Shown here: piece after piece, positions 1-64,000 of the stretch
How positions within the stretch are numbered: the stretch's first letter is position 1
Layout: every line of letters begins with the position of its first letter
DNA from: a bacterium
Lineage (GTDB): Bacteria > Patescibacteriota > Saccharimonadia > Saccharimonadales > UBA4665
DNA: 64,000 nt
Reading direction: 5' to 3'
NCBI GenBank assembly: GCA_021811625.1
Contig: JAJZNU010000004.1
Location: 40,398-104,397 of the forward strand
The notes under the pieces: generated by a model
What the model was told of the DNA's origin: nothing
The model's input: the letters and a program-made list of their open reading frames with translations, nothing else
The model's database searches: none
Made by a program: the position numbers and the translations under genes

Positions 1-2549
1 CCGGCCCCGTAGACGTTGTAGGGCAGGCTGTAGCTAGTCCAGCTGCCCAGCTGCCCAGTGGGATTTATAGTAGCCACTTGTACCGAACCAGTTATCGATA
101 CGGTGCCGCCACTGCTGGTTTTTCCTCCTACGAGATACAGGTTATTTTGGTATGCCACCGCTCCGGCAAAACTTCTCGGTGAAGTCAGGCCGGCATCTTG
201 GTACCAGTACGTCCAGGTGGCCTGATTCGTACTTGTTGGACTCCATAGTTGGGGTTCGCCGTTAGCACCTAGCTTGGCAATGTAGACCGTATTGCACACT
301 CCATTGTCCCCGGTACCATTAGCGCTGGTGCAGGTGCTATTTTCACCACCAATAGCATACAAAAAACCATTGTAAGCTACCAGCGACAGATTAGTGAGAG
401 ATACGGGTAGGGCGTAATCTGACTTCGAACACCACCCGCTACAGGTCCCATTTCCGGGGTTGGCGCTATCGATAGCCCCTGTGGTAGCATCAAGCTGGGC
501 CCAACTGACGGTATTTAAATTAGTCGCACCGCTACCATAAGACAGGACGACCATACCACTGTTTCCGGCTGTACCGGCACTTCTGGTGCCGCCGCCCCCT
601 CCGCCGTTGCCCGCGGTTCCCCGGCTGGTGTCTCCCGAATTGCCCGGAGTTTGACCACTGCCCGCGCTATTTGTTGAATTACTGCCGGTAGTATAACTGG
701 AACCGCCACCGCCACCACCGCCACCATCCTGATAATTGCTGGCTGATCCGCCACCACCGCCGTAGTAGCCGCCACCGCCACCACCGCCACCGGCATAGTT
801 GTTGGTGTTCTGATCTCCGTTGCCTCCGTTACCGCCCCCTGGTGAGCCGCCATTGTTATTGCTCCCGGTATTACGTTTACGGCTTGCACCGTCACCGCCA
901 CCGCCTCCGGTCAGGTAGCTTCCGTTAGCCCCGTTATTACTGGCTCCGGAGCCTCCGTTACCACCGGATGATTGGCTTCCACCGCCACCCCCTCCGGCTC
1001 CAGCATTACCGGTTCCTCCAGTTACTCCGCTAGTGCCACCTCCGGCTCCGGCATTACCTCCCGTATAACTACCTCCTGTACGAGAGCCACCGCCACCGCC
1101 ACCGCCACCGCCAGCCGCCACCGCCAGCGGGGTGCTACCATTAAAGACTCCGGAGTAGCCTCCACCGCCTCCTCCGTCTCCGGAAGATTGACCGCTGTTG
1201 CCGCTACTAAACGAACCGGCGCCACCACCAGCACCTACATCTATGTTCAACACCTGGCCCGGGGTGACTGAAAGGGTAGTTTGGGTAAAACCACCACCTC
1301 CGCCACCACCGCCTGCGTCATTGATGCCGCCACCGCCGCCACCGCCGCCACCACCCCAGGCTTGGATTGTTACCGTGCTTACGCCGCTTGGCACTGTAAA
1401 ATAATTGGTACCCGGTGACGAATAGAAGTTAGTCGACCCGTTGGAATTTGTCCCGCCGACTACGTATATATAGCCGCCTGCGGCCACGGCGGCCTGGCCG
1501 TAGGTACTGGTGTTGAGGTTGAGGGCGGGATTCCAAGCATCGAAACGTGCTCCAGTCGTAGATCCTTTACGAATTAATTGGTCAGCTACGTCAAAATCAA
1601 TGTTAGTTTCGTTATTGCCGGCCATAAACTGTTGGGCGGTATGAACAAATATACTGGGATCGATCGTTAGCGGGAACTTTGCCTTGGTAAGCCCCGAGAC
1701 CACTACTGTGAGTTGGTTGTCGTGTAACAGGTAATGGGCACTAACGCCGTTAGGAGAATTATTAAGGTCATGAACACTCGGAGCGGGGATTGTAAACAGA
1801 AGAGTGTTTTTGACAGCCTGCTGACGAGCTTTTTGAAGTAGAGCGGCATCTTTGGCCGTACCGGTCGTGATGTTGCCGCTCAGGAGTGAGTTACCATAAA
1901 TACCTATACTCCCGTTGCTTTCCATCCGGGCCGCTAAACCGCTACCTAAACCAAGAGTGTATTCAAAACGTAAACTGTCAGAAGTCGCTGAGGTCAAGAC
2001 AATATCCTCTTTAACCCCAACGGCATGCACAGAGTAAACCACCCACCCCGACGAGTTTGGAAGCGGATAAACGATCCGGTTCCCTTGTTGTTCGCCTTCT
2101 TGGGTTGAAAACTGTGGAGTCATTGTTATGCTCAGACGGTTGACCGGGTCGTTGACTACTACGCCCTGAGCTAGATTTTTATATATTGTAGCTGTTACCT
2201 CTGGATTGGCTGACTCAAGGTTGCCTGTACTGGGCTGAGTATATTTTTGATTGAACTGAAAGGCCTGTTGAGAAGAACTGTAGCTCAGTTCATTGGCCAT
2301 AGGTTGGCTGATTGGTAAAAGAAGGGAGCCGGCGGCCCCGAGGGCATAAGCCTGTTCCGTAAGGTATGGTTGGAATAAAACCGATAGGGAGCTGACCAGA
2401 ATCACAGCCACACCGGCGGCCATAGCCAATCGAACGCGCCAGTCCTTGATCCAAGGGAACTTTTTGGACAGCTGAGCCGCGCTTTTTGTCGTGTAACTGT
2501 ACAGTAACGTCTTAGCGTGCCGGTATGATTTTCTTGCCTTGTTTTGCAT
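1..2549 (-). CDS. Large secreted surface protein, Kelch-like beta-propeller repeats with an inserted glycine-rich domain (C-terminus truncated by window start)
   Basis: Open minus frame from ATG at 2549 (MQNKARKSYRHAKTLLYSYTT...) running off position 1; absent from ORF track because it has no stop in the window. N-terminal hydrophobic segment RLAMAAGVAVILVSSLSVLF; Kelch-like motifs GGYIYVVGGTNSNG, YNGFLYAIGGENS, YQNNLYLVGGKTSS; Gly-rich block between them. Confidence 0.8.
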   Translation of the reverse strand, partial: MQNKARKSYRHAKTLLYSYTTKSAAQLSKKFPWIKDWRVRLAMAAGVAVILVSSLSVLFQPYLTEQAYALGAAGSLLLPISQPMANELSYSSSQQAFQFNQKYTQPSTGNLESANPEVTATIYKNLAQGVVVNDPVNRLSITMTPQFSTQEGEQQGNRIVYPLPNSSGWVVYSVHAVGVKEDIVLTSATSDSLRFEYTLGLGSGLAARMESNGSIGIYGNSLLSGNITTGTAKDAALLQKARQQAVKNTLLFTIPAPSVHDLNNSPNGVSAHYLLHDNQLTVVVSGLTKAKFPLTIDPSIFVHTAQQFMAGNNETNIDFDVADQLIRKGSTTGARFDAWNPALNLNTSTYGQAAVAAGGYIYVVGGTNSNGSTNFYSSPGTNYFTVPSGVSTVTIQAWGGGGGGGGGGINDAGGGGGGGGFTQTTLSVTPGQVLNIDVGAGGGAGSFSSGNSGQSSGDGGGGGGYSGVFNGSTPLAVAAGGGGGGGGGSRTGGSYTGGNAGAGGGTSGVTGGTGNAGAGGGGGGSQSSGGNGGSGASNNGANGSYLTGGGGGDGASRKRNTGSNNNGGSPGGGNGGNGDQNTNNYAGGGGGGGGYYGGGGGSASNYQDGGGGGGGGSSYTTGSNSTNSAGSGQTPGNSGDTSRGTAGNGGGGGGTRSAGTAGNSGMVVLSYGSGATNLNTVSWAQLDATTGAIDSANPGNGTCSGWCSKSDYALPVSLTNLSLVAYNGFLYAIGGENSTCTSANGTGDNGVCNTVYIAKLGANGEPQLWSPTSTNQATWTYWYQDAGLTSPRSFAGAVAYQNNLYLVGGKTSSGGTVSITGSVQVATINPTGQLGSWTSYSLPYNVYGA

Positions 2550-2566
2550 GCTTTATATCTGATTGC

Positions 2567-5500
2567 CTAGTTATTACTAAAGGTGAAGTTTAGGTTGCCC
2601 ACGTAGGCATTGGCGTTGTTGCTGGCTATGACGTCAATCTTGAAAACGATACTATCACCAGGCACGAACCCGCAGGTCGAAGGATCGGCGGCACCCGTGG
2701 CTACCCCGGTCTGCCAGCTGGAGACTGAACCGGTCGAGACGGTAACCGTCGGACCGCACTGCGTTAATCCGGTCGAGGGATCTTCTCTGTAGACTTCATA
2801 CTGGACGGTAGAATTGCTGCTGTCCGTTCGGCCCATCAAAGATGTTTGGCCGGAAGAAAAGATCTTGTATGTTTGAGGTAACTGGTAAGTTACATAGATA
2901 CTATATGTCTGAGCGGTTGCTTGCGGGGAGGTCCATTTATAAAAGTTATATGTCTCATTGGTCCCGCAAATGTCGGGTTGACCCGACGTGCCGTCGTTTA
3001 TGTGCAAAGCATCTGAGCAGATATCTGAATTAATCGTGCCTATGCCGGTACCATGTAGCACGGCATTGGTGTATTCGGGGGAAATGGTGACAACAGTGTC
3101 AGGCGAAGAACCACATGATCCCCAGCCGCTCGCTTCGTAACATTGGATTTTACCCAAGGTGGTATCGTAGTACATCGACCCAAGCAGCGATTCGTTATTA
3201 CTGGCAATTGGCGCTGATGCGGCGCTATCCAGAGTGAATAGGGTAGTGGGGCCGCCGTGAACGCCGCCACCGATCTGGATATCCGGTGTAGTGCTGGTAG
3301 CTAGAGTCATTGACAGTGTATCGACATAGAACGTTCGGGCTGTGGAGTCGGTTGGAGGTTGAGTGAAATAGAGATACGGTGCTGTGACGGCGGTACCGTC
3401 GGTATTTATGTAGCAAGTAATTTCAGTGAACACCGAGGTTGTGGAGGAAATGGCTTGCGTGTTGTAATCGACGCAGCCGATGGTCTCGGAGCCGTTGTTC
3501 GGTGTGTACGATACAGTAAAATCATTAAATCCCGCTGTAGTGCTCGCCGCATAAACGGTTACAAGGTAGAGAGAGTTCGCCAAGGGGTTAACCGACAGCA
3601 GATTACTAATTCCTTGACTAGCGCCACTGGTGACTATTTGAGCGCTGTCACTTGCGGCTTGGCCGACGCTTGTACTGCGGGTGACGGTTGCTCCTCCAAC
3701 TGCCGGCCAGTTCGTAGTGAAGTTGGTGGCATCGTCGACGCCTCCATCGGTAGCATAATTGTAATCCGCAGAGATTGTGACGCTTAAGTTGTCGATGTAG
3801 AAGGTTCGCGCCGTGGCATCGGTTTGACCTATCAATATAGCATTGCTAGAGGTAATACCAGATGACGGGGCGGCGAATGAACAGTTAATTTTTCTCCATT
3901 GGCTAGTAATTGGCACTTGGGTGGTCGGGCAGGTGACCGACTGCGTCGTGCCATCAACCGAGTAGTAAATATACATACTCGTGAAGGTGCCGCTGGATAA
4001 CCTTGCCGCGAACGAAACGTTATAGTGCTGGTTGGCGGTGAGAGCGCTGACTAGAGTGTTGGCCACGCCATCACCGGCGGTGGCGGTGGTGGTGACCTGT
4101 ACCGAACCCTGCCCGGTAGCTATGTAATTGCCGACAGTTGAATAGCGGCTGACAGTGGCGTTGCCAACGCTACTCCATGTGTTGGACGGGAAGGTGCTGG
4201 AACTGCTTCCTTCGACTTCGGCTCCGGCGTCAGAGGCATATTCCGTGACGTTACTGCTTACAGAAAACAACGTCGCCGCTGAATTTGTTTGAATACTAAC
4301 CAGCGGGCCGTTGACTGGATTGACGGAACTATCCCGGATGGTCAAGCCGTTGGTATTAGAGGTGTGGCTGACGATTAGCTCGGCACCGCCGGCGCTCTGC
4401 AGGGTATTGTCATAAGCAGCCTGGAGGTCGGTTGAGCTGGAGGCCCCGGCAGCGCCCCATGCGCTCCCATTCCAGACCATTGTTGCCGAGCTATCCTGTC
4501 GCATCGCCACTTCGTTGCCAGTGCCTCCGGTGTTAACGGACAGAGTAAAGTCCTGCGACCCTGGAGCTGCCGTCACGTAAAATACCCGGCCGGGCAATGA
4601 TAGCGTCGGGGCGGGCAGGTAGGCTGTCTGACCAGAGGTGCTAAAGCCTACAATAACCGCCGATGAACCGTCGACAGTCGTCTGGGCGACGGTACAGCTG
4701 TTAGCTACCAGCTGTCCGCTAGTGTAACAATTCGGATCGTCAGCTACGGTTGAGAAAGTTGGAGTGCTTAAGATCACCAATCCGGCGACGCCGGTGCCCA
4801 CTCCAGCCCCGCCCGATATAGTTACATTTCCGCCGTTCCCGTTAGTGCCGCCTCCAGCTCCGCCGTTCACTACTACGTTACCGCCACTTAAAGCCGTGCT
4901 CCCGCTACCAGCTGCGCCAGCGGATATTGTCAGCGAGTTACCGCTCGCTCCTGCAGCGGCAGTTTCCATGGATATATTATGGCTAGCATTGTTCCCGAAG
5001 CTGACATCGCCGCTACCGGTTAAAGCAAAGGCGTCGCTACCGTTTGATTGTAAGTTAACCAGATCTCCGGTACCGGTCTTGTTTATATAAATAGTGTTGC
5101 CATCGGCGGAGTCGGTTTGCAAACCTTGATCAAGTTGAACCATTTGGACACTGGATAGCCCGTCCAGCAAGGCTGAATTAAAAGAGTAGGGGCTGGCCGT
5201 CAGTCGTTCCATAGGCAACATTTCTCCATCGGGGTTGCAAGCCGAAAATGGTGTACAAGTGGTATTTGTTCCGGCTACGTTCATCGACAACCAAAGCGTC
5301 CCCTGATCCCAGTTAATATTAGATCCGAAGGGCGTTATCGATCCTAGCTGGACAGACAAAAAACCGTTTTTAACCTCAACCCCTTGAGAGTTATTATTCA
5401 AGTAGTCCTCGGTCCACAGCAGGGTACCGGCTGGCGATCCGGTGCTGTCCCCGGTGCTTTGCCCGTCACCATCCTGGTAGATCCTAAATTCTATATTGTA

Positions 5501-5686
5501 GTATCCATCCGGTACTGTTGCTCCCTGAGAGTTGAGTAAGCGTCCTTGAAAGTTTATCTCCTGATTTATGCCAGGCGCGGCGTAAGCCGACGCCGGCTTA
5601 AGTAGATAGCAAAAAACTACAGCTACACCCAGCAGTAAAGGATATATCAACAACTGACGGTTGATGCGTGAAATTAGTAACCCCAT
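2567..5686 (-). CDS. Large secreted surface protein with two tandem jelly-roll/CBM-like modules
   Basis: 1039 aa ORF; N-terminal signal/TM segment; two internal modules each ending in ARTFYIDNLSVTIS / ARTFYVDTLSMTL. Confidence 0.8.
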   Translation of the reverse strand: MGLLISRINRQLLIYPLLLGVAVVFCYLLKPASAYAAPGINQEINFQGRLLNSQGATVPDGYYNIEFRIYQDGDGQSTGDSTGSPAGTLLWTEDYLNNNSQGVEVKNGFLSVQLGSITPFGSNINWDQGTLWLSMNVAGTNTTCTPFSACNPDGEMLPMERLTASPYSFNSALLDGLSSVQMVQLDQGLQTDSADGNTIYINKTGTGDLVNLQSNGSDAFALTGSGDVSFGNNASHNISMETAAAGASGNSLTISAGAAGSGSTALSGGNVVVNGGAGGGTNGNGGNVTISGGAGVGTGVAGLVILSTPTFSTVADDPNCYTSGQLVANSCTVAQTTVDGSSAVIVGFSTSGQTAYLPAPTLSLPGRVFYVTAAPGSQDFTLSVNTGGTGNEVAMRQDSSATMVWNGSAWGAAGASSSTDLQAAYDNTLQSAGGAELIVSHTSNTNGLTIRDSSVNPVNGPLVSIQTNSAATLFSVSSNVTEYASDAGAEVEGSSSSTFPSNTWSSVGNATVSRYSTVGNYIATGQGSVQVTTTATAGDGVANTLVSALTANQHYNVSFAARLSSGTFTSMYIYYSVDGTTQSVTCPTTQVPITSQWRKINCSFAAPSSGITSSNAILIGQTDATARTFYIDNLSVTISADYNYATDGGVDDATNFTTNWPAVGGATVTRSTSVGQAASDSAQIVTSGASQGISNLLSVNPLANSLYLVTVYAASTTAGFNDFTVSYTPNNGSETIGCVDYNTQAISSTTSVFTEITCYINTDGTAVTAPYLYFTQPPTDSTARTFYVDTLSMTLATSTTPDIQIGGGVHGGPTTLFTLDSAASAPIASNNESLLGSMYYDTTLGKIQCYEASGWGSCGSSPDTVVTISPEYTNAVLHGTGIGTINSDICSDALHINDGTSGQPDICGTNETYNFYKWTSPQATAQTYSIYVTYQLPQTYKIFSSGQTSLMGRTDSSNSTVQYEVYREDPSTGLTQCGPTVTVSTGSVSSWQTGVATGAADPSTCGFVPGDSIVFKIDVIASNNANAYVGNLNFTFSNN

Positions 5687-5803
5687 ACCCTCTATTTCTT
5701 AGTCGCTTAAACAATGCGGGAACCATCACCCACACCTAATCCCAACCCCTTAAGCATAACAAATATACAGTGCGTTTTAAAGATACTTGCGAGTAAATTC
5801 AGA

Positions 5804-6766
5804 CTACCGGGCCAGATGAAGGGTTAGTGGATGATTCCCTATAATACGTTTTTCGCGTCGTTCACCTAACCAGAAACTAATAACCGTCGTGGCGGCGGTG
5901 GTGTATAGCGGCCACAGGACGAGCAGCTCGTTTTTCGAAGTGTTCGATAACGAGCTGGAGACTGCGGCAGAAGTTTGCCCGTTTACGACGGCAACCACGG
6001 TTAAATAAGCGTCGAGACCTTCTGAATCGCTAGCCTGTAGGATAATTTGGTACGTTCCCGGTTTTTGGTAGACGTGATCGATATTAAAGGTAGTGTCGTT
6101 ACTACGCGGTAAGACGGTGTTCGTGCTGTCTCCCCAGTCGGTGTTGATAGCATAAGGCGGAGTACCGCCGCTAATGCTAACCGGTACGTTTAACTGTTCT
6201 CCGGGGAAGGTTCCGCGATATATGCCATCGGTGCTGAGTAACAACTGAGCTCCGCCCAGGCTTAAGGTTGACAGCGGGGCCGCCTGAGCCGGGAGAACGT
6301 TGTAAGAAACATTAACCGAATTGGAATCTGGGCCGGTTTGGTTAAGCGCATCGTAGACTTTGGCGATTAGGGTGTTCTGGCCGATTAAGAGGTCGATATC
6401 AAAAGCAAAGCTCCCACTATTCGTGCAAGGACTGGATCCGGCGAAGATATTATCTTTATACACCTCTACGATTGTTTGCGGAGGACAAGTCCCGGAAACT
6501 TGAACTGGCGAGGTAGTAAATTGCTGGCCGGACGCAGGGGATACAATAACCGCTGCTTTAGCAGGTGCTGGTTGAGGCATGATACCGTTCAAGGCTACCG
6601 AGCCTGACTGAGGCGGTGGACTGAGCGCCTCAACAGAGGTGATAGTCAAAGCCAATCCCACTATCAAGAGCAGTACCAATAATGGGATGTACGAGGTATA
6701 TTCGTGCGATCTATAGCGACCAGTATGTCTATGATGGCTAAGCTTCAGGAGGGCGTGTACGGACAT
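5804..6766 (-). CDS. Membrane-anchored surface protein with Ig-like and PKD-like domains
   Basis: 320 aa; N-terminal TM, SPASGQQFTTSPVQVSGTCPPQTIVEVYKD (Ig-like), WGDSTNTVLP...HVYQKPGTYQIILQASDSEG (PKD-like), C-terminal TM. Confidence 0.75.
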   Translation of the reverse strand: MSVHALLKLSHHRHTGRYRSHEYTSYIPLLVLLLIVGLALTITSVEALSPPPQSGSVALNGIMPQPAPAKAAVIVSPASGQQFTTSPVQVSGTCPPQTIVEVYKDNIFAGSSPCTNSGSFAFDIDLLIGQNTLIAKVYDALNQTGPDSNSVNVSYNVLPAQAAPLSTLSLGGAQLLLSTDGIYRGTFPGEQLNVPVSISGGTPPYAINTDWGDSTNTVLPRSNDTTFNIDHVYQKPGTYQIILQASDSEGLDAYLTVVAVVNGQTSAAVSSSLSNTSKNELLVLWPLYTTAATTVISFWLGERREKRIIGNHPLTLHLAR

Positions 6767-6830
6767 ATGGACATATTATAGCAATAAACACCTAAGGCTA
6801 GAGGACGCATTAATATGTTTTCGCTAAAGA

Positions 6831-7892
6831 CTATTTCTTGTTGCGTCTGAAACCACTCGCTCGTTTTCGTTGTTTGGGCGGGGATGTGCGATGGACGGCT
6901 TGTCCGCCTACCTGAGCCTTGGAAATAATTCTACGTTTGTAGTTATGCAGCAGGGCGCGCAGTACAAAGAAAGCGGCGATTAGAGCAACAACAACGGTTA
7001 AAATAAGCTTCCACGGTATGACCCAAAACGTAAGGCTTGCCGTAAGTACTTTTTGTGTTCCCGTGCCGTAGCTTAGATATAAGTCGGCATGATACCGTCC
7101 GAACAATCGTTTATTGCCTATGACTGTTTTGTCTATTGTGGCCGTAAATTTCCGGATACTATCCGGTAGGACGTTATGCGGCGGTATATTAATGTTGACA
7201 CCGGCGGTGGTTCTGCCAAACATGTCGGTTATCTTAATGTTCCCGATAGGCTCTTCCTGGATATTGCCGCTATTTTTCAGACGTACCACAAAACCCAGCG
7301 GTGCTGACTCGAAGAAACTCCCGGCTTTAGCGTTTTTGCCGCCGTCATTAACCGAAAACTCTTGCACGGAGAGCTGGTCGTTAATTTTACCGTTGACCGT
7401 CAGTAGCACTAGAGCTCCAACACTGGCCGAAAGAGAAACACCGGTGCCATTCATCTGTGGCGGTGTGCCGGTAAAACGTATAACACCGTAGTGTCCTCCC
7501 GGTGATGCATTTGTCGGAACGGAAATGCTAATATTCAATGTCTCTATTTTCTGGGGGGCTAACTGAAAACTCGGCAGCGGACTTATCCAGTTCTTCATTG
7601 AGAATGGGTCATTATAATTGTTGCCGGTGAGTATCTTGGGTGTCCCGTCTTCGCCATTGGCCACGAAGTCGTTAATCTGATTAGTAACAATCAAGTCAGT
7701 TTTTGAAATATCACGCAGATCAATTGTTGTATTTAAAGTTTGCCCCGGATTGGCCCTAAGAGGTATGAGGGGCGGAGCTATTTCCAGGGCTTGGCCGCCG
7801 CCGCCACTGGCTGCTAAGGCCACCGGACCGCCTATACAGGCATAGAGCATCACTACACCTAACCCGGAGATCAATAGTGCGGCTTTTTTCAT
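6831..7892 (-). CDS. DUF916-like (WxL-interacting-protein-like) membrane-anchored protein
   Basis: 353 aa; signal peptide, LEIAPPLIPLRANPGQTLNTTIDLRD, SPGGHYGVIRF, C-terminal TM plus basic tail; DUF916 style recognised by eye. Confidence 0.6.
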   Translation of the reverse strand: MKKAALLISGLGVVMLYACIGGPVALAASGGGGQALEIAPPLIPLRANPGQTLNTTIDLRDISKTDLIVTNQINDFVANGEDGTPKILTGNNYNDPFSMKNWISPLPSFQLAPQKIETLNISISVPTNASPGGHYGVIRFTGTPPQMNGTGVSLSASVGALVLLTVNGKINDQLSVQEFSVNDGGKNAKAGSFFESAPLGFVVRLKNSGNIQEEPIGNIKITDMFGRTTAGVNINIPPHNVLPDSIRKFTATIDKTVIGNKRLFGRYHADLYLSYGTGTQKVLTASLTFWVIPWKLILTVVVALIAAFFVLRALLHNYKRRIISKAQVGGQAVHRTSPPKQRKRASGFRRNKK

Positions 7893-7896
7893 AAGT

Positions 7897-9042
7897 CTAG
7901 AACGTAGGTGTGCAGATGTAAGTTAGAGTTGTAGTATAAGTTCCTGCTGCCTGGTGTCCGGCAACATTGACAATGTACGTTGAAGTATATATCTGGGGGT
8001 CGGTTGCCGAACTGGTGCTGTCGGCTATGTCATTAAGGCCTGCCGGGTTAAAAGTGTATAGCGCCGTAGTAGAGGCGCCCCCGGTGTTATAGCCAGAGAG
8101 AGCCTCGCCCTTATCGTACGACCCGGCTGATGGTGTAATAGCAGCGCTTGCCGGAGAAGGGGCGGGTGTGGCGGAGTTAGCTGCCGAATCCAGAGCAAGG
8201 TTCATGCCAAACTGTCCAGTGCCCGGTGTACTGAGTCCCGTTGTGGTCATGGCCGGGATGGTATTGCTTCCGGATGTCAGAGTCGGTCCGCTGACGGTTA
8301 TAGCGTACCCTGAACCCGCATTCGTACTTGCAGCCATCTGAGAGGTCGCATAGGTTGTGCTAGTCGTCGAGAAGTCCTGGTTAAAACTAATGTTGCCAGT
8401 CGTAGCCGTGGAACAATCTGGTACTCCGCCGGTCTCACCGACGCTCTGACCGGTACAAAAAATCAACGATTCGGGCATGGTACCGGTAAGTACTATCGCG
8501 GTAGCTGTCGAGGCTGCCACAGTGCCATTGTCTATAACCGTTGTATAAGCGTCAGAATAAGTCACGATTCGGGCATAGAAAGTCTGGTTAGTAGTTGTCG
8601 GGTTTTGAACATTTCCGAACACAATAGTCTGTGACCCGCTAGGCGCAGTGCTATTTGATGAGTTGGCAATATCCAGCACATTGACACTCGGAGGGCTTGC
8701 ATTAATTGTCCAGCCGGAAGCACTGCCTAGGCCGGTCGGTTGACTGGCTAATGTTGCAGCGCTGTTACTGAAGCCGACAGGAGGGGTACATGTACCGTCA
8801 GCGGTGGTGCAGACTTGGATGCCGACCGACTTGACTACTGTGACAGAGGGAACCGTAAAGGTAAACGTATAAGTAGTAGTGGCATTTGACGTATTGGGAC
8901 TCGAAGAACTAAGTGTCAACGTTCGATTGGTTATATCCTCGATGGCATATGTCTCCATTGCCGGTAAAGCAACTACCCCGATACTCGCTAGAATAAGCAA
9001 TATCGGCATTAACAAGACAGCCCTTCGTCCTCTAACGTGCAT
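7897..9042 (-). CDS. Secreted WxL-like domain protein, paralog A
   Basis: 381 aa; signal peptide; GYAITVSGPTLTSGSNTIPA and C-terminal VAGHQAAGTYTTTLTYICTPTF; paralogous to 9122-10345. Confidence 0.65.
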   Translation of the reverse strand: MHVRGRRAVLLMPILLILASIGVVALPAMETYAIEDITNRTLTLSSSSPNTSNATTTYTFTFTVPSVTVVKSVGIQVCTTADGTCTPPVGFSNSAATLASQPTGLGSASGWTINASPPSVNVLDIANSSNSTAPSGSQTIVFGNVQNPTTTNQTFYARIVTYSDAYTTVIDNGTVAASTATAIVLTGTMPESLIFCTGQSVGETGGVPDCSTATTGNISFNQDFSTTSTTYATSQMAASTNAGSGYAITVSGPTLTSGSNTIPAMTTTGLSTPGTGQFGMNLALDSAANSATPAPSPASAAITPSAGSYDKGEALSGYNTGGASTTALYTFNPAGLNDIADSTSSATDPQIYTSTYIVNVAGHQAAGTYTTTLTYICTPTF

Positions 9043-9121
9043 GCCGAAATATTAGCATAACAACTAATGCTCAGTCAAAAAGATTTTTTGTAGCCAGAAC
9101 AAAAATAAATGCTGGGTAATC

Positions 9122-10345
9122 TTAAAACGTAGCGGTACAAATGTACGTCAGGGTAGTAGTGTAAGAACCCGCTGGCTGGTGACCCGGAACATTCACTAGG
9201 TAGGTCGAGGTAAATACCTGAGGATCGCTGGCAGCGCCGGTACTATCGGCAACAGTGTCGCCGGATTTATATTCGTACTTGGCGGTAGTACCGCTACCTC
9301 CGGTGTTATAAGGAGCTACGGCCTCACCGTTATAGTATGAGTTACCGGTCGGAGTGGTAACGTTAGCGCTGGCGGGGACTGGAGCTGGGGTTGCGGCATT
9401 GGCGTCGGTGTCTTGTACGACGTTCATACCGAACTGACTTGTGCCTGGCTTGCTGAAATCTCCGCCAGTTACAGAAATGGCGGTAACGGTGTTGGCGCCA
9501 GAAGTTAGGGTCGGACCACTCACGGTTATGGCGTAACCAGCTCCGGCGTTCGTGCTGGCTGCCATTTGGGACGTTGCCCAAGAGGTGGTAGTGGGCGAGA
9601 ATAACTGATTGAAGCTAATATTCCCAGCGGTGGCGGTAGAACAATCCGGCACATTATTGGTTTCGCTGATGCTCTGCCCAGTGCAAAACAGTAGCGATTC
9701 GGGCATAGTCCCAGTTAACTGGATCGGGTTGGCGGTACTTGCCGCTACTGTCCCGGTGTCGGTTGGTGTACCGGTGCCATTAGTAGTGCTATAGGCAGAA
9801 ATTCGAACATAAAATGTCTGATTTGCCGTTGTGGGGTTCACAATACCGCTGAGTTCCTTGGTCAAAACTGTCGAAGTTGTAATCTGGACTGCCGATGCCG
9901 TAGCTATGGTTACGGTATTAATTTCACCGCTGTTCGGGTCGGACGCATCTTCATTCGCTGATGTGGTTAAACTCGTAAAACCAGTGATACCACCGCTATC
10001 CTGCGTTAAGGTAGCGCCGGCTACACTCAGGCCGGCTGGGGCATAGCAACCGATACCCCCGGTAACCGGCTCACCAGTCGTGCAGTACTGAAAAGTTATA
10101 GAACCAATATTTTCCGTAGTATCGTTATAGTCCACAGTAAAGTTAAACAAATGCTTAACGGTAGCTCCTGGCATGGAACCGCCGTCAGTAAGTGCCGAAG
10201 TTCCGTCCTCGAGCGTCAAACTCCGACTTGTTATTTGCTGAGCAAAAGCTCGACCCGGCAGGAACACCTGCGCAACGAGGCCCAACACTAACATCACTGC
10301 ACCAGCACCACTAAATATTTTTACACTCAAGCTTCTTATTTTCAT
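9122..10345 (-). CDS. Secreted WxL-like domain protein, paralog B
   Basis: 407 aa; signal peptide; GYAITVSGPTLTSGANTVTA and C-terminal VPGHQPAGSYTTTLTYICTATF. Confidence 0.65.
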   Translation of the reverse strand: MKIRSLSVKIFSGAGAVMLVLGLVAQVFLPGRAFAQQITSRSLTLEDGTSALTDGGSMPGATVKHLFNFTVDYNDTTENIGSITFQYCTTGEPVTGGIGCYAPAGLSVAGATLTQDSGGITGFTSLTTSANEDASDPNSGEINTVTIATASAVQITTSTVLTKELSGIVNPTTANQTFYVRISAYSTTNGTGTPTDTGTVAASTANPIQLTGTMPESLLFCTGQSISETNNVPDCSTATAGNISFNQLFSPTTTSWATSQMAASTNAGAGYAITVSGPTLTSGANTVTAISVTGGDFSKPGTSQFGMNVVQDTDANAATPAPVPASANVTTPTGNSYYNGEAVAPYNTGGSGTTAKYEYKSGDTVADSTGAASDPQVFTSTYLVNVPGHQPAGSYTTTLTYICTATF

Positions 10346-10446
10346 TTTTTTGTTTTAACTTTTGTTTTACTTATCTATGGCCAAGGTTAGCACAAGTAGA
10401 TTAGCTCGTCAACGTATAGTTATACACAGGCTAAGCTGGCACTAGC

Positions 10447-11208
10447 TTAGTACGTACCGGTGCAGACCAGTGTTTGATTGGTTGTATAAGATCCGGCCAC
10501 CGTCAAGCTGGTAACGTTCACTATGAAACTGATCGTGTAAATTATCTCGCCGGAGCTTTTGGGCGATTCGGCAATAGTATCGCCGTTGGAGTAGTAGAAA
10601 TGATTAGCGGAATCGTAGTTTGCTGTCGGTCCGGCAGTCGCCGCTCCAAACTGGCCGTAATTTGGGTCAGATCCTAGGTTACACCCCGACCCACAAAAAT
10701 CCGTGTTCTCGACCAAGTTGATTCCAAACTGTTCAGTGCCCGGCGAGGAAGTAGTGGGTCCGCCACTTCCGTTATTCATGGCCGGGATAGAATGACCCTT
10801 ATATGTTGGGGTTCCTCCGAGAATCTGGACAACATAGCCGTAACTGGTATAATCTATGACCGAAAACTGGATTGTTGCCGTAGAGGGCGCTGTGCTGCTA
10901 AAGGTACCAAAATCCGCAGAGCTACTCATAATAGAAAGCGCCAGTGAGGGGTCCTTTGTAGTTTGCGAACCTCCTTCAAACTGGAAACTGTTAGAATTTG
11001 AATTACCAATAGCCGAATCGCCGACAGATAAAACGGTCTGGTAGTTAGCAGAACTGGAAGGTATCAAGCCGCCGCCTCCGAGGTCGGTTTCTTGAAATTC
11101 ATAGTGAGGTGATTTTAGGGTATTGGCGTGGGCAAGACCGGTTATCGGGCTGCTGCTCAATACAACGAACGACAAAACCCCGATCACCCGAATAAACCTC
11201 TTTCGCAT
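10447..11208 (-). CDS. Secreted WxL-like domain protein, divergent paralog C
   Basis: 253 aa; signal peptide; GYVVQILGGTPTYKGHSIPA, GTEQFGINLVENTD, C-terminal VTSLTVAGSYTTNQTLVCTGTY. Confidence 0.6.
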   Translation of the reverse strand: MRKRFIRVIGVLSFVVLSSSPITGLAHANTLKSPHYEFQETDLGGGGLIPSSSANYQTVLSVGDSAIGNSNSNSFQFEGGSQTTKDPSLALSIMSSSADFGTFSSTAPSTATIQFSVIDYTSYGYVVQILGGTPTYKGHSIPAMNNGSGGPTTSSPGTEQFGINLVENTDFCGSGCNLGSDPNYGQFGAATAGPTANYDSANHFYYSNGDTIAESPKSSGEIIYTISFIVNVTSLTVAGSYTTNQTLVCTGTY

Positions 11209-11337
11209 ATCCTCATATTGTGCCTAATTAGTACAGTTTTGCCAAGTAGCTCAAGCTTATAATAAGGTGAAGTACGGTTTTCGGGTATTTAGGCTAAAGC
11301 AGTATAATACGTAAGAATCATTTAACGAGTAGCAACG

Positions 11338-12378
11338 GTGGCAAACACACAATCTCCCGAATCGCCAAACGATCAAAGCACGGAGCTTCCGTCTCCAGAG
11401 GTACTAAAACCTAAGGATAATGAAGACACGCCGTCATCCGATACTGGCACCGTTCCTCCCGGTAAGGACACCTCTAAGGGGCCAAAACTCCGACGCCGGG
11501 GAACTTATCGTCCCAGCCATAAAGCAACTTTTATCGGTCTCGCTGTTGTGGCGGCCATTCTGGCTGTAAACGCCGTTGTCATTACTTTTGTGTTAAAAAA
11601 CCACAGTTCTAATAACAATCCCCTGAGTAAGGATCAGGTAACCATCAGTAGCAGTGCCTTGGATAAGTTGGGCGTAAACAGCTCTGCCGTCGGTGATTCG
11701 GGTATTGAATTAAGCATTGGACCGGACACTAAATTCGACGGCTCAGTTCAGGTTGCCGGTGACGTAAACATTAGCGGGCAGCTTGCTTTAAATAGTAAAT
11801 TTACTGCCAGTGATGCCAGCTTGACTCAGTTGGAAGCCGGCAATACCTCCCTCTCTCAGTTAGATGTTAATGGTAACGGCACTATAACCGACCTTAACCT
11901 TCGCAATAATCTTGTTGTCACCGGCACGACATGGTTAAACGGGACAACAACGGTCGGCCAGCTTTTAACCGTTAACAGCAACGAAAATGTCGCCGGCAAT
12001 TTAGCCGTGGGCGGTACTTTATCGGTGGGGTCCTTTCAAACAACCAGTTTGACTGTTAGTGGACATGTTATAACTGCCGGTAATGCGCCATCGGTCAGCG
12101 CCGGATCGTGCATCGGGTCCAATGGCACGGTATCAATTAGCGGTAATGATACTACCGGTACGGTAGCAATCAACACCGGTAGCGGGGCATGCGCTGGCGT
12201 GCTGGCCAATGTAGTGTTTCGAAATCCTTTTACCGGTATACCTAACGTCGTCATAACGCCTGTCGGGGTAGGTGGTTTATTCTTTGTTAACCGGAGCACC
12301 ACCGGATTCAGCATTGGTGACAGCTCAGCACCTGTAGCCGGTATTGGTTACGCTTTTGACTACATCGCCGAACAGTAA
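11338..12378 (+). CDS. TM-anchored fibre-like surface protein with beta-solenoid-like repeats
   Basis: GTG start; disordered cytoplasmic N-term, one TM (ATFIGLAVVAAILAVNAVVITFVL), degenerate repeats (VAGDVNISGQLALN, NLVVTGTTWLNGTTTVGQLLTV, NLAVGGTLSVG), compact C-terminal domain. Confidence 0.7.
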   Translation: MANTQSPESPNDQSTELPSPEVLKPKDNEDTPSSDTGTVPPGKDTSKGPKLRRRGTYRPSHKATFIGLAVVAAILAVNAVVITFVLKNHSSNNNPLSKDQVTISSSALDKLGVNSSAVGDSGIELSIGPDTKFDGSVQVAGDVNISGQLALNSKFTASDASLTQLEAGNTSLSQLDVNGNGTITDLNLRNNLVVTGTTWLNGTTTVGQLLTVNSNENVAGNLAVGGTLSVGSFQTTSLTVSGHVITAGNAPSVSAGSCIGSNGTVSISGNDTTGTVAINTGSGACAGVLANVVFRNPFTGIPNVVITPVGVGGLFFVNRSTTGFSIGDSSAPVAGIGYAFDYIAEQ

Positions 12379-12388
12379 GTACATTGGC

Positions 12389-14919
<2,531 letters not shown>

Positions 14920-14933
<14 letters not shown>

Positions 14934-16437
14934 TGGTTTTGTCCTTATCACCATCCGGTGTTTCGCCTGATGGGTTTTGAGTACCGGCGGGTTTTTCCGT
15001 TGGGGTATCGGCAGGAGAGGGCTTTGGCTTGTCGCTGTGTTTTTTAAGTAGCTGCTCCTCAAGGTGGTCGAAATCCTTATCGTCCTTTAGAGCTCCGATT
15101 TTCTTTATAGATTCTTTAAGCCCGTTGATATCTATTGAAGTTGTGCCGCCGCCTAACAAAACCGTCTCCAGTAGTACTTCTTGTTGGATCAAACTGTGGC
15201 GCTCTTCGGGCGGCTGTTGCAAAGCTTGGTACAGCTGTTTACCAAGAGCTAAATCGGTAGAAGATTCTTTGGAGAGGCTAGAGCCGAAATGTGAAAATTC
15301 TTCGGCCTGATGGTATTTAGCCAAAGCTTGAAAAAGGTTACCGGTTAAATGTTTTTGACGAACATTTTGGGCTTGGCCGCCAACCCGGGACACCGACAAG
15401 CCAACATTGACCGCCGGTCGAATGCCTTGCCGAAAGAGCCCCAGATCGAAAATAATCTGTCCGTCGGTAATCGACATAATACTTGTCGACAGATAAGCCG
15501 TAATATCGTCGTTGGGAGTCACGATAACCGGTAATGCAGTCAACGTCTTACCGTTGTCTTTAAGTTTACCGGCCCTCTCTAAAAGACTAGAGTGAGCATA
15601 GAACATGTCGCCGGGATATGAATCACGACCCGGGTCCACTTCCTGCAGGAGAGAAAGCTGCCTATATGCTTCGGCATGTGAGCTTAAATCATCGTAAATT
15701 ATGACCGTATCCTGGCCAGCGTACCAGAGGTTTTCGGCCATTGAGCAAGCCGCATAGGGTGCTAGATAGGATTGAGTCAGGGACTCGAATATATCCGCCA
15801 GGACTACTATGGTGTGATCCATGGCTCCGGAATCTCTTAGGCCGGAAAGGAGATGCTCGATGTCGACTTTGCGTTTGCCGATCAAAACATAGATAACCAC
15901 TCGTCCGGTCCCAGCCTGGTTGGCGCTCAGTTGACTTAAAAAAGTACTTTTACCTGATTTACTATCGCCTAAGATTGCGATTCGCTGGCCGAGTACGATC
16001 GGGAAAAACATATCAACCGCTGCAACTCCGCTGGCAAGCTGCTCATTCAAAGGGCTTCTCGCCATTATACCGGGTGCGGCATTAAAGATCCCCGAAGTTT
16101 GGGTGGAATGTATGGCTCCTTTACCGTCAAGCGGCTTGCCTATGGGTGAAACCACTCGGCCGATGAGACCTTTGCCGACCGGCACGCTGAGCACATCGTT
16201 TTCGACGACGGCGAGTGTACCTGGCTCGACGTGTTCAGAGTCAATGTTGAAAAGAATAACCCTATCACCGTAAGCTTCTCGGACAAGACCTCTCTGGCCG
16301 TCTTCAAAAAGCACTTCGGCGCCCAACCGGACACCTTCCAAACCCTTAACTTCGACTATAAAGCTGTTGGTTGCTACAACTTCGCCCGTCAGGTTATCGG
16401 CTTCGACCAGTTTTTGAAAATGTTGATCATCAAACAC
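14920..16437 (-). CDS. atpA: F1-type ATPase alpha subunit
   Basis: 505 aa; P-loop variant GDSKSGKS, VLIGKRKVDIEHLL, IIYDDLSSHAEAYRQLSLL, FRQGIRPAVNVGLSVSRVGG. Confidence 0.9.
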
Positions 16438-16918
16438 GGCGCAAAACCTCTGGAAATTTATTGCGAGACTCTAGAATTTGGCGACGGAACGACCAATCGT
16501 AGACGTGGCTGCCGTTTCTGATTACAATTCCTCCCAGCAAGCTGGAGTTGAATTGGAAGTTCACGAGAGTATTGGGGGCGATATTTTTACGGCACCATTC
16601 GACAAGAGTTCTTTTGAGACTTGCGGGGGGAGGTCCAGCCAAGGTAATCGCCAGTTGCGAAGCATTATTATTAAAAGATTGTAGGGCGTCTATCAGCTCG
16701 TCCAGTGTTTGCCGGCTGAGCGGTTTTTGAGCAGCCCAATCATGAATGAGCTCCATTACCTCGGGCGTTACATCGGGACCACTGTCGGATCGGTGTTTAA
16801 CTTTCAACCGTTTTTTGATATCGACATGTGAAAACCACCGGGCGTAGTCTTTTACGCCTAGCAGAAGGGTTTGTACATCCTGCTGGGTAATGACGCTATT
16901 TGGTAGCTGGAGTTTCAT
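16430..16918 (-). CDS. atpH: ATPase delta subunit-like
   Basis: 162 aa; C-terminal NSSLLGGIVIRNGSHVYDWSFRRQI matches delta signature; operon position. Confidence 0.75.
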   Translation of the reverse strand: MKLQLPNSVITQQDVQTLLLGVKDYARWFSHVDIKKRLKVKHRSDSGPDVTPEVMELIHDWAAQKPLSRQTLDELIDALQSFNNNASQLAITLAGPPPASLKRTLVEWCRKNIAPNTLVNFQFNSSLLGGIVIRNGSHVYDWSFRRQILESRNKFPEVLRRV

Positions 16919-17522
16919 CGTTGGCCACCTCCTGTTTAAAGTCGGCTTTATGCTCCTCTAATACGGACGTCAAGTAGGGGACCTGGGCTCCGAGATCAAC
17001 GTTATGCTGTAGCGTCTCCAGAAGAAATGATGCAACGGCATCCGACAATTTTGTATCAATTTGCTGGATTAGGTGTTGTTTTTCTGCAGCCATCTCCTCT
17101 TTAAGCTTGGCTTGTAGATCAGTCTGGTGGCCAGTAATTTCAGTCTCGGCATTCTTGGAGACGGTTTCGGTTTGTTGGTGCAATTTTTCAATCTCGACGC
17201 GGTAACGCTCCATCTCTTTGTCGACTATTTCCGTACCCAGTTTTTCCAGTTGTTTGGTTAGCCGTTCTTCGGTGTCGCCGAGATCCTTTTGCATACGTAC
17301 AGCGGATCGCTCCAAAGCAGTCTCAAAATTGGCCTGAGCAGTTTCCAGCAGGCGCTGTCTTACTGCTGGCGGTAGATAAGTATCATCGGCCGGATTGTGC
17401 TTGTTTACGGACTCATGTTTATCGGGACGGTAGTGAGCATAGGCATGACGCAGAGCAGTTGCGGCAATAACCCCTATAAAAAAGACATCAACGTATAGGA
17501 ATATTTGTACGAAAACCGACAT
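16896..17522 (-). CDS. atpF: ATPase b subunit-like (TM plus long coiled coil)
   Basis: 208 aa; short N-terminal TM then Glu/Lys/Gln-rich helix; upstream of delta. Confidence 0.65.
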   Translation of the reverse strand: MSVFVQIFLYVDVFFIGVIAATALRHAYAHYRPDKHESVNKHNPADDTYLPPAVRQRLLETAQANFETALERSAVRMQKDLGDTEERLTKQLEKLGTEIVDKEMERYRVEIEKLHQQTETVSKNAETEITGHQTDLQAKLKEEMAAEKQHLIQQIDTKLSDAVASFLLETLQHNVDLGAQVPYLTSVLEEHKADFKQEVANDETPATK

Positions 17523-17523
17523 A

Positions 17524-18339
17524 TCAAAGCTTCGTTATTATCATATAAATAGACAAGGCGGCAACAACAAGGATACCGAGGACCAGTGCAGACATTTGGA
17601 TCACTTGACGGTATATGGCCGATTGCGACAGCGGGTTACGCCCAACAGATATAATACTGCTATGAATCATTGAGTACACAATACTAGCCACTATTATAAC
17701 AGTTATGATAAAAATGCCCATGCTTATTAGAATCGGTATGGTATTTACTTGTTTGCCGGCAAGGGCGTCGGATATATTCTGAATCGCGGAGGGGATCAGG
17801 GTTTTATTCGGTAGTTTGTAGAAATACGACACGCTGACTTGCACCGGTATATCACCGATCAACACGGAATGCTTTTGGCCGCTACTGTCAGTGAATGTTT
17901 CCGTACTGCTGTTACTGTTATCCAGTCCGGACTGCGCGATGCCAACTACCTTAATGTCCGAGGTTGCTTTCATACCAACCCCACTTATCGGTGAGGCGGT
18001 AATCTCATCACCATCCGCAATGCTTCCGTTAATGTTGGATACCAGGACCTGGACTACACCGGTCGTGGCGACCTGAACTTGACTGGTCTGACCGGTTGAC
18101 AACGATAACAAAGAACTATCGCTGTTAATGACAACTCCCAAAATACCGCCCACATTTGTACTGGTGGCGGCATCTACTTCGTCAGTAGTTCCACTTTTCA
18201 AACTCACTATCGCTCCTACCGGCAGCTGGTCGGTGGTGGTATAACCCTGAGAAATTGTGGTAATGGCGAAGGCCGCTGCGCTAGGCAGCAGAATGAGCGA
18301 TACCGCAAATGTCGACAAAAATAATCTACGACAATTCAT
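17524..18339 (-). CDS. Signal peptide + extracytoplasmic beta domain + C-terminal subunit-c-like TM hairpin (GRNP loop)
   Basis: 271 aa; signal peptide MNCRRLFLSTFAVSLILLPSAAAFA; ectodomain; two C-terminal TM helices joined by SVGRNPLSQSAIYRQ; first gene of the F1 operon. Confidence 0.7.
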   Translation of the reverse strand: MNCRRLFLSTFAVSLILLPSAAAFAITTISQGYTTTDQLPVGAIVSLKSGTTDEVDAATSTNVGGILGVVINSDSSLLSLSTGQTSQVQVATTGVVQVLVSNINGSIADGDEITASPISGVGMKATSDIKVVGIAQSGLDNSNSSTETFTDSSGQKHSVLIGDIPVQVSVSYFYKLPNKTLIPSAIQNISDALAGKQVNTIPILISMGIFIITVIIVASIVYSMIHSSIISVGRNPLSQSAIYRQVIQMSALVLGILVVAALSIYMIITKL

Positions 18340-18504
18340 GTCTAAGCACCTAAACTGACTTTCACTAAGTGATGTTTGTGGCCGTTTTTTGTTAACATTT
18401 TGCTATTTATGCTTAGGTTACCAAGTATAACATACACCTAAGGAGTTATATTTGTAAGTATAGTGGCGGTGCTATAATGAGACATATCAGTAATCGGGGG
18501 TGAT

Positions 18505-18603
18505 ATGCGCAGCAATCACGATGGTTTTACTCTACTGGAACTCCTGGTTGTTATCGTCTGTGTCGGCATCTTAGTGGCACTCATTTTTACCTTCCGCCAC
18601 TGA
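18505..18603 (+). CDS. Micro-pilin: 32 aa prepilin-like peptide
   Basis: MRSNHDGFTLLELLVVIVCVGILVALIFTFRH*; class III prepilin motif G^FTLLE; extended -10 TGCTATAAT at 18470-18478, GGGGGTGAT upstream. Confidence 0.55.
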   Translation: MRSNHDGFTLLELLVVIVCVGILVALIFTFRH

Positions 18604-18677
18604 CCGCCGGAATGATCCATGAAACAATTTTTTTGTTTTTGTAACGCAGTCGCTTATGAATTTCTTTAACCCTACAG

Positions 18678-19421
18678 TCATAAACCATGATCCAAACTAC
18701 TGTAAAAGTTTAAATTGCATGCGTGATCAACGTCCAGTGCCGTGGTGTATTGGGTTATCCACGGCATACTAGCGCCGAATCCTGTGTTCCGGCAGGCATC
18801 CAGCGCTGGAGCTAGGCTGTAACCACCGGTGGCTTCCCATGTCGGCAGGTTTATACGCCAGTCGCCAACGATAGCGGTCCATTGGGTAGGGTAAGAGTAC
18901 AGGCCTACGATGGCGAGGAAGACATTCTGATGGATGGCATCGATAGCACCCTCCAGCGAGGCGCGGTTAGCAAATGTATTAGTTGTCCAGCTGTTATCGG
19001 CCTCAACGTCCAACCACCATAGTGGACTGTGTATGCCTTGGGAGTCGGCATAACGTATGCTATAGGCAGTGGCGGTGTATCCGTAGTTATAAGCCCGACA
19101 GAGTTTGTCGCTGGCCCTACAGTGCCTAGGCCCATTGTCACGCCGCTTACCATAGACAATACCTGGATATCCGGTATTGGCATACAGGGCAACGTGTCCG
19201 AACCAACTTGCTTCCTTATCGAGACACGGATTCATCCGGAAGTCCAGGCCGCCGTTTACGCCAACTATTGCCCAAATTGAGTTCGGGGGAGGCCGCACTC
19301 CACAATTTGGCCATGAAACGTCATATATTGTTTGGTCATTAGTTGGAGGGGTCATAAAAACACTTAATGCTGCCGCGGAGCTAAGCAAAAGTACGACTAT
19401 TAGCGCAACCAGACGACCCAT
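18678..19421 (-). CDS. GH25-like / DUF1906-like secreted hydrolase
   Basis: 247 aa; signal/TM; YDVSWPNC, WWLDVEADNSW, LPTWEATGGY, WITQYT. Confidence 0.6.
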   Translation of the reverse strand: MGRLVALIVVLLLSSAAALSVFMTPPTNDQTIYDVSWPNCGVRPPPNSIWAIVGVNGGLDFRMNPCLDKEASWFGHVALYANTGYPGIVYGKRRDNGPRHCRASDKLCRAYNYGYTATAYSIRYADSQGIHSPLWWLDVEADNSWTTNTFANRASLEGAIDAIHQNVFLAIVGLYSYPTQWTAIVGDWRINLPTWEATGGYSLAPALDACRNTGFGASMPWITQYTTALDVDHACNLNFYSSLDHGL

Positions 19422-19511
19422 GCCGTCATTATAACGCCGTAAATAGTCCGGGTTTATTAAACTAAACTCCCTCCGTCACAAAGATTCGATGCTTGCTATA
19501 CTTATAGTTAG

Positions 19512-22163
19512 ATGTCTGGGGACGAACGGCCGAAGAGATTTGTAATTATTGACGGAAAGTCGGTTTTTTACCGAGGTTATTATGCTATGCCAAACTTAAA
19601 CGCTCCCGATGGAACTCCGACCGGCGGGGTTTTTGGTTTTGCCGTTATGGCACTGGAGGTTATTAAGCGTCTTAAACCGGATTATGTAGCCGTTGCCTGG
19701 GATAAGCCGAAAACCAATATTAGACGTCGAATTGAACTTTATCCGGAATATAAAGCAGGTCGCAAACCGGCGCCAGCCGACTTTTATGTCCAAATTCCGA
19801 TTCTGCATGAGCTTCTCGATGCCTTCGGTTGGCCACTTTACGAATTGGACGACTATGAAGCCGATGACATCATGGGCACATTAGCTAAGCAGGCTCACGA
19901 AAAAGGGATTGAGACTCTCTTAATCACATCTGATTTGGACGCACTACAAGTCGTCGGTCCACTGACTAAGGTATACATTCTAAAAACCGGGCTCAGCAAT
20001 ATAGAGCTTTATAGTCCGGCGAGCTTCGAAGCCAAATACGGGTTAAAGGTTGATCAGTTCTTAGATCTAAAAGCTCTTAAGGGCGATAGTTCGGACAATA
20101 TTCCTGGAGTTCCGGGTATTGGCGAAAAGACTGCCACCGATTTATTAAAGCAGTTCAAGACACTCGATGGCATCTACGATAATCTAGGACTAATCAAGGA
20201 TTCTCTAAGGAGAAAGTTGGAGGCCGGTAAGGACTTAGCGATTCTGAGCAAAAAACTGGGGGCCATATGGCTTGATGCCCCTATACAGCTTAATTTGAAT
20301 GAAGTTGACGGCAGCAAGGTCCAACCGGAAAAAGTTCTAGAGCTACTTGAAAAATTAGGTTTTAAGTCATTGGTGCGTCAATTACCGGAAGTAATGCAGG
20401 TGGCGCTGGACAATCACAGAGTATCTAAAGGGGATAGTACGCCTAAGGTTCTTCCGAAGCGCGTATTGATCGACAGCGACGATAAACTAAAAGCGCTGAA
20501 GTTACAGGACTTGGACTATCTATTTGTTTACAGTCGGGCATTGGGGGCGCATGGACTGAATCCGGAAATAATAGCCCTTGCCAGCCTAAAAGAAGTCTAC
20601 GTCCTGCAGCTTACAAAACTAAACCGGAATGTAGTTAGATCTAAACTTGAGTCGGTTAAATCTGTGGTAGGATACGATGTCAAGAGTACGCTCGAAGTCT
20701 TTCTGCAATTAGGTGTTTTGATGCCTGACGTTACCCATGATATTCAGGTTGGAGCGTTCTTGCTGAACCCCTTGAGGCGCGATCGCACCCTCGGCGAGCT
20801 GGCTGCTAGTGATCTGGATCTCAGTGAAAAGTTGTTCGACAACCTGGCTCCCGACGAGCTACTGGATAGGTTGCCGCAGATCATGAGTGCAATAAAAGAG
20901 CTGTATGAGCTCCAGATCAAAGAGCTCAACAAACATAATAGGCTCAACAAACTGGCTAAAGATATCGATTGGCAGATTATCCCCGTACTCGCCAAGATGG
21001 AATATATCGGTATCGAGCTTGACGTCGGTTATCTCAAAAAAATGGCCGGCCGAGTAGATGATGCCATTAGTGATATAGCTCAGCAAATCTACGGTTATGC
21101 TGACAAGGAGTTTAACATATCGAGCCCTTCGCAACTCGCGGAAGTATTGTTCGTGGATATGAATTTGTCCAGAGAAGGTATCAAAAAAGGCAAGAGCGGC
21201 TATTCGACAGCAGCCAGTGAACTCGACAAACTCCGCGGCAGTCATCCGATCATCGACTTAATTAGCGGGTACAGGGAAGTGACCAAGCTTAAGAATACCT
21301 ACATCGACACCTTGCCTAAACTTGTTGACAGCAAATCCCGTCTTCATACGACATTTAATCTAACTATCGCTCAAACCGGACGCCTTAGCAGCACCGATCC
21401 CAACCTCCAGAATATCCCGGTTCGCACTGATCTTGGTAAGGAAATCCGGACAGCTTTTGTAGCCGGCAAAGGACGTCGGCTGGTTAGTGCCGACTACAGC
21501 CAGTTTGAACTGAGAATAGCGGCCTACCTGGCTGGCGACGATAATCTTATTGAACAGTTTAACCAAGGGATAGACGTCCACGCCGCTACGGCCGCCGAGA
21601 TATACAACCGGGATCCTGACGACGTTACTAAAAATATGCGGCGCGAAGCTAAAGTAGTCAATTTTGGCGTTATGTATGGACTTAGCGCCCACGGCCTCGT
21701 AGCCGCCACCGGAATGAGCTACGAGCAAGCTCAGAAGTTTATTAAAAGGTATTTTGAAGTTAGACCAAAATTACTCAGCTATATTGAGTCGATAAAGGAG
21801 AGAGCCAGGAGCGAGGGATATGTCGAAACATTATTTGGACGCCGCCGGCCAACTCCTGACGTACATTCCGCCAATTTTGCGGTTAGGGAAGCTGCTATGC
21901 GCGCGGCAGTAAACATGCCCTTCCAGGGAACGGCCGCTGACATTATGAAGATGGCTATGATCGGTGTCGACAAGAAATTAGAAAAGCAGTTTCCAGCATC
22001 CAATATTTTGCTACAGATTCACGATTCCTTGATAGTCGAGTGTGACGAAAGGGATGTTCACGCTGTTTCCAATCTTGTTAAGGAAAGCATGGAGGGAGCT
22101 GTTAAGTTGAAGGTAAAACTCACTGTCGACGTCTCCACTGGTCAGAACTGGGGCGAATTGTAA
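19512..22163 (+). CDS. polA: DNA polymerase I
   Basis: 883 aa; 5'-3' exonuclease domain and polymerase motifs SADYSQFELRIAAYL, RREAKVVNFGVMYG, QIHDSLIVE. Confidence 0.97.
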   Translation: MSGDERPKRFVIIDGKSVFYRGYYAMPNLNAPDGTPTGGVFGFAVMALEVIKRLKPDYVAVAWDKPKTNIRRRIELYPEYKAGRKPAPADFYVQIPILHELLDAFGWPLYELDDYEADDIMGTLAKQAHEKGIETLLITSDLDALQVVGPLTKVYILKTGLSNIELYSPASFEAKYGLKVDQFLDLKALKGDSSDNIPGVPGIGEKTATDLLKQFKTLDGIYDNLGLIKDSLRRKLEAGKDLAILSKKLGAIWLDAPIQLNLNEVDGSKVQPEKVLELLEKLGFKSLVRQLPEVMQVALDNHRVSKGDSTPKVLPKRVLIDSDDKLKALKLQDLDYLFVYSRALGAHGLNPEIIALASLKEVYVLQLTKLNRNVVRSKLESVKSVVGYDVKSTLEVFLQLGVLMPDVTHDIQVGAFLLNPLRRDRTLGELAASDLDLSEKLFDNLAPDELLDRLPQIMSAIKELYELQIKELNKHNRLNKLAKDIDWQIIPVLAKMEYIGIELDVGYLKKMAGRVDDAISDIAQQIYGYADKEFNISSPSQLAEVLFVDMNLSREGIKKGKSGYSTAASELDKLRGSHPIIDLISGYREVTKLKNTYIDTLPKLVDSKSRLHTTFNLTIAQTGRLSSTDPNLQNIPVRTDLGKEIRTAFVAGKGRRLVSADYSQFELRIAAYLAGDDNLIEQFNQGIDVHAATAAEIYNRDPDDVTKNMRREAKVVNFGVMYGLSAHGLVAATGMSYEQAQKFIKRYFEVRPKLLSYIESIKERARSEGYVETLFGRRRPTPDVHSANFAVREAAMRAAVNMPFQGTAADIMKMAMIGVDKKLEKQFPASNILLQIHDSLIVECDERDVHAVSNLVKESMEGAVKLKVKLTVDVSTGQNWGEL

Positions 22164-22291
22164 ATCACCCGGCCCTAAAAGGCACTTTCTTACGTTCGGA
22201 GTTAACGGCATGACGGGTTATAATTAATGCAAGTAAATATATTAGTCCCGGCTTAACATCGTAGAAGTCTCGAGATGGAAGGAGGTGAAAA

Positions 22292-23110
22292 TTGAAGATG
22301 CCGCATCTATTGCTCAATAACGGCGTAAGCATTCCTCAAATAGGATTTGGTTTATGGAGAAACACCGATGAGCAGGAGTGTAAAAATTCAATTAAATGGG
22401 CGCTCACAACCGGTTACCGTCATTTTGACGATGCGCAAGTATATGACAATGAGCAGCATCTGGGCGCGGCTATAAAGGAAAGTGCAGTTCCGCGCAGCGA
22501 TTTGTTTATTACAACCAAGATCTCTCGTGCAAATATGTGGGGAACAGAAGTCATACCATCTTTTCGAGAGTCATTAAAAAAATTGCAGATGGACTACGTT
22601 GACCTTCTATTGCTTCATTTCCCCGTCACCGAGTGTCGCGACATGTCATGGCGCCGTTTAGAAGAGATATACAAAGCTGGTGAAGCTAAAGCCATCGGCG
22701 TCAGTAATTATACCGTCAAACATCTACAACAAATGAAGGCTAAATTCAAAGTAACGCCGGCCGTCAACCAGGTCGAAATGAGCATAGCCTTACAGCAGCC
22801 CGAACTAGTAGAGTACTGTCGCAAGGAGGGCATAATAGTTGAAGCCTATACCCCTTTGGCTGAGGGAGTGTTCCTAAAAAATCCAATAATTGAACAAATT
22901 GCCAAAAAATATGACAAAACAACCGCCCAAGTTATGTTGAGGTGGTGTATCGATTACGGTGTCGTAGTGCTTACTAAGTCCAGTAACAAGGAGAGGATCA
23001 AAGAGAACTTCGATATCTTTGATTTTAAATTAGACAATTCCGACATGAGTAAATTACGGACCCTTGATAGCGGTTTTCGAACCAATTGGGACCCGACCTA
23101 TATAGCGTAG
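22292..23110 (+). CDS. Aldo/keto reductase
   Basis: 272 aa; LNNGVSIPQIGFGLW, GYRHFDDAQVYDNE, YVDLLLLHFP, AIGVSNY; TTG start (or ATG at 22298) after GGAGGTGA. Confidence 0.93.
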   Translation: MKMPHLLLNNGVSIPQIGFGLWRNTDEQECKNSIKWALTTGYRHFDDAQVYDNEQHLGAAIKESAVPRSDLFITTKISRANMWGTEVIPSFRESLKKLQMDYVDLLLLHFPVTECRDMSWRRLEEIYKAGEAKAIGVSNYTVKHLQQMKAKFKVTPAVNQVEMSIALQQPELVEYCRKEGIIVEAYTPLAEGVFLKNPIIEQIAKKYDKTTAQVMLRWCIDYGVVVLTKSSNKERIKENFDIFDFKLDNSDMSKLRTLDSGFRTNWDPTYIA

Positions 23111-23204
23111 GGTTAGAGGCTTTCTTCCGGTTACTTCGGCGCGGTTTAGCGGGAGATGCTAAACTTAATATACTGTCTCTACACCACAAGGGGGAATTGT
23201 ATCG

Positions 23205-23732
23205 ATGATTGTCTGTTTGATGGCGGCCGTAAGCATGGATGGGTATATTGCCGATAAAACCGGTAAAAACGATTGGGCTAAGGACGCTGAACTATTCAAA
23301 AAAACTCTCAAGGAATATGACACCGTAGTCATCGGAAACCGGACCTTTGAACAAAACATAGGGATGATTTATCCGTTTAAAGGTGTTCATAATCTGGTTT
23401 TGAGCCACGATAATAAGAAATCGAACAAGGGAGAAGTTCAATACGTTAGTTCGGTGGACGAGGCCCTGAAAACCGCTAAAATTCTTGGATCGAGGCGACT
23501 CCTTGTTGCTGGCGGTAGCCGCACTAACGAGGCTTTCTCAGAAGCCGGCGTACTAAATAGACTAATTTTAGACATCCATCCCACCAAGATAGGTGGCGGG
23601 TTGCCGCTATTTGGGAATTTTACAGGTCAGCTGCCTATAAAACTTACTGGTTACAGTGTCCTCCCGGAAGGGTTTACCCGCATGAAATACAATGTCGGGA
23701 AAATTAAGATGACAGCGAGCAAGAATAAGTGA
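23205..23732 (+). CDS. Dihydrofolate reductase / RibD C-terminal family protein
   Basis: AAVSMDGYIADKTGKNDW, GNRTFEQ, RRLLVAGGSRTNEAF. Confidence 0.88.
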   Translation: MIVCLMAAVSMDGYIADKTGKNDWAKDAELFKKTLKEYDTVVIGNRTFEQNIGMIYPFKGVHNLVLSHDNKKSNKGEVQYVSSVDEALKTAKILGSRRLLVAGGSRTNEAFSEAGVLNRLILDIHPTKIGGGLPLFGNFTGQLPIKLTGYSVLPEGFTRMKYNVGKIKMTASKNK

Positions 23733-24316
23733 TCAAAGCACTACTATTTGATTGTTTCGGTGTGCTAGCGGGTCGGGGATTTCACGAAACCTATAAAATG
23801 GCCGGTGGCGATCCGATTACCGACCATGAATTCATTGAAGGGCTGTTTGACAGAGTGAACCTCGGATTAATGTCAGAAGGAGAATTCATAAAGGCCATCA
23901 GTTCGAAATTGGCAATCTCCACACAAGAATTCACGCGGGTAATCAAAGAGGCAGAACGACCGAACAAAGATCTTTTTGATTACATAGGAACTCTCAAACA
24001 TAGATATAAAACAGCGATTGTCAGTAACGCCAATGTCGGTGCGATGGAGAGTAAGTTTGGCAGAGAAGCGCTTAACAAATATTTCGACGTTGTGATTGTT
24101 TCTGGGGAAGAGGGACATGTTAAGCCCGATCCTAAGATATATCTGATAGCCGCTAAAAAACTCGACGTTAATCCGAGCGAATGTGTTTTTGTCGATGATC
24201 AAGAGGCGTATTGTATCGCGGCCCAATCGTTGGGCATGCACAGTGTCTTGTATAAAGAATTTACCCAGATGAAGGCCGATATGGAGAGCGTGTTAGGAGC
24301 GTATGGGAAAAAGTGA
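23729..24316 (+). CDS. HAD-superfamily hydrolase
   Basis: ALLFDCFGVLAG, AIVSNANVG, GHVKPDPKIY, CVFVDDQEAYC. Confidence 0.9.
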   Translation: MIKALLFDCFGVLAGRGFHETYKMAGGDPITDHEFIEGLFDRVNLGLMSEGEFIKAISSKLAISTQEFTRVIKEAERPNKDLFDYIGTLKHRYKTAIVSNANVGAMESKFGREALNKYFDVVIVSGEEGHVKPDPKIYLIAAKKLDVNPSECVFVDDQEAYCIAAQSLGMHSVLYKEFTQMKADMESVLGAYGKK

Positions 24317-24520
24317 ATCGAGAGGCCCTGATTATTTAGACATTCTTGATGAAAATGGTCGGCTAACAGGTGAAGTTAAGACCAAAGACCAAAAACCTCC
24401 ACGAAATGTCCTATAGCTTGACATTATCATTACTAAAGCCGAAATCGATTGATCTTATAGGGGAGCTAAAACAGCGATACGAGCAGGATTTCCTAAAACT
24501 CAACAACTACCTCAGTGACA
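24303..24520 (+). pseudogene. Truncated Nudix-hydrolase-like remnant
   Basis: ATG at 24303: MGKSESRGPDYLDILDENGRLTGEVKTKDQKPPRNVL*, resembling a Nudix N-terminus that stops before the Nudix box; degenerate downstream ORF fragment ELKQRYEQDFLKLNNYLSDI*. Confidence 0.45.
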
Positions 24521-24602
24521 TTTAAACCAATAAACTTCGTCGAAGTATTGCAAAGTGAAATGAAATGTGATATGATAGCAATGTTACTAAAGAGTTTTTG
24601 GG

Positions 24603-25151
24603 ATGAGATATTTACTAGGATTTTTTATTGGAATTGGGCTAATCGTTCTCATAGTCATTTTAATTGTTAAAGGCTTGAGCGGGCCCGCTAAACCACCGTA
24701 TACGCCATTAGTGGACTATGCCGGCACAAACGTTGAGGCTATGTTTACTATTGATGGGCCGGAGGTTTCCAACCAAGATCACCAGTCCGTGCAAATTACC
24801 GTGAACCAATACCAGACACAGATTAATATAATGGACGGTTATCAGGGCAATGTCGTTAACTCTAAGAGTTATCCGAACAACCAGGCTTCATACGCAGTAT
24901 TTTTGAGAGCCCTTGATATAGCCGGGTATTCTCATGGGAACACTGACCCGAACAAAGTTGATGACCGAGGCTATTGTCCTTTTGGTGACAGGTACGTTTA
25001 TGAACTGTCGAGGAATGGAAGCGACATGGTACATTTTTGGTCTAGCTCTTGTGGTGTGGGAACTTTTCAAGGCCAGGCTTCCACAGTCAACAACTTATTC
25101 ATCGATCAGATTCCGGACTACAACACCTTGACCAGTGGCCTTAGGCTCTAG
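24603..25151 (+). CDS. Hypothetical membrane-anchored protein
   Basis: 182 aa; N-terminal TM, extracytoplasmic domain with Cys pair. Confidence 0.75.
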   Translation: MRYLLGFFIGIGLIVLIVILIVKGLSGPAKPPYTPLVDYAGTNVEAMFTIDGPEVSNQDHQSVQITVNQYQTQINIMDGYQGNVVNSKSYPNNQASYAVFLRALDIAGYSHGNTDPNKVDDRGYCPFGDRYVYELSRNGSDMVHFWSSSCGVGTFQGQASTVNNLFIDQIPDYNTLTSGLRL

Positions 25152-25387
25152 CGTCCAATTCTAAAAACCAGTTTTTTGTCCGTATTGACTGTTTTTTGCA
25201 AATCTACAGTGTTTAAACGGATAGTATTAGCCAGCGCCGCGCTTGGTGTCAGTATGATAATCCTATCTGGATGCACTATTACACCAACGGTACTTTTGAA
25301 CTTTAACTCGACGTAGCGCTTGACGGCAGCAACTTCGGCTGGCTCGTCGAGATCCTTCTTTAGGAGTATGTCGTTTATTGAGTCCAT
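25148..25387 (-). CDS. Small hypothetical protein
   Basis: 79 aa ORF with plausible composition, antisense-oriented between flanking genes. Confidence 0.5.
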   Translation of the reverse strand: MDSINDILLKKDLDEPAEVAAVKRYVELKFKSTVGVIVHPDRIIILTPSAALANTIRLNTVDLQKTVNTDKKLVFRIGR

Positions 25388-25493
25388 AACGTCTTAAAAG
25401 TATTGCCCATGTCGCGCAATGCATCAAGTGCCAGTTAGCGGAAAGTTATTCTCATGGTATACCCAAACTAAGTTGATACAATTAATTCCGTCT

Positions 25494-26366
25494 ATGCCAG
25501 AGTTGCCAGAAGTCGAAACAGTCAAAAGGGGATTACTCGGAGTACTGCCCGGCCGGATTATTGCCACCGTGTCGGTCGACACACCCAAGGTGTTTCATTA
25601 CCCTACAGAGGCTACTCGGAAGTATCTGATCGGAGCTAAAATTATAGGAGTCGAACGACGAGCAAAACAGCTAATCATTGGTCTCGATACCGGGTATAGT
25701 CTGGTAATCCACCTTAAAATGACCGGACAACTGGTATATAGGGGAAGTGAAAGATTTGGGGCGGGACATCCATCGGCTAGTCTGGTTGGTAATTTACCCG
25801 ACAGATCTACAAGGGTGATCGTAGTTTTCAAAGATAAGACCAAACTGTTTTTCAACGATCAACGAAAATTCGGGTGGATTAAGCTGGTGGATTCAAATCT
25901 GTTAACCGATAAGGGACTATTCGAAAAGCTTGGCCCCGAACCGTTGGAAAGCAGTTTTACCTCGGAGGATCTACGTCATTGTCTGTTGCGTCGACCAAAA
26001 TCTACTATCAAAGCTGTACTTCTTGATCAATCCATTATTGCCGGCGTCGGAAATATATATGCCGATGAGAGCCTGTGGGCGGCAAGAATTCATCCCGCCA
26101 CCAAAGTGGCTCTGCTGAGTGCTTACAAGATCAAATCACTACATCGCGAACTGCGGAATATTCTGCTCATCGCCATAGAAAAGGGTGGTTCCACTGATCG
26201 AAACTATGTCGATGCGCTTGGGAGGAAAGGCAGTTACTTGAGCTTTGCAAGAGTATTCAGGAGGGAAGGACAACCCTGTTTACGCTGCAATAACAAGATA
26301 GTGAAGATACGTGTTGCTGGACGAGGTACTCACATTTGTCCTCATTGTCAGAAGTTGCTCTCTTGA
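25494..26366 (+). CDS. mutM: Formamidopyrimidine-DNA glycosylase
   Basis: Start MPELPEVETVKRGL at 25494; QSIIAGVGNIYADE; zinc finger CLRCNNKIVKIRVAGRGTHICPHCQ. Confidence 0.95.
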   Translation: MPELPEVETVKRGLLGVLPGRIIATVSVDTPKVFHYPTEATRKYLIGAKIIGVERRAKQLIIGLDTGYSLVIHLKMTGQLVYRGSERFGAGHPSASLVGNLPDRSTRVIVVFKDKTKLFFNDQRKFGWIKLVDSNLLTDKGLFEKLGPEPLESSFTSEDLRHCLLRRPKSTIKAVLLDQSIIAGVGNIYADESLWAARIHPATKVALLSAYKIKSLHRELRNILLIAIEKGGSTDRNYVDALGRKGSYLSFARVFRREGQPCLRCNNKIVKIRVAGRGTHICPHCQKLLS

Positions 26367-26392
26367 GGACGGCTCCATATAATGAGTCCACA

Positions 26393-27322
26393 ATGGTAAT
26401 TACGCTAACCGGGGAAAACGACTATCTGCGCCAAACCGAGTTGAATCGACTGTTGTCAGCTTTTGCCGAGAAGCATGGAGCAATGGCCATCGAACGTCTA
26501 GACGGGGAAGAAGTCCAGTTCCAGGTCATATATGATTCTCTGACCGGATTATCTCTCCTAAGCGACAATAAGATGGTCGTAATCCATAATCCAAGCGCTA
26601 ACGCCGAGTTTGTTAATCACGCTGAATCGCTTCTAAATAATCTGTCCAAGTCAATTGACCTGGTTCTAATAGAAAAGAAATTAGATAAACGTTCAGTATT
26701 TTACAAGTTGTTGAAAAAATCGACCGAGTTAAAGGAGATTACGAATCCCGATATCCAAGCCCTGCCGCAGTGGGTTTGCGCCGAAGCTAACCAACGCGGA
26801 GGCAGTATTCAGCAAAATGACGCTAGATACTTGATTGAAAGAATCGGTCCCAACCAACAAAGGCTCTCTACCGAATTGGATAAATTACTGCTTTATAACC
26901 CATTGATCAATCGCTTGTCGATCGAGCTGCTTACCGAGCGCGAACCTCAGAGCACCATATTTGAGCTGCTAGAGAGTGCTTTTGCCGGGAATACCAAACA
27001 AGCGCTGAAGATTTATCATGAACAGCGTCAGCTCAAAGTCGAACCGCAGCAGATTATCGCTATGCTGGCTTGGCAACTGCACGTCCTGGCAGTGATCAGG
27101 ACTGCCGACGATAGGTCGCCCGAGCAGATTGCCGCCGACACCGGAATAAATCCGTACGTCATCAGAAAGAGCAATGCTACCGCCAGGAGATTGACCATTA
27201 GTGGGCTGAAGAAGTCGATCAAGATCCTATCGGATTTGGACGTGAGATTAAAATCGACTGGCATTGATGCCGACGAAGCACTACAACTATTCCTGCTAAA
27301 AGATTGCCCAAGCTTTGCCTAA
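26393..27322 (+). CDS. holA: DNA polymerase III delta subunit
   Basis: MVITLTGENDYLRQTELNRLL; overall HolA pattern (FELLESAFAGNTKQALKIYHE). Confidence 0.85.
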   Translation: MVITLTGENDYLRQTELNRLLSAFAEKHGAMAIERLDGEEVQFQVIYDSLTGLSLLSDNKMVVIHNPSANAEFVNHAESLLNNLSKSIDLVLIEKKLDKRSVFYKLLKKSTELKEITNPDIQALPQWVCAEANQRGGSIQQNDARYLIERIGPNQQRLSTELDKLLLYNPLINRLSIELLTEREPQSTIFELLESAFAGNTKQALKIYHEQRQLKVEPQQIIAMLAWQLHVLAVIRTADDRSPEQIAADTGINPYVIRKSNATARRLTISGLKKSIKILSDLDVRLKSTGIDADEALQLFLLKDCPSFA

Positions 27323-27338
27323 GGCGAGATTACGCTGG

Positions 27339-27704
27339 TTATTTCTTCTTGGCGACGGGTTTTTTTGTCGGGGCGGCTTTTTTAGTTTTTACACTTGCCG
27401 ACTTTTTGACAGCGGCAGTTTTCTTAACTGTGCCGGTTACAGGAACACCGGCCGATTTGGCTGCCTTAGCTAACTGACGTTGCTTTCGGGCTACCTTGTT
27501 CTTGTGTAGGACACGTTTTTTCCCGGCCTTAGCGATTTCACTTTGGGCCTTGTTGAAATTCACAGCCAGATCCTTCTTGCTACCGGTTAGACTTTTCTGA
27601 AAAGCTTTAACGGCACTCTTTACCGAACGTCGAGTGCCAGCGTTCCGGATCGTAGCTCGCTTAATTACTCGAACTCGTTTCTTGGCTGATTTGATTATGG
27701 GCAT
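27339..27704 (-). CDS. rpsT: 30S ribosomal protein S20 with Lys/Ala-rich C-terminal tail
   Basis: MPIIKSAKKRVRVIKRATIRNAGTRRSVKSAVKAF...; VLHKNKVARKQRQLAKAAK. Confidence 0.93.
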   Translation of the reverse strand: MPIIKSAKKRVRVIKRATIRNAGTRRSVKSAVKAFQKSLTGSKKDLAVNFNKAQSEIAKAGKKRVLHKNKVARKQRQLAKAAKSAGVPVTGTVKKTAAVKKSASVKTKKAAPTKKPVAKKK

Positions 27705-27860
27705 GGGTTTCCTTTCAGGTTAAGACTTGTAATTGATTCAGTGCGAAACTATAACAGATAAAGACACGGGTTGTAAAGGGGCATGCTCCATTCGTGACAA
27801 TTATAGACAATTGGTTATGCTTATGGTACGATTCAAGAGAAAGTTTTAAAATAAAGAATT

Positions 27861-29576
27861 ATGGATGGACAAAATCCTAAACAACAAATAATAGACCGTA
27901 TCAAGCAGGCGAATAATGTCCTGGTAACGGTCAGCGCTAACCCATCAGTTGATCAGTTAGCTGCCTGTATCGGGCTGGCTCTCATGGTCAATAAACTCGG
28001 CAAGCACGGGACCGCGGTATTCAGTGGCGATGTACCCTCAACTATGGAGTTTCTAAAGCCGGAGGAAACGCTTGAAAAGAATACCGACAGTTTGCGGGAC
28101 TTTATTATTGCTTTAGATAAATCCAAGGCAGACAAGCTACGTTACAAAGTAGAAGACAAGGTCGTTAAAATATTTATTACTCCCTATAGATCCAGTTTGA
28201 GCGAGAAAGATCTACAGTTCAGTCAAGGAGATTTTAATATTGATGCGGTTGTTGCTCTGGGTGTTCACGAACAGGCGCACCTTGATCAAGCCATCACTTC
28301 TCACGGCCGAATTCTTCACGACGCCACAGTCATTAGTATAAATAACACTCCAGATAATAATGATCTCGGTAACATTAATTGGCTCGACGCCTCCGCCAGC
28401 AGTTTGAGCGAAATAGTTACTCAGCTCGGTCTGGAGCTCGATAAATCGGTGTTTGATGCGCAGATCTCAACAGCTTTGTTAACCGGAATAGTAGCAGCAA
28501 CTAGTCGATTCAGTAATGAAAAAACAACATCTAAAACAATGAGCATAAGCGCTCAATTAGTCAGCTTTGGAGCAAATCCCCAGCTGGTAGCAGCCGAACT
28601 GGAAGCACAGCAACCACCTGAACAGACCCCTCCTCCCGAGGTGCCCCCTCCTCCTAAACCTCCCGAACCTCCCAAGCCTCCCGAACCCCAACCACCAGCT
28701 GCACCTAAGGCTTCAGTGACCAAGACGCAGCCCGACGAGGACGGTACCCTGAATATAAAACACGAAGACAATACGCAGATCGAGATTGATAACCAAGGTG
28801 TTCTCCGGCAAGTGGATGATCAGCCCCCTCCCGGGCCAACGGCTCAACCTACCGGCAACCCTGAATCTACTCCGCAGAATTCCGGTACCGGTAGCGCTCT
28901 GGATGAGGGGCTTGGAACCGATTCTCCAATAACACCCACTTCGGTTGAACCGCCGGAGGCTAAGACCGCACCGATTAGCGCGAACATTGAACCTGAAGCT
29001 TTAGAACCAACCAGCGATCCGCTGAGCCTACCGCCAACCGATGGCGATCTCTTAAGTAGGGACTCGCCCCCAGCTGCTCCACCCTCGCCGCCACCAGGAT
29101 CAGCGACTCCGAACTTCACGCCTCCGCCGGTACCTCCTGTCACCCCAATCTCCACTCCTCCGCAACCAGAAAGTGACACCAGTTCAGGCCTACTTGATAG
29201 TGCTCGTAATGCCGTCGAGGCTGCTGTGGCTTCGGGTATTTCCTCGTCGCACCCAAAACCGATTGAAGCTCTTAATGCCAACCCTGTGTTTGATAACCTG
29301 AATAATTCTTATACTGGTGTTGAAGAACCGGCGCCTATTACCGGAGCAATGTCGCATCACACAACAATTACGCCCCCCAGTGAGCCCGTATCACCATTCA
29401 AAATGCCCGCTGAGCCAATAGACGCTTTAAATATGCCACTTCCATCAGACCCGTTCGGTATTCCGGATCAAGCTGTTCCAGACCAAAAACCAGATGCCCT
29501 GAATGGACCCGACGGTTTCGCTCCTCCTCCGGTCCCTCCGCCGATAATGCCTCCGTTCAACACGCCTAGCGTTTAG
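27861..29576 (+). CDS. DHH-family-like protein with degenerate catalytic motifs and long Pro-rich C-terminus
   Basis: 571 aa; N-terminal DHH/NrnA-like fold pattern; PPEQTPPPEVPPPPKPPEPPKPPEPQPP tract and about 300 aa low-complexity tail. Confidence 0.7.
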   Translation: MDGQNPKQQIIDRIKQANNVLVTVSANPSVDQLAACIGLALMVNKLGKHGTAVFSGDVPSTMEFLKPEETLEKNTDSLRDFIIALDKSKADKLRYKVEDKVVKIFITPYRSSLSEKDLQFSQGDFNIDAVVALGVHEQAHLDQAITSHGRILHDATVISINNTPDNNDLGNINWLDASASSLSEIVTQLGLELDKSVFDAQISTALLTGIVAATSRFSNEKTTSKTMSISAQLVSFGANPQLVAAELEAQQPPEQTPPPEVPPPPKPPEPPKPPEPQPPAAPKASVTKTQPDEDGTLNIKHEDNTQIEIDNQGVLRQVDDQPPPGPTAQPTGNPESTPQNSGTGSALDEGLGTDSPITPTSVEPPEAKTAPISANIEPEALEPTSDPLSLPPTDGDLLSRDSPPAAPPSPPPGSATPNFTPPPVPPVTPISTPPQPESDTSSGLLDSARNAVEAAVASGISSSHPKPIEALNANPVFDNLNNSYTGVEEPAPITGAMSHHTTITPPSEPVSPFKMPAEPIDALNMPLPSDPFGIPDQAVPDQKPDALNGPDGFAPPPVPPPIMPPFNTPSV

Positions 29577-29617
29577 TGTCAACTATTCCCCGGTGATTGC
29601 GGGAAGTTTTGTGTAGA

Positions 29618-30013
29618 TTAGTTTGCAGCTCTTTTCAACTTCTCGCGGATATAGTATCCGATAGATGCCGTTGCCACGGTAGCTATGAATATAGCCACCG
29701 TATTGCCTGGGCCGGTATTAGATAGTTGCGTAGAGCCTGCCGTTGCACCCGACGTGCTCGGGGAAGGAGTTGACGTTGGCGCTGAGACGGGAGACTGATT
29801 GCCGGTTTTCGGATTGGAGTTTGACCGGGCATTTTGATTAGATCCATTGGTTTTGCACTGACTTGAAGAGGAGCTATTGCAATTGGAGGTCTTATTGCTG
29901 GGGGCTTGACCACCGAATATGTGTATCAACAAGATTACTAGAAGGGCTAACAAAGCCACCCCGGCAATAGATAGTAAGTATGTGCGCCACCGTGGTTTTG
30001 TCTCGTTTTCCAT
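29618..30013 (-). CDS. Small TM protein with sortase-like C-terminal signal (LSNTGPG)
   Basis: 131 aa; N-terminal TM, Ser/Asn/Thr-rich linker, QLSNTGPGNTVAIFIATVATASIGYYIREKLKR. Confidence 0.65.
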   Translation of the reverse strand: MENETKPRWRTYLLSIAGVALLALLVILLIHIFGGQAPSNKTSNCNSSSSSQCKTNGSNQNARSNSNPKTGNQSPVSAPTSTPSPSTSGATAGSTQLSNTGPGNTVAIFIATVATASIGYYIREKLKRAAN

Positions 30014-30104
30014 AAAACCCTCCTTACTCAGTCCATTATTATCACTATGTGGTAGATTTGTCTAATCGATTTTATCCATTTCTAGGCTACAATGTATAAG
30101 ACCC

Positions 30105-30794
30105 ATGGATGGAATGTTGTTTATAGATAAGCCAAAAGGTTGGACAAGCTTTGATGTGGTTGGTAAAGTCCGAAGAGTGGTGGCTGAGTCGCTTGGCAAA
30201 AAATCCAAGCAGGTGAAGGTTGGTCACTGCGGCACGCTTGACCCGCTTGCTACCGGTCTCTTGATCTTGTTAGTCGGTAAGTATACCAAGCTTGCGCCAA
30301 AGCTGAGTAAGCTGGATAAAACTTATGTGTTCAGTATCAGGCTAGGGGTAGTTAGTACGACTGGTGACGAGGAAGGTACAAAAAAGCATTGCTCGTCTAA
30401 GCGACCGACTTTAAGAGAAATTGATCACATGCTTGCTCAATTCAGGGGCGAAATAAGGCAAGTCCCCCCGAGCTATTCGGCAATTAAAATTAATGGTCAG
30501 CGGGCCTACAAGTTGGCAAGAGCTGGACAACCGGTCGATATTAAGCCAAGAACAATAAATATCCTCGATTTGCGGCGCACCAAGTACCGTTACCCCGAAT
30601 TGGAACTTGTGGCCGAGGTTTCCAGCGGTACTTATATTCGTTCATTAGCTGAGGATATGGGAAAGTTTTTGGGTTGTGGGGGTTATGTCAGTCGGCTTCG
30701 TCGAGTCAAAATTGACCGGTATAATGTCGATAATGCCATATCGCCGGAAACGTTAACTTCCGAATATATTTACGATAATCTTAGAAGTTTCTAA
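30105..30794 (+). CDS. truB: tRNA pseudouridine-55 synthase
   Basis: LFIDKPKGWTSFDVV, GHCGTLDPLATGLL, SGTYIRSLAEDMG; 229 aa, no PUA domain. Confidence 0.95.
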   Translation: MDGMLFIDKPKGWTSFDVVGKVRRVVAESLGKKSKQVKVGHCGTLDPLATGLLILLVGKYTKLAPKLSKLDKTYVFSIRLGVVSTTGDEEGTKKHCSSKRPTLREIDHMLAQFRGEIRQVPPSYSAIKINGQRAYKLARAGQPVDIKPRTINILDLRRTKYRYPELELVAEVSSGTYIRSLAEDMGKFLGCGGYVSRLRRVKIDRYNVDNAISPETLTSEYIYDNLRSF

Positions 30795-30858
30795 GCGGGG
30801 TACATTGTTACTCATCTCTTGCTTAACTAGAGCTAATGTGCTATCTTAGAGGCAACGT

Positions 30859-31125
30859 ATGATAACAAGTGAGAAGAAGCAGGTTGCTATTAAGAGCCTG
30901 CAGACAAGCAAAATGGATACCGGCAGTCCGGCCGTACAGGTCGGTATTATTACCGAGCGTATCAAGGAACTTACCCAGCATCTCCAGACCAATAAGCATG
31001 ACTATATGGCTCGTCGAGGACTTCTGCAGCTTGTTGGTCGGCGTCGTAGCCTTCTTAAGTACATAGCACAGAAGGATGCTCAAGAATATTTGAGTCTGAT
31101 CCAGAAGCTTGGTATCAGACACTGA
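30859..31125 (+). CDS. rpsO: 30S ribosomal protein S15
   Basis: 88 aa; TGSPAVQVGIITERIKELTQHLQTNKHDYMARRGLLQLVGRRRSLLKYI. Confidence 0.97.
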   Translation: MITSEKKQVAIKSLQTSKMDTGSPAVQVGIITERIKELTQHLQTNKHDYMARRGLLQLVGRRRSLLKYIAQKDAQEYLSLIQKLGIRH

Positions 31126-31332
31126 TTGTTAAAGAATTTGGATTTTGGACATTAGATTTTAGACTTTCCAGCCATTAACGGCCGGAAGGAAACCGATAAA
31201 TCCTCAATCTAGAATCAAAATTCTAGTAACATTAACTAACCTAGAGTGACAGAGCACAGCTATCCATAGCAATTCGAGCCGTGGACGGTTGAACCCTGTT
31301 ACTCGAAGAAAAGGAGATAACAATATAATCAT

Positions 31333-33465
31333 ATGGGACAAACCATTAATCCTTTCGGCAAAAAAATAATATCCGTGGAAACGGAATTTTGCGGTAAGAA
31401 ATTAACACTCGAAACAAACAGAGTCGGCTTTCGTACCACCGCCTCGGTGTTAGTGCGTTACGGCGATACCGTAGTACTGGGAACAGCGATGGTCGGGGAA
31501 AGTCCACTAACTAACTTCGATTATTTTCCATTAAGCATAGATTATGAAGAAAAGTTTTATGCAGCCGGTAAAATAAGCGGGAGTCGGTTTATTAAACGCG
31601 AAGGACGGCCCAGCGATGAGGCGATTTTAATCGGTCGTTTGATTGACCGCCCTATTCGTCCTTTATGGCCGAAAGGCTATCGTCATGAGGTGCAGGGTGT
31701 CGCCAGCGTTCTCAGCCTGGACCCCAGTTTTCGACCGGATATGGTGGCGATGATTGCTATGAGCGCGGCATTTATGTTAAGCGGTGCGCCATTCGACGGC
31801 CCTGTCGCCGGCGTTCGAGTCGGGATCAACGAAGAGGGTAAATACGAAGCTTTCTTAAGCGCCGAACAACTTAGTAACGGCAAGTTGGATCTAGTGGTAG
31901 CCGGTACGGCTGACGCCATAATGATGGTAGAAGCCGGCGCCAAAGAGGCTACCGAGGAAGAAATAGGCGGTGCCTTAGACTTCGCTCTTAAGGTGATCAA
32001 GCCAGCGATAGACATCCAGGTTGAATTGGCTGAAAAAATGTCCGTTGAGCGACTGCCGTACGAACTAACGCTGCCCGATGAGGACATCGCCAAACGTGTC
32101 GAGACATGGCTCAGCGGTAAGCTGGGTGTCGGTCTCCGTCGTCCATATCCCGAGAGAAATGACCTTATCAATAAACTACGAGAAGAAATGCAGGAGCACT
32201 TTTTGGAGGAGATCGGGGAAGATTTTGCGACCGTTAAGAACGATTACAATGATGCTTTTCAGATGGCCGTACATAAGGATGTTCGTAAAGGCATTGTTGA
32301 AGATAAAGTACGTCCTGACGGTCGGTCATTGACCGAGGTCCGTCCGCTATCCAGCGAAGTCGGCCTGCTTCCGCGAGCCCACGGCTCAAGTCTGTTTACT
32401 CGTGGCGTGACGCAAGCTCTTAATATTGTCACTCTCGCACCGTTGAGCTATTCCCAAGTAGTCGACACCATGGAGAGCAATAGCGAACGACGTTATATGC
32501 ATCATTACAACGCCCCCGGTTATACGGTTGGCGAAGTTCGTCGTCTGGGATCACCAGGCAGGCGCGAAATAGGCCATGGATATCTAGCCGAACGAGCTCT
32601 TACGCCGGTATTGCCTGACGAGGCCGATTTCCCATACGCTATCCGTTCGGTCACGGAGATTATGAGCCAAAACGGTTCAACCTCCATGGCTGCGACATGT
32701 TCGAGCTGTCTGGCGCTGATGGACGCCGGCGTTCCGATTAAAGCCCCGGTCAGCGGTATTGCTATGGGGCTTATCATGGATGGCGACAAGCCTTATGTTC
32801 TCACCGACATTGCCGACGCCGAAGATTTTGCCGGTGACATGGACTTCAAGGTTGCCGGTACAGCCAAGGGAATAACGGCGCTGCAGATGGATATGAAGGT
32901 ACACGGTTTACCAACAAAAGTCTTAAAACAGGCTCTGGACCAAAGCAAGGAAGGCCGTGATTTTATCCTGAAGCACATGCTCGGGACTTTGTCGGAGGCA
33001 CGCAAAGAAATGAGCGCTTATGCGCCTCGAGTAGAAAGCATTAAGATCAATCCGGATAAAATTCGCGAGGTTATCGGGAAGGGCGGCGAAACCATCAATA
33101 AAATCATCGCCGAGACCGGAGCCGAGATAGATATTAAAGACGATGGAACGATCTTCATTGCCAGTCCTGATAAGAAATCCATTGATGGGGCCATCCAGTT
33201 TATCCGGACACTGACGGCGGAACCGGAAATCGGCAAGATATATACGGACTGCCGGGTTGTTAGTGTTTTGGATTTCGGGGCATTTGTAGAAATATTGCCA
33301 GGAAAAGAGGGGTTGGTTCATGTTAGCGAGATGAAAGAAGAAAGAGTTAACAAGCCCTCTGATGTAGTAAAAGAAGGTGATAAAGTTACCGTGAAACTTG
33401 TAGCTATAGATGATCGCGGTCGCCTGCAGCTGTCTATGAAGGCTGCTGCGAGAGAACTTAAATAA
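31333..33465 (+). CDS. pnp: Polyribonucleotide nucleotidyltransferase
   Basis: 710 aa; PNPase with KH (IREVIGKGGETINKI) and S1 (GKIYTDCRVVSVLDFGAFVEI) domains; downstream of rpsO. Confidence 0.97.
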   Translation: MGQTINPFGKKIISVETEFCGKKLTLETNRVGFRTTASVLVRYGDTVVLGTAMVGESPLTNFDYFPLSIDYEEKFYAAGKISGSRFIKREGRPSDEAILIGRLIDRPIRPLWPKGYRHEVQGVASVLSLDPSFRPDMVAMIAMSAAFMLSGAPFDGPVAGVRVGINEEGKYEAFLSAEQLSNGKLDLVVAGTADAIMMVEAGAKEATEEEIGGALDFALKVIKPAIDIQVELAEKMSVERLPYELTLPDEDIAKRVETWLSGKLGVGLRRPYPERNDLINKLREEMQEHFLEEIGEDFATVKNDYNDAFQMAVHKDVRKGIVEDKVRPDGRSLTEVRPLSSEVGLLPRAHGSSLFTRGVTQALNIVTLAPLSYSQVVDTMESNSERRYMHHYNAPGYTVGEVRRLGSPGRREIGHGYLAERALTPVLPDEADFPYAIRSVTEIMSQNGSTSMAATCSSCLALMDAGVPIKAPVSGIAMGLIMDGDKPYVLTDIADAEDFAGDMDFKVAGTAKGITALQMDMKVHGLPTKVLKQALDQSKEGRDFILKHMLGTLSEARKEMSAYAPRVESIKINPDKIREVIGKGGETINKIIAETGAEIDIKDDGTIFIASPDKKSIDGAIQFIRTLTAEPEIGKIYTDCRVVSVLDFGAFVEILPGKEGLVHVSEMKEERVNKPSDVVKEGDKVTVKLVAIDDRGRLQLSMKAAARELK

Positions 33466-33506
33466 GTAGCAGAATCTCTACCTAGAGCAAGGGCAATATT
33501 GATTGC

Positions 33507-33773
33507 ATGACACCTAAAACTATCACAACCACTACACCGCCAATTCAGCGAAGTGTAATCACTACCTGTTTAATATGGCATCGCACTAAAGTCGGCTTGG
33601 GCCTGTCGATAGTACTCAGTTTGGTCATTGCTTACGGTATGGTGTCTTTAGCGATAGACCGCGGCAATCTATGGTGGTATTTTTTCGCAATCGTTTTCTT
33701 TTGGCTAGCAATTAGGGAGTTCATAAATTTAAGCAAAAAGGTATTTCATGACGACCAAGCAAAAAAGGCTTGA
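33507..33773 (+). CDS. Small membrane protein
   Basis: 88 aa; two predicted TM segments. Confidence 0.6.
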   Translation: MTPKTITTTTPPIQRSVITTCLIWHRTKVGLGLSIVLSLVIAYGMVSLAIDRGNLWWYFFAIVFFWLAIREFINLSKKVFHDDQAKKA

Positions 33774-34347
33774 TGAATTAAAGCAAAGAATACTAGCCGA
33801 CAAGGTCTGTCCCGAACTAGCCAAGACGGCTACTCAGCTTGTCTTTGGCGAAGGACCGGCCTCCGCTAAAATAGTCTTTATTGGCGAAGCCCCCGGGAAA
33901 AAAGAGGACGAGTTGGGTAAGCCGTTCGTCGGAGCGGCGGGTAAATTCTTAAACGATATGCTGGAGATGATCGAGCTATCACGCGAAGACATCTATATAA
34001 CCAACATCGTGAAATACCGGCCGCCTAATAATCGAGATCCCTTTCCTGAAGAGAAGACGGTTTTTCTGCCATACCTGCTTAAGCAGCTAGAAATTATTCA
34101 ACCCCTGCTGGTCGTTACGCTCGGCCGGCACAGTTTGAATTGTTTCCTACCAGAACTGTCGATCAGTGCGGTACACGGGCAACCCAAACGTACCAAAGTC
34201 GTCGGCAAAGGGTTGAAGTCGGAAACGCTGGTAATATTGCCGTTGTTTCACCCAGCAGCTGCCCTGTATAACGGAGGTATGAGGCAGACGCTCATCGATG
34301 ACTTTGCCAAGATACCGGCAATTCTGAAACGAATTCAAGAATCTTAA
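33748..34347 (+). CDS. Uracil-DNA glycosylase, family 4-like
   Basis: IVFIGEAPGKKEDELGKPFVGAAGKFLNDML, ITNIVKYRPPNNRDP, LPLFHPAAALYN. Confidence 0.92.
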   Translation: MTTKQKRLDELKQRILADKVCPELAKTATQLVFGEGPASAKIVFIGEAPGKKEDELGKPFVGAAGKFLNDMLEMIELSREDIYITNIVKYRPPNNRDPFPEEKTVFLPYLLKQLEIIQPLLVVTLGRHSLNCFLPELSISAVHGQPKRTKVVGKGLKSETLVILPLFHPAAALYNGGMRQTLIDDFAKIPAILKRIQES

Positions 34348-34402
34348 ATTTATTAACTTTAAGAGAACAACGTAAGACTAATAATCTAAGGAGAAAAAAT
34401 AT

Positions 34403-36439
34403 ATGAATCCAAATCAAAACAATCAAAATAGTCAGCCAACAGATAGAGGTGGCCGAAAGAGTAACAATTCTGGGGCACCCAAAGGCAGCAGAAACGGCGG
34501 TCGGGGGGCGGCCATGAGGGCCCAAAAACGCTCTCAAGCCGATGCTCAGCGAATCGCCGATCAATATGCTGCTGCCGATAACACTGTTCCGCAGAATCAA
34601 GCAAGGCGAGCCAATGTACTGGAGGACAACTACAATAAGCTCAGAATAAGTTTTTTGGGCGGGCAGGAAGCAATCGGCGAGAAAAACATGCAGGTTATTG
34701 AATGGCAGAATTCCGCTATAATTCTTGACTGCGGTAATAACCTAGGCATATCCCTTCCGGGTATCAACTATATGGTTGCCGACCCGACTTACCTGGAATC
34801 TATCAAGCATAAGCTCAAAGGATACGTCATTAGCCATGGGCACCTCGATCATCTGGGCGGGCTTAAACATATTGTTCCCAAATACCCGGCACCAATTTAT
34901 GGATCACGATTCACATTGGGAGTTGTTGGGAAAACATTTGAGGACTTATATGCCGAAACCGGGGTGGAATATAACCCCCAACTGAATGTCATGAACATGG
35001 ACAATCACGAACGACTTAAAATCGGAGATTTTTTCGTCGAGCTCGTCAGGATTACGCATTCAGTACCTGAATCTAGCTGTATTGTCGTCGATACGCCGGT
35101 CGGTCGAATAATCAACACCGGTGACTTTCGCCTCGATCCCGAGCCGCTTGACGATAAGCCGAGCGACAAAGACCGGCTTAAGGCTTTGGGTGACCAAGGA
35201 GTATTAGTATTACTTAGTGAGAGCACCTATAGCGACATTCCGGGAAGACAACTAACCGAACATACTCTTCAAGATAGTTTCCATGATATCATCGGGCATG
35301 CTGGTGGCCGTGTTTTTGTGGCCATATTTTCGAGCAACATGAACCGAGTGCAAATGATAGTGAATGCCGCTGTTAACGCCGGTCGCAAAGTAGCCCTAGA
35401 TGGCCGGAGCATGATGAATTACGCCGAAATAGCTGTCCGACAAGGCATCCTGAAGATACCGAAGGGTACAGTAGTGCCCATGCAATCGATTGCCAATTTA
35501 AGAGACAATGAAGTATTGGTAGTTTGTACCGGCGGGCAGGGTGAACCGGGCTCGGCATTGCAGCGTATGGCTGAAGGCGAGCACAAGTACGTCAAGCTGC
35601 ACGAAGGTGATACGGTAGTGGTCAGCTCGAATCCAATTCCAGGCAACGAAGTGCGCTACCAGGAGATCGGCAACGACTTGGCTCAAAAGGGCGTTCATCT
35701 CTATCGCAATCCGACTCATGAAGTCGATGGCGTCGGTCCTCTACATGTCGGCGGTCACGCCAGGCGCGATGAACACAAAGAAATGATGCACCTGGTGAGA
35801 CCCAAATTCTTCATTCCGATTTATGCCGGAGCCCTTAACCGTAAATACCATGCCGAGATGGCCGTGGAGGAAGGTTGGTCTAGAGCGAACATTATCCAAG
35901 CCAATAACGGCGATAGCTTCCTCTTTACTGCTGACAAATGGGAAGCGGCAGGCGAGATCCCTTGCGGTAGTCTCCTTGTCGATCAGACCGGATCAATCGT
36001 CAGTAATGTGGTCGTTAAGGACAGGGTACTATTAAGCGAAGAAGGCTTAGTAGCGGTTATCCTGACTATCGACAAGAAAAGCGGATCTCTGCTAACTAGC
36101 CCCGACATAATTAGTCGCGGTTTCATCTATATGCGCGAAAACGAAGAGGTCATGAATGGCTTACGGCAGGAGCTTCGGCGGGCAGTCACGCAAAGATTCA
36201 AACGTGTTGACCTGGATCGCTTTAAAGCTGAACTTAAGGACCATGTGACACATTTTCTCTTCGAGAAAACCCAACGGAGTCCCATAGTCATACCGGTCGT
36301 CAATGTGATCGGCGGTAAAGGCGAAACCCAGACCGTACATGTCGACAAAACTAAGTCGACAGAGGATATAGCTCTTAGCCAGCAACGACGATTTCAAGAA
36401 ATGCGTGCCCGCTTGCTCGGACAAGATCAGCCAGATTGA
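34403..36439 (+). CDS. rnj: Ribonuclease J
   Basis: 678 aa; basic disordered N-term, SHGHLDHLGGLKHI, HVGGHARRDEHKEMMHLVRPKFFIPIYA. Confidence 0.95.
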   Translation: MNPNQNNQNSQPTDRGGRKSNNSGAPKGSRNGGRGAAMRAQKRSQADAQRIADQYAAADNTVPQNQARRANVLEDNYNKLRISFLGGQEAIGEKNMQVIEWQNSAIILDCGNNLGISLPGINYMVADPTYLESIKHKLKGYVISHGHLDHLGGLKHIVPKYPAPIYGSRFTLGVVGKTFEDLYAETGVEYNPQLNVMNMDNHERLKIGDFFVELVRITHSVPESSCIVVDTPVGRIINTGDFRLDPEPLDDKPSDKDRLKALGDQGVLVLLSESTYSDIPGRQLTEHTLQDSFHDIIGHAGGRVFVAIFSSNMNRVQMIVNAAVNAGRKVALDGRSMMNYAEIAVRQGILKIPKGTVVPMQSIANLRDNEVLVVCTGGQGEPGSALQRMAEGEHKYVKLHEGDTVVVSSNPIPGNEVRYQEIGNDLAQKGVHLYRNPTHEVDGVGPLHVGGHARRDEHKEMMHLVRPKFFIPIYAGALNRKYHAEMAVEEGWSRANIIQANNGDSFLFTADKWEAAGEIPCGSLLVDQTGSIVSNVVVKDRVLLSEEGLVAVILTIDKKSGSLLTSPDIISRGFIYMRENEEVMNGLRQELRRAVTQRFKRVDLDRFKAELKDHVTHFLFEKTQRSPIVIPVVNVIGGKGETQTVHVDKTKSTEDIALSQQRRFQEMRARLLGQDQPD

Positions 36440-36503
36440 CAACCGTAGATAATAGTGTTACTATAAACTATGTGATGATGTCATAGCTGCCCTGAAGCTT
36501 GAA

Positions 36504-36554
36504 CTAGATACGGCAACTGCCATTTAGTATTTCGGGTTGCCGTCGCTTATCTAG
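36504..36554. ncRNA. Candidate intergenic RNA hairpin between rnj and ftsK
   Basis: CTAGAT-ACGGCAAC ... GTTGCCGT-CGCTT-ATCTAG: 8 bp perfect stem extended by 6 bp across a 5-nt bulge. Confidence 0.4.
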
Positions 36555-36638
36555 CCGGAGTTGCTTCGATCATTAAACGTATGAGACCGGCAGGGTGGTT
36601 ACGGACAGTAGCCACGAACTGATATAATAAGTAATACA

Positions 36639-38822
36639 ATGGCCAAGAAAAAAAGACAAACAAGGTCAAAGCGAAAGAAAGACACAGCAGAAAACTCTCC
36701 ATTTTGGAGACTGAGTGCTGCGACTTTGCTGATAGTCTTAGCCCTATTTATTCTTATCGGTGGTTTTGGGACCGGTGGTCCCTTGCCGAAGAATTTATTC
36801 CATGGAGCTTACTGGGTATTCGGCTGGGCGGCATTCTTGGTTCCGGTAGCATTGGTCTATTGGGGCGTCGTCAAGTTTGGCGAAGAAGAGCATCGTATCC
36901 CCTTGAATAAACTACTTAGTATGCTGGCTGTATTAGTATTCAGCTCTAGTTGGTTGTTCGCCGCTATGGCTAACAAGGATGCTTCAGGAGTCTGGAGCGG
37001 TGGACATGGTGGTAGCGTCGGGAAACTGGTGGGTGGAGTAGTCCTGGACGCCGTTGACAAATTACCGGCGGCACTGGTGTTTTTAATCTTCACGGTTTTT
37101 GCCCTATTTTTCGCTTTTGGCATATCGCCCCAAGTCCTATCGAAGTTAACTAAAGTATTCAGACGTCCAGATGACGCCAGCGATGGTGATACGGATCTAG
37201 CGACTCTCCGGGCTCGCAGTACATTCCAGCTTAATGAGGGCGTACCGGTTGAGCATCATGCTCCTGCGGCAAGGTTAGGCGGGATAAAAGACGCTGCTCA
37301 GAAAGTCACGTCAACCGACAGCAAGAGTGCCCTGACCCTGGCCAGTGATCCCGATTGGAAATTCCCCGGTGTTGATTTGCTTAATCAGAAACAGGACAAG
37401 GCCGACGCCGGCGATGTTGAAGGGAACGCCCGGATGATAAAGGAAACGTTGGCGAACTTTAACATTGATGTTGAAATGGAGGGGGCCAATATCGGCCCAC
37501 GGGTGACCCAGTACACCCTTAAGCCGCCTACTGGTGTTAAGCTCACCAAATTAACGGCGCTAGAGAACAACCTAGCGTTGGACCTCGCGGCACAATCCAT
37601 CCGCATAGAGGCTCCTATCCCAGGTAAGCGCGCTGTCGGGATAGAAGTGCCAAACGTTAAAGCGGCAACTGTGCGTATTAGTGCGCTTCTGCAGTCGCGC
37701 GAGTGGGCCGAGATGTCCAGCCCCTTAGGATTTGTAATAGGTAAAGACATAGCGGGTAACAGTGTCGTGGCTGATTTGGACAAAATGCCCCACCTGTTGA
37801 TTGCCGGACAGACTGGCTCCGGTAAATCGGTGATGATTAATACTGTTCTCACTAGCTTGTTGTACCGCAATACACCTAGTGATCTAAAACTTATAATGGT
37901 TGATCCTAAACAGGTTGAGCTAGCGCCGTATAATAATATGCCTCACCTGCTCAGCCCGGTTATTACCGAGCCAGAAAAGTGCATCAGCGCCTTGAAATGG
38001 TCGGTTGCCGAGATGGAACGCCGCTACCGAGCCTTGGCTGAAGCTGGAAAGCGCAATATTAACGAATACAACGGATTGAAGCAGACCGAAGGGATGCCGT
38101 ACATCGTCATCGTTATCGACGAACTGGCCGACCTAATGATGATGGCCGCCAGGGAGGTAGAGTCGTTAATCGTCAGAATTGCCCAAAAAGCCCGGGCGGT
38201 CGGTATACATCTAGTGCTGGCGACCCAGCGACCCAGCGTCGACGTCATCACCGGTCTCATAAAAGCTAACGTACCGGCGCGTATAGCCTTCACTACGGCC
38301 AGTCAGGTCGATAGTCGAACGATTATCGATCAAATAGGTGCCGAAAAACTACTAGGTCAGGGAGATATGTTGTTGTTGACCGCGGAAATGCCTAAGCCGA
38401 AGCGCGTTCAAGGTGCTTACATAGATGAAAGTGAAACCCACAAAGTCACTGACTTTATACGCATGCAGCGTCCACCACAGTATAACGAAGACATCATCAG
38501 TCAGCCGGTACAATTAAACGGTAAGGGTGGAATTGTTGCTGATTACGGCGGACAGGATACCGATGATGATATGTGGCGCGATGCGGTGCATGTTGTGCTA
38601 GAGGCCCGGAAAGCCAGCACTAGCTTATTGCAACGCCGCTTACGTATTGGATATGGACGAGCAGCAAGACTCATCGAAACCATGGAGGAACAGGGAATTA
38701 TCAGCCCGGCCGACGGCTCGCGGCCCAGGGAGGTTCTAGTCAAGAATATGGATGAAGTATTCTCATCCGACAATGATGTTTCCAGCCCCGAAGTCGAAGA
38801 AGTCGACGCCGAGATTGTCTGA
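36639..38822 (+). CDS. ftsK: DNA translocase FtsK/SpoIIIE
   Basis: 727 aa; N-terminal TMs, HLLIAGQTGSGKSVMINT, C-terminal gamma winged helix. Confidence 0.97.
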   Translation: MAKKKRQTRSKRKKDTAENSPFWRLSAATLLIVLALFILIGGFGTGGPLPKNLFHGAYWVFGWAAFLVPVALVYWGVVKFGEEEHRIPLNKLLSMLAVLVFSSSWLFAAMANKDASGVWSGGHGGSVGKLVGGVVLDAVDKLPAALVFLIFTVFALFFAFGISPQVLSKLTKVFRRPDDASDGDTDLATLRARSTFQLNEGVPVEHHAPAARLGGIKDAAQKVTSTDSKSALTLASDPDWKFPGVDLLNQKQDKADAGDVEGNARMIKETLANFNIDVEMEGANIGPRVTQYTLKPPTGVKLTKLTALENNLALDLAAQSIRIEAPIPGKRAVGIEVPNVKAATVRISALLQSREWAEMSSPLGFVIGKDIAGNSVVADLDKMPHLLIAGQTGSGKSVMINTVLTSLLYRNTPSDLKLIMVDPKQVELAPYNNMPHLLSPVITEPEKCISALKWSVAEMERRYRALAEAGKRNINEYNGLKQTEGMPYIVIVIDELADLMMMAAREVESLIVRIAQKARAVGIHLVLATQRPSVDVITGLIKANVPARIAFTTASQVDSRTIIDQIGAEKLLGQGDMLLLTAEMPKPKRVQGAYIDESETHKVTDFIRMQRPPQYNEDIISQPVQLNGKGGIVADYGGQDTDDDMWRDAVHVVLEARKASTSLLQRRLRIGYGRAARLIETMEEQGIISPADGSRPREVLVKNMDEVFSSDNDVSSPEVEEVDAEIV

Positions 38823-38945
38823 GCAAGACGGGTCGATATAACTACACTCCGACCTCTTGTGGTTTGGGCATAGTCAAGGTATAATAGGGCTATCATAAAA
38901 CTCAAGCCCGCAGCTTTTGTATTGAATAGGCGTGTGGGCGTAGTT

Positions 38946-38976
38946 CCGTCTTCTTAGTTAAGCTAAGAAAGTACGG
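38946..38976 (+). promoter_or_regulatory. Leader hairpin upstream of rpsF-ssb-rpsR
   Basis: CCGT-c-TTCTTAG-ttaag-CTAAGAA-agt-ACGG; TATAAT at 38880-38885 upstream. Confidence 0.45.
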
Positions 38977-39000
38977 GATAAACCGAAGGAGGTAGTACGA

Positions 39001-39399
39001 GTGAATCAATACGAGGTAGCCGCCATATACGACCCAGATCTGGAAATAGATCTTAGTCAAGCAACGTCACGGGTAGAAAAAATTTTTACCGACAACGGCG
39101 GCAAAAACATAAAATCGGATAACTGGGGTAAGCGCAAGCTGGCTTACAAGATCAAGAAGCATGAGTCTGGCATATACGTTATCTATACGCTAGATATTCC
39201 AGCAAGCAGCGTCGGTAAGATTGAATCAACCCTTAATATTACCGATGAGATAATCCGCTTCCTTATCACGAAGCCGGATCTTAAGGCCATAGCCAAAGCA
39301 GAAGAGGCCAAGGCCGAGAAAATCAAGAAGGCGGCCGAGCGTGGTGAAAAATTAGGTGTCGACAATGACGCTAAGACCGCCGAAGAGGAGGATAGCTAG
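39001..39399 (+). CDS. rpsF: 30S ribosomal protein S6
   Basis: GTG start after GGAGG; NQYEVAAIYDPDLEID, WGKRKLAYKIKKHESGIYVIY. Confidence 0.94.
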   Translation: MNQYEVAAIYDPDLEIDLSQATSRVEKIFTDNGGKNIKSDNWGKRKLAYKIKKHESGIYVIYTLDIPASSVGKIESTLNITDEIIRFLITKPDLKAIAKAEEAKAEKIKKAAERGEKLGVDNDAKTAEEEDS

Positions 39400-39497
39400 T
39401 CCCGCGAGGCAGTAAAACGATTGGTAAAACTTATCTTTAGGCAACTATAAGATTAAGGTACCTCCAGTCAGCCTTTTAAGAAAGCAAGGAGAATATT

Positions 39498-39995
39498 ATG
39501 GCAAAAAGCGTAAATCAAGTCATCTTAATGGGGAATTTAACCCGAGACCCGGAACTCCGGCAGACCCCCAATGGTCAAACTGTGTGTTCTTTCGGTCTGG
39601 CGCTTAACCGCAGTTATAAGGACTCAACCGGGGAGTGGAAAGAAGCAACCGATTTTGTAGATATCGTAGCGTGGGCGACTCTTGGAGAGCGAGTAGCTCA
39701 ATACCTGACTAAGGGGCGACGCTGTTTGGTACAGGGGCGTCTACAGTATCGCTCTTGGGAGCAAGACGGTCAGAAACGAAGTAAGCTAGAAGTTATCGCC
39801 AATGATGTAACATTCTTAGATAGCCGGGGTGGTGGTGATGACGCCGGGAGTGCCTCTAGCGCAGTCGGCAGCGATACGACACCTTCAGGCGCTCCATCGA
39901 CTAAACCAAAACCAAGCAAGAAGAGTGATGATGACGAGGTAACCATTGAGGACATTGGTGACGAGCCGATCAATCTCGATGAAATACCGTTCTAA
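39498..39995 (+). CDS. ssb: Single-stranded DNA-binding protein
   Basis: VNQVILMGNLTRDPELRQTPNGQTVCSFGLALN; acidic tail. Confidence 0.96.
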   Translation: MAKSVNQVILMGNLTRDPELRQTPNGQTVCSFGLALNRSYKDSTGEWKEATDFVDIVAWATLGERVAQYLTKGRRCLVQGRLQYRSWEQDGQKRSKLEVIANDVTFLDSRGGGDDAGSASSAVGSDTTPSGAPSTKPKPSKKSDDDEVTIEDIGDEPINLDEIPF

Positions 39996-40041
39996 AACAC
40001 ACCAAAGTATAGGAATAATATAGGCAGGAGACACTATAGAC

Positions 40042-40245
40042 ATGGCAAAAATATTTAAAAACCGAACTGACGTAGCCTATTTTGACTACAAAGACTACAA
40101 GACCCTACAACGCTACGTAAATATCTATGGGCAGATAGAAACCAGAAAGAAAACAGGGCTTAGCGAGACTCAACAACGCCAACTGGCCAAGGCTATCAAA
40201 CGTGCTCGTCATCTGGCGCTATTGCCATTTGTAGCTAACAGCTAA
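40042..40245 (+). CDS. rpsR: 30S ribosomal protein S18
   Basis: 67 aa; [50 protein letters not shown]. Confidence 0.96.
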
Positions 40246-40285
40246 TCATTTCTAAAACCTTAAAGCTTCCAGTGGAGAAATTACC

Positions 40286-40849
40286 ATGGCCTTATCTATA
40301 ACCGATTTAAAAAAGGGTACTATCTTTCAGCTCGATGGTGTACCTTACCGGGTCGTTGAGTACGCCCAAAAAGTCATGGGGCGCGGCGGCTCTATTGTTA
40401 ATGTCCGGATAAAAAGTTTATTGGATGGTCGAGTGCTGGAAAAAACTTTTAAGGGCAGCGAACAAATCGATAGTGCCGATGTCTATAGCCAGACGGTTCA
40501 GTATCTGTATAACGATGGCCAAAAATATTACTTTATGGATGGGGTTACGTTTGAGCAGTTTGAAATTGGCAGTGACATTATGGCCGACCAAGCTGGTTAC
40601 ATCAAGGAAGGTGATCAGCTGCAGCTCCAGATGTTCGACGGCCGCCCGATAAATGTTGAATTACCAAAAAGCGTTCCCTTGAAGGTTACCTATACGGAAT
40701 CGGTCGTCAGGGGAGATACTACATCGAGTGTCCTTAAAGATGCCGAAGTGGAAACCGGCGTACACGTTAGAGTACCGGCTTTCATTAAAACCAACGACAT
40801 TATCAAGGTGGATACCCGTACCGGCGAATACTTGGAACGAGCCAAGTAG
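40286..40849 (+). CDS. efp: Elongation factor P
   Basis: ITDLKKGTIFQLDGVPYRVVEYAQKVMGRGGS; 187 aa. Confidence 0.96.
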   Translation: MALSITDLKKGTIFQLDGVPYRVVEYAQKVMGRGGSIVNVRIKSLLDGRVLEKTFKGSEQIDSADVYSQTVQYLYNDGQKYYFMDGVTFEQFEIGSDIMADQAGYIKEGDQLQLQMFDGRPINVELPKSVPLKVTYTESVVRGDTTSSVLKDAEVETGVHVRVPAFIKTNDIIKVDTRTGEYLERAK

Positions 40850-40927
40850 TTTAAACTGATCATCTTAAGCTCAAAGAACACGTTTCAATTTTTAAATCGG
40901 TCCTTGAAATGGTAATCTGATAATTAG

Positions 40928-41632
40928 ATGAGATATTTTAAATCTCGGCTTGAGGCTGGTAGTCTGCTCGCCGAGCAAATTGTCCCGAAGTACAATCACA
41001 AAACCTGTGCGGTTGTAGCTCTTAGCGACGGCAGTGTCATGGTAGGAGCGCAAATTGCACTTGGACTGAAGTGTGTTTTAACAATGTTGCTCACCGAGTC
41101 GATCGTTCTTCCTCGAGAGAACGAAGCGGCGGCAGTCGTCGGGCAAGATGGCCAGATGGTGTATAACGCGCTGTATTCAACGGGCGAAATTGAAGAACTT
41201 CAAGGTGAATTTCGCAATTACATCGAAGGTCAGCGCATTGAAAAGATCCATCAGATGAATACTCTTCTCAAGAGCGGCAACCTGATCCGAAGAGACCTGT
41301 TGACTGGGCACAATGTCATTCTGGTCTCGGACGGTTTGAATGATGGATCGACCCTCGATGCCGCAGCCGATTTCATGAAATCGGTACCAATGACACGCCT
41401 AATAGTGGCTACACCTCTTGCCAGCGTATCGGCCGTTGACCGTATGCATGTGTTAGCTGACGAAATATTTTGTATCGATGTGGTAACCGACTACATTAGC
41501 ACGTCCCATTATTACGAGACGCAAGACGTACCTGATCACGACGCAGTTGTGAGAACAATCCAGAGTGTCGTTCGTAACTGGCGTCAGCCTCCTATAGCCA
41601 ACAATACGAATCAATCGACATCTTCTAAATAG
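40928..41632 (+). CDS. Phosphoribosyltransferase family protein
   Basis: 234 aa; NVILVSDGLNDGSTLDAAADFM PRPP-binding-like loop. Confidence 0.75.
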   Translation: MRYFKSRLEAGSLLAEQIVPKYNHKTCAVVALSDGSVMVGAQIALGLKCVLTMLLTESIVLPRENEAAAVVGQDGQMVYNALYSTGEIEELQGEFRNYIEGQRIEKIHQMNTLLKSGNLIRRDLLTGHNVILVSDGLNDGSTLDAAADFMKSVPMTRLIVATPLASVSAVDRMHVLADEIFCIDVVTDYISTSHYYETQDVPDHDAVVRTIQSVVRNWRQPPIANNTNQSTSSK

Positions 41633-42288
41633 CGACGAAGCTTCTCGGTATCCTTGAGAGTGATAATAAGCTGTTCGTTATACAGGAGGCCTTTTCGCTC
41701 GAGATGGGCAATCTCTCGACTAGTGGTCTCTCTCGTGGAGTTTATCGAACTGGCAATGTCCTGGTGGCGGAGGGGAACGCTTATAACCAAGCCTTCGGCC
41801 GACGGTTTTCCGAAGCGTTGAGCCATACCTAAAAGAAAGGAGATCAGGCGTTCGCGCACCGTTCGGTACTCCAGATTAAGGATGCGCAACGAATGCAATC
41901 TATACATATCGGTCAACATGTCAACCAGAGGTAGTGCGGCAGCAGGGTTGGTCTTAACAAAGTCTAAAAAATTTTCCCTGGAGACTTGCCATGCGGTTGA
42001 TGGCTGAAGCGCTTCATAGATAATGTGCCTATTTTCTCCGGTTATGGCCCAGGTAAGACCAAGTATGTCTCCAGCTTTACGAATAATTAAAAGATTCTCT
42101 TCACCATACTTGGTTATGTCGTACGCCTTTACTAACCCCGACTCTACGTAAAATACTCCCGGTCTATCGCTTCCAGGACGGACCACAAACTCGCCCTTGT
42201 CGTAACTAATCAACCTTCCATTCCGGAAAAAGTCCACCAGAATCTCAAAATCGCTATTGGTGGTCAACATGTCTAGATTATGGCACAA
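41611..42288 (-). CDS. Crp/Fnr family transcriptional regulator
   Basis: 225 aa; cNMP-binding-like domain and HTH SVPLRHQDIASSINSTRETTSREIAHLERKGLL. Confidence 0.93.
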   Translation of the reverse strand: MCHNLDMLTTNSDFEILVDFFRNGRLISYDKGEFVVRPGSDRPGVFYVESGLVKAYDITKYGEENLLIIRKAGDILGLTWAITGENRHIIYEALQPSTAWQVSRENFLDFVKTNPAAALPLVDMLTDMYRLHSLRILNLEYRTVRERLISFLLGMAQRFGKPSAEGLVISVPLRHQDIASSINSTRETTSREIAHLERKGLLYNEQLIITLKDTEKLRRYLEDVD

Positions 42289-42292
42289 CGAC

Positions 42293-42314
42293 TCAGGTTA
42301 ATAAATGTACCTGA
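42293..42314. promoter_or_regulatory. Candidate Crp/Fnr operator palindrome
   Basis: TCAGGT-N10-ACCTGA immediately upstream of the Crp/Fnr gene, in a divergent promoter region. Confidence 0.45.
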
Positions 42315-42494
42315 ATTATTCTAAATGGATAGACATCAACTCACAGAGTGTGATGAATATCTTCCTCGAGGTGTGACTGAACTTACTGCCTCTTATTGCC
42401 GTCAGGCCTATTATCGGGGTATCATCCTTCTTCAATCTGGAGGCCTTAGGGAGAGGGGAGTGGATTCATAGTGAGGCGAAGGGGGCGATGAAAT

Positions 42495-43169
42495 ATGATA
42501 GCGATGCACAATTTGCAGTCTCAGCTAAAAAATAGTGGCTCCGATTTCCATTATTGGGGTAGGGGTGAAATCAAGGAGTTAGCTGAGGTTTTAGCACCCG
42601 ACGAAGTTATACATAAGTGTGTTAACGGTCATTACGTCGGGGGATTTGCGATGCTCGTGGCAACTAACCGGCGCCTAATTCTAGTTGACCGCAAACCCAT
42701 GTATCTAACAATCGAGGCTATTTGGTATGACAAGATTGGACAAGTCGATTACAACCATCGCCTCCTTAACGCTACGATTTGTATCTCGACGCCGAATAAG
42801 GACCTAACTTTCACGAGCTGGAGTCATGCTAGCATGCGAGATATTATGATGCATACGCAAGAGAAGATGGTTGAGGCTAAGGCCAAGACTGGCCCGACAA
42901 CTAATCAACCAACTTATGAGGAATCACCACAGCCGGCAATAGATCAGTCGATTTCACCCAACACGCCTCGGGCCGATGAGCAAATGACTCCAAGGGACTT
43001 CCCGACTTGGGCGGCCCAGAGTACACCTAGCGCGAATGTTGGGCGTGTCGATGGCCGCCGATTATCATTTCCGGTCGTTCTGCCGGATAAGCTGACCCTC
43101 TACGCGGCTACCAGGGTACCATTCTCCAGGCGTCGTCGATTAAGAAACGTCGAAGATATTACGTATTGA
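42495..43169 (+). CDS. PH-domain-like (bPH) protein
   Basis: LAPDEVIHKCVNGHYVGGFAMLVATNRRLILVDRKPMYLTIEAIWYDKIGQVDY. Confidence 0.7.
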   Translation: MIAMHNLQSQLKNSGSDFHYWGRGEIKELAEVLAPDEVIHKCVNGHYVGGFAMLVATNRRLILVDRKPMYLTIEAIWYDKIGQVDYNHRLLNATICISTPNKDLTFTSWSHASMRDIMMHTQEKMVEAKAKTGPTTNQPTYEESPQPAIDQSISPNTPRADEQMTPRDFPTWAAQSTPSANVGRVDGRRLSFPVVLPDKLTLYAATRVPFSRRRRLRNVEDITY

Positions 43170-44244
43170 AACGGAACTCTACAACATCGTTGGGCTGCAT
43201 GATATAAGTTTTTCCTTCAGTGCGGACTTTACCAGCAGCTCTGGCGGCCGGCAGCGAGCCAGCTTTAATGAGGTCTTCATAATCGACCACCTCGGCAGCT
43301 ATGAAGCCATGCTGGAAATCGCTGTGGATAACCCCGGCAGCTTGCGGGGCTGTAGCACCGGCCGGTATCGTCCAAGCTCGGACTTCTGTTGCTCCTGCGG
43401 TCAAAAAACTTTGTAAACCCAAGGTGTTGTACGCAGTTTTAATGAGTTGCATCAAACCCGATTCGCTTTGCTCGTAGCTGGCTAGTAGCTCCAAACGATC
43501 ATCCTCGTCCAGCCCCCGGAGTTGATCCTCTAACTTGGCGCAAATATAAAGAGCCGGAGCAGGCCTGACAAGTTTTTTTAGTTCTTCCAGCTGAGAACTG
43601 TTCCCGAGTTGAATTTCGTCAACATTGAAGACATAAATAATTGGCTTAGCGGTCAATAACTGGAGCTCCTTATACTCACCTATTCTAGACGTTAAATCCG
43701 GTGCTGAAAAGAGCGGCTTCCCGGTGTCCAGAATTGATCTTGCCTCTTCTAACACAGCAACTAACGGCACTAACTTAGGATTAGCCTTGGCTTCCTTTTC
43801 TAGCTTGGGGAGGCGGGAATTAAGGGTTTGTAAATCCGCGAGCACTAGTTCGGTATTGACGATTTCTATATCCCTCAGCGGGTCAGGTGCAGAATCGACA
43901 TGCTGAACATCCGGGTCGGCAAAGGAGCGAACAACATGTATTACGGCATTGGTATTACGGATATGACTCAAGAAAAGATTGCCCAGACCCTCTCCCTTCG
44001 AAGCACCAGCAACCAAGCCGGCGATATCAACAAAGGTTACTATGGCTGGTTTAACCGGGGCGTTGTTATACATTTTGCTCAACCGTCCCAATCGGGCATC
44101 GGGAACTGCGACAACACCGGTGTTGGGCTCGATGGTGGCAAACGGGTAATTAGCCGCCAAGACATTATTATCCGTAAGGGCATTAAAAAGAGTCGATTTA
44201 CCGACGTTTGGTAGACCGACGATCCCACAACTAATACTGCTCAT
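43159..44244 (-). CDS. ychF: Redox-regulated ATPase YchF
   Basis: CGIVGLPNVGKSTLFNALT, ANYPFATIEPNTGVVAVPD, VDIAGLVAGASKGEGLGN. Confidence 0.97.
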   Translation of the reverse strand: MSSISCGIVGLPNVGKSTLFNALTDNNVLAANYPFATIEPNTGVVAVPDARLGRLSKMYNNAPVKPAIVTFVDIAGLVAGASKGEGLGNLFLSHIRNTNAVIHVVRSFADPDVQHVDSAPDPLRDIEIVNTELVLADLQTLNSRLPKLEKEAKANPKLVPLVAVLEEARSILDTGKPLFSAPDLTSRIGEYKELQLLTAKPIIYVFNVDEIQLGNSSQLEELKKLVRPAPALYICAKLEDQLRGLDEDDRLELLASYEQSESGLMQLIKTAYNTLGLQSFLTAGATEVRAWTIPAGATAPQAAGVIHSDFQHGFIAAEVVDYEDLIKAGSLPAARAAGKVRTEGKTYIMQPNDVVEFRFNT

Positions 44245-44261
44245 GTTTTCTTACGGATACC

Positions 44262-44684
44262 TTAGCTAACATCATCTAATGATTTAATACTAATCCCGTC
44301 AACTTTCACTTTTAATAGCTCGTGGTCATTGGTCCAGAATTCAGTTGCTTTTACATTCAAGGCTGTTGCTAAATGAATTGAGTCTATGTTTTTAAGTTTT
44401 GCCCCAACCTCGGCACAAAGTTCAGCCGCTTTGTCCGCAATATCCTCGGAAACACTTACGAATGAAATAAACCCAAAACCAGACAAGAATTGTTTAGTTT
44501 TCTCACCTATTTCCTCAGATACTTGATAGGGTTGATGCAAAATTTCAGTTCGAGCTATAGTCGATAAGTATACCGAGTCTCCAGTATTCTCAAGTCTTTT
44601 TAGTAAATCTAGAGCACGCTTTGAGAACGGGCTGTCGTCATCAAGTACGTAGATAAGTATATTAGAGTCCAGTGCGACTATCAT
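44262..44684 (-). CDS. PIN-domain toxin (VapC-like)
   Basis: 140 aa; MIVALDSNILIYVLD, TEILHQ, IDSIHLATAL, TNDHEL acidic residues retained. Confidence 0.88.
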   Translation of the reverse strand: MIVALDSNILIYVLDDDSPFSKRALDLLKRLENTGDSVYLSTIARTEILHQPYQVSEEIGEKTKQFLSGFGFISFVSVSEDIADKAAELCAEVGAKLKNIDSIHLATALNVKATEFWTNDHELLKVKVDGISIKSLDDVS

Positions 44685-44911
44685 TACTCTTGGTCTCTCC
44701 GATTTCTTAGTAACTCAGCGGGGTCGCCATGACTTGTCCAGATGCCCCTAAGAGCACCGATATTTTGATGCCATACTGGCTTAGTTGATATAACAATATC
44801 ACCACTATCATTAACAGTAGGGTAGAGCTTCATACCTGGTTTGATGCCAGCCTTTTGGCGTATCAGTCTCGGAATAACAATTTGATTCTTGCTTGAAACG
44901 GTTGTAGTCAT
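44684..44911 (-). CDS. AbrB/MazE-type antitoxin
   Basis: Probable start MTTTVSSKNQIVIPRLIRQKAGIKPGMKLY at 44911; overlaps toxin start. Confidence 0.85.
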   Translation of the reverse strand: MTTTVSSKNQIVIPRLIRQKAGIKPGMKLYPTVNDSGDIVISTKPVWHQNIGALRGIWTSHGDPAELLRNRRDQE

Positions 44912-45611
44912 ACATATAGTATACTTTACATAATTAAAAAAGTAAAGCGGAGTTTTAATAAATTTACTTTTGACTCGAAACACCTACTCACATGTTCAAG
45001 GACTCTATATACTTTGGCGCAGTAGCCTCGCGTCCGCTTATCGTCTGGTTCAGGCAGGAGAAATGACGGTTCAAAAGGTTGGTTCATTCCGTAACAATGC
45101 CCACACGGAGGGAAATCATGTAATCTATTGTCAGGCAGTGAATGGCAGCACGTAAGTATATTTGTAAGCAAGCAAGAATATGCCAAGTTCCAAAACAAAT
45201 AAAGTACTCTTACGATACTACAATCACACTTGGGAGGCACTGGAGATTTTTTGCCTCACCTGTAAACCTAGACCAAGTCGAATTGGTCCCATAAACCAGT
45301 GACCGAAATACAGCATGTCGGCGAGTTGTTTTGTCACATGGAGTTCAAACAGACAAGATCGTTGGCGGTCCAGGCGCAATTACTGGACCAAACCCAATAG
45401 CTGACTGTAGAGTAAAAACTCTATTACCGGGTATTGTTTGGAACTGGTAAGCAACGTTACGGAAGTATTATCATTACGTGGTCTGTAATAACGAAACATC
45501 GGGCGACACTCATTATGGATCAACAATCAGACAATAGCCAACCAATACATGATTTTGCTGAACTCTTTCTTATTCACTATTCCTGATGTGCGTAGAGATA
45601 GCCCAGGTTCT

Positions 45612-47261
45612 TTACCAACTGATTTTTACGTATCCGTCGCTTTGAGAAGAAGTTGAGTAGGAAACACTAGTTGCGCTGCTCGTCGCCCATGAAGAACCGC
45701 CGCCGCCGCCGCCGCTAGCTGCATCCGAGAAAAAAGCCGCTCCGCCGCCGCCGCCGCCTTTGTAGCCGCCGCCGCCACCACCACCATATGCATTGGTCGT
45801 GGAGCCTCCATTTCCGCCCGTACCGTTACTACCATTGCTCCCAGATTGCCCAGAATTTGAAGCAATATACGTCCCACCGGTTCCGTCTGAACTCTGACTG
45901 GCGCCGGTACCGCCATAAGCTCCACCAGACGCAAAATAATATGACACCCAGCCAGAGCCACCATCAGTGCCATTCGGGTTACCACCAGCTCCTCCCACCC
46001 CAGTTGCGCAATAAGCACTACCTCCGCTATTACAGTATCCACTACCGCCACCACCACCGGCTTCCACGACTTCGACCGATCCGTCTAATACCGCCGATGA
46101 GCCTCCGCCTCCAGCCCAAGAACCGTTGCCGCCTTGATGATAGCCGCACCCACCTAAATAATTACCATGTTCGCCCACGTAGACGTTGAGTGTATCTCCG
46201 GGATGGACGGGCACATCCGCATTGACGACGCCACCAAATCCACCAGGAATGTTGCTACTATTAAAGCCGCCATTGGCCTGACCAGTGCCTCCCTGGCCTC
46301 CGACTGCCTCTATATTCACGCTCGTAACGCCCGATGGCACGGTTAACGTTTGTTCAGTACAAGTACTATTAGCTAGAAATGTTTGACTGCCGGGAGGAGG
46401 CGAGGCATCTACCGTAATGCTGCCTCGGCAATAAGTATTCCAAGCCGTTACCCAGAAATAAAAAGTAGTTGTTCCAGTCCCCACTGGCGGAGTGGTTAGA
46501 TTAAAGTTCGCCTGTCCTATAAGCGTGCTTCCGCTACTTACGTTTTGTAGGTTCCCAGCAGCCGGAGAGAAGGAAGATGACGATAAACCAGATGCCGTCC
46601 ACGGCCCCCTATCCACATTGTTAAATTGAAAGGTTGCTGTAGCGGTGTGACTACCGCCACCGGAAAAACTATAAGCCCCTCCGGTGTCGCTTAGGCCTGA
46701 TCCCGCGAGAGAAACGTTGCCACAGACGGGTGCGGTTGACCCATATCCAGGAACCAAGGGAACTTTTGCGGCAACATCGTTCGGATAGAACCGATAGTCT
46801 AAAGAGGTGCTGTCGGTACCTGCACCACCGGCTTTATACCATTGTGCTGTTACTTGTATCTGTGTCCAATCTGCCAAAGGAGAAGTATCGGAAATATATA
46901 TGTGGTAGTTTGGCACTGATGAGTTAGAGGGCTGATTAGACGAATTAAAGTTGCAGGTACTGCTTTGTCCAGGTGTCGTGGAAATAACCCCAGGAGCTGG
47001 CGCACTACTCTCAAGGCAAAAATCATTGTTTGCAGGGGGAGTACCTAGCGTTACGCTTTCGTTACCTACAAGAGCCCGTAGTAATTCGATTTGGGACTGC
47101 ACCAGTTGTAATGCTCCACCTCTTTCCTGTGTTTGAAGCTCAACTGATTGATCAGTGTTGACTCCCGTGAACCCAGCAACCACAATCATACCAATTATGG
47201 AGGTAGCGATAAGCACCTCAACAATCGTATCGCCTTTTTCTGATAGGCTCATAATTTTCAT
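45612..47261 (-). CDS. Pilin-like protein (prepilin N-terminus) with C-terminal glycine-rich domain
   Basis: 549 aa; SEKGDTIVEVLIATSIIGMIVVAGF; N-terminal ~170 aa paralogous to 58522-60261; Gly-rich C-terminal ~240 aa. Confidence 0.8.
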   Translation of the reverse strand: MKIMSLSEKGDTIVEVLIATSIIGMIVVAGFTGVNTDQSVELQTQERGGALQLVQSQIELLRALVGNESVTLGTPPANNDFCLESSAPAPGVISTTPGQSSTCNFNSSNQPSNSSVPNYHIYISDTSPLADWTQIQVTAQWYKAGGAGTDSTSLDYRFYPNDVAAKVPLVPGYGSTAPVCGNVSLAGSGLSDTGGAYSFSGGGSHTATATFQFNNVDRGPWTASGLSSSSFSPAAGNLQNVSSGSTLIGQANFNLTTPPVGTGTTTFYFWVTAWNTYCRGSITVDASPPPGSQTFLANSTCTEQTLTVPSGVTSVNIEAVGGQGGTGQANGGFNSSNIPGGFGGVVNADVPVHPGDTLNVYVGEHGNYLGGCGYHQGGNGSWAGGGGSSAVLDGSVEVVEAGGGGGSGYCNSGGSAYCATGVGGAGGNPNGTDGGSGWVSYYFASGGAYGGTGASQSSDGTGGTYIASNSGQSGSNGSNGTGGNGGSTTNAYGGGGGGGYKGGGGGGAAFFSDAASGGGGGGSSWATSSATSVSYSTSSQSDGYVKISW

Positions 47262-47547
47262 ACGGTTATATATTGTTTAATAGTGTGCAGTTAGAGACTT
47301 TCCTCATCTTTATAGTGCTGTTCCATCAGGATGTTTGTGGCGTATAAATTCAAAGTAAAAAACCTTTAGTCGTTGGATTACAACAGATTGACACTGAAGT
47401 GCCTGGAAGTCGTCGGAATTCATCCACATCTTCATAAGTGTACCATGAGCGCTATACTTCTTCGACAACATTCCGAGGGGTAGATTTCGAAAAAACTTAG
47501 AACTAGTCATTAATAGCGTTTTTGAGGTTTTTAATAAAAGGCATACA

Positions 47548-48243
47548 ATGTTTTATATACTTAAGTTATTTGGGAATGAAGTCGGGAGGTTCATTATTAA
47601 TCCACAGGATTCTGGCAATACTTATCCAGGAGTCGTAAAGATCGAGCGGCCAAAAAGAGGGTTTTTACACACCAAAATTGGGTTTGCGATCATTGCGACC
47701 GCAATCGTGATAGTGGTATTTTCGATCTTACTTTTAACACGACCAAATTTACGGGCTACGATTTTTTTTGAGAAATTCAGAACCTATTCGTTGGTGTCTT
47801 CAGGCAACACTTACCACTTGACGTTCTTCAAGGGAGCCACTTTAAAAAAACTGAAGGGTAACCAAGTACTTGTGGCGCCGGCCACTACTCAAGACCCTGT
47901 ACCCGTTTTTATCGGTATATTGCAATTGCCAGAAAAGATTTCACCTCAATATGAAACTTCGTTAACGGCTTGTGCCTCCCCATTCACTTCGATGGCGTTT
48001 AAGACCTTCTTGCCCTTAAATAAATCGACCATTTCGGTGTGTCGGACAAGTAGCGGGGAACAAACTATTGCATATGATGCCGCTTTTATTGTTGGGGCAC
48101 AACCGTACCTAATTAGTATTAGCTCATTTACTCCTAATAGTAGACCCAGTACAGTAACCACGCGCCAAGGCACAATAATCAGCTCAAAAGCTTTGTCCTT
48201 AAACGAACAAGACGCCAAAACAATTATTTCATCTATCCGCTAA
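47548..48243 (+). CDS. Hypothetical single-TM protein
   Basis: 231 aa; TM IGFAIIATAIVIVVFSILLL followed by extracytoplasmic domain. Confidence 0.65.
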   Translation: MFYILKLFGNEVGRFIINPQDSGNTYPGVVKIERPKRGFLHTKIGFAIIATAIVIVVFSILLLTRPNLRATIFFEKFRTYSLVSSGNTYHLTFFKGATLKKLKGNQVLVAPATTQDPVPVFIGILQLPEKISPQYETSLTACASPFTSMAFKTFLPLNKSTISVCRTSSGEQTIAYDAAFIVGAQPYLISISSFTPNSRPSTVTTRQGTIISSKALSLNEQDAKTIISSIR

Positions 48244-48639
48244 ACTAAGCAAACTATCTAGTGCGGATAGTATTGCACTTATGCTGCCTTACGCAGATAG
48301 CCAAAAGGTCTAGAAAGTGGATGAAAGAGATACGTTGCTCGACAAGAGTTAACTACTCTTAGATATGTACTATTAGCCGCTAGCTTTCTTTTCGGCGGTG
48401 CCTTTAAAAACGGAGATGGATCAAGTGTGTCATCCCCCTACAACCCAGAAGTATTCGACAATTGTTAGTGCCGGAAATACTTGTTAACGTCTAGACCGCG
48501 TCAGCCTAGAATAGCCTAAGTTTATTGGCACATGTACTGGGTCTCCGAGAAGCGCGTTTATAGAACCAGCTTTATCAACAAAATTGTCCACAGCAGTCAA
48601 TAGGCTAACCCACTCAAAAAAGTATGTTTTTTAATAATG

Positions 48640-48960
48640 TCTGGCTGACAGGGTTACAGAGGAGGTTGGTAGGGATAAGTGTTAGCACCTCGGTCAGCAT
48701 TATGTACTGGTTGGTGATGAGCAAGAACAAGAAGCTATGAATATAATCCGACACTACGCTTCTGTCTATGTATAAGTATGCGCGAATTTTAACTAAGGAG
48801 ATAGTCCGCGACAACCATTAAATGACCGCTAGCCTGCACAGGCTATCCGTTCAGAATATGATGATGTGGTTCAGCTATTCCCAGAAAAAGCTGGGTTCGG
48901 CTTAGCCCGTTAAGCGCTTAGAGCCCGAAACGGTGGCTATTTAGTAACGCGGAGCGTTAG
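48640..48960. ncRNA. Hairpin-dense non-coding region upstream of the pilus operon (candidate structured RNA)
   Basis: GCTGAC(48644)/GTCAGC(48693) enclosing GAGGT/ACCTC; TAGCCTG/CAGGCTA (48830-48845); CCCAG/CTGGG (48880-48895); TAAGCGCTTA (48911-48920); TAACGC-gga-GCGTTA (48945-48959). Confidence 0.3.
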
Positions 48961-49017
48961 TTAAAGAAGCGACCACAAAAACGCTCATGAGCTCGATATC
49001 TGGACTTGTGGTGTTTC

Positions 49018-49031
49018 GCTTATGGTATAAT
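49018..49031 (+). promoter_or_regulatory. Extended -10 promoter of pilM (GCTTATGGTATAAT)
   Basis: TGG-TATAAT 9 nt before ATG 49041; identical 14-mer at 57527-57540. Confidence 0.65.
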
Positions 49032-49040
49032 CGAAACAAT

Positions 49041-50078
49041 ATGAGTTTGCTGAGTGGGACCAACGATTTCTTTAGCCTGGACATCGGTACAACTGCCGTC
49101 AGAGTTGTTCAGCTTCGCGGCACAGGAGTTATGAAGTCGCTGGTGAAATATGCCTATGTCCCGCTAAACTCGACTGTCGCTCTTAGCGATGCCAAGACAG
49201 ATCAACAGGCTCTGGCAAAAACAATCGGTGAGTTACTTAAGCAGGCCGATATAGCAACAAAAGATGTCGCGGTTGGTATACCTTCGCAAAAAGTATTTAC
49301 CACCGTGGTTGATGTGGATCGTCTTAGTAAAGATGAACTTAACAAATCCATCCACTATCAGGCGGATGCCTTGATTCCGACACCTATAAGTGATTCTAAG
49401 ATAGATTGGGCTCTGTTGGGGGACTCGCCTAAAGACAAGACTAAGCTCGAGATACTCCTATCCAGCGTGACCAACAGTTTTATAGAGCAGCGCCTAGACA
49501 TGCTGGAATCAATCGGTTTGAATGTTATAGCTTTCGAACCAGACAATCTGGCAGTAACGAGGGCTATGGTAGCCAACGGCGCCACACTGCCGCAAATGGT
49601 TATCGACATTGCCAGTCGTAGCACCGATTTGGTTATAACGATGAATGGTGCGCCGCGACTAACAAGAGCGATACCGACCGGTACCGAGTCAATAGTTAAG
49701 GCGGCTGCCCAAAACCTCAACATCGACAACAAGCAAGCCCAACAATTTGTATTTAAATTTGGAATGGCCAAGGATAAGCTTGAAGGGCAAGTGTATCAGG
49801 CGATCCTGAGTACCGTAGAGTTGTTGACCAGTGAGATTGAAAAGTCCATTAAATTCTTCCAGGCTCGTTACGTCGGTTCTAAACTTGACCGGATCATAGT
49901 CACCGGAGGGGCATCGGTTTTGCCCGAGTTCCCTCTATACATTGCCAACAAATTCGGACTGAACGTCGAAATCGGTAATGCCTGGAGGAATGTCGCCTTT
50001 GCGCCCGAGCGACAGAATGAACTCCTAGCTATATCTAATCATTTTGGTGTGGCGGTCGGGCTGGCGGAGAGGGTATGA
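49041..50078 (+). CDS. pilM: Type IV pilus assembly protein PilM
   Basis: FFSLDIGTTAVRVVQL, actin-like ATPase; start chosen at 49041; followed by pilN/pilO. Confidence 0.93.
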   Translation: MSLLSGTNDFFSLDIGTTAVRVVQLRGTGVMKSLVKYAYVPLNSTVALSDAKTDQQALAKTIGELLKQADIATKDVAVGIPSQKVFTTVVDVDRLSKDELNKSIHYQADALIPTPISDSKIDWALLGDSPKDKTKLEILLSSVTNSFIEQRLDMLESIGLNVIAFEPDNLAVTRAMVANGATLPQMVIDIASRSTDLVITMNGAPRLTRAIPTGTESIVKAAAQNLNIDNKQAQQFVFKFGMAKDKLEGQVYQAILSTVELLTSEIEKSIKFFQARYVGSKLDRIIVTGGASVLPEFPLYIANKFGLNVEIGNAWRNVAFAPERQNELLAISNHFGVAVGLAERV

Positions 50079-50767
50079 TACAGTTTAACCTTTTGCCGGA
50101 CGTAAAATTGGCCTATATCAAGGCTAAACGCATCGAGCACCTGGCTGTTACAATCTCCGGAGCTGTCATTATAGCAAGTGCGGTCGTACTTATCGCCATG
50201 TTCAGTATTGTTGATGGACTGCAAAAGCATAGTCTTAACAGCGTCAACAATGATATCGCTAAGTATGAAGCACAGATTAAATCAACTCCATCGCTCAACA
50301 AGCTCCTTACTATTCAGAACCAATTGAACACACTGCCTAAACTGGATGCTCAAAAACCGGTTGCCAGTAGGATCTTCGACTATATTTCTCAACTAACACC
50401 TCAGCAGGTCGACCTGAGCACCCTGAACCTTGATTTTTCTAAGCATACTATAACTATTTCCGGTAAGGCTGATTCGTTGAGTACAATCGATCAATTTGTA
50501 GACACGCTGAAATTTACGACCTATAACATCTCAGGGTTATCGAGCAATCCTCATGCCTTTTCAAGTGTAGTCCTGTCAAGCTTCGGGAGCACCAGCCAAA
50601 GCTCAAGCTTTAGCATTACAGCTAATTTTGACCCTGTCATATTCAGCGAGGCAAACAATACACCACAGTTGACAGTGCCTAATGAGGTTACTACGCGATC
50701 CAGATCTTCCCAAGAACTACCGTTATTTACCGGTAATAATAATCCTAATACCCCGACAGTCCCGTAG
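50075..50767 (+). CDS. pilN: PilN-like pilus assembly protein
   Basis: MIQFNLLPDVKLAYIKAKR; single TM; operon position. Confidence 0.85.
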   Translation: MIQFNLLPDVKLAYIKAKRIEHLAVTISGAVIIASAVVLIAMFSIVDGLQKHSLNSVNNDIAKYEAQIKSTPSLNKLLTIQNQLNTLPKLDAQKPVASRIFDYISQLTPQQVDLSTLNLDFSKHTITISGKADSLSTIDQFVDTLKFTTYNISGLSSNPHAFSSVVLSSFGSTSQSSSFSITANFDPVIFSEANNTPQLTVPNEVTTRSRSSQELPLFTGNNNPNTPTVP

Positions 50768-50777
50768 GAGACAGCAT

Positions 50778-51455
50778 ATGGCATTAAGCAAAAAACCTTC
50801 ACTCAAGCAGAATTCTGTCGACAAGCTTAACAGGCAAATAGTTATTATTATTGGAGTAGCTGTGTTTGCGGCAGTCTTTACACTTGTTGCTTCCAAAACG
50901 CTACTTGGCCAATATGAGTACCAGAAGCGTGTTATAGATGCCAAACATATCGCTGACTTGCAGTTGAAGGCTAACGCCGCAACGGTTGATCAGCTAGTGG
51001 TTTCATATAAAAATTTCATCAATACTTCCAAGAATGTTCTGGGAGGAAATACTTCAGGGAACGGACAAAACGATGGCAATAACGCCGAGATTGTTCTTGA
51101 TGCTCTGCCAAGTCAGTATGATTTCCCGGGTTTTATTAGCAGTCTAGAGAATCTACTATCTAACCCCGCATATACCATTAATAATATATCCGGTACCGAC
51201 AATGCCCTGACTCAGCAGGCTAGTCCCCCTGGCACCAGTACAACGGCCGTACAGATACCATTTCAGATCAATGCTACAGGATCTTATGCGTCAATACAGC
51301 AGATGATTCAAACGTTGCAAGCTTCAATTAGGCCTATCGTGATACAAACGCTTGATCTGTCGGGTAATGATACTAGTCTGACGGCCGCGATATCTGCCTA
51401 TACCTACTATCAACCTGGAGTAGTATATTCAATTCAAAGTGAGGTAGTTAAATGA
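50778..51455 (+). CDS. pilO: PilO-like pilus assembly protein
   Basis: Start at ATG 50778 after GTAGGAG; TM plus coiled coil; operon position. Confidence 0.8.
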   Translation: MALSKKPSLKQNSVDKLNRQIVIIIGVAVFAAVFTLVASKTLLGQYEYQKRVIDAKHIADLQLKANAATVDQLVVSYKNFINTSKNVLGGNTSGNGQNDGNNAEIVLDALPSQYDFPGFISSLENLLSNPAYTINNISGTDNALTQQASPPGTSTTAVQIPFQINATGSYASIQQMIQTLQASIRPIVIQTLDLSGNDTSLTAAISAYTYYQPGVVYSIQSEVVK

Positions 51456-51706
51456 AACAAAATGATGTCGCAGTCATCATTGGAGTGGGGCTTTTAAGTG
51501 CCATAGTGTCGATTATCCTTGCCGGTAAAATAATTACAACCCCAGCTAACAGGCAACAACAGGTCGAGGTAGTACAACCCATCAGCACCCAATTCAGTAA
51601 ACCCGATCCTAAGTATTTTAACTCTGCCGCAATTGACCCGACCAAGGTCATTCACATATCCAGTAACTCCAATAACACCCCATTTAACTCTCCAACCGGG
51701 CAGTAG
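51452..51706 (+). CDS. Small TM protein in pil operon (PilP position)
   Basis: 84 aa; one TM then short extracytoplasmic tail; between pilO and pilB. Confidence 0.7.
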   Translation: MKQNDVAVIIGVGLLSAIVSIILAGKIITTPANRQQQVEVVQPISTQFSKPDPKYFNSAAIDPTKVIHISSNSNNTPFNSPTGQ

Positions 51707-51721
51707 TCAAAGGACTAATCG

Positions 51722-53527
51722 ATGAGCGTATTATCTGCCTCTACCCAGCAGAAAGTCGAAGATACTCTGATCCGCCGGCGGTTTTTAACTGCCGATGAAT
51801 TAGTCCGTCTAAAAGATGAGGCGGCCAAGAAGCACGTCCCATTCATGAGTCTATTAGTTAGCGAAGGACATGTAGATAATGAACAACTTGCTCACCTAAC
51901 CGCGGATGCCAATGGGCTGCCGTATGTAAACCTACTGAAAGCCAGAATCGCACCGGCCATCCTAGACCTTCTCTCTGAGGATATTGCCGAGAGATATATG
52001 GCGGTGCCTTTGGGAGAGATGCAACATCGACTGGTCGTTGCTATGCTTGATGCCGATAACGTTCAGGCAGTCGATTTCTTGAGCAATAAGATCGGACGCC
52101 CCCTAAAGGTCTATGCGGCTAGCGAGGAGGGTATCCGTCAGGTACTTAAGCAGTATCAACTACAACTTACTCAAGCCGAAGTGGGTGAGTTGAAAGCTAT
52201 GGAAGTTGCCGATCAAGCGCCCGTACAAAACAAAAAAAACCGTGGACTTTCATTGGCTAACGAACAAAATATCAAGACCATCGTTCAGGACTCACCTATA
52301 AGTAAAGCTCTATCAACCATATTGGAGTATGCTGCGAAGAACCGAGCCAGTGATGTGCACATCGAGCCATTGGAAAAAAGCCTGAAAATACGCTGTCGAA
52401 TAGACGGTGTTCTTAGGGAGATTATGGAACTACCCAAGTCTACCGAGCCGCCACTAATTTCTCGTATCAAAATTCTGTCTAACCTTAAGATTGACGAACA
52501 TCGTATCCCGCAGGACGGACAATCAACTCTCCGTCTGGGAGATAATGAGATTGATCTTCGTATCGCTATTGCTCCGGTAGTTTGGGGAGAGCAAGTTGTC
52601 ATACGACTTTTGGATAAGGGCGGTACTAGCCTGAAGTTGGAGGATATGGGTTACATTGGTCGTCCGCTACGAACCATTCGCAGTGCACTAACTCAGACCT
52701 CGGGCATGATTCTGACGAGTGGTCCTACCGGTTCGGGTAAGTCCACCTCTCTTTATGCGCTTCTTAAGGAAGTCAACAACGACTCAATCAATATAGTGAC
52801 GCTTGAAGATCCTGTTGAATACAAGATGCCCGGAATCAACCAGATCCAGGTTAATAATGAAGTCGGTCTGACGTTTGCGACCGGATTACGTTCGATACTT
52901 CGGCAAGACCCTAACATTATTATGGTGGGTGAGATTCGCGATAGAGAAACGGCTGAGTTGGCTGTTCAGTCTGCCTTGACTGGACACTTGGTTTTCAGCA
53001 CGCTTCACACCAATTCGGCGGCCGGGATTTTGCCTCGATTGCTGGATATGGGCGTTGAGCCGTTTCTGATCGCTTCTACCGTCCGCACCGTAATTGGTCA
53101 GCGCCTGGTTCGAAGGATTGGACCGGAACATGAAACATACCAATCTACTCCCGTAGAAGCGGCGAGCATAAAAGAAACGGTCGGGCACTTATTACCGGTC
53201 AACGAAGAAGAGCAGAAGAAGCTGGCCATAGACCTTGGATTCGAAAACTTGCCTCTTCAGGGCCAAAGCGCTTATACTTTAACCAAGGGTATCGATAGTA
53301 TCGATACTCCGGAGGGTTATAAAGGACGGCTGGGACTATACGAGGTATTCACGGTCTCCGAACAAATCCAAGAGCTTATTCTGAAACGGGCCACATCAGC
53401 GGAAATTCAAGCTGAAGCCCAGAAGCAGGGTATGGTGACGATGCGCGAAGATGGTTACCTTAAAGCGCTGGCGGGACTCACTACTATAGGTGAAGCCAAC
53501 AGAGTAGCAGCGGCGGACAATGCCTAA
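51722..53527 (+). CDS. pilB: Type IV pilus assembly ATPase PilB
   Basis: 601 aa; LTSGPTGSGKSTSLYALL, SDVHIEPLEKSLKIRCRIDGVL, TLEDPVEYKMPGINQIQVN. Confidence 0.95.
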   Translation: MSVLSASTQQKVEDTLIRRRFLTADELVRLKDEAAKKHVPFMSLLVSEGHVDNEQLAHLTADANGLPYVNLLKARIAPAILDLLSEDIAERYMAVPLGEMQHRLVVAMLDADNVQAVDFLSNKIGRPLKVYAASEEGIRQVLKQYQLQLTQAEVGELKAMEVADQAPVQNKKNRGLSLANEQNIKTIVQDSPISKALSTILEYAAKNRASDVHIEPLEKSLKIRCRIDGVLREIMELPKSTEPPLISRIKILSNLKIDEHRIPQDGQSTLRLGDNEIDLRIAIAPVVWGEQVVIRLLDKGGTSLKLEDMGYIGRPLRTIRSALTQTSGMILTSGPTGSGKSTSLYALLKEVNNDSINIVTLEDPVEYKMPGINQIQVNNEVGLTFATGLRSILRQDPNIIMVGEIRDRETAELAVQSALTGHLVFSTLHTNSAAGILPRLLDMGVEPFLIASTVRTVIGQRLVRRIGPEHETYQSTPVEAASIKETVGHLLPVNEEEQKKLAIDLGFENLPLQGQSAYTLTKGIDSIDTPEGYKGRLGLYEVFTVSEQIQELILKRATSAEIQAEAQKQGMVTMREDGYLKALAGLTTIGEANRVAAADNA

Positions 53528-53528
53528 A

Positions 53529-53627
53529 ATGGAAACAATAACAGAGAAGTACAAACGGGAAAAAAGGGTGGAACAAATTTATACAGCGATCAGCACTTAC
53601 CGTAGGACTCCAGGAGGTGACTACTGA
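53529..53627 (+). CDS. Possible 32 aa small ORF coupled to pilT
   Basis: METITEKYKREKRVEQIYTAISTYRRTPGGDY*, stop overlaps the pilT start as TGATG. Confidence 0.3.
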   Translation: METITEKYKREKRVEQIYTAISTYRRTPGGDY

Positions 53628-54694
53628 TGCAGGGACATCCCAGGATCGAGGTGTTACTCGAAGAGGTAGTCAGGCGTAAAGGGTCTGATCTACATTTGCA
53701 GGTTGGTTTACCGCCAATGACTAGAGTTGACGGGGCATTGGCGCCGGTAGCGGGGGCTGATATTCTAGACGAGGAGGCAGTTGAAGCTTTAGTCTTCGCC
53801 ATACTTGATGAGGACCAGAAACAGATATTACTAAAAGATAAGGAATTCGATTTTAGCTTTGCCTTTGGTGACCTTGGAAGATTCCGCGTGAATGCTTTCC
53901 ATGAACGAGGTAATCTTGCGGCTGCGCTTCGATACATCTCCAACGATATTCTAAGCATCGAGCAACTTGGCTTGCCACCGGTCGTGGCAAAATTTAGCAC
54001 TTACCCCCGAGGACTGGTACTAGTTACTGGGCCGACCGGCTCCGGTAAGTCAACAACACTGGCGGCCATGATCCACAAAATTAATCAGGAACAGGCCAAA
54101 CACATTATTACTATAGAAGATCCAATCGAGTATGCTCACCGGTCACAAAAGTCGGTTATTGTCCAGCGCGAAGTGCACTATGACACCTACTCTTTCTCGG
54201 CAGCTCTACGCTCTGCTCTCCGTGAAGATCCAGACGTAGTTTTAATTGGAGAAATGCGCGACCTAGAGACGATAGCGAGTGCTATCACGATAGCTGAAAC
54301 AGGGCACCTGGTATTGGCTACGCTTCATACCAACTCGGCCTCTCAATCAATTGACCGTATGATTGACGTTTTCCCGCCGCATCAGCAACCACAAATCCGT
54401 TCGCAGCTGGCTAACATACTAATGGCCATCTGTTCCCAGCGCCTGTTGCCGGCGATAGGGGGCGGCAGAGTGGCTGCTGCCGAGATCTTAGTCACTACTC
54501 CGGCAGTTCGCAACATAATCCGGGAGGGCAAAAGCCATCAACTTGAGGCCGTAATCCAAACCGGTGCAGAGCACGGTATGCAATCTATGGATAAAACGCT
54601 GGTTAGCATGGTAAGGTCGGGGACTATAACTTATGATCAGGCTAGGGATTGCGCAGTTGATCCAGAAGAACTAGATAGACTTATGAGGGAATAA
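53627..54694 (+). CDS. pilT: Twitching motility ATPase PilT
   Basis: 355 aa; VTGPTGSGKSTTLAAMI, ITIEDPIEYAH, LIGEMRDLETI. Confidence 0.95.
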   Translation: MQGHPRIEVLLEEVVRRKGSDLHLQVGLPPMTRVDGALAPVAGADILDEEAVEALVFAILDEDQKQILLKDKEFDFSFAFGDLGRFRVNAFHERGNLAAALRYISNDILSIEQLGLPPVVAKFSTYPRGLVLVTGPTGSGKSTTLAAMIHKINQEQAKHIITIEDPIEYAHRSQKSVIVQREVHYDTYSFSAALRSALREDPDVVLIGEMRDLETIASAITIAETGHLVLATLHTNSASQSIDRMIDVFPPHQQPQIRSQLANILMAICSQRLLPAIGGGRVAAAEILVTTPAVRNIIREGKSHQLEAVIQTGAEHGMQSMDKTLVSMVRSGTITYDQARDCAVDPEELDRLMRE

Positions 54695-54720
54695 ATGATG
54701 ACAATACAGAGGCGAACGAC

Positions 54721-55953
54721 ATGCTGACATATCATTACACAGCTCGTAACCCGTCCACCGGGCAAAAGGTTCAAGCTGATGTTGAAGCTGATAACGAACT
54801 AGCTGCTGCCAAACTAATCCGTAAAGAAGGCCTCGTACCCATAGACATTAAGTCGGCTGATGCCGGCTTAGGTGGTCTTACTAAAAAGCTCAACCATGTA
54901 AAAGCTAAAGATCGGGTCCTATTCTCACGACAACTGGCGACACTTATAAATGCTGGTCTCCCGATAATTCAGAGCCTTCGCAGTGTGGGTGATCAGACTC
55001 AGAACAAACCATTAAAATTGATCATTAGCAAAGTAGTAACCGACGTTGAATCCGGCTCAACACTGGCTAAATCCTTAAGGAAGTATCCCAAAGTGTTCAG
55101 TGCCGTTTATGTTAGCTTGGTCGAAGCAGGGGAGACCTCAGGTACTCTAGATAAATCATTGGAAAGATTGGCCGTTCAGCAGGAAAAAGATGCTGATATC
55201 GTGAGTAAAATCCGTGGTGCTATGACATACCCGATCATAGTTGTTCTGGTCATGGGAGCAGTATTAGCCTTCATGCTTGTTAAAGTTTTGCCTCAGGTAC
55301 AAACACTATATGCCGGTCTCCCCGGAGCCCAGCTGCCGTTTATAACCACGATATTATTGTCGTTGTCGCATTTTGTTACCAAGTTCTGGTGGGTTGTCAT
55401 CCTCCTGATAGTTGTAGGTGTTATTGCTCTCTTGCGGTGGAGTAAAACCTCCAGCGGCAAAAAAGTCTTTGATAGGTTTAAAATGCGCGCTGGACCTATT
55501 GGGAAACTGTACATGAAAGTATACATGGCTCGCTTTTCTCGTACTGCGTCGACCCTGGTTGCTAGCGGTGTCCCGATTATCCAGGTGCTAGATATTACCG
55601 GAGAAGCCGTAGATAACGTGTACATAAAGGAGTCACTGCGCAAAGCAACCGAGAAAATTAAGGCGGGGAAGGCTCTGAGTGTAACGCTGCAAGATGATCC
55701 GAATTTTCTAAGCTTGGTGCCGCAGATGCTGAGCATTGGTGAAGAGTCCGGCTCAATGGAGCAAATGCTAGAGAGAGCTGCTGAGTATTACGAGAAGGAG
55801 GTTGACAACGAAGTCGCCTCAATTTCCTCCATCATTGAGCCAATACTCATGATTGTCTTGGGTGTTGTGGCTCTTATTATTGTTGCAGCTGTACTGCTCC
55901 CCATCTATGGTCTTGCTAACCAAGGACTGGGAAGTGGGTCCGGAGGGGTATAA
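54721..55953 (+). CDS. pilC: Type IV pilus inner membrane platform protein PilC
   Basis: FSRQLATLINAGLPIIQSLR, GEESGSMEQMLERAAEYYEKEVDNEV. Confidence 0.95.
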   Translation: MLTYHYTARNPSTGQKVQADVEADNELAAAKLIRKEGLVPIDIKSADAGLGGLTKKLNHVKAKDRVLFSRQLATLINAGLPIIQSLRSVGDQTQNKPLKLIISKVVTDVESGSTLAKSLRKYPKVFSAVYVSLVEAGETSGTLDKSLERLAVQQEKDADIVSKIRGAMTYPIIVVLVMGAVLAFMLVKVLPQVQTLYAGLPGAQLPFITTILLSLSHFVTKFWWVVILLIVVGVIALLRWSKTSSGKKVFDRFKMRAGPIGKLYMKVYMARFSRTASTLVASGVPIIQVLDITGEAVDNVYIKESLRKATEKIKAGKALSVTLQDDPNFLSLVPQMLSIGEESGSMEQMLERAAEYYEKEVDNEVASISSIIEPILMIVLGVVALIIVAAVLLPIYGLANQGLGSGSGGV

Positions 55954-56058
55954 CCGTTCCGGCATTACTGTGGATAAGTATTTGCTATTCGTAACGGTTA
56001 TCTGTATTATCCAAGCATAAGCTAAATATTTAAATGCGCAAAGGGGGCATTTGCACAA

Positions 56059-56594
56059 TGTTACAAGGATTGTATCAACAAAATAAAAAACAAGAAGGCT
56101 TTACTATAATCGAAGTCCTGATTGTCTTGGCAATAGCTGGATTGATTATGCTTATAGTCTTCCTGGCTGTTCCGGCGCTTCAGCGAAACACTCGTAATAC
56201 TGGCCGCAAGAACGATGCCAGCAGGATCGCGACCGCCGTCAACGACTTTGTTTCAAATAACTCAGGTACTCTACCCAGTACAGTAGCTGATTGTCAGACG
56301 GTCATGAATGACGCGGGCACGCTGTCTCAGTATACTGATTACAAAGGTGCGAATAACGGGTGTGTTACGTCTTTAGGTACACCGGCAGCTAATGCTCTGG
56401 ATATTGAGGCGGTAACGTCAAGTGGTAACGCACCTAATCCACCAGCTGTGAATGAGCTTATACTATATACCTCTGCACAGTGTGGTAGTTCACAAGGAGC
56501 ATATACACTTGGTACTCCTCGTCAAGCAGCTTTAATGTACTCAATGGAGTCTGCTGGTGGTGGATATCAATGGGCATGTCTCGACGCTCAATAG
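56059..56594 (+). CDS. pilA: Type IV major pilin-like protein
   Basis: Start ATG 56059; QEGFTIIEVLIVLAIAGLIMLIVFLAVPALQRNTRNTGRKNDASRIATAVNDF. Confidence 0.85.
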
Positions 56595-56679
56595 TAAGAT
56601 AACTAGATTCAAGAGCGTTAGTTTAAGGGGGTCTCAGAAAACAGAGATCCCCTTTGTTCTATGGTAATATAAGACCCGT

Positions 56680-57510
56680 ATGTTAGCATACATATTGCTG
56701 ATAACGGGACTGATTTTTGGAAGTTTTATTGGGGCATTGGTTTGGCGCGTACGTGAAACAAGTGTGGGTATAATTAGTAGCTCGAAACAAACTTCTGTTA
56801 ACCTCTCGATAGTCAAGGGACGTAGTGTGTGCCCAAATTGCTATCATTTGCTTCATCCAAGGGATCTGATTCCCGTTTTTAGTTGGCTAACCCTAAGAGG
56901 AAAATGCCGCTATTGTCACAAACCCATCTCAGGAATATATCCAATTCTAGAACTGTTAACAGCTGGTCTATTCGTATTTTCATATTACTTCTGGCCGGCT
57001 ACTTTGCGCGGTATAGGGTCGTTCGTGTTTATTACCTGGCTAATAATTCTTGTTGGTCTAATTGCATTATTGATATACGATGCAAAATGGTTTCTACTTC
57101 CCAACAGAATCGTGTACCCGCTTACAGTTATTGCTGTCTTGCGACTGGGTATTGTTGCGATCTGGAATCATGATGTGTCAAGCCAGCTTCTAGGTGCATT
57201 GAGCGGAATCATACTAATTTCCGGCACATTCTTGGTGTTGTATCATATTTCCAAGGGTAGCTGGATTGGCGGCGGTGACGTTAAGCTCGGAGTGCTGCTT
57301 GGGATTCTTGTCGGCGGTCCCCTGAATAGTATCTTACTTCTAGTTATTAGCTCATCCGTGGGCACAGTTTATGCTCTACCTATGGTAGTCAGTGGTAAAG
57401 CTAGTCGTAAAACTCAAGTACCATTCGGACCTTTTCTTATTATCGGTGCGATTGTAGTGACACTATTCGGTACGTCAATTACACATTGGTACAGACACCT
57501 CTATATTTAG
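56680..57510 (+). CDS. pilD: Prepilin peptidase
   Basis: GSFIGALVWRV, CPNC...CRYC, IYDAKWFLLPNRIVYPL, GGGDVKLGVLLG. Confidence 0.94.
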   Translation: MLAYILLITGLIFGSFIGALVWRVRETSVGIISSSKQTSVNLSIVKGRSVCPNCYHLLHPRDLIPVFSWLTLRGKCRYCHKPISGIYPILELLTAGLFVFSYYFWPATLRGIGSFVFITWLIILVGLIALLIYDAKWFLLPNRIVYPLTVIAVLRLGIVAIWNHDVSSQLLGALSGIILISGTFLVLYHISKGSWIGGGDVKLGVLLGILVGGPLNSILLLVISSSVGTVYALPMVVSGKASRKTQVPFGPFLIIGAIVVTLFGTSITHWYRHLYI

Positions 57511-57526
57511 ACTCTTGACCGAAGAA

Positions 57527-57540
57527 GCTTATGGTATAAT
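57527..57540 (+). promoter_or_regulatory. Extended -10 promoter of minor pilin gene (GCTTATGGTATAAT)
   Basis: TATAAT ends 10 nt before ATG 57551; identical 14-mer upstream of pilM. Confidence 0.65.
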
Positions 57541-57550
57541 TTAAACTGTT

Positions 57551-58525
57551 ATGAAAGGCAACCCCCGGCCAGCCGGGTTTACTATTATAGAGGTCATGAT
57601 TGTACTGGGGGTTTCTGGAATTTTATTTCTGGCTGCCGCCCTCATGATAGCTGGACGACAGAACCGAACAGGTTTTACTACCTCAATTCAGTCCTTCAAA
57701 GCTGAGATGCAACAAGTAGCAAATGACGTTGCGAATGGCTATTACCCCGGATTCAGCAATTTTAGTTGTTCCCAGGGAGGGACTCCACCAACAGGACAAC
57801 CCATACTGAGCTACCCGGGGACTCAATCTCAGGGTACCAACGGTGGGCTGTCAACCTACACTGATACCTTGCAAGGGTGCAGTTTTTTGGGGAAGGCAAT
57901 TCAGTTTGGAGTAAATACTTCTGACTCGTCACTCATTAATATATATCCAGTGGTTGGTAATCTGGAGAGCGTAGATGGCTTACCAACAGAAGGGCTGTCG
58001 GGCTCTTATCCGGTTTTGTTAGCGCAAAGCGGATTTGGTACGCCAAATGCTAACTTTGCAACCACTGAATTTATCGAGCAGTACAATCTGCAGTATGGTC
58101 TTAATGTCGCCTGGATGTGTTACAGCATGTCGCCAAGCTCTTCTTGTGATGCTTCGTCTTACGACAACCAGAGCATGTCACACTATCAGACCGCAGTGAT
58201 TGTCTTTTCTACTAATCAGTCTAATGCCGGCAGTGGGGCAAACCAGTCTTTTGGAACCCAACAATTAGCTTTTGCTCCGATACCCGGCACAACACTCGGA
58301 CAACAGCCTACATCCACGGTCGATACGGTGAATAATTATTTGGATAATCCTACACCTAACGATCCTACTGGTTATAATGGCATCTTGATTAACCCTCCTG
58401 GTGGAATATCGGTCTGTGTGGCTGACTCAACGACTAATGAGTCGGGTCTGCTAACAATCGGCGGTAATAATCGGGCGGCCCAGATAAGTATGACCATTCA
58501 CGATGGGAGTACTGATTGCTCATGA
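57551..58525 (+). CDS. Minor pilin-like protein
   Basis: PAGFTIIEVMIVLGVSGILFLAAALMI; 324 aa. Confidence 0.8.
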   Translation: MKGNPRPAGFTIIEVMIVLGVSGILFLAAALMIAGRQNRTGFTTSIQSFKAEMQQVANDVANGYYPGFSNFSCSQGGTPPTGQPILSYPGTQSQGTNGGLSTYTDTLQGCSFLGKAIQFGVNTSDSSLINIYPVVGNLESVDGLPTEGLSGSYPVLLAQSGFGTPNANFATTEFIEQYNLQYGLNVAWMCYSMSPSSSCDASSYDNQSMSHYQTAVIVFSTNQSNAGSGANQSFGTQQLAFAPIPGTTLGQQPTSTVDTVNNYLDNPTPNDPTGYNGILINPPGGISVCVADSTTNESGLLTIGGNNRAAQISMTIHDGSTDCS

Positions 58526-60261
58526 AAACTCCTTTGAATGCAGACGGTGATACCATAATCGAAGTTCTTATCGCAACATCAATTATAGGTATGATCGTGG
58601 TAACTGGATTTGCAGGGGCTAACTCCAATCAGAGCGTAGAACTCCAGACACAGGAAAGAGGGGGCGCGTTACAACTAGCACAGACTCAAATCGAGGAGGT
58701 GCGAACGCTGATAGATAATGGCTCCATTACGCTAGGGAGAGCACCGGCTAACGGTGATTTCTGCATCGATAATAGCACCTCGCCCCCGAGTGTTATTGCT
58801 ACTTCATCTGGTCCTGGAAACACTTGTAACTTTAGTGCTTCAAATATGTTATCTTCCGTAACACCGAATTATCATGTATATCTTTCCGATGTTTCAGGAA
58901 ACTGGACTCAAATTCAAGCTTCGGCACAGTGGTATAAAGCCGGAGGTAGCGGCCGGGAAAGCCTTTCTCTGCAGTATCGATTTTATCCGTCGAGTATGGC
59001 ATCTTCTATACCACTAGCTCAGGGCGATGCCCCCTCATGCACGCTTAGTCTCAGCTCAAATGCGTTTTACACTGCGGGTACACATTCAGCCACAGCAACA
59101 CTACAATTTTCTAACTACCCGGATACTCCATGGAATATTTCGCTTTCATCGAGTTCATCTTCATCGAGATTGTTGTCATCACTTTCCGGTACTGGACCGT
59201 TTCCGGGGGTACCTGATGGTCAGACGTCTACCTTCACACTAACAACGGCTAGCAGTAATAGTCCAGCTACCTATACCGCAACTGTCGAGGATTATCGTGG
59301 ACAGAGCATGTGTTCGGCAACCATAGCTGTTACCCCAACTATTTCAGATAATTTCGATCGGCCCGACACGGGAACACTAGGTAGCACTAGTGTCGGGCAA
59401 GTACCATGGGTTAATCTAGGTGGGTCGTCGTGGTCAACAACCACGAATGGTGGTGGGCAGGCTATTACCAGCACTCCTGATTATAATAATCCAGCGGCTA
59501 TTGTGCAGCTGGGAGATCCAAACGCAACAGCATCCATTGGCATAAGCAGCAATGGGGGTAACGATGCACTCATTCTTAGGGCACTAGGATCAAGTGACTA
59601 CTTGAGGTTGAGATCTCAGATTATCGCATCTCCGTACTCCTATTTGGTACAGACTGGATCTCAGCAAAATTCCGGGCCAGTCTGCCCTCCAGGACAGGGC
59701 TGTTCGTCTAGCACCACTAGCAACACCACGTTTTCGTATGGATGGGTTGGCTCGGGTTACTATCATTCTTCAACCCCTCAGAACTACGGCGGCGGAGCCT
59801 GCAATAGCAACAACGTTGGCGCCACAGAGAGTAGCTCGAGCCCCGCATACGACAGCAATGGCCATCCACGTGGGTATAATGTTGATGTGTCGACGTGTGA
59901 AATAACGGGCAGCTCGACCACCTATACGACAACATATTACTGGACTACTTATACATATACGACGGAATCCGGAGTTAATTATTCAGATTATCTGTTACTT
60001 GAGGAAGTTGTTAACGGCTCAAGTGTTAGCGTTCTTGATAATGCCCTGGTAGGTTATAGCCCTTATGGCCCGAGTACTTTAAAGGGTGTGGTGTCGGGAA
60101 ACAACATAACGGCCTATACGAATCTAAGCGGCTCGCCGGCTTTCTCTTATTCCACCTCCATCGATTCTACGGGATCAGGGTTTGGTATTGGTAGAGGGGC
60201 AGGGTCGTCACCTGGCTACACGAGCAGCGATTTAAACAATTTTATTGTACAAGGTCAATGA
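58522..60261 (+). CDS. Minor pilin-like protein with C-terminal LamG/ConA-like domain
   Basis: ADGDTIIEVLIATSIIGMIVVTGF; DNFDRPDTGTLGSTSVGQVPW...; start at ATG 58522. Confidence 0.75.
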   Translation: MKTPLNADGDTIIEVLIATSIIGMIVVTGFAGANSNQSVELQTQERGGALQLAQTQIEEVRTLIDNGSITLGRAPANGDFCIDNSTSPPSVIATSSGPGNTCNFSASNMLSSVTPNYHVYLSDVSGNWTQIQASAQWYKAGGSGRESLSLQYRFYPSSMASSIPLAQGDAPSCTLSLSSNAFYTAGTHSATATLQFSNYPDTPWNISLSSSSSSSRLLSSLSGTGPFPGVPDGQTSTFTLTTASSNSPATYTATVEDYRGQSMCSATIAVTPTISDNFDRPDTGTLGSTSVGQVPWVNLGGSSWSTTTNGGGQAITSTPDYNNPAAIVQLGDPNATASIGISSNGGNDALILRALGSSDYLRLRSQIIASPYSYLVQTGSQQNSGPVCPPGQGCSSSTTSNTTFSYGWVGSGYYHSSTPQNYGGGACNSNNVGATESSSSPAYDSNGHPRGYNVDVSTCEITGSSTTYTTTYYWTTYTYTTESGVNYSDYLLLEEVVNGSSVSVLDNALVGYSPYGPSTLKGVVSGNNITAYTNLSGSPAFSYSTSIDSTGSGFGIGRGAGSSPGYTSSDLNNFIVQGQ

Positions 60262-60275
60262 GGTTAAAATAGCCA

Positions 60276-61034
60276 ATGCGATTGAATATACCCCAATTTT
60301 TGCAATCAGAAACATGTTTCCCGGACACTGCCTGGGAGGGAGACGGTCAATCAGGTTTTACCATAGTCGAGCTATTAGTGGCAACGGCAGTATTTGGAAC
60401 AGTAATGATTCTGTTGACATTCGGAATTATCCAGATATCCGATGTTTATTATAAAGGGGTTACCATATCGTCAACTCAGAACGCGGCCCGAAATATCATG
60501 GCGGATATATCGCAGAGTATCGAGTATAGTGGCGGGCAAGTAGGTACAACGCTTACGACCAATGCCGTTGCGGGCAAGACCTACGGTTTTTGCATCGGCA
60601 GCGAGGCGTATTATTACCAACTTGGTTACGAAGTTGAAAATTCTCCTACCACCGGTCAGGCGTACCATGGCCTAGTTATTGCCGATAACGATCTCGGGGC
60701 TTGCCCGATACCGATACCACCCGATCCCTCTAATCCCAATACTCCCTATGATTTTGCTAATCATAGTTCGGGTAATTCCGTTCCACCGGGCGGACAAGAG
60801 ATGCTAGGCCAAAATATGAGGCTGAGTAAACTTACAATTACACCTGGTTCAATAATGGGTCTTTACAATATAGATGTCCAGGTAACATACGGCGCTGATG
60901 ATTTACTCAATAATGCGACTACCGTTAACGGTGGTTTGTCGGGGGAAGTGGTGACAAATTGCAAGGGTGAAGTGGGGCAACAATTCTGTGCGACTTCTGA
61001 ATTGCAAGCAACGGTTGAAAAACGGATTAACTAA
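60276..61034 (+). CDS. Minor pilin-like protein (PilW-like position)
   Basis: QSGFTIVELLVATAVFGTVMILLTFGIIQISDVYY; 252 aa. Confidence 0.75.
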   Translation: MRLNIPQFLQSETCFPDTAWEGDGQSGFTIVELLVATAVFGTVMILLTFGIIQISDVYYKGVTISSTQNAARNIMADISQSIEYSGGQVGTTLTTNAVAGKTYGFCIGSEAYYYQLGYEVENSPTTGQAYHGLVIADNDLGACPIPIPPDPSNPNTPYDFANHSSGNSVPPGGQEMLGQNMRLSKLTITPGSIMGLYNIDVQVTYGADDLLNNATTVNGGLSGEVVTNCKGEVGQQFCATSELQATVEKRIN

Positions 61035-61063
61035 GATAAAATGAGAGCATAATAGCATAAGCA

Positions 61064-62182
61064 ATGAATCAGACACCAAGAATTAAACTGTCAGAAGACC
61101 AGTCGGGTATGGCTTCGATTCTGATCACCATGATATCCATGATTGTTATAGCTCTTATTGTGGCTGGTTTTACCCAGATTTCTCTTCACGAACAACGCGC
61201 CGCTTTGGACAAGGTGCTGAGTACCCAAGCACTTGATGCTGCAGAGAGCGGCGTAAACGATGCCCAACATACCATAGAGGCAAATATACAGTCTAATACC
61301 CCTATACCGGCTAAAACGACCTGTTCGGGTAGCGATGCTAACTATCCCAGCAATCCCAATCTTGATCCGACTCACAATATAAGATATACCTGTCTACTAG
61401 TCGATCCTCAGCCTTTATCTCTGGTCTATAGCTCTATTTCAGACCAGTCAAAAATAGTGCAGGTTCAATCGATAAATACTATGGGCCCATATAATATCCA
61501 GACCTTGGTCTTGAGCTGGCAAGACACTACTCTTCCGTCAAGTAATTTTGCCTGCAGTGGAAATAATTACCCGTATTTTCCTCCCATGTCCGGGTGGAAT
61601 TGTAGCGCAGGGGTTATTAGAATGGACATCGTTCCATTTAATGATCCTTCCTCTGACAGGGTAGTGTTTCTTTACCCAACAGCTAGCAATACTCAAAATG
61701 GATACGGGACCCTCGATTATGCTGATTCAAGTAAGAACGGATCAGTCATTCCAGCCCAGTGCTACTCCACGAATGATGCAGTAACAATGCCTAATATGTG
61801 TAATGTGGCCATATATGACTTGAGCACGGATAACGACGGCGGATACTTTATTCGTTTAAAGGCATTGTATGGTAATCAAACGGTCACTATTACGGCGCCT
61901 ACGGGGAATAACGATGCGGGAGCTATTCAGTGCATTGCTACCGCACCACACTGCAATCTCTTTAATTTCATTAACGATCAGGTTTTGGTCGATTCCACCG
62001 GGCAAGCCCAGGATGTCTTAAAACGTCTTCAGGTCCGAATTCCGATAAATCCATTAGACAGCAATATCGTTCCGAATGCCGCTATTCAGTCTACCAACTC
62101 CATCTGTAAAAAGTTCTTCGCAATACCTAGCACCGACACCCTTGTCGACACTGCTCCAGGTGACTGTAGCACGAACCCATAG
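61064..62182 (+). CDS. PilX-like pilus protein
   Basis: DQSGMASILITMISMIVIALIVAGFTQISLHEQRAALDKVLSTQALDAAESGVNDA. Confidence 0.7.
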   Translation: MNQTPRIKLSEDQSGMASILITMISMIVIALIVAGFTQISLHEQRAALDKVLSTQALDAAESGVNDAQHTIEANIQSNTPIPAKTTCSGSDANYPSNPNLDPTHNIRYTCLLVDPQPLSLVYSSISDQSKIVQVQSINTMGPYNIQTLVLSWQDTTLPSSNFACSGNNYPYFPPMSGWNCSAGVIRMDIVPFNDPSSDRVVFLYPTASNTQNGYGTLDYADSSKNGSVIPAQCYSTNDAVTMPNMCNVAIYDLSTDNDGGYFIRLKALYGNQTVTITAPTGNNDAGAIQCIATAPHCNLFNFINDQVLVDSTGQAQDVLKRLQVRIPINPLDSNIVPNAAIQSTNSICKKFFAIPSTDTLVDTAPGDCSTNP

Positions 62183-62195
62183 TCAGAGTTGAGTA

Positions 62196-63110
62196 TCAAA
62201 CCTTCTGACTATGGTATTTCTCGTAGACACTTCTTAAGTGCGGGTCGGTTACGTGGGTATAGATCTGGGTTGTCGAGATGTTACTGTGACCAAGCATGGC
62301 TTGAATAGAACGGATATCGCCGCCATTCATAAGCAGATCAGTTGCAAAACTGTGTCTGAGAGTATGCGGGCTGACATGTTTCGTTATTCCCCCCATCAAG
62401 GCGTAGTGAGATACCAATCTCTGAATACTCCGAGGTGTTAGCCGGAGATAATTACCACTTAAATCGACAGATTTCTTACCGCTATAGCGGACAAATAATG
62501 GCTTGGTGTTGTCGTTCCTTGCATCCAGATACTTCTGAACCCATTCAGTAGCTGTAGTACTAATAAAAATTAAACGATCTTTTTGACCCTTGCCGCGGAC
62601 CATAAACTCACCCCGCTTTAGGTTAATGTGCTCACGATTCAGACCAACAAGTTCGCTTATGCGCAGTCCCGAACTAAAAAGTAGTTCAAGAATAGCCCTG
62701 TCCCTTAAACCGTTAATTTTCTTTATATCTGGCTGAGCAAATAAACGGTTCAATTCTTCTATATCTAAGAACGTAACCTGCCTCCTTACTACTCGCGCTA
62801 GTTCAATCCTGTCAGCTGGCATCGCTGGTATTTCACGCTTAGCACAGAACTTTAGGAAACTTCTCAGTGCGATCAGATGGTAGTTTTGAGTTGATTTTTG
62901 CATTTCTTCGCTGCTATTGGTTCCTAGTCTGTTCAGCCATAATCTCCACTTGCGCACTAATTCTGGGGTTATATCGCTAATTTTAATATCACCAGCAAAG
63001 TCTTCGAGCCTCGTTAAATAATGATCGTAATTAGCTATTGTTTTTTGAGAACGATTTTGTTCAACTTCCATATATTCCAAGAAATCCGTTTTTATTTTTG
63101 AATATAGCAT
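62196..63110 (-). CDS. Tyrosine recombinase, XerC/XerD type
   Basis: 304 aa; LFSSGLRISELVGL, SPHTLRHSFATDLLMNGGDIRSIQAMLGHSNISTTQIYTHV. Confidence 0.94.
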   Translation of the reverse strand: MLYSKIKTDFLEYMEVEQNRSQKTIANYDHYLTRLEDFAGDIKISDITPELVRKWRLWLNRLGTNSSEEMQKSTQNYHLIALRSFLKFCAKREIPAMPADRIELARVVRRQVTFLDIEELNRLFAQPDIKKINGLRDRAILELLFSSGLRISELVGLNREHINLKRGEFMVRGKGQKDRLIFISTTATEWVQKYLDARNDNTKPLFVRYSGKKSVDLSGNYLRLTPRSIQRLVSHYALMGGITKHVSPHTLRHSFATDLLMNGGDIRSIQAMLGHSNISTTQIYTHVTDPHLRSVYEKYHSQKV

Positions 63111-63201
63111 GAGGGAATTATATCATTTTGCGACACTACGTGTTCTGGCCCCAGTGCGTGTTCTTTGTTATAATTATGAGAAATTAATAGACAGGAAATA
63201 C

Positions 63202-63711
63202 ATGGAAAGAACTTTAATTATTTTCAAGCCGGATGCCGTAATGCGTGGTATCGTAGGTGAAGTCTTAACTCGTTTCGAAAAGGCGGGGTTTAAAGTTGTT
63301 GGTGCGAAAATGGTTCGTCCTGACTACGATCATTTCCACAAACACTATGAGGGCATTGGTTCTTTAAAAACTCGTAAAGGTGAAGATATTTTTGAGAAGC
63401 AGGTAGCCAATATGCAGGTGGGGCCAGTTATAGCTATGGTACTAGAAGGCGTGGATGCTATTGACACTGTTCGGAAGATGGTTGGACCGACAGAACCCAA
63501 AAGTGCTCTCCCGGGTACTATCCGTGGAGACTATGCGCATGTCAGTTATGACCAAGCCAATGCAAGCGGTCGCAGTATATCCAATATTCTGCATGCATCG
63601 GCAACTCCAGATGAGGCTACTCAGGAAATTGAACACTGGTTTAATAGTAGCGAACTCTATGAATACGAGGCCGTTCACGAAATTTTCACACAGCCCAAAT
63701 CCTCACAATAG
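63202..63711 (+). CDS. ndk: Nucleoside diphosphate kinase
   Basis: Start ATG 63202; MERTLIIFKPDAVMRGIVGEVLTRFEKAGFKVVGAKM, PGTIRGDYA, SNILHAS. Confidence 0.94.
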   Translation: MERTLIIFKPDAVMRGIVGEVLTRFEKAGFKVVGAKMVRPDYDHFHKHYEGIGSLKTRKGEDIFEKQVANMQVGPVIAMVLEGVDAIDTVRKMVGPTEPKSALPGTIRGDYAHVSYDQANASGRSISNILHASATPDEATQEIEHWFNSSELYEYEAVHEIFTQPKSSQ

Positions 63712-63772
63712 GGCTACTCTTGCCCTCAACATATCTATATAATTATCAGGCGGAGCTAAAGGTATACTGTCT

Positions 63773-63847
63773 GCCCCTGTAGTTCAACGGATAAAACAAT
63801 TCCGTCCTAAGGAGGAGCTGGAGGTTCGAATCCTCCCGGGGGCACCA
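63773..63847 (+). tRNA. tRNA-Arg (anticodon CCU), CCA encoded
   Basis: Acceptor GCCCCTG/CGGGGGC, anticodon loop GT-CCT-AA, T-arm GGAGG-TTCGAAT-CCTCC, ends ACCA. Confidence 0.88.
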
Positions 63848-63880
63848 TGATTAAGTGCTTAAACGTTTTACTTTCAGGTA

Positions 63881-64000
63881 TTACGCGTTTGCTAAGTAGG
63901 CCGTTGTGGCCGGCCTGGTAATAGCAGCCTTTTGCTCATACCAAGTTTGTCCGGTTTTTTGGCGTATCTTCTCTAGCTTTAGGAAAGCTACCATGCAGCT
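63881..64000 (-). CDS. C-terminal end of an unidentified protein (truncated by window end)
   Basis: Open minus frame from the window edge: ...MVAFLKLEKIRQKTGQTWYEQKAAITRPATTAYLANA*. Confidence 0.4.
   Translation of the reverse strand, partial: SCMVAFLKLEKIRQKTGQTWYEQKAAITRPATTAYLANA

What the first reader, a model, noticed from the sequence alone, without database searches (positions are those of the whole stretch)
6831..11208. Divergent WxL-like surface system: DUF916-like anchor plus three paralogs with aromatic-substituted WxL motifs
Seen: three tandem secreted paralogs share a motif pair, GYAITVSGPTLTSGSNTIPA / GYAITVSGPTLTSGANTVTA / GYVVQILGGTPTYKGHSIPA and C-terminal AGTYTTTLTYICTPTF / AGSYTTTLTYICTATF / AGSYTTNQTLVCTGTY. 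Established: WxL domains carry two W-x-L motifs, the second in an AGxYxxTLTWxL context near the C-terminus, and are encoded next to DUF916/DUF3324 (WxLIP) proteins in Firmicutes. Here Trp is replaced by Tyr (or Leu) and a Cys occupies the L position. The DUF916-like TM protein is directly downstream. Inference: a CPR version of the WxL/WxLIP complex, possibly with disulfide stabilisation.
Basis: partly seen in the sequence, partly recalled or inferred. Interest (0 to 1): 0.82.

Follow-up and report, generated by a model that had tools for sequence, protein, structure and literature searches.

The report
Saccharibacterial pilus beside private rotary ATPase
An ultrasmall Saccharibacteria-type bacterium carries, next to its own version of a known surface-pilus gene set, a second F1-type rotary ATPase that has lost its ion-channel parts and whose rotor is fused to a domain outside the cell, suggesting an ATP-driven rotary motor that works the cell surface.

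Summary
In detail: three secreted paralogs share the quoted motif pair, and a DUF916-like membrane protein follows. The WxL reading holds only halfway. The paralogs are the already named CPR "Pam pilus" pilins (NCBIfam NF058581, 112-135 bits, cut-off 55), and the next gene, 5804-6766, is PamR. No WxL domain is found. The DUF916 half is right: 29 of 32 orthologs hit WxLIP_PGBD, and the genome's second copy passes the cut-off; DUF3324 is absent.

The larger finding is next door. At 12389-18339 lies a complete, divergent F1-ATPase operon without subunit a. Its subunit-c position holds a secreted domain fused to a c-like hairpin that keeps the GRNP loop and lacks the ion-binding carboxylate in all 34 homologs. 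The same arrangement recurs in a second cluster of this genome and within 20 kb in 34 of 40 relatives. All 47 of 148 class genomes with PamT carry such an F1, and some kept it after losing their ATP synthase.

Best reading: an ATP-hydrolysing rotary motor coupled to a surface appendage, as in the Mycoplasma F1-like motors but with a dead c-ring crossing the membrane. Gene content and linkage are shown; rotation, assembly and role are inferred.

The parts
2567..5686 (-). Large secreted protein (1039 aa) with a CBM_4_9 domain; last gene of the cluster, homologs downstream of PamR in many relatives
   Evidence: Pfam PF02018 30.7 bits over cut-off 25.9; homologs beside PamR, e.g. L067, L078, L085
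5804..6766 (-). PamR, pilus-system RbmA-like protein (Ig-like/PKD-like domains, C-terminal TM)
   Evidence: NF058578 331.5 bits, cut-off 300
6831..7892 (-). DUF916/WxLIP_PGBD-like protein: signal peptide, Ig-like region, C-terminal TM helix, basic tail
   Evidence: PF06030 14.3 bits for this copy; paralog 28.8 bits over cut-off; 29/32 orthologs match
7897..9042 (-). Pam pilin 1 (signal peptide, N-terminal beta domain, Pam pilin C domain)
   Evidence: NF058581 111.8 bits, cut-off 55; AlphaFold model pLDDT 84, two beta domains
9122..10345 (-). Pam pilin 2
   Evidence: NF058581 113.4 bits
10447..11208 (-). PamT-like short pilin
   Evidence: NF058579 230.4 bits (cut-off 240); NF058581 135.4 bits; second copy on C11 268.5 bits
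11338..12378 (+). Divergent surface protein: cytoplasmic Pro-rich N-terminus, TM, weak bactofilin-like beta-helix, conserved C-terminal FDYI domain
   Evidence: PF04519 15 bits, below cut-off; conserved between F1 and PamT in relatives; its C-terminal domain recurs on giant proteins beside Pam-less motors
12389..12652 (-). F1 epsilon-like subunit, beta-sandwich only, no C-terminal helical domain
   Evidence: PF02823 55.6 bits; motor epsilons median 95 aa against 141-142 aa canonical
12649..14076 (-). F1 beta-like catalytic subunit (Walker [16 protein letters not shown])
   Evidence: TIGR01039 447.8 bits, cut-off 462.85; Walker A in 53/53 motor betas
14073..14933 (-). F1 gamma-like subunit (start inferred at an internal ATG; the listed ORF runs to 15062)
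   Evidence: PF00231 101.6 bits; start judged from the 286-aa paralog
14920..16437 (-). F1 alpha-like subunit
   Evidence: NF009884 406.2 bits, PF00006 217.5 bits
16430..16918 (-). delta/OSCP-like stator subunit
   Evidence: PF00213 26.1 bits over cut-off 22.3
16896..17522 (-). b-like stator: one N-terminal TM and a long coiled coil
   Evidence: Position in the operon and sequence; only sub-threshold matches, NF011043 E 0.054
17524..18339 (-). Rotor-like fusion: signal peptide, extracellular beta domain with capsid-decoration-like fold, C-terminal c-subunit-like hairpin with GRNP loop, no carboxylate
   Evidence: AlphaFold pLDDT 89.3, helices 200-232 and 238-270 around GRNP 233-236; Foldseek E 5.2e-5; hhalign to canonical c P 1.8e-5; carboxylate 0/34 against 30/30

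Best explanation
This is a Pam-type pilus locus of a Saccharibacteria-like CPR bacterium, coupled to its own non-respiratory F1 rotary ATPase. Shown: (1) the three paralogs are Pam pilin-family proteins, followed by a DUF916-type membrane-anchored Ig-like protein and PamR; (2) the adjoining operon encodes alpha, beta, gamma, epsilon, delta-like and b-like subunits, has no subunit a, and at the subunit-c position has a secreted domain fused to a c-like hairpin without the ion-binding carboxylate; (3) the two modules are genetically linked across the class. Inferred: the c-like hairpins form a ring bound to gamma and epsilon by the GRNP loop; ATP hydrolysis turns it; because no ion path exists, the torque goes to the ring's extracellular domains and through them to the surface appendage. 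The b/delta stalk would hold alpha3beta3 against membrane-anchored partners (DUF916 protein, PamR or the bactofilin-like protein). Likely use: moving, extending or remodelling surface fibres during attachment to or movement on the host cell.
For: Pam families: (7 pilin-C places in two clusters of this genome). F1 subunits. Same order in the second cluster C11. 34/40 relatives hold F1 alpha and beta within 20 kb of PamT, and the other six genomes have a second F1 elsewhere. 33 of 38 full-length loci titled Saccharibacteria/Patescibacteria or unassigned bacterium hold both modules. PamT present: extra F1 47/47; PamT absent: 30/101; p 3e-18, not corrected for relatedness. The rotor fusion occurs in 27/28 tested genomes with the extra F1 and 0/7 with the canonical one only. 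A separate canonical F1Fo operon exists on C8. Subunit a is absent in 13/13 genomes that carry only the extra F1. Walker A 53/53, GERxREG 49/53, DELSEED-type motif lost, epsilon C-terminal domain lost. c-like hairpin. Precedents: M. mobile gliding motor PMC11864180; Type 3 F1-like X0 with MIB-MIP PMC12994834; Omnitrophota F-type ATPase beside T4aP, beta subunit clustering with Saccharimonadia, PMC10066038.
Against: No experiment shows a pilus, a complex or rotation; 'pilus' rests on NCBIfam names. Pam-less genomes keep the motor, so it has other clients and linkage does not prove contact. The c homology rests on a short stretch, about 25 columns around GRNP, plus topology and operon position; HMMER scores are only up to 14.9 bits. 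Foldseek did not return an F-type c subunit among the listed matches of the fusion model.
Confidence: 0.6

Rival explanations
1. CPR version of the WxL/WxLIP complex: the pilin C domains are diverged WxL domains (W to Y, L to I/C) held on the cell wall by the DUF916 protein.
For: DUF916 family membership; G-[WY]-x-[LI]-x-V-[ST] and AGxYxxTLT[WY] likeness seen directly; hhalign C-terminal motif E 0.0029, above 99 of 100 column-permuted controls, the exception being a 6-column numerical artefact; a WxLIP-WxL complex, 9i25_C, at rank 22 of the fold search.
Against: No PF13731 match in the genome or in 40 pilins; only 16 aligned columns; PamT against WxL E 0.58; fold matches not specific, TM 0.16-0.2 for long misaligned hits; no DUF3324.
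Confidence: 0.15
2. The extra F1 is a secretion or assembly ATPase (FliI/SctN-like use) that exports or polymerises the pilins without turning an external rotor.
For: F1-like ATPases serve type III secretion (established knowledge); Pam is always accompanied by the extra F1.
Against: Alpha and beta are separate and paired with gamma, epsilon, delta-like and b-like subunits, a full rotary set; the pilins carry ordinary N-terminal signal peptides, so Sec suffices for export; the rotor fusion keeps the gamma/epsilon-facing loop.
Confidence: 0.15
3. The motor serves other surface proteins (the bactofilin-like protein or giant adhesins) and Pam is only a neighbour or passive passenger.
For: Motor without Pam in about 30 genomes; giant proteins of 857-3090 aa with the bactofilin-like C-terminal domain lie near four Pam-less motors; in G110 and G071 the motor stands alone between the same housekeeping genes.
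Against: The reverse never occurs: all 47 PamT genomes have the motor; the Pam module lies directly beside epsilon in most loci.
Confidence: 0.25
4. The extra F1 is just a second ATP synthase or ion pump.
For: Alpha/beta motifs intact.
Against: No subunit a in 13/13 motor-only genomes; no c carboxylate 0/34; epsilon truncated; a canonical operon exists separately.
Confidence: 0.03

Closest known systems
NCBIfam CPR Pam pilus families (NF058578 PamR, NF058579 PamT, NF058581 Pam pilin C)
   Same: Pilins and PamR of both clusters belong
   Different: No held paper describes the system, and the F1 genes and rotor fusion hit no Pam model
Non-respiratory F-type ATPases beside type IVa pili in Omnitrophota (Seymour et al. 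2023, PMC10066038)
   Same: Extra F1 linked to a surface-appendage locus; its beta subunit clusters with one from Ca. Saccharimonadia
   Different: The partner here is a Pam pilus, not T4aP; a c-like rotor fused to a secreted domain is not reported in the passages read
Mycoplasma Type 2 G1-ATPase and Type 3 F1-like X0 ATPase (PMC11864180, PMC3369863, PMC12994834)
   Same: Extra F1 used for surface work: gliding, or MIB-MIP function
   Different: X0 has membrane proteins without known homologs; here b, delta and a c-like subunit are recognisable. Scores against the Mycoplasma models are below their cut-offs
WxL/WxLIP clusters of Firmicutes (PMC10599100)
   Same: DUF916-type domain, signal peptide, C-terminal TM helix, neighbouring secreted beta-sandwich paralogs
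   Different: No WxL domain, no W-x-L motifs, no DUF3324

Membership tests
CPR Pam pilus | Pam pilin C domain (NF058581, cut-off 55) | tested here: met
   111.8, 113.4 and 135.4 bits
CPR Pam pilus | PamT (NF058579, cut-off 240) | tested here: inconclusive
   10447-11208 scores 230.4, just under; the C11 copy 268.5
CPR Pam pilus | PamR (NF058578, cut-off 300) | tested here: met
   331.5 and 351.9 bits
CPR Pam pilus | Forms a filament | not testable with these tools
   needs microscopy
WxL domain (PF13731) | Profile match | tested here: not met
   none in the genome or in 40 pilins
WxL domain (PF13731) | Two W-x-L motifs | tested here: not met
   Y-x-I / Y-x-C or L-x-C instead
WxL domain (PF13731) | WxL fold | tested here: inconclusive
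   beta domains, but no specific match
WxLIP | PGBD/DUF916 domain (PF06030, cut-off 27.3) | tested here: inconclusive
   window copy 14.3; paralog 28.8; 29/32 orthologs match
WxLIP | HBD/DUF3324 domain | tested here: not met
   not among the families listed for the single proteins or the 32 orthologs
WxLIP | Signal peptide and C-terminal TM helix | tested here: met
   read from the sequence
F1Fo ATP synthase | Catalytic F1 alpha/beta/gamma | tested here: met
F1Fo ATP synthase | Subunit a | tested here: not met
   only on C8 in this genome; absent in 13/13 motor-only genomes
F1Fo ATP synthase | c subunit with carboxylate | tested here: not met
   0/34
Mycoplasma Type 2/3 F1-like ATPase | NCBIfam MSC_0618/0619 and MMOB1660/1670 cut-offs | tested here: not met
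   390.9<570, 258<520, 298.7<600, 341.6<850

The most novel reading that the evidence does not exclude
An F1 motor drives a c-like ring that no longer carries ions but crosses the membrane and rotates extracellular domains, thereby turning or remodelling a pilus: a rotary machine powered by ATP instead of an ion gradient, with a rotating part outside the cell.
Probability: 0.4. Interest if true: 0.95.

Novelty: new variant of a known kind. Interest (0 to 1): 0.78.

Why it matters
How Patescibacteria attach to and move on their hosts is an open question, studied so far mainly through type IV pili. A conserved locus that pairs a non-T4P pilus with a private F1 motor gives a directly testable candidate machine, present in about a third of the sampled class genomes. 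If rotation passes through an ion-free c-ring to the outside, it would be an ATP-driven rotary device at the cell surface and a further route, beside the Mycoplasma and Omnitrophota cases, by which ATP synthase parts became motors for host contact.

Tried and rejected
WxL membership: Pfam, genome search, profile-profile against 9 WxL domains from plasmid records, and fold search gave no support beyond a 16-column motif. A PDB hit of 6831-7892 to TAL effectors is a match of SGGGGQALE-type residues 24-46 only and was discarded. One permuted control with E 1e-20 was a 6-column hhalign artefact. Looking for a further Pam model next to the known ones, NF058580 turned out to be a lipase family. The beta tree separates motor from canonical subunits on a long stem, but inner nodes near the root have poor support, so no origin is claimed. 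Paper searches for the Pam system found nothing; the library holds only part of the literature.
Full report
1. What was checked. The window lies on contig 12 of a 639-kb, 13-contig, 74% complete assembly. Records elsewhere that encode the rotor protein are titled Saccharibacteria, Saccharimonadia, Patescibacteria, in one case Parcubacteria, or unassigned bacterium, so a Saccharibacteria-type CPR organism is very likely; the assembly itself is unnamed.

2. What the paralogs are. All three match NCBIfam CPR_Pam_pilin_C well above its cut-off; the shortest matches PamT (230 bits, cut-off 240), and the gene after the DUF916-like one is PamR (331 bits). So the system is already named, though no held paper describes it. 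The pilins have a signal peptide and two beta domains. A disulfide at the motif is therefore not supported.

3. DUF916 yes, WxL no. The window copy scores only 14.3 bits against WxLIP_PGBD, but its paralog in the same genome reaches 28.8 (cut-off 27.3) and 29 of 32 orthologs match, best E 2.4e-11. DUF3324 does not appear. For WxL there is no Pfam match anywhere. Compared with nine WxL domains taken from plasmid records, the pilin C profile aligned 16 columns at E 0.0029; a reversed template gave 0.3 and, one artefact apart, the best of 100 column-permuted controls 0.09. The visible likeness (GWTLSVTG against GYAITVSG, AEGTYQSTLTWTL against AAGTYTTTLTYIC) may be remote homology or convergence of strand motifs; it does not make these WxL proteins. 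The PDB now holds WxLIP bound to WxL (9i25), and the pilin model matches it no better than other tandem Ig-like proteins.

4. The neighbour. At 12389-18339, in the same direction, lie epsilon, beta, gamma, alpha, delta-like and b-like genes and a 271-aa protein at the atpE (subunit c) position. The genome has three alpha/beta pairs: the canonical operon on C8 with a and c, and two divergent ones, each beside a Pam cluster. The 271-aa protein is modelled with confidence 89 as a signal peptide, a beta domain and two long helices joined by GRNP. The beta domain resembles phage capsid decoration proteins (E 5.2e-5). The hairpin aligns with canonical c subunits around GRNP (P 1.8e-5), yet the ion-binding acidic residue is absent in 34/34 and present in 30/30 canonical c. 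Epsilon lacks its C-terminal domain (median 95 aa against 141). The Walker A and catalytic motifs of beta are kept. Read together: hydrolysis yes, ion transport no.

5. Linkage. In 40 PamT loci from other genomes of the class, 34 carry F1 alpha and beta within the 20 kb fetched, nearly always in the order rotor fusion, b, delta, alpha, gamma, beta, epsilon, bactofilin-like gene (opposite strand), PamT, pilins, DUF916, PamR. The six others (G108, G094, G005, G019, G032, G115) have a second F1 elsewhere. Counting by hand, 47 of 148 genomes have a near full-length PamT and all 47 carry an extra F1; of 101 without PamT, 30 do (p 3e-18; species are related, so the p-value is only indicative). G142 and G145 keep the extra F1 without a canonical synthase. 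In a separate scan of 85,488 species genomes, 33 of 38 full-length loci around the rotor gene hold both modules.

6. Not every motor has Pam. In G110 and G071 the motor stands between the same housekeeping genes that flank the C11 cluster (nifS-like upstream, mnmA downstream), without Pam; G133 keeps a short PamR-like remnant there. In G072 and G077 it adjoins a 3090-aa protein whose last 110 residues match the end of the bactofilin-like protein. So Pam seems to need the motor, while the motor can serve other partners.

7. How it may work, and how sure. Shown: gene content, motifs, linkage, absence of an ion path. Inferred: ring formation, torque transfer to the outside, function at the host surface. 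Alternatives are a secretion/assembly ATPase, or a motor for the bactofilin-like fibre with Pam as passenger; both remain open. Precedents for F1 parts used in surface work are M. mobile gliding (PMC11864180), MIB-MIP in M. mycoides (PMC12994834, where a beta Walker-A mutant lost protection) and Omnitrophota loci beside T4aP, whose beta clusters with Saccharimonadia (PMC10066038). The dead, secreted-domain c-like rotor and the Pam linkage are, as far as the held literature shows, not described.

8. Verdict. Observation confirmed; interpretation half right; true identity a Pam pilus locus with a private F1 motor; new variant of a known kind.

Noticed in passing
window 11338-12378 (+); L165:9932-19204; L166:544-9813; L171:15559-19041: The C-terminal domain of the bactofilin-like protein (ending GYAFDYIAEQ) recurs at the end of giant proteins (857-3090 aa) near Pam-less motors, so it may be the motor's common surface partner.
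   Followed up: partly
window 17524-18339, residues about 22-151: The extracellular domain of the rotor fusion also occurs inside large proteins (ORFs of 541-3350 aa) of several genomes and has the fold of phage capsid decoration proteins.
   Followed up: partly
L263:10001-10819 and L257:10001-10792: Rotor-fusion genes with no F1 gene found in the fetched 20 kb (L263 with a bactofilin-like neighbour; L257 from the complete genome CP025011.1).
   Followed up: partly
window 18678-19421 (-): Secreted 247-aa protein upstream of the motor operon without a significant Pfam match; it looks like a glycoside-hydrolase-like surface protein by eye only.
   Followed up: no
L173:1228-1632 (-): A 134-aa PamR-like remnant (27 bits) beside a Pam-less motor in G133 suggests loss of the Pam module there.
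   Followed up: no
G018, G030, G049, G054 and other genomes of genera g16 and g24: Saccharibacteria relatives with no F-type ATPase alpha/beta at all, neither canonical nor motor.
   Followed up: no
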